From NCBI GenBank assembly GCA_027604665.1, contig JADGIZ010000410.1, positions 1-14,097 on the forward strand: 14,097 nucleotides of DNA, in the 5' to 3' direction. This DNA comes from Polyrhizophydium stewartii (taxonomy: Eukaryota; Chytridiomycota; Chytridiomycetes; Rhizophydiales). The position numbers and the translations under genes are program-made. Below are positions 1 through 14,097 of this stretch, in pieces; position 1 is the stretch's first letter; each line of letters begins with the position of its first letter. The notes beneath the pieces were generated by a model. The model was not told the origin of the DNA, made no database searches, and saw only the letters and a program-made list of their open reading frames with translations.

Positions 1-1089
1 ATGAGATCGCCAGCCGCCGCCGCGGGCCGAAGCGCAGAAGCAGCCGCGGGCGATCTCAGCGTCGGAGCATCTACCGCCGCCCAAGACGCCGCCGCCAACA
101 TGGCCGCCGCCACCATCCTCGCCGCCGTCACTCCAGCATCGCCGCAATCGGCATTTGAGGCCGCCGAGATCCAAGCCGCTGCCGTCATGCTTGCGCCGGC
201 AGAGTTCGACGCCTTCCGTGAATCAATTGCACACCTGGCCGACTTTGAACCCACCCGCTTGCCGTCGACTATGCGCAAGGTGCTCGCTGAGATCGACGAG
301 CTGCTCGCCGCGAGCGTTCAAGGCGCCATCGCGGCATCGACGGCGGCATGCATTGAGACAGACTACACGACGCCGTCCTCGTTTCGCAACCAAGCCGGCC
401 GCAAGCCGGCCGCAGTCTCAGACCCGCAGGCTGCACCGTCGTCGCATGCATGTCTCACGATGCAACTCGCGGACTGCGACCCGTCTGCTAATCCCCGGCC
501 GAGGCTGCCCTCCAACAGCGACGACCACTCGGCCGCCACGACCGCCGTTGCAACCCGCGCACCGACCACTCCCACAGCTAGCCCAACTTTCCCTCCAACG
601 GAGCCCCCGCCGCTCTGCATCTCGATCCCCGCGCGCCTGCGCACTCAAGAGCCGTGCTTCCCCTCGCCAATGTCTGTCGATCCCGCTTTGGCGACCCCGA
701 CGTGTCCAGATCTGCCGGCACCAAGCACACTTCTGCCAGCGTGTGTATGCTCCGGCGACTTCTTCACGCATCCGGCCGTTTGTCCAACGCCCCGCGACGC
801 CGGCCCCATCGTTGGCGGCCTCGTCGCCGCATGCTCGTCACCGGCAAGCAAACCAAAGTTCGCAACAAAGTCGCACCGCATGCTCCTCGACCCACGAGAT
901 GGCCCGCCGCCCGGATGGCATCCTAAAAGCACATCTCATCAACACTGCTCGAGCTCGCAAACGCCCGACCACGCCGCAACGCTCGCGCTTTTCAACCATG
1001 ACGAGGCAATGCAGATTGACCAGGACCAGATCCCCGACATAGACGCACTCCAGGCCGTTCTTGTCTTGACAAGTTTCGCTCCGAGATAG
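1..1089 (+). CDS. Hypothetical low-complexity protein, doubtful gene
   Basis: An open frame of 362 codons runs from an ATG at base 1 to TAG, so the true start may lie upstream of the window. The first 45 residues are Ala-rich. Residues about 60-110 look ordered, with helix-like stretches such as MRKVLAEIDELLAAS. The rest is Pro/Ser/Thr/Ala-rich with no domain I recognise. No signal peptide or membrane segment is visible. A second helix-like stretch (LDKFRSEIDTLLVAYDG, about 1066-1116) resembles the first but lies in another frame overlapping the stop codon, so the gene may be frameshifted, spliced or degenerate. A long open frame also exists in frame 2 (155-1042), which shows that GC-rich composition alone can keep frames open here. 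The function is unknown and the coding status is uncertain. Confidence 0.35.
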   Translation: MRSPAAAAGRSAEAAAGDLSVGASTAAQDAAANMAAATILAAVTPASPQSAFEAAEIQAAAVMLAPAEFDAFRESIAHLADFEPTRLPSTMRKVLAEIDELLAASVQGAIAASTAACIETDYTTPSSFRNQAGRKPAAVSDPQAAPSSHACLTMQLADCDPSANPRPRLPSNSDDHSAATTAVATRAPTTPTASPTFPPTEPPPLCISIPARLRTQEPCFPSPMSVDPALATPTCPDLPAPSTLLPACVCSGDFFTHPAVCPTPRDAGPIVGGLVAACSSPASKPKFATKSHRMLLDPRDGPPPGWHPKSTSHQHCSSSQTPDHAATLALFNHDEAMQIDQDQIPDIDALQAVLVLTSFAPR

Positions 1090-1471
1090 ACACCCTTCTT
1101 GTCGCTTACGATGGCAGGCCGGTTGCAACTGCTTATTGCTGCCGCCGATATTCGTGTGTTCATTTGGTCATTCTCGATGTGCGTTTCTTCTCTCTGCAAC
1201 ATTCTCCTCCCATCCCTGATTCATTTCTGATTTCATTTTACTTTCCTTGCCGGGACGAGCTTGTCTTGGCAACTCCGGCCGCCAGATCTCGCGCTAGCCG
1301 CGCAGCACATCCCGTCACAACACAATAAACTCAGCAAAATCGGTCTGGTGCCTGCCTTGTGCGTGCTATGCTTTCCCAGCATCTCGGATCTGTCATCATA
1401 TCTTCCCCGCTGAAACCACATGCTCCTCTGTTGTGATTCAATGTTTGGTTTACATTCAGAATGATGTGGCA
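1090..1471. other. Convergent intergenic region
   Basis: This 382-base stretch lies between the stop of the doubtful plus-strand ORF and the stop of the minus-strand LRR pseudokinase gene. It is less GC-rich than its surroundings and has pyrimidine-rich runs on the plus strand. I see no convincing gene in it. A long minus-strand frame (1233-1646) overlaps it, but this frame is only the unspliced continuation of exon 33 of the LRR gene. Confidence 0.5.
1324..1329 (+). terminator. Possible polyadenylation signal AATAAA
   Basis: A canonical AATAAA hexamer lies 235 bases after the stop of the plus-strand ORF, in the convergent intergenic region. It could serve that ORF if it is a real gene. The hexamer is short and could occur by chance. 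Confidence 0.2.
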
Positions 1472-4400
1472 TCAGGCGTCCGCCTGACTTGCGCGATTGT
1501 ACGGATTGCCGCCTTCCACGCTGCACATGTCGCCGGCCAGTCAGCTTTGCTGCCTCAGCAGGCTGCAACCGACGCACCACCCACATGCGTGCGTTGTGAA
1601 GCAACTCGAGCCACAATGGCCGAGAGGTGATGCTGTTGTTGCTCACATCACTTTAAGCCCAGTGTTAGAAGAGCACTATTGAGGTTCAAGCAGGCTTGCA
1701 CGCAGTACTCTCACAGCCATTTGAGGTTTCCGAGTTCCGAAAGCGTTTCAGGCAAAATCGTGAGCTTGTTCCCGTTCAAGTATCTGCCGACGGAATCGAG
1801 TCAGATAGGGCACGATCCGCTCGAGTCGCACCCAACGAGTGCGTACAGCCAAACGAGCTGCTTGAGCCCGCCATCAAACGCTGGCAACGTTGTGAGCTGA
1901 TTGTCGCCCAGATCGCTGTTTTCGCAGCCGCGAAAGTAAGCCACCAAGGCAGCACAACTCAAAGGATTTCCGTGACTCACAGCTCCGTTAGACGTGCAAG
2001 GCGAGTAATGGACTCGGGCAGGGCCGCAAGCCTATTGTCACCAAGGCCCCTTCAGCCCGCCAAACGTCAGTATCAAAATGACAGGCCTGCATCCCTATGA
2101 CGCAAACTCACAGCTCTGACAAGCTTGCAAGGTCGCCAAGGCTTTCTGGGAGCGCTGAAAGCTGGTTCTTTCCGAGCATGCTGCGTTGATCTGTGCGTCA
2201 GCTCATTTCCAGCATCACCGATTCAAATCGCGAATACAAACAGTCGGCGGAGCTGTCCGAGCCGATTGATCGACTCTGGCAAGCTCGAGAGTTGGTTTCC
2301 AGTCAAGATTCTGCATCATGGCCGCGAATCAGCCGAAATCCAGCCACATGTCGTTCGAGGCTGACGTGCTTACAGCTTCTGCAAATTTGAGAGGCCGCCA
2401 ATCGAGTTAGGCAGACTTGAGATGCGGTTCTCTGTGAGATCCCTGAATCCGCATGCGTGTTAGATTTCCAGGCTCAGGGCGAAACGTGGAGCAAGGCAAA
2501 CATACAGCCTGATCAGATTGATAAGACACCCGATCCTCTCGGGCAAGCCCGTTAGCAGATTGCCGGTCAAGTCCCTGCAGAAGTAGATGCCATCAGCCAA
2601 GCCCAGCTGCGCGCACTACGCCGACCTCCGGGACCCACGCACAGCTCTTTTAAACTCTCAAGATCGGATATGGACTCGGGAAGCTCAACAAGGCGGTTGC
2701 CTGCCAAAGTGCTATCGCAGTACAAGTGTCAGACAACGCGAGAGCAAGTTGCCCACTAATACTTGCAACTCACATCCAGCCAAGCTGCTTGAGCTTGCCA
2801 ATTCCGTCAGGCAGGCGCTCGAGCTGGTTGGAGTTGAGCGTGCTGCATTGCGGCCAAAGTCAGATATGCCCAAACGCAAACCAAGCCGTCAATAAAATAG
2901 CTTACAGTTCGACTAGGCTCGCCAGGCTCTGAATAGATTCGGGAATCGCGATGATGGCGTTCTGGCTCAAGTCGCTGCAGCACTTTGTAAGGCAGCCGCA
3001 TCCACCAATCCACATTGAGAAGCAGCGTCAAACTTACAGCCATTTGAGGTTTACCAAGCCGCCAATGGACTCGGGAGCCGTAGTGAGCTGGTTTTGCTGC
3101 ACATTGCTGACAAACGGCAAGTTAGATGCGTCGCATCGTGGGGGTGTATGGGGGTTCGGATGCTGCTCACAGGCTGGTGAGCGCAGTAAGCTGGCCAAGG
3201 GATTCTGGGAGGCCCGTGATCTGATTTCCAACAAGGGTGCTGCAGGTGGAATCCTGTCAGTCGCATCTGTCTGGAACTATCTCGAGGCATCACGGGCTAC
3301 TTGCAGGGTTCTGAGCATGCGGAGCCCGCCAATGGCTTCAGGGCAGGTCTTCAGCTGGTTCAGCGAGAGCCGGCTGCAATAGTGCGCGAGTCAGAGGCGC
3401 TGAACATCCGTGGCAAGAACACGCATGGCTGCCTTACAGTTCTGTCAGCTGGTCGAGGCGACCAATTGTCTCTGGAAGGCTCTCGAGCTTGTTCTCCTCG
3501 AGGGAGCTGCAGTATCAGATTGCTTAGCTGTGCTGGTCTTTGCAGTAAACAATCAGGCTGACCAGCTCACATGAGCCTGAGCATCTTGAGCTGTCCCACC
3601 GACTCGGGCAGGTGTGAAAGCTGGTTGCCATCGAGCTTGCTGGATCCAAACGCAAGTCAGCTCAGTTGCAAGGCAAAGGTGCACGCAAATCGCCACCGCA
3701 CAGCTCAGTCAGTTGCTTGAGTCCCCCAATGCCGTCAGGCAGCTGAGTGAGCTGATTGAAGTTCAGGTTTCTGGGCAGATGCTCTGTTAACATGGCCATA
3801 ATACAGCACTGGCCTGAGCATCACTCAGACGTACAGTTTTCGCAACCGGACGAGCTTGCCAAAGTTCTCGGGAAGCACCCCGATCTGGTTGGCCTGCAAG
3901 TCGCTGCCTGGAGAGTCAGAAATAGCATGTGTGACACCTAAGAAAAGCGCCTCATACTCACAGCTCCATGAGATAGGCCAGCTCGCACACAGACTCTGGC
4001 AGCGTGTGCAGGGCGTTGTCGACCACAAGCCTGAGGCAAAGCACCATCAGCTCACGCCGCGGCTGAGCTGTCAGGCATCAGTAGCATACAGCTTTTCGAG
4101 AAGCACGATCTCGCCAATGCTTTCCGGAAGCTTGCTGATGCGGTTCCGAGACAGAATCCTGCACATCCCATCAGCCGAGTCCAAAGCTCTCATGACAGTA
4201 GCAATGGGCTACGCACAAAGTCGAGAGGCTCTGCAGCTTGCCAATGTCGTCGGGCAGTTCTTTCAAGCTCTGCCACGACAGATCGCTGCATACCAGCACA
4301 GAGTCAGCTGCATTCCGGCGTCACAAGCTGCGCCAAGCGTTTACACACAGAATTCGCAGGTTTTTGAGCAGCGTGATGGTAGCGGGTACCGTCTCTAAGC

Positions 4401-5070
4401 TGCACTGCGAAGCAAGTCTTGCCCGGAAGTCAGAATATTATCGCTATCGCCGCTCCATCAAGCGCCACACACAGGATCTCCAGCGACGCCAGATCGCCCA
4501 AAGACTGCGGAAGCATCTTGATATGGTTTCCAGAGACATTGCTTCGTCTTGCCGTCAGCATTCTGCTTCGAATATTCACGCAATAGGTGACACGCACAGG
4601 ATCTTGAGGTTGGCCAGGCCAGTCAGGCCTTTGGGAATCTCGACAAGACCGTTTCCTTGAACATTGCTGAACATCGCATAGTCAGAAAGCATCACAGGCA
4701 GCCCCACCGGCACCATTCTTCTCACAGCTCGACCAATTGCGTCAACCGGACCAGGTTGGCTGGGAGGGCCCCACAGAGCCTGTTTTGGCCGAGGCGGCTG
4801 CATCATGTCACAGGATGAGGCGTCATTCTTTGGGAAAGCTGCAGCACACATGCACACGCACTCACAGTGAAGTGAGATTACGCAATCTGAAGATTTCAGG
4901 TGGGATCTCGCCCTCAAGCTCGTTCTGGTCGAGCCAGCTGGCGGCGTCTGGGGTCAGCAAACCCGAGACCAATTCAAGCACCGGCTGCCTCGGCTCACAG
5001 AGTCTTCAGTTGCGTCAAGCGACCAATGTCTTGCGGGATGCTGCCAGCAATGCCGCATCCGGTCATGCGC
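1472..5070 (-). repeat. Leucine-rich repeat array, one repeat per exon
   Basis: Exons 7-34 are: 5070-4999, 4937-4866, 4797-4726, 4666-4598, 4541-4473, 4417-4349, 4285-4217, 4158-4090, 4030-3962, 3903-3835, 3770-3702, 3639-3571, 3506-3438, 3373-3305, 3239-3171, 3106-3038, 2974-2906, 2842-2774, 2711-2643, 2574-2506, 2442-2374, 2310-2242, 2180-2112, 2049-1981, 1915-1847, 1783-1715, 1650-1585, 1520-1472. Exons 7-9 are 72 nt and encode 24-residue plant-type repeats with GxIP or GxLP (for example NELEGEIPPEIFRL). The next 23 are 69 nt and encode 23-residue repeats of the form LxLxxNxLxxLPxxIxxLxxLxxL. Exon 33 is 66 nt and ends with a weaker repeat. Exon 34 gives the C-cap. Nearly every exon ends in the first two bases of a Leu codon, so all introns here are phase 2. 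Introns are 55-68 nt. Confidence 0.9.
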
Positions 5071-7670
5071 CTGGGGGAGCGACAAACGTGGTCAGTTAAA
5101 GTAACGCACGTGCAGACCCACCGCCGAGTCAACTTACAGACTAGTCAAGCAGTGGTCCGTGTCCCATTCGAGCCTCCACTTGGCTACACTGCGCTCGGTC
5201 TGGCCGTCATAGACAAAGACCAGCGCACCCGTCGGGTCGATGCTGCCTGCAGTTATGCCGCTTTCGTTGGCCCAGTCCGGGAAGGCAGAGCAGAGTAGTT
5301 CAACGTCTGATGCACCAGGCCGAGCAGTCTTGTGCTCTGCATTGACCAGTTTGCATCAGCAACCGCCAGCTTCTCAAGCACGGCGAGCCAGGTACAAACC
5401 TCCGCAGAGCAAAGCGTTGAGCTGGGAAACAATTTTGTCGAGCGGCGGGCGGTTGGGTGCGACTTTGGACGTCGCCAGGCAAAGCAGCTCCCACAACTCG
5501 GGGCTTAATCCTGGTGGGCAGGGCGTCTCCTTGTCGCGCACATCTCGTGGGTGCCGACCCAGCACCAGCGACTGCGCCAAGATTCCGAACGCGAAAACAT
5601 CGAGCCTTGCTGTCAGCTTGAAGCCAGGCTTGGATGCCTCTGGAGGCACAAATGCAGCCGAGTCGAGGTCCGTTGTGGCCTTGGAGGCTGTGCCAATAGA
5701 CGGCAACAGCACGACCTTGCTGATCTTGCGCACGTAGAGGTCTCCAACCACCTGCCCTCTTGATTCTGCTCGCGGGACACAGGACCATTAGCAGCCCAAT
5801 ACCCTCAAAGCCTGACAAGACCGAGCAGAGCAGCTCACCGACGCGCACATGGCGCATCGTCACGCTGCCATGCACAATTGGCGCGTTTGGCGCTTGCTCG
5901 TGGAGGTACTTGAGTCCGCGAGCAATGCGCTGCACGATGCTGAGCTTCTCATCCATGCCGAGATCAGGATTCTCGGTCAAGAACGACTCGAGGTCGTGCT
6001 CGACAAACGGCATTGCAATAAACGGCCCGCGGCCCGTCTGCCTGTCTTTGGCGAGGCAGATGCCCGTGAGCTGCAGCAGGCTCGGGTGGTTGGCGTTGAA
6101 CCAGCGGCGCGCCTCGGCCTCGAGATCGTCCTCGCGGCCCTCGATGCCGCCGCGGAACTCCTTGATCACAAACGGGCTGCCGTCCATCTTGGCCTCGAAC
6201 ACGCGGAACGAGCCCGACGAGTCGAGCGGCTTTGGCACGACCATGAAGTCGTCATGCCGCAGCAGCAGCGTACGCGGGCGGAGCAGCCTGCAGCAGCGGT
6301 GAGTGCACAAGTCATCGGCGCGCGACAAGCAGACGCACCCTGCGGCACAAGGCCACGCACGCAAGCATCTTGTCGGCCTTGACGTCGATGATGTTGAGCT
6401 GCTCGGCCATGCGCATCAGCATCATGGCGCTGTCGACTTGCATGGCGAGCGACAGCAGCTCCTTGATCTTGCCGAGCTTCTTGCGCAGCGCCTCGACCTG
6501 CGCGGCCATCTTGGTGCTGGCGCCGCCCATGAGCGCACGCCATGTCTTTGCATCGGCCTTGGACTTTTCTACTGCCGCATCGGCCTCCTTGAGCAGCGTG
6601 ACAAGGTCGCTGCACTTGCGCCGCACGTCGGCCGAGAACCACTGGTTGGCCATTGGCGCGATGATCGCCTTGATCTCGCCGAGGTTGGCGCAGAACGCCT
6701 GCATGATCTTGGGTGCATCGCGGCTGTCGCCGATGTTCTTGAGGATCTTGTCGATGATGCCGATGGCGATGCCAAGACCCGGCACGGGCACAAAGTCGGC
6801 GGCGACCTTGGCGACATTGACAATGGTCGAGGCGATCTCGAGGCCGTTGGTGGCAAGGAAGCGGGTGACGGCCTTGATGCCCTTGGCGCTTGGGTCGCGC
6901 GGGCGGTTGAGCAGCTGCACAAACTCGACGAGTGATCCAGCAGCACCAAGCATGTCGGAAAGCTCGTCGATGTTGGGCAACGATACGCCCGGATCAACTT
7001 GCTTGGAGAGCATGTCGAGCACAACGACCACCCCGGCCTTGTTCTGCATAAGCGGGGGCCGTGTCAGCGCTCGACGGGCTGTGCGTTGCGAGCCGGCACG
7101 GGTGCCGCACCTCCGAGACGGCGCCGAGGGCGGCCTTGGTGGCTGCAAACGCCTTCTCCAGGGACGGGTCGGCGTTGGGCGCTGGCGGGCCGTCTTGGGC
7201 GTCACCGTGAGCAGAGGTTGCTGCCTCTGCGGCCGCACGGCTGTCCACGATGCGGCCGCGCAGATCAAAGAACGAGTCGCCGACGTCGTCCATGACTCTC
7301 TCGACGTCCTCTTCGGACATGGCGGAGCGGCCGCGCACCACGGCCGCGGCGCTTTCAAGCAGCGCGAGCAGCTCGTCGCGGTGCTGGCGCAGCATGTCAG
7401 CGCGCGGCCGAGAGATGCACCATGGGCATGGTGCAGCATGTCATGGCGGGCTTGGCGCACGTTGCTGGGAGCTGTTGCCTGCGAGAGCACCGCCGTCGCC
7501 TCTGGTGCCGTGGCGACCGACCCGCGAGGGCTGGCCTCGGGCGGGATGCCGTCGTCCCTGCCGGCGCTGCGGCCAAACAGCTTGAAGACGCCGCCGCGTT
7601 TGGGCTGGTGCTTGGCGGGCGGGGACCTGGCTGCGTCTGGCTGCTCCGCTGCTCCGTGGCTGTCGCTCAT
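1472..7670 (-). CDS. MLKL-like helical domain, TKL pseudokinase and LRR protein (34 exons)
   Basis: I reconstructed this gene by following reading frame, splice signals and repeat register. Exons 1-6 are 7670-7461, 7383-7111, 7043-6361, 6287-5839, 5765-5400 and 5336-5138; exons 7-34 are listed under the LRR array. The spliced length is 4,098 nt (1,365 residues plus TGA), divisible by three with no internal stop. The start ATG has a GCCGCC-ATG context. Order: disordered N-terminus (1-70), helical region (71-389) with an MLKL/HeLo-like bundle at about 225-365, TKL-type pseudokinase (about 400-657), Trp/Cys-containing LRR N-cap (about 667-727), and 27 LRRs to residue 1350 with a short cap holding GGNPY. 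There is no signal peptide or membrane span, so a cytoplasmic location is likely. Proposed role (inference): the LRRs sense a ligand, the pseudokinase acts as a switch, and the helical bundle is a membrane-acting or signalling effector. The intron 4 boundary has an alternative: donor GTGCGC at 5847 with acceptor before GTG at 5750, also in frame. Confidence 0.8.
3240..3304 (-). other. GC-AG intron (intron 20)
   Basis: The donor after exon 20 reads CCT|GCAAGT instead of GT, and the acceptor is ACCTGCAG. A GACTGACAGG branch-like site lies upstream of the acceptor. The flanking exons are both in perfect 69-nt LRR register, so the boundary is well fixed. GC donors with otherwise strong consensus are a known minor class of U2 introns. 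Confidence 0.8.
5410..6256 (-). other. TKL-type pseudokinase domain (residues about 400-657)
   Basis: This domain spans exon 4 and exon 5. The glycine loop is degenerate (DSSGSFRVF). The beta-3 lysine is present (FVIKEF, K431), a possible alpha-C glutamate is at about 447, and NHPSLLQLTGI follows as in TKL kinases. The catalytic loop reads IVHGSVTMRH, so the HRD aspartate is Ser530, the catalytic-loop lysine is Thr532 and the metal-binding Asn is His535. DFG is replaced by a K-I-S-K-V segment (552-556). The PPE (579-581) and alpha-F Asp (DVFAFG, D594) that hold the fold are kept. Phosphotransfer is therefore very unlikely. Retention of VAIK with loss of HRD and DFG is also seen in MLKL. Confidence 0.8.
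6432..6854 (-). other. Helical module resembling the MLKL/HeLo four-helix bundle
   Basis: Residues about 225-365, in exon 3, form several amphipathic helices. The most telling stretch is FVPVPGLGIAIGIIDKIL, a hydrophobic Pro-Gly segment of the kind found in N-terminal bundles of fungal and plant HeLo/MLKL-type proteins. It is followed by long Lys/Glu/Ala-rich helices with heptad-like spacing (for example MAAQVEALRKKLGKIKELL). The placement directly before a pseudokinase also matches MLKL. This assignment is by pattern only; a generic helical adaptor domain is the main alternative. Confidence 0.5.
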
Positions 7671-8142
7671 GGCGGCAACTCGGGCAGAGCAGGCCGGGGA
7701 TCGGGTTGTGGCGCTGCCAAAGGCGTGAGTCACGCACGGCTGCAACGGCGACGGCCGCCAGCGGGACTCGCCGCCGGCGTCTGCCGTCCCTGCGTGCTGA
7801 AGCAAGAGCATCTGCGGGATCTGCGCCGCATACGCCCTTGAAACCCATCGGCTGACATAGCAGCTTTGGCATCTTACGCGAGATCCAGGCTACACCGTGA
7901 GCCTCATCGGCGAGGCTGCCGACACGGGCAGGTATGCCTGGCAGAGGCGATCGCACGGCTGCCGCTTGCGTGCGGCCGGCCGACAGGGAGCAGCCCACGC
8001 GAGCGCAGTAAGCCGACATACTGCCAGCTCCTCGCTGTCGTATCATTCGCGCAGCGCTGGCTTCTGCCCGTGATGCGCGAGTCGCGGCATTCTTTCCCAC
8101 CGCGAGCAGCACCACCGCCGACACCCAAAAAGACAGCCATCG
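7671..8142. promoter_or_regulatory. Shared divergent promoter region
   Basis: A 472-base gap separates the start codons of the minus-strand LRR pseudokinase gene and the plus-strand MARK-like kinase gene, which are transcribed away from each other. Both promoters must lie here unless 5' UTR introns extend them. I see no clear TATA box or CCAAT box, only GC-rich sequence with ORFs in several frames that look like composition shadows. No transcription start can be placed from sequence alone. Confidence 0.5.
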
Positions 8143-11619
<3,477 letters not shown>

Positions 11620-11874
11620 AATCGCCGGCACGCCAATGTACACGGACTCTCGCAAAGCTTCCGAAATACAAAGCCTGTCTCACCTCGTGTATTCTGATGT
11701 CTTCATTTGTGTGGTCAAGCTGCCCAGTTCGAAAGAAACGCGGTAAAAGTGAGCTCCACTACGTGCATACAGCCTTTTAGACGACTGGAGCCACAAGTCT
11801 TGATGTTACCGGAACCGCTGCTGCTGCTGCCATTGCTGCTTTCGCTGCTGGTGGTCGCGGTGTTGATGGTTCTA

Positions 11875-13914
11875 CTACTGCTGTTGTTGCTGTTGCTGCG
11901 GCTGCTGCTTTTGCGCCTCCAATGGCTCCGGTTCTTGTGGCTCTGCAAACTCTGCTGGAAAATCAGAGTCCTGGTGCATCATGCGCATCCGTGCGAGGAT
12001 CCCGGGGGCCTCGAACTCGCCTTGATCGTTGATGGAGATTGGCTGAGACGTTGTGGAGCGGTTTGATCCCACGGTCTGAGGAGCCGAGCGCCACGAGGTT
12101 GTCGAGTGTCCATGCGCCATTTGCGGCGGCTCCGAAGTGAACGAGCCCGACGACAGTCCCGATATGACCGACGCGGTCACATGCACCGATGCTCCCGAGC
12201 GTCCACGGGCGTCGGACTTGACAAAGGACCACGCAGACTCGTTGTTGGTCTCGGTCGACATTGGGCGGCGGGTAATTGTCTCTGCGGGGCTCTGGCCAAT
12301 GGCGCTGGTGCTGCTGTGTCGGTGACTGTCCTGGACGAGCAGCGTCACTCTCGTGGGAGCAGGCTCTTCGCCATGCCTTGGGAGGCTTGCCGTGTGGTCC
12401 GAGCGCACGATTGTGCTTGGGCCAAGTGATGTGACTGAGAGCGGCGCCGACTCGTCGGTGACGGTCGGCTGGTCAGGCGTCGGCAGCTGCACGGCCTCGA
12501 TGTCCGGGTTGTCCGGCAACAAGCGGGACTCGCGGATGCGTGCAGTGGAGACGTGCGGCGCGTCGATCTTGCTATGCAGCGACCGCCCCGAGTCGCCGGA
12601 CTTGGACGAAAGCATCGAGCCCCTGACGGAGTGGGCAGCCGAGGGCGTGGCGGCTACTGGAGCAATTGGTGGCTCAACGACTGCCGCGAGGCCGACACGC
12701 GAGGTGCCGGCTGCTATGTCCGAAGCGTCAGTTCCTCGAGCTGGCGCCGCATCAATGGAGAGCAACTCACTGCGGTCGCCGGCCAGCACAAAGACTCGCG
12801 AGCGCACGGCCTGCGCGGCTTCGTCGTAGCTCCAGCTGATGCGGCTGAGCACATTGCCGCTCGCAACACTGGGCAGCGTCGGCACCGCGCTCGGCGTGGC
12901 GTACGGGCCGTTGGGCAGCGGATATCCTTCTTGCGCGAGCGTCGAGGTCTGCGAGACGGACGCATCTGAGCCCGCGACGCGCGGCAGCGTGCCGGTGCTG
13001 CCGTTGAGCAGATGCGACGCAGTGCCTGACGGCCGACGCGACGCCAGGGCCGCGCGCAGACTCCCAGTCGATATGCGGCGGTCGCCGGCCATGGCCATCT
13101 CCTGGGTCAAGCCATACTGCGCAGCAAGGCGGCGCTCGATGGCAGCGCTCTGCTCTGCGATGCGGGCCATCTCGCTGGCTCTGCGCTCAGCGGGGGAGTT
13201 TGGCACTGGCTGAAGCACACCGAACCGGAACGGCAGGTTCAGGGCGGCTGCTTCGTCCCGCTTGGTCTTGAGCCGCCACCAGCACAGGCAAATGACGATC
13301 GCGACGACGATCAGCAGCGCGCCAATGATGATAAACACGAGAGCAGCCGTTGTCAGCGAGGACGCACGGCCTGGGTCCGCGCTGGCGGTCGGGGCGGCGG
13401 TTGCGGCCGACAGCACCGAAGATGATGCGCGCGCAGTGGTGGTGGCCGCTGCCGATGCACCGCAGGTGGGCGATGCGGTGCACAGCGTCGCGGCGCTCGC
13501 TGATCCCGGCGGCGTGACGGCGACGGCCGACGGCCCGCCGGCGACATCGCGCGTGACAATGTCGAAGACGCCCGCGAACACGGCGGCGTCGCCGACGTAG
13601 CACACAATGGAGGCGTTGGCGGCGCTGTACTGGGGCGTGTCGCAGAAGATGCTGCCGACCGAAGACGAGGTCTCCTGCGGCAGCAGGTAAGTCATCGGGA
13701 AGTACAGCGCCACGGCGGTGCCTGGCGTGCGGGCGGCCAGATCCGGCGCGGCGACTGTGACGTTGAGCGAGAACTGCGCGGCAGTTGCGTCCGTGGCGAC
13801 CACGGCGCTGGAGAAGCAGCATGCAGATGCGGACGCTGCGCGAGACGGGGCCGTCAGCTCGGGCATCGCACCGCATCGCGTCGCGGCGTCGCGTGCGGGC
13901 GGCATCGCACCCAT
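11875..13914 (-). CDS. Single-pass membrane protein with Ser/Thr-rich tail, unknown family
   Basis: The start chosen is the first in-frame ATG (13914), giving 679 residues; the frame is open further upstream only from a GTG at 13956. A strong membrane segment (about 191-213, LVFIIIGALLIVVAIVICLC) is followed by WWRLKTKRDE, the positive stop-transfer side. The N-terminal part of about 190 residues has two N-glycosylation sequons (NVT, NAS) and four cysteines (91, 105, 145, 151), so it is probably extracellular. The tail of about 465 residues is Ser/Thr/Pro-rich, likely cytoplasmic and disordered, and ends in seven glutamines. No clear signal peptide is seen; a later ATG (13866) gives a weakly hydrophobic start, and an intron ending at CGCGCAG just downstream is possible, so the 5' end is uncertain. 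The layout resembles fungal cell-surface sensors, but I recognise no named family. Confidence 0.65.
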   Translation of the reverse strand: MGAMPPARDAATRCGAMPELTAPSRAASASACCFSSAVVATDATAAQFSLNVTVAAPDLAARTPGTAVALYFPMTYLLPQETSSSVGSIFCDTPQYSAANASIVCYVGDAAVFAGVFDIVTRDVAGGPSAVAVTPPGSASAATLCTASPTCGASAAATTTARASSSVLSAATAAPTASADPGRASSLTTAALVFIIIGALLIVVAIVICLCWWRLKTKRDEAAALNLPFRFGVLQPVPNSPAERRASEMARIAEQSAAIERRLAAQYGLTQEMAMAGDRRISTGSLRAALASRRPSGTASHLLNGSTGTLPRVAGSDASVSQTSTLAQEGYPLPNGPYATPSAVPTLPSVASGNVLSRISWSYDEAAQAVRSRVFVLAGDRSELLSIDAAPARGTDASDIAAGTSRVGLAAVVEPPIAPVAATPSAAHSVRGSMLSSKSGDSGRSLHSKIDAPHVSTARIRESRLLPDNPDIEAVQLPTPDQPTVTDESAPLSVTSLGPSTIVRSDHTASLPRHGEEPAPTRVTLLVQDSHRHSSTSAIGQSPAETITRRPMSTETNNESAWSFVKSDARGRSGASVHVTASVISGLSSGSFTSEPPQMAHGHSTTSWRSAPQTVGSNRSTTSQPISINDQGEFEAPGILARMRMMHQDSDFPAEFAEPQEPEPLEAQKQQPQQQQQQQ
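11878..11898 (-). repeat. C-terminal poly-Gln tract
   Basis: Seven CAG/CAA codons form the extreme C-terminus of the membrane protein, just before two TAG stops. A wider CTG/CAG-rich stretch (about 11815-11912, read on the plus strand as CTG, TTG and CTT triplets) covers both the coding end and the sequence after the stop. Confidence 0.85.
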
Positions 13915-13963
13915 TGCGGAGCGGCGGCCGCGGCGGCGGCGCGGGTTTGCCCTCACGACCGGA

Positions 13964-14097
13964 TATGGCGACCGTCACCACGCGCAACGGCCGCGTCCTG
14001 ATCGAGTCGCTCGAGCTCGACAGCGCGACCGCCACGGTCGACGACATCTGCGCCGCAATCGTCAAGGCCGGTGCGGCCCCGCGCCCCGCCCGCCGCC
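13964..14097 (+). CDS. Probable very-long-chain enoyl-CoA reductase, N-terminal fragment
   Basis: The frame is open from ATG at 13964 to the window end, so only 44 codons are visible. It begins ATVTTRNGRVLIESLELD and continues ATVDDICAAIVKAG, a ubiquitin-like fold pattern (beta hairpin then helix). This matches the typical N-terminus of Tsc13/TECR proteins, which carry a ubiquitin-like domain before a membrane-bound steroid-reductase domain and catalyse the last step of very-long-chain fatty acid elongation in the ER. The catalytic part is outside the window, so another ubiquitin-like protein remains possible. It lies head-to-head with the membrane protein gene, with 49 bases between the start codons. 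Confidence 0.45.

Follow-up and report, generated by a model that had tools for sequence, protein, structure and literature searches.

A chytrid gene family joining an MLKL_N-like helical domain, a TKL-type pseudokinase and phased leucine-rich repeat exons: a candidate single-chain receptor in Polyrhizophydium stewartii

Could a fungal protein hold a sensor, a switch and an effector in one chain, with a pseudokinase in the middle? This question is raised by a gene of Polyrhizophydium stewartii, for which a preliminary description had proposed a HeLo/MLKL-like bundle, a TKL-type pseudokinase and about 27 leucine-rich repeats (LRRs) in one protein of an early-diverging fungus, without an NBS domain. 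The species is placed in Chytridiomycota, Rhizophydiales, which agrees with the description, and is a close relative of Batrachochytrium according to a title cited in PMC11797018, a source available in part. The window is the whole stretch of 14,097 nucleotides analysed, on contig JADGIZ010000410.1.

The gene was rebuilt independently by canonical borders and frame, and runs on the minus strand from an ATG at 7670 to a stop at about 1233, with 33 exons and 32 introns of 55-77 nt. The intron borders are GT-AG in 31 cases and GC-AG in one (after exon 20), the donor +5 position is G in 32/32 introns, and the frame is intact across the 1,466 codons from ATG 7670 to stop 1233. An intact frame had been described before, together with 34 exons and 1,365 residues; these counts were not recovered, and the discrepancy sits, as far as can be told, in the C-terminal tail, where the end is provisional (1233 in our model, against an extra intron and an end at about 1472). 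A predicted helical region, a TKL-type pseudokinase, an LRR N-cap, 26 LRRs and a partial 27th follow each other in one frame (Table 1), close to the number of repeats first proposed. In the public annotation, P0001 (HK105_207669, P. stewartii) is 100% identical to the rebuilt model over residues 160-740, starts at the same ATG and extends into the LRRs; the bundle, kinase and LRRs are therefore also fused in an independent annotation. The proposal of one chain is borne out by this record, by the continuous frame and by the paralogues described below. No Pfam match to NB-ARC, NACHT, HeLo or ROC was found in the window protein, in line with the claimed lack of an NBS domain, and the ROC-COR tandem that defines ROCO/LRRK proteins is absent from it by Pfam. 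The NCBIfam search gave kinase families only, far under their cut-offs.

Table 1. Features of the LRR-pseudokinase gene, with positions in the window
Feature	Position	Strand	Basis
Exon 1 (residues 1-70), N-terminus of low complexity, no signal-like hydrophobic stretch	7461..7670	-	hydropathy
Exon 2 (residues 71-161), helical extension of low conservation	7111..7383	-	gene model, cross-species identity
Exon 3, residues 162 to ~389, MLKL_N-like helical domain	6361..7043	-	gene model, Pfam, structure model
Residues 216-262, helix - PVPG - helix, conserved and hydrophobic	6741..6881	-	identity, hydropathy
Segment covered by the MLKL_N match (profile positions 45-126 of 142)	6399..6653	-	sub-cut-off Pfam match, 23.5 bits
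Exon 4, pseudokinase N-lobe to catalytic loop; Lys 431 kept, HGS residues 528-530	5839..6287	-	model, alignment
Exon 5, pseudokinase C-lobe, without DFG	5400..5765	-	model, alignment
Exon 6, LRR N-cap segment	5138..5336	-	model, structure search
Exons 7-9, three LRRs, two of GxIPxxI type and one near it, 72 nt each, phase 2	4726..5070	-	model
Exons 10-32, 23 LRRs, mostly of LPxxIG type, 69 nt each, phase 2	1715..4666	-	model, pattern
Exon 33, start of the 27th LRR and C-terminal tail, end provisional	1233..1650	-	model

The kinase part gave a PK_Tyr_Ser-Thr match in Pfam at residues 425-653 (E 1.4e-13), in which the VAIK lysine (K431) is retained, HRD has become HGS and DFG is missing. The same pattern runs through the 19 aligned rows, which are the rebuilt model and 18 proteins and include duplicate annotations of one locus: the VAIK lysine is kept in 19/19, the HRD aspartate is missing in all 18 rows with letters there, and DFG is missing at the aligned place in 19/19. 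On the genome, HG(S/R/C) was found in 8/9 LRR loci, the ninth, C57, being unread by the pattern. The closest solved structures by sequence were IRAK1 (4.5e-12), SymRK and BAK1, then MLKL (from 1.2e-8), and MLKL chains made up nine of the best 20 kinase structure rows, several being variants of one protein. Because these are its best solved relatives, the kinase part is, by sequence, a TKL-type pseudokinase, as had been proposed. The loss of catalytic motifs that marks pseudokinases is seen in the window protein and its family, and a TKL-type pseudokinase without the HRD aspartate and DFG is also what is expected of an MLKL.

For the helical domain, a Pfam match to MLKL_N was found at residues 293-376, with an E-value of 7.5e-4 for the 1,364-residue query and 1.5e-4 for the N-terminal 401 residues, both sub-cut-off. 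With exon 3 alone, MLKL_N was the sole Pfam family at E<=1 (E 5e-5; 23.3 bits against a curated cut-off of 27). Six of 11 members matched MLKL_N at E<=1, the best at 3.3e-5 and all under the cut-off, and five were unmatched; other Pfam families matched three of the 11 at most, at E 0.003 or worse. Among five members scanned as whole proteins, P0004, P0012 and P0016 matched at E 0.0013-0.045 and P0007 and P0009 gave no MLKL_N match, nor did the C474 paralogue at E<=1. When MLKL_N was searched against the 12.9-Mb genome, the seven matches at E<=1 were C623 (above the cut-off), five family members and C123. The C623 contig also carries active TKL kinases.

HeLo and HELL gave no Pfam match in the window protein at E<=5, a search in which HMMER drops most matches above about 0.1, and were absent among the families listed for the 11 domain sequences at E<=1. 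As a single sequence, the bundle had only chance-like matches to PDB sequences, and with the domain profile neither MLKL nor HeLo came up among PDB chains at E<=10. Compared with the C623-type domains, the profile showed no relation (probability 0.9%), and C623 therefore enters here only through its place in the genome-wide ranking.

The model of the bundle alone, built with 11 sequences, had a mean pLDDT of 52, and block means in context were about 31-69. With this low-confidence query, no MLKL was among the best 50 matches listed by either VIA or Foldseek, Foldseek gave no match at E<=0.001, and the structures matched were the vinculin tail, FAT, alpha-catenin, sensor domains and designed bundles. 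For an 868-residue model, VIA matches were LRRs throughout, and Foldseek placed full-length MLKL (4btf) first among the kinase chains listed (E 2.2e-8, rank 33, after LRR proteins). The 4btf alignment has 453 columns against 288 for the next kinase listed, so the match extends beyond the kinase alone; the whole-chain fit is unreliable, however, because the TM-scores are 0.17 and 0.33 and the rmsd is 23. The neighbours of the domain alone were generic helical bundles. The order of bundle then pseudokinase equals that of MLKL. The helical domain is likely to be an MLKL-type bundle, although the assignment stays open, as sub-cut-off Pfam matches and a low-confidence model support this reading and do not prove it. 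The HeLo side of the original proposal found no backing in the HeLo and HELL profiles.

Within this domain, one stretch stands out. Cross-species identity was taken as the mean of 20 pairs, between four P. stewartii and five Entophlyctis helioformis proteins that we chose from the model and 18 proteins, and was highest, among the stretches compared, at residues 216-262 (67%). It was 48% for residues 263-388, 28% for residues 161-215 and 24% for residues 71-160, and in the following parts 51% from the kinase N-lobe to the catalytic loop, 27% in the C-lobe and 38% in the N-cap. Residues 216-262 are two predicted helices flanking a PVPG turn, and hold the Kyte-Doolittle maximum of the protein (1.64 over 19 residues); at the equivalent place in P0009 and P0013 it is 1.92. 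No part of the window protein is plainly transmembrane. The six highest 19-residue hydropathy windows are all outside exon 1.

The LRR-less paralogue C474 (P0020, HK105_203849) shows homology in profile comparison (98.7%, E 1.9e-16), beginning near its residue 9, and its chain ends after the kinase, with HGD kept and NFN in the place of DFG. The homologue of the helix pair is therefore at the extreme N-terminus of C474, as is helix 1 in MLKL and HeLo proteins, which bear their membrane-active helix there (PMC10197012, PMC12881547, each in the part available). In the window protein, the candidate killer helix is internal, after about 215 poorly conserved residues, which counts against an MLKL-like effector.

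The helical domain was found in the window and at C135, C161, C253, C57, C660, C512, C114, C218 (two copies, one partial) and C474. All of these except C474 also carry phased LRR exons, which gives nine such loci, and the domain order of the window gene recurs in the other eight. The LRR exons counted by pattern are lower bounds, partly limited by the stretch fetched: at least 26 in the window, 18 in C135, 54 in C161 (42 and 12 tail exons), 6 in C253, 23 in C57, 16 in C660, 8 in C512, 11 in C114 and 18 in C218, after one pattern match outside the LRR array was removed each for the window, C512 and C114. The array opens with three 72-nt exons in the window, C135, C161, C253, C57, C660 and C218 and with two in C114; no such opening exon was found by pattern in C512. 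P0005 and P0007 are further P. stewartii family proteins, unplaced on contigs.

Beyond this genome, a search of 5.8 billion proteins with the family returned only P. stewartii and E. helioformis, the latter with the same domain order (18 proteins at E<=1e-3 among 7,988 scored). E. helioformis belongs to the Chytridiales in the NCBI taxonomy. The search with the helical region gave 16 proteins at E<=1 among 7,038 scored and added P0021, a partial E. helioformis kinase protein, while the N-terminus of C474 retrieved a single protein, its own record P0020. No Batrachochytrium protein was among the matches in either of the family searches. As the method requires shared five-residue words and limits length, distant relatives may be missed. 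The search for paralogues of the same order thus succeeded within P. stewartii and in one more species, and found no other.

Two further loci, C310 and C575, resemble the family in layout. With exons joined by eye, each encodes, in the order of the window gene, a helical domain of the C623 type, a kinase that has both HGDLKxxN and DFG, a segment resembling the N-cap, and LRRs. The domain of C575 gave a weak MLKL_N match (E 0.019) that covers almost all of the profile; that of C310 gave no MLKL_N match at E<=1. Of seven C623-type domains, three matched MLKL_N at E<=1. The genome holds 21 matches to the C623-type domain at E<=10, several close to matches of the kinase family PF07714, of which there are 143 when each exon is counted, some of them from outside the TKL group. 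The best matches of the C623-type profile were designed bundles, which is probably an effect of composition. By analogy, live- and dead-kinase forms standing side by side could recall RIPK3 and MLKL, RIPK3 being the kinase upstream of MLKL.

These parts suggest a mechanism. We see an even chance that the gene product is an intracellular single-chain receptor with an LRR sensor, a pseudokinase switch and an MLKL-like effector. The LRR array would bind a ligand, perhaps a protein from a microbe, a virus or another non-self source, or else a self protein that has been modified. Binding would alter the pseudokinase, which would act in the manner of MLKL, whose pseudokinase works as a switch and not as an enzyme. 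This change would free the helical domain, and the freed helix pair 216-262 could then oligomerise on membranes or insert in them, resulting in killing or signalling. More speculatively, the active-kinase C310 and C575 proteins could be the kinases acting upstream, the part that RIPK3 plays for MLKL. For the family, a role in immunity or allorecognition is plausible, as a candidate only.

The same parts could also make an LRR pseudokinase scaffold, in which the helical domain does no more than oligomerise or dock partners, while the protein builds an IRAK/Pelle- or SHOC2-type complex in zoospore or thallus signalling, with no killing. That IRAK1 is the best kinase sequence relative, ahead of MLKL, would fit such a scaffold, as would the SHOC2-like LRRs with 23-residue repeats, a helical domain without a secure killer-bundle match and the presence of active-kinase relatives of the same layout. 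However, the stretch most conserved among those compared is a helix pair with transmembrane-like hydropathy, and the family matched by most members is MLKL_N, and we regard a scaffold as being on the unlikely side.

In the LRR array of the window gene, 26 repeats have an exon to themselves (72 nt in three cases, 69 nt in 23), all in phase 2, and an imperfect 27th opens the last exon, so that the array follows the rule of one repeat per exon with uniform length and phase. Searched with one fixed pattern, positions 1651-5100 gave 26 LRR exons, whereas 500 dinucleotide shuffles averaged 0.014 and never gave more than one. In Pfam, LRR_8 matched at E 1.2e-72, with many further LRR models after the kinase. 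The LRRs of the 868-residue model mostly had a pLDDT >85 and resembled SHOC2, LRRC8 and plant receptor ectodomains; from about residue 600 of P0002, in the N-cap segment, the model aligned with the N-terminal parts of plant LRR receptor ectodomains. Since each LRR exon begins and ends in phase 2, the gain, loss or skipping of a repeat leaves the frame intact, and the sensor could therefore change fast while the effector half stays constant. The public models P0001 and P0002 each omit some LRR exons, and different ones; at the level of sequence, they show that exon skipping would keep the frame, which does not imply that it occurs.

Turnover of repeats is visible in the paralogues. C161 holds repeated copies of a 9-exon block of about 1.24 kb (exons 23-31, then 32-40 and beyond), which are 87-90% identical. 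Between exons 24-33 and 33-42, dS was 0.17, dN 0.07 and dN/dS 0.42 (not >1), with an intron divergence of 0.18, and 11 of the 31 replaced codons fell at repeat positions 23, 2, 4 and 5, where about 5.4 would be expected if they were even. C135 and C253 are 92% identical over 2,978 bases that start in the 5' part and include LRR 6, and diverge after it; beyond LRR 6, C253 has about 1 kb without similarity, one further LRR exon and the last exon. Among the 24-residue repeats of E. helioformis (63 distinct), the concave positions rank 1, 3, 4 and 6 of 13 non-scaffold positions in variation; no excess variation at concave positions was found in P. stewartii repeats or in the 23-residue repeats of E. 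helioformis. For exon 4, dN/dS between the window and its paralogues was 0.68-1.69 in five comparisons, which is due to a low dS (0.08-0.39, against 0.38-0.73 in exon 3); this low dS could possibly come from gene conversion, and no selection is claimed.

Such turnover could be neutral. The gene would then belong to an expanded set of chytrid kinases and serve in development or stress, its LRR number drifting via unequal crossing-over of phase-2 exons, and the abundance of PF07714 and C623-type matches given above, the dN/dS of the duplicated C161 block, the interrupted C253 array and the repeats lacking a concave excess are all compatible with this. We think it distinctly unlikely, as the effector half is conserved in two species while the arrays vary, replacements in C161 favour concave strand positions, and concave positions rank high in the 24-residue repeats of E. 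helioformis. An artefact that fuses a kinase gene and an LRR gene is highly improbable and was rejected, since, although the gene model is a prediction from sequence, frame and phase are continuous across 32 introns and the same order is shared by eight other loci and by E. helioformis proteins.

Returning to the receptor reading, its broadest form is that chytrids made a class of immune receptors outside the NLRs, in which an LRR sensor would act through a pseudokinase on an MLKL-type membrane killer in one chain, the array could be rebuilt by exon duplication, loss or skipping, and the active-kinase sisters would be possible activators. An MLKL-like executioner would then be seen still fused to its own sensor. 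This we offer tentatively, as a minority possibility. One construct could address the core of it, namely whether the helical domain is lethal and whether the LRR-pseudokinase part restrains it.

Compared with known systems, the window protein shares with animal and plant MLKL a helical N-terminal domain followed by a TKL pseudokinase, but differs in its long N-terminal extension, its sub-threshold bundle match and its C-terminal LRR array; a chain that ends after the kinase, as in MLKL, is found only in the LRR-less C474. In the accessible text of PMC8778642, MLKL-family homologues in early-diverging fungi are confined to Glomeromycotina and carry Sel1 repeats. With fungal HeLo/HELL proteins it would have in common a helical effector domain, which in HELL proteins is sometimes joined to a kinase or pseudokinase; unlike them, it has no HeLo/HELL profile match, and no HELL-kinase with LRRs appears in the part of PMC12881547 available. 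Plant, animal and fungal NLRs have the same order of effector, switch and repeat sensor in one chain, whereas here the switch is a pseudokinase, with no NB-ARC/NACHT match, and fungal NLRs have WD40, TPR or ankyrin repeats instead of LRRs (PMC9815663, PMC10197012, both in part).

With respect to LRR proteins, a 2010 survey of 49 fungal genomes found LRR receptors almost entirely absent, and described genes with LRRs plus a protein kinase in some ascomycetes and in Batrachochytrium dendrobatidis (four genes) (PMC2939053, accessible part). The latter are alike by description only, as chytrid proteins with LRR and kinase and without a predicted transmembrane region. In contrast to LRR receptor-like kinases, the kinase here precedes the LRRs, and hydropathy gave neither a signal-like stretch nor a clear transmembrane segment. 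Uniform phase-2 LRR exons are shared with Tetrahymena, a ciliate, in which they are 90 bp (PMC6564038, in part). Brown algal ROCO (LRR-ROC-COR) proteins, candidate immune receptors with one LRR per 72-bp phase-2 exon, tandem arrays and exon shuffling (PMC11378527, as far as accessible), share the tandem arrays of one LRR per phase-2 exon, but the exons of the window gene are of 69 nt except three, and a pseudokinase and helical domain replace ROC-COR. The combination of helical domain, pseudokinase and LRRs was not found in the literature searched, the scope of which left most subscription journals and bioRxiv outside.

We therefore file the family as a variant set apart from the MLKL, HeLo, NLR, RLK and ROCO families, in which known pieces stand in a combination not seen in the literature searched. 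With its phased LRR exons, and the 9-exon duplications of one paralogue, it offers among fungi a counterpart to the brown algal LRR receptors with exon shuffling and, if the MLKL_N-like reading is true, it would be a separate fungal answer to the sensor-switch-effector problem, alongside the fungal NLRs.

In the gene studied, exon 4, which covers the pseudokinase N-lobe to the catalytic loop (6285-5841), had a synonymous divergence of 0.08-0.39 from five paralogues, whereas the values were higher in both exon 3 (helical domain, 0.38-0.73) and exon 5 (pseudokinase C-lobe, 0.96-1.28). Because synonymous divergence is lower in exon 4 than in the exons on either side, gene conversion or constraint acting on this exon is suggested.

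The identity between two of the paralogues, C135 (L042) and C253 (L043), was mosaic along their length, being 94-100% across a ~1.2-kb stretch that runs from the kinase C-lobe to within the first LRRs, and 73-98% upstream of it. Compared with C135, the LRR array of C253 is broken after LRR 6 by ~1 kb without similarity. In the paralogue C161 (L044 and L060), the LRR array consists of at least 54 exons, in which 9-exon blocks recur with 87-90% identity; these repeated blocks are tandem exon-block duplications.

The order of the window gene was also found with an active TKL kinase, as L055 (C310) and L056 (C575) encode a helical domain followed by the kinase and LRRs. The C310 and C575 proteins could possibly be kinase partners of the pseudokinase family. 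Contigs C623 (L039/L034), C418, C311, C562, C518 and C649 each carry several TKL kinase matches together with MLKL_N-like domains of the second, C623-type set, which has 21 matches in the genome at E ≤ 10.

Other genes and open frames in the window
Feature	Position	Strand	Remarks
Open frame at contig start	1-1086	+	Low-complexity by eye; no match at E ≤ 0.01 in Pfam scan
Protein kinase gene	8143-11619	+	HRDLKP and DFG motifs, C-terminal KA1 domain; model partly joined by eye
699-codon open frame	11878-13974	-	No match at E ≤ 0.01 in Pfam scan

For the 699-codon frame, a strongly hydrophobic segment, spotted by eye, suggests that the product may be a membrane protein. The protein kinase gene, a neighbour in divergent orientation to the gene studied, contains several introns (exons partly joined by eye). 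Its KA1 domain was matched with an E-value of 2.8e-18, and the kinase presumably resembles SNF1/MARK.
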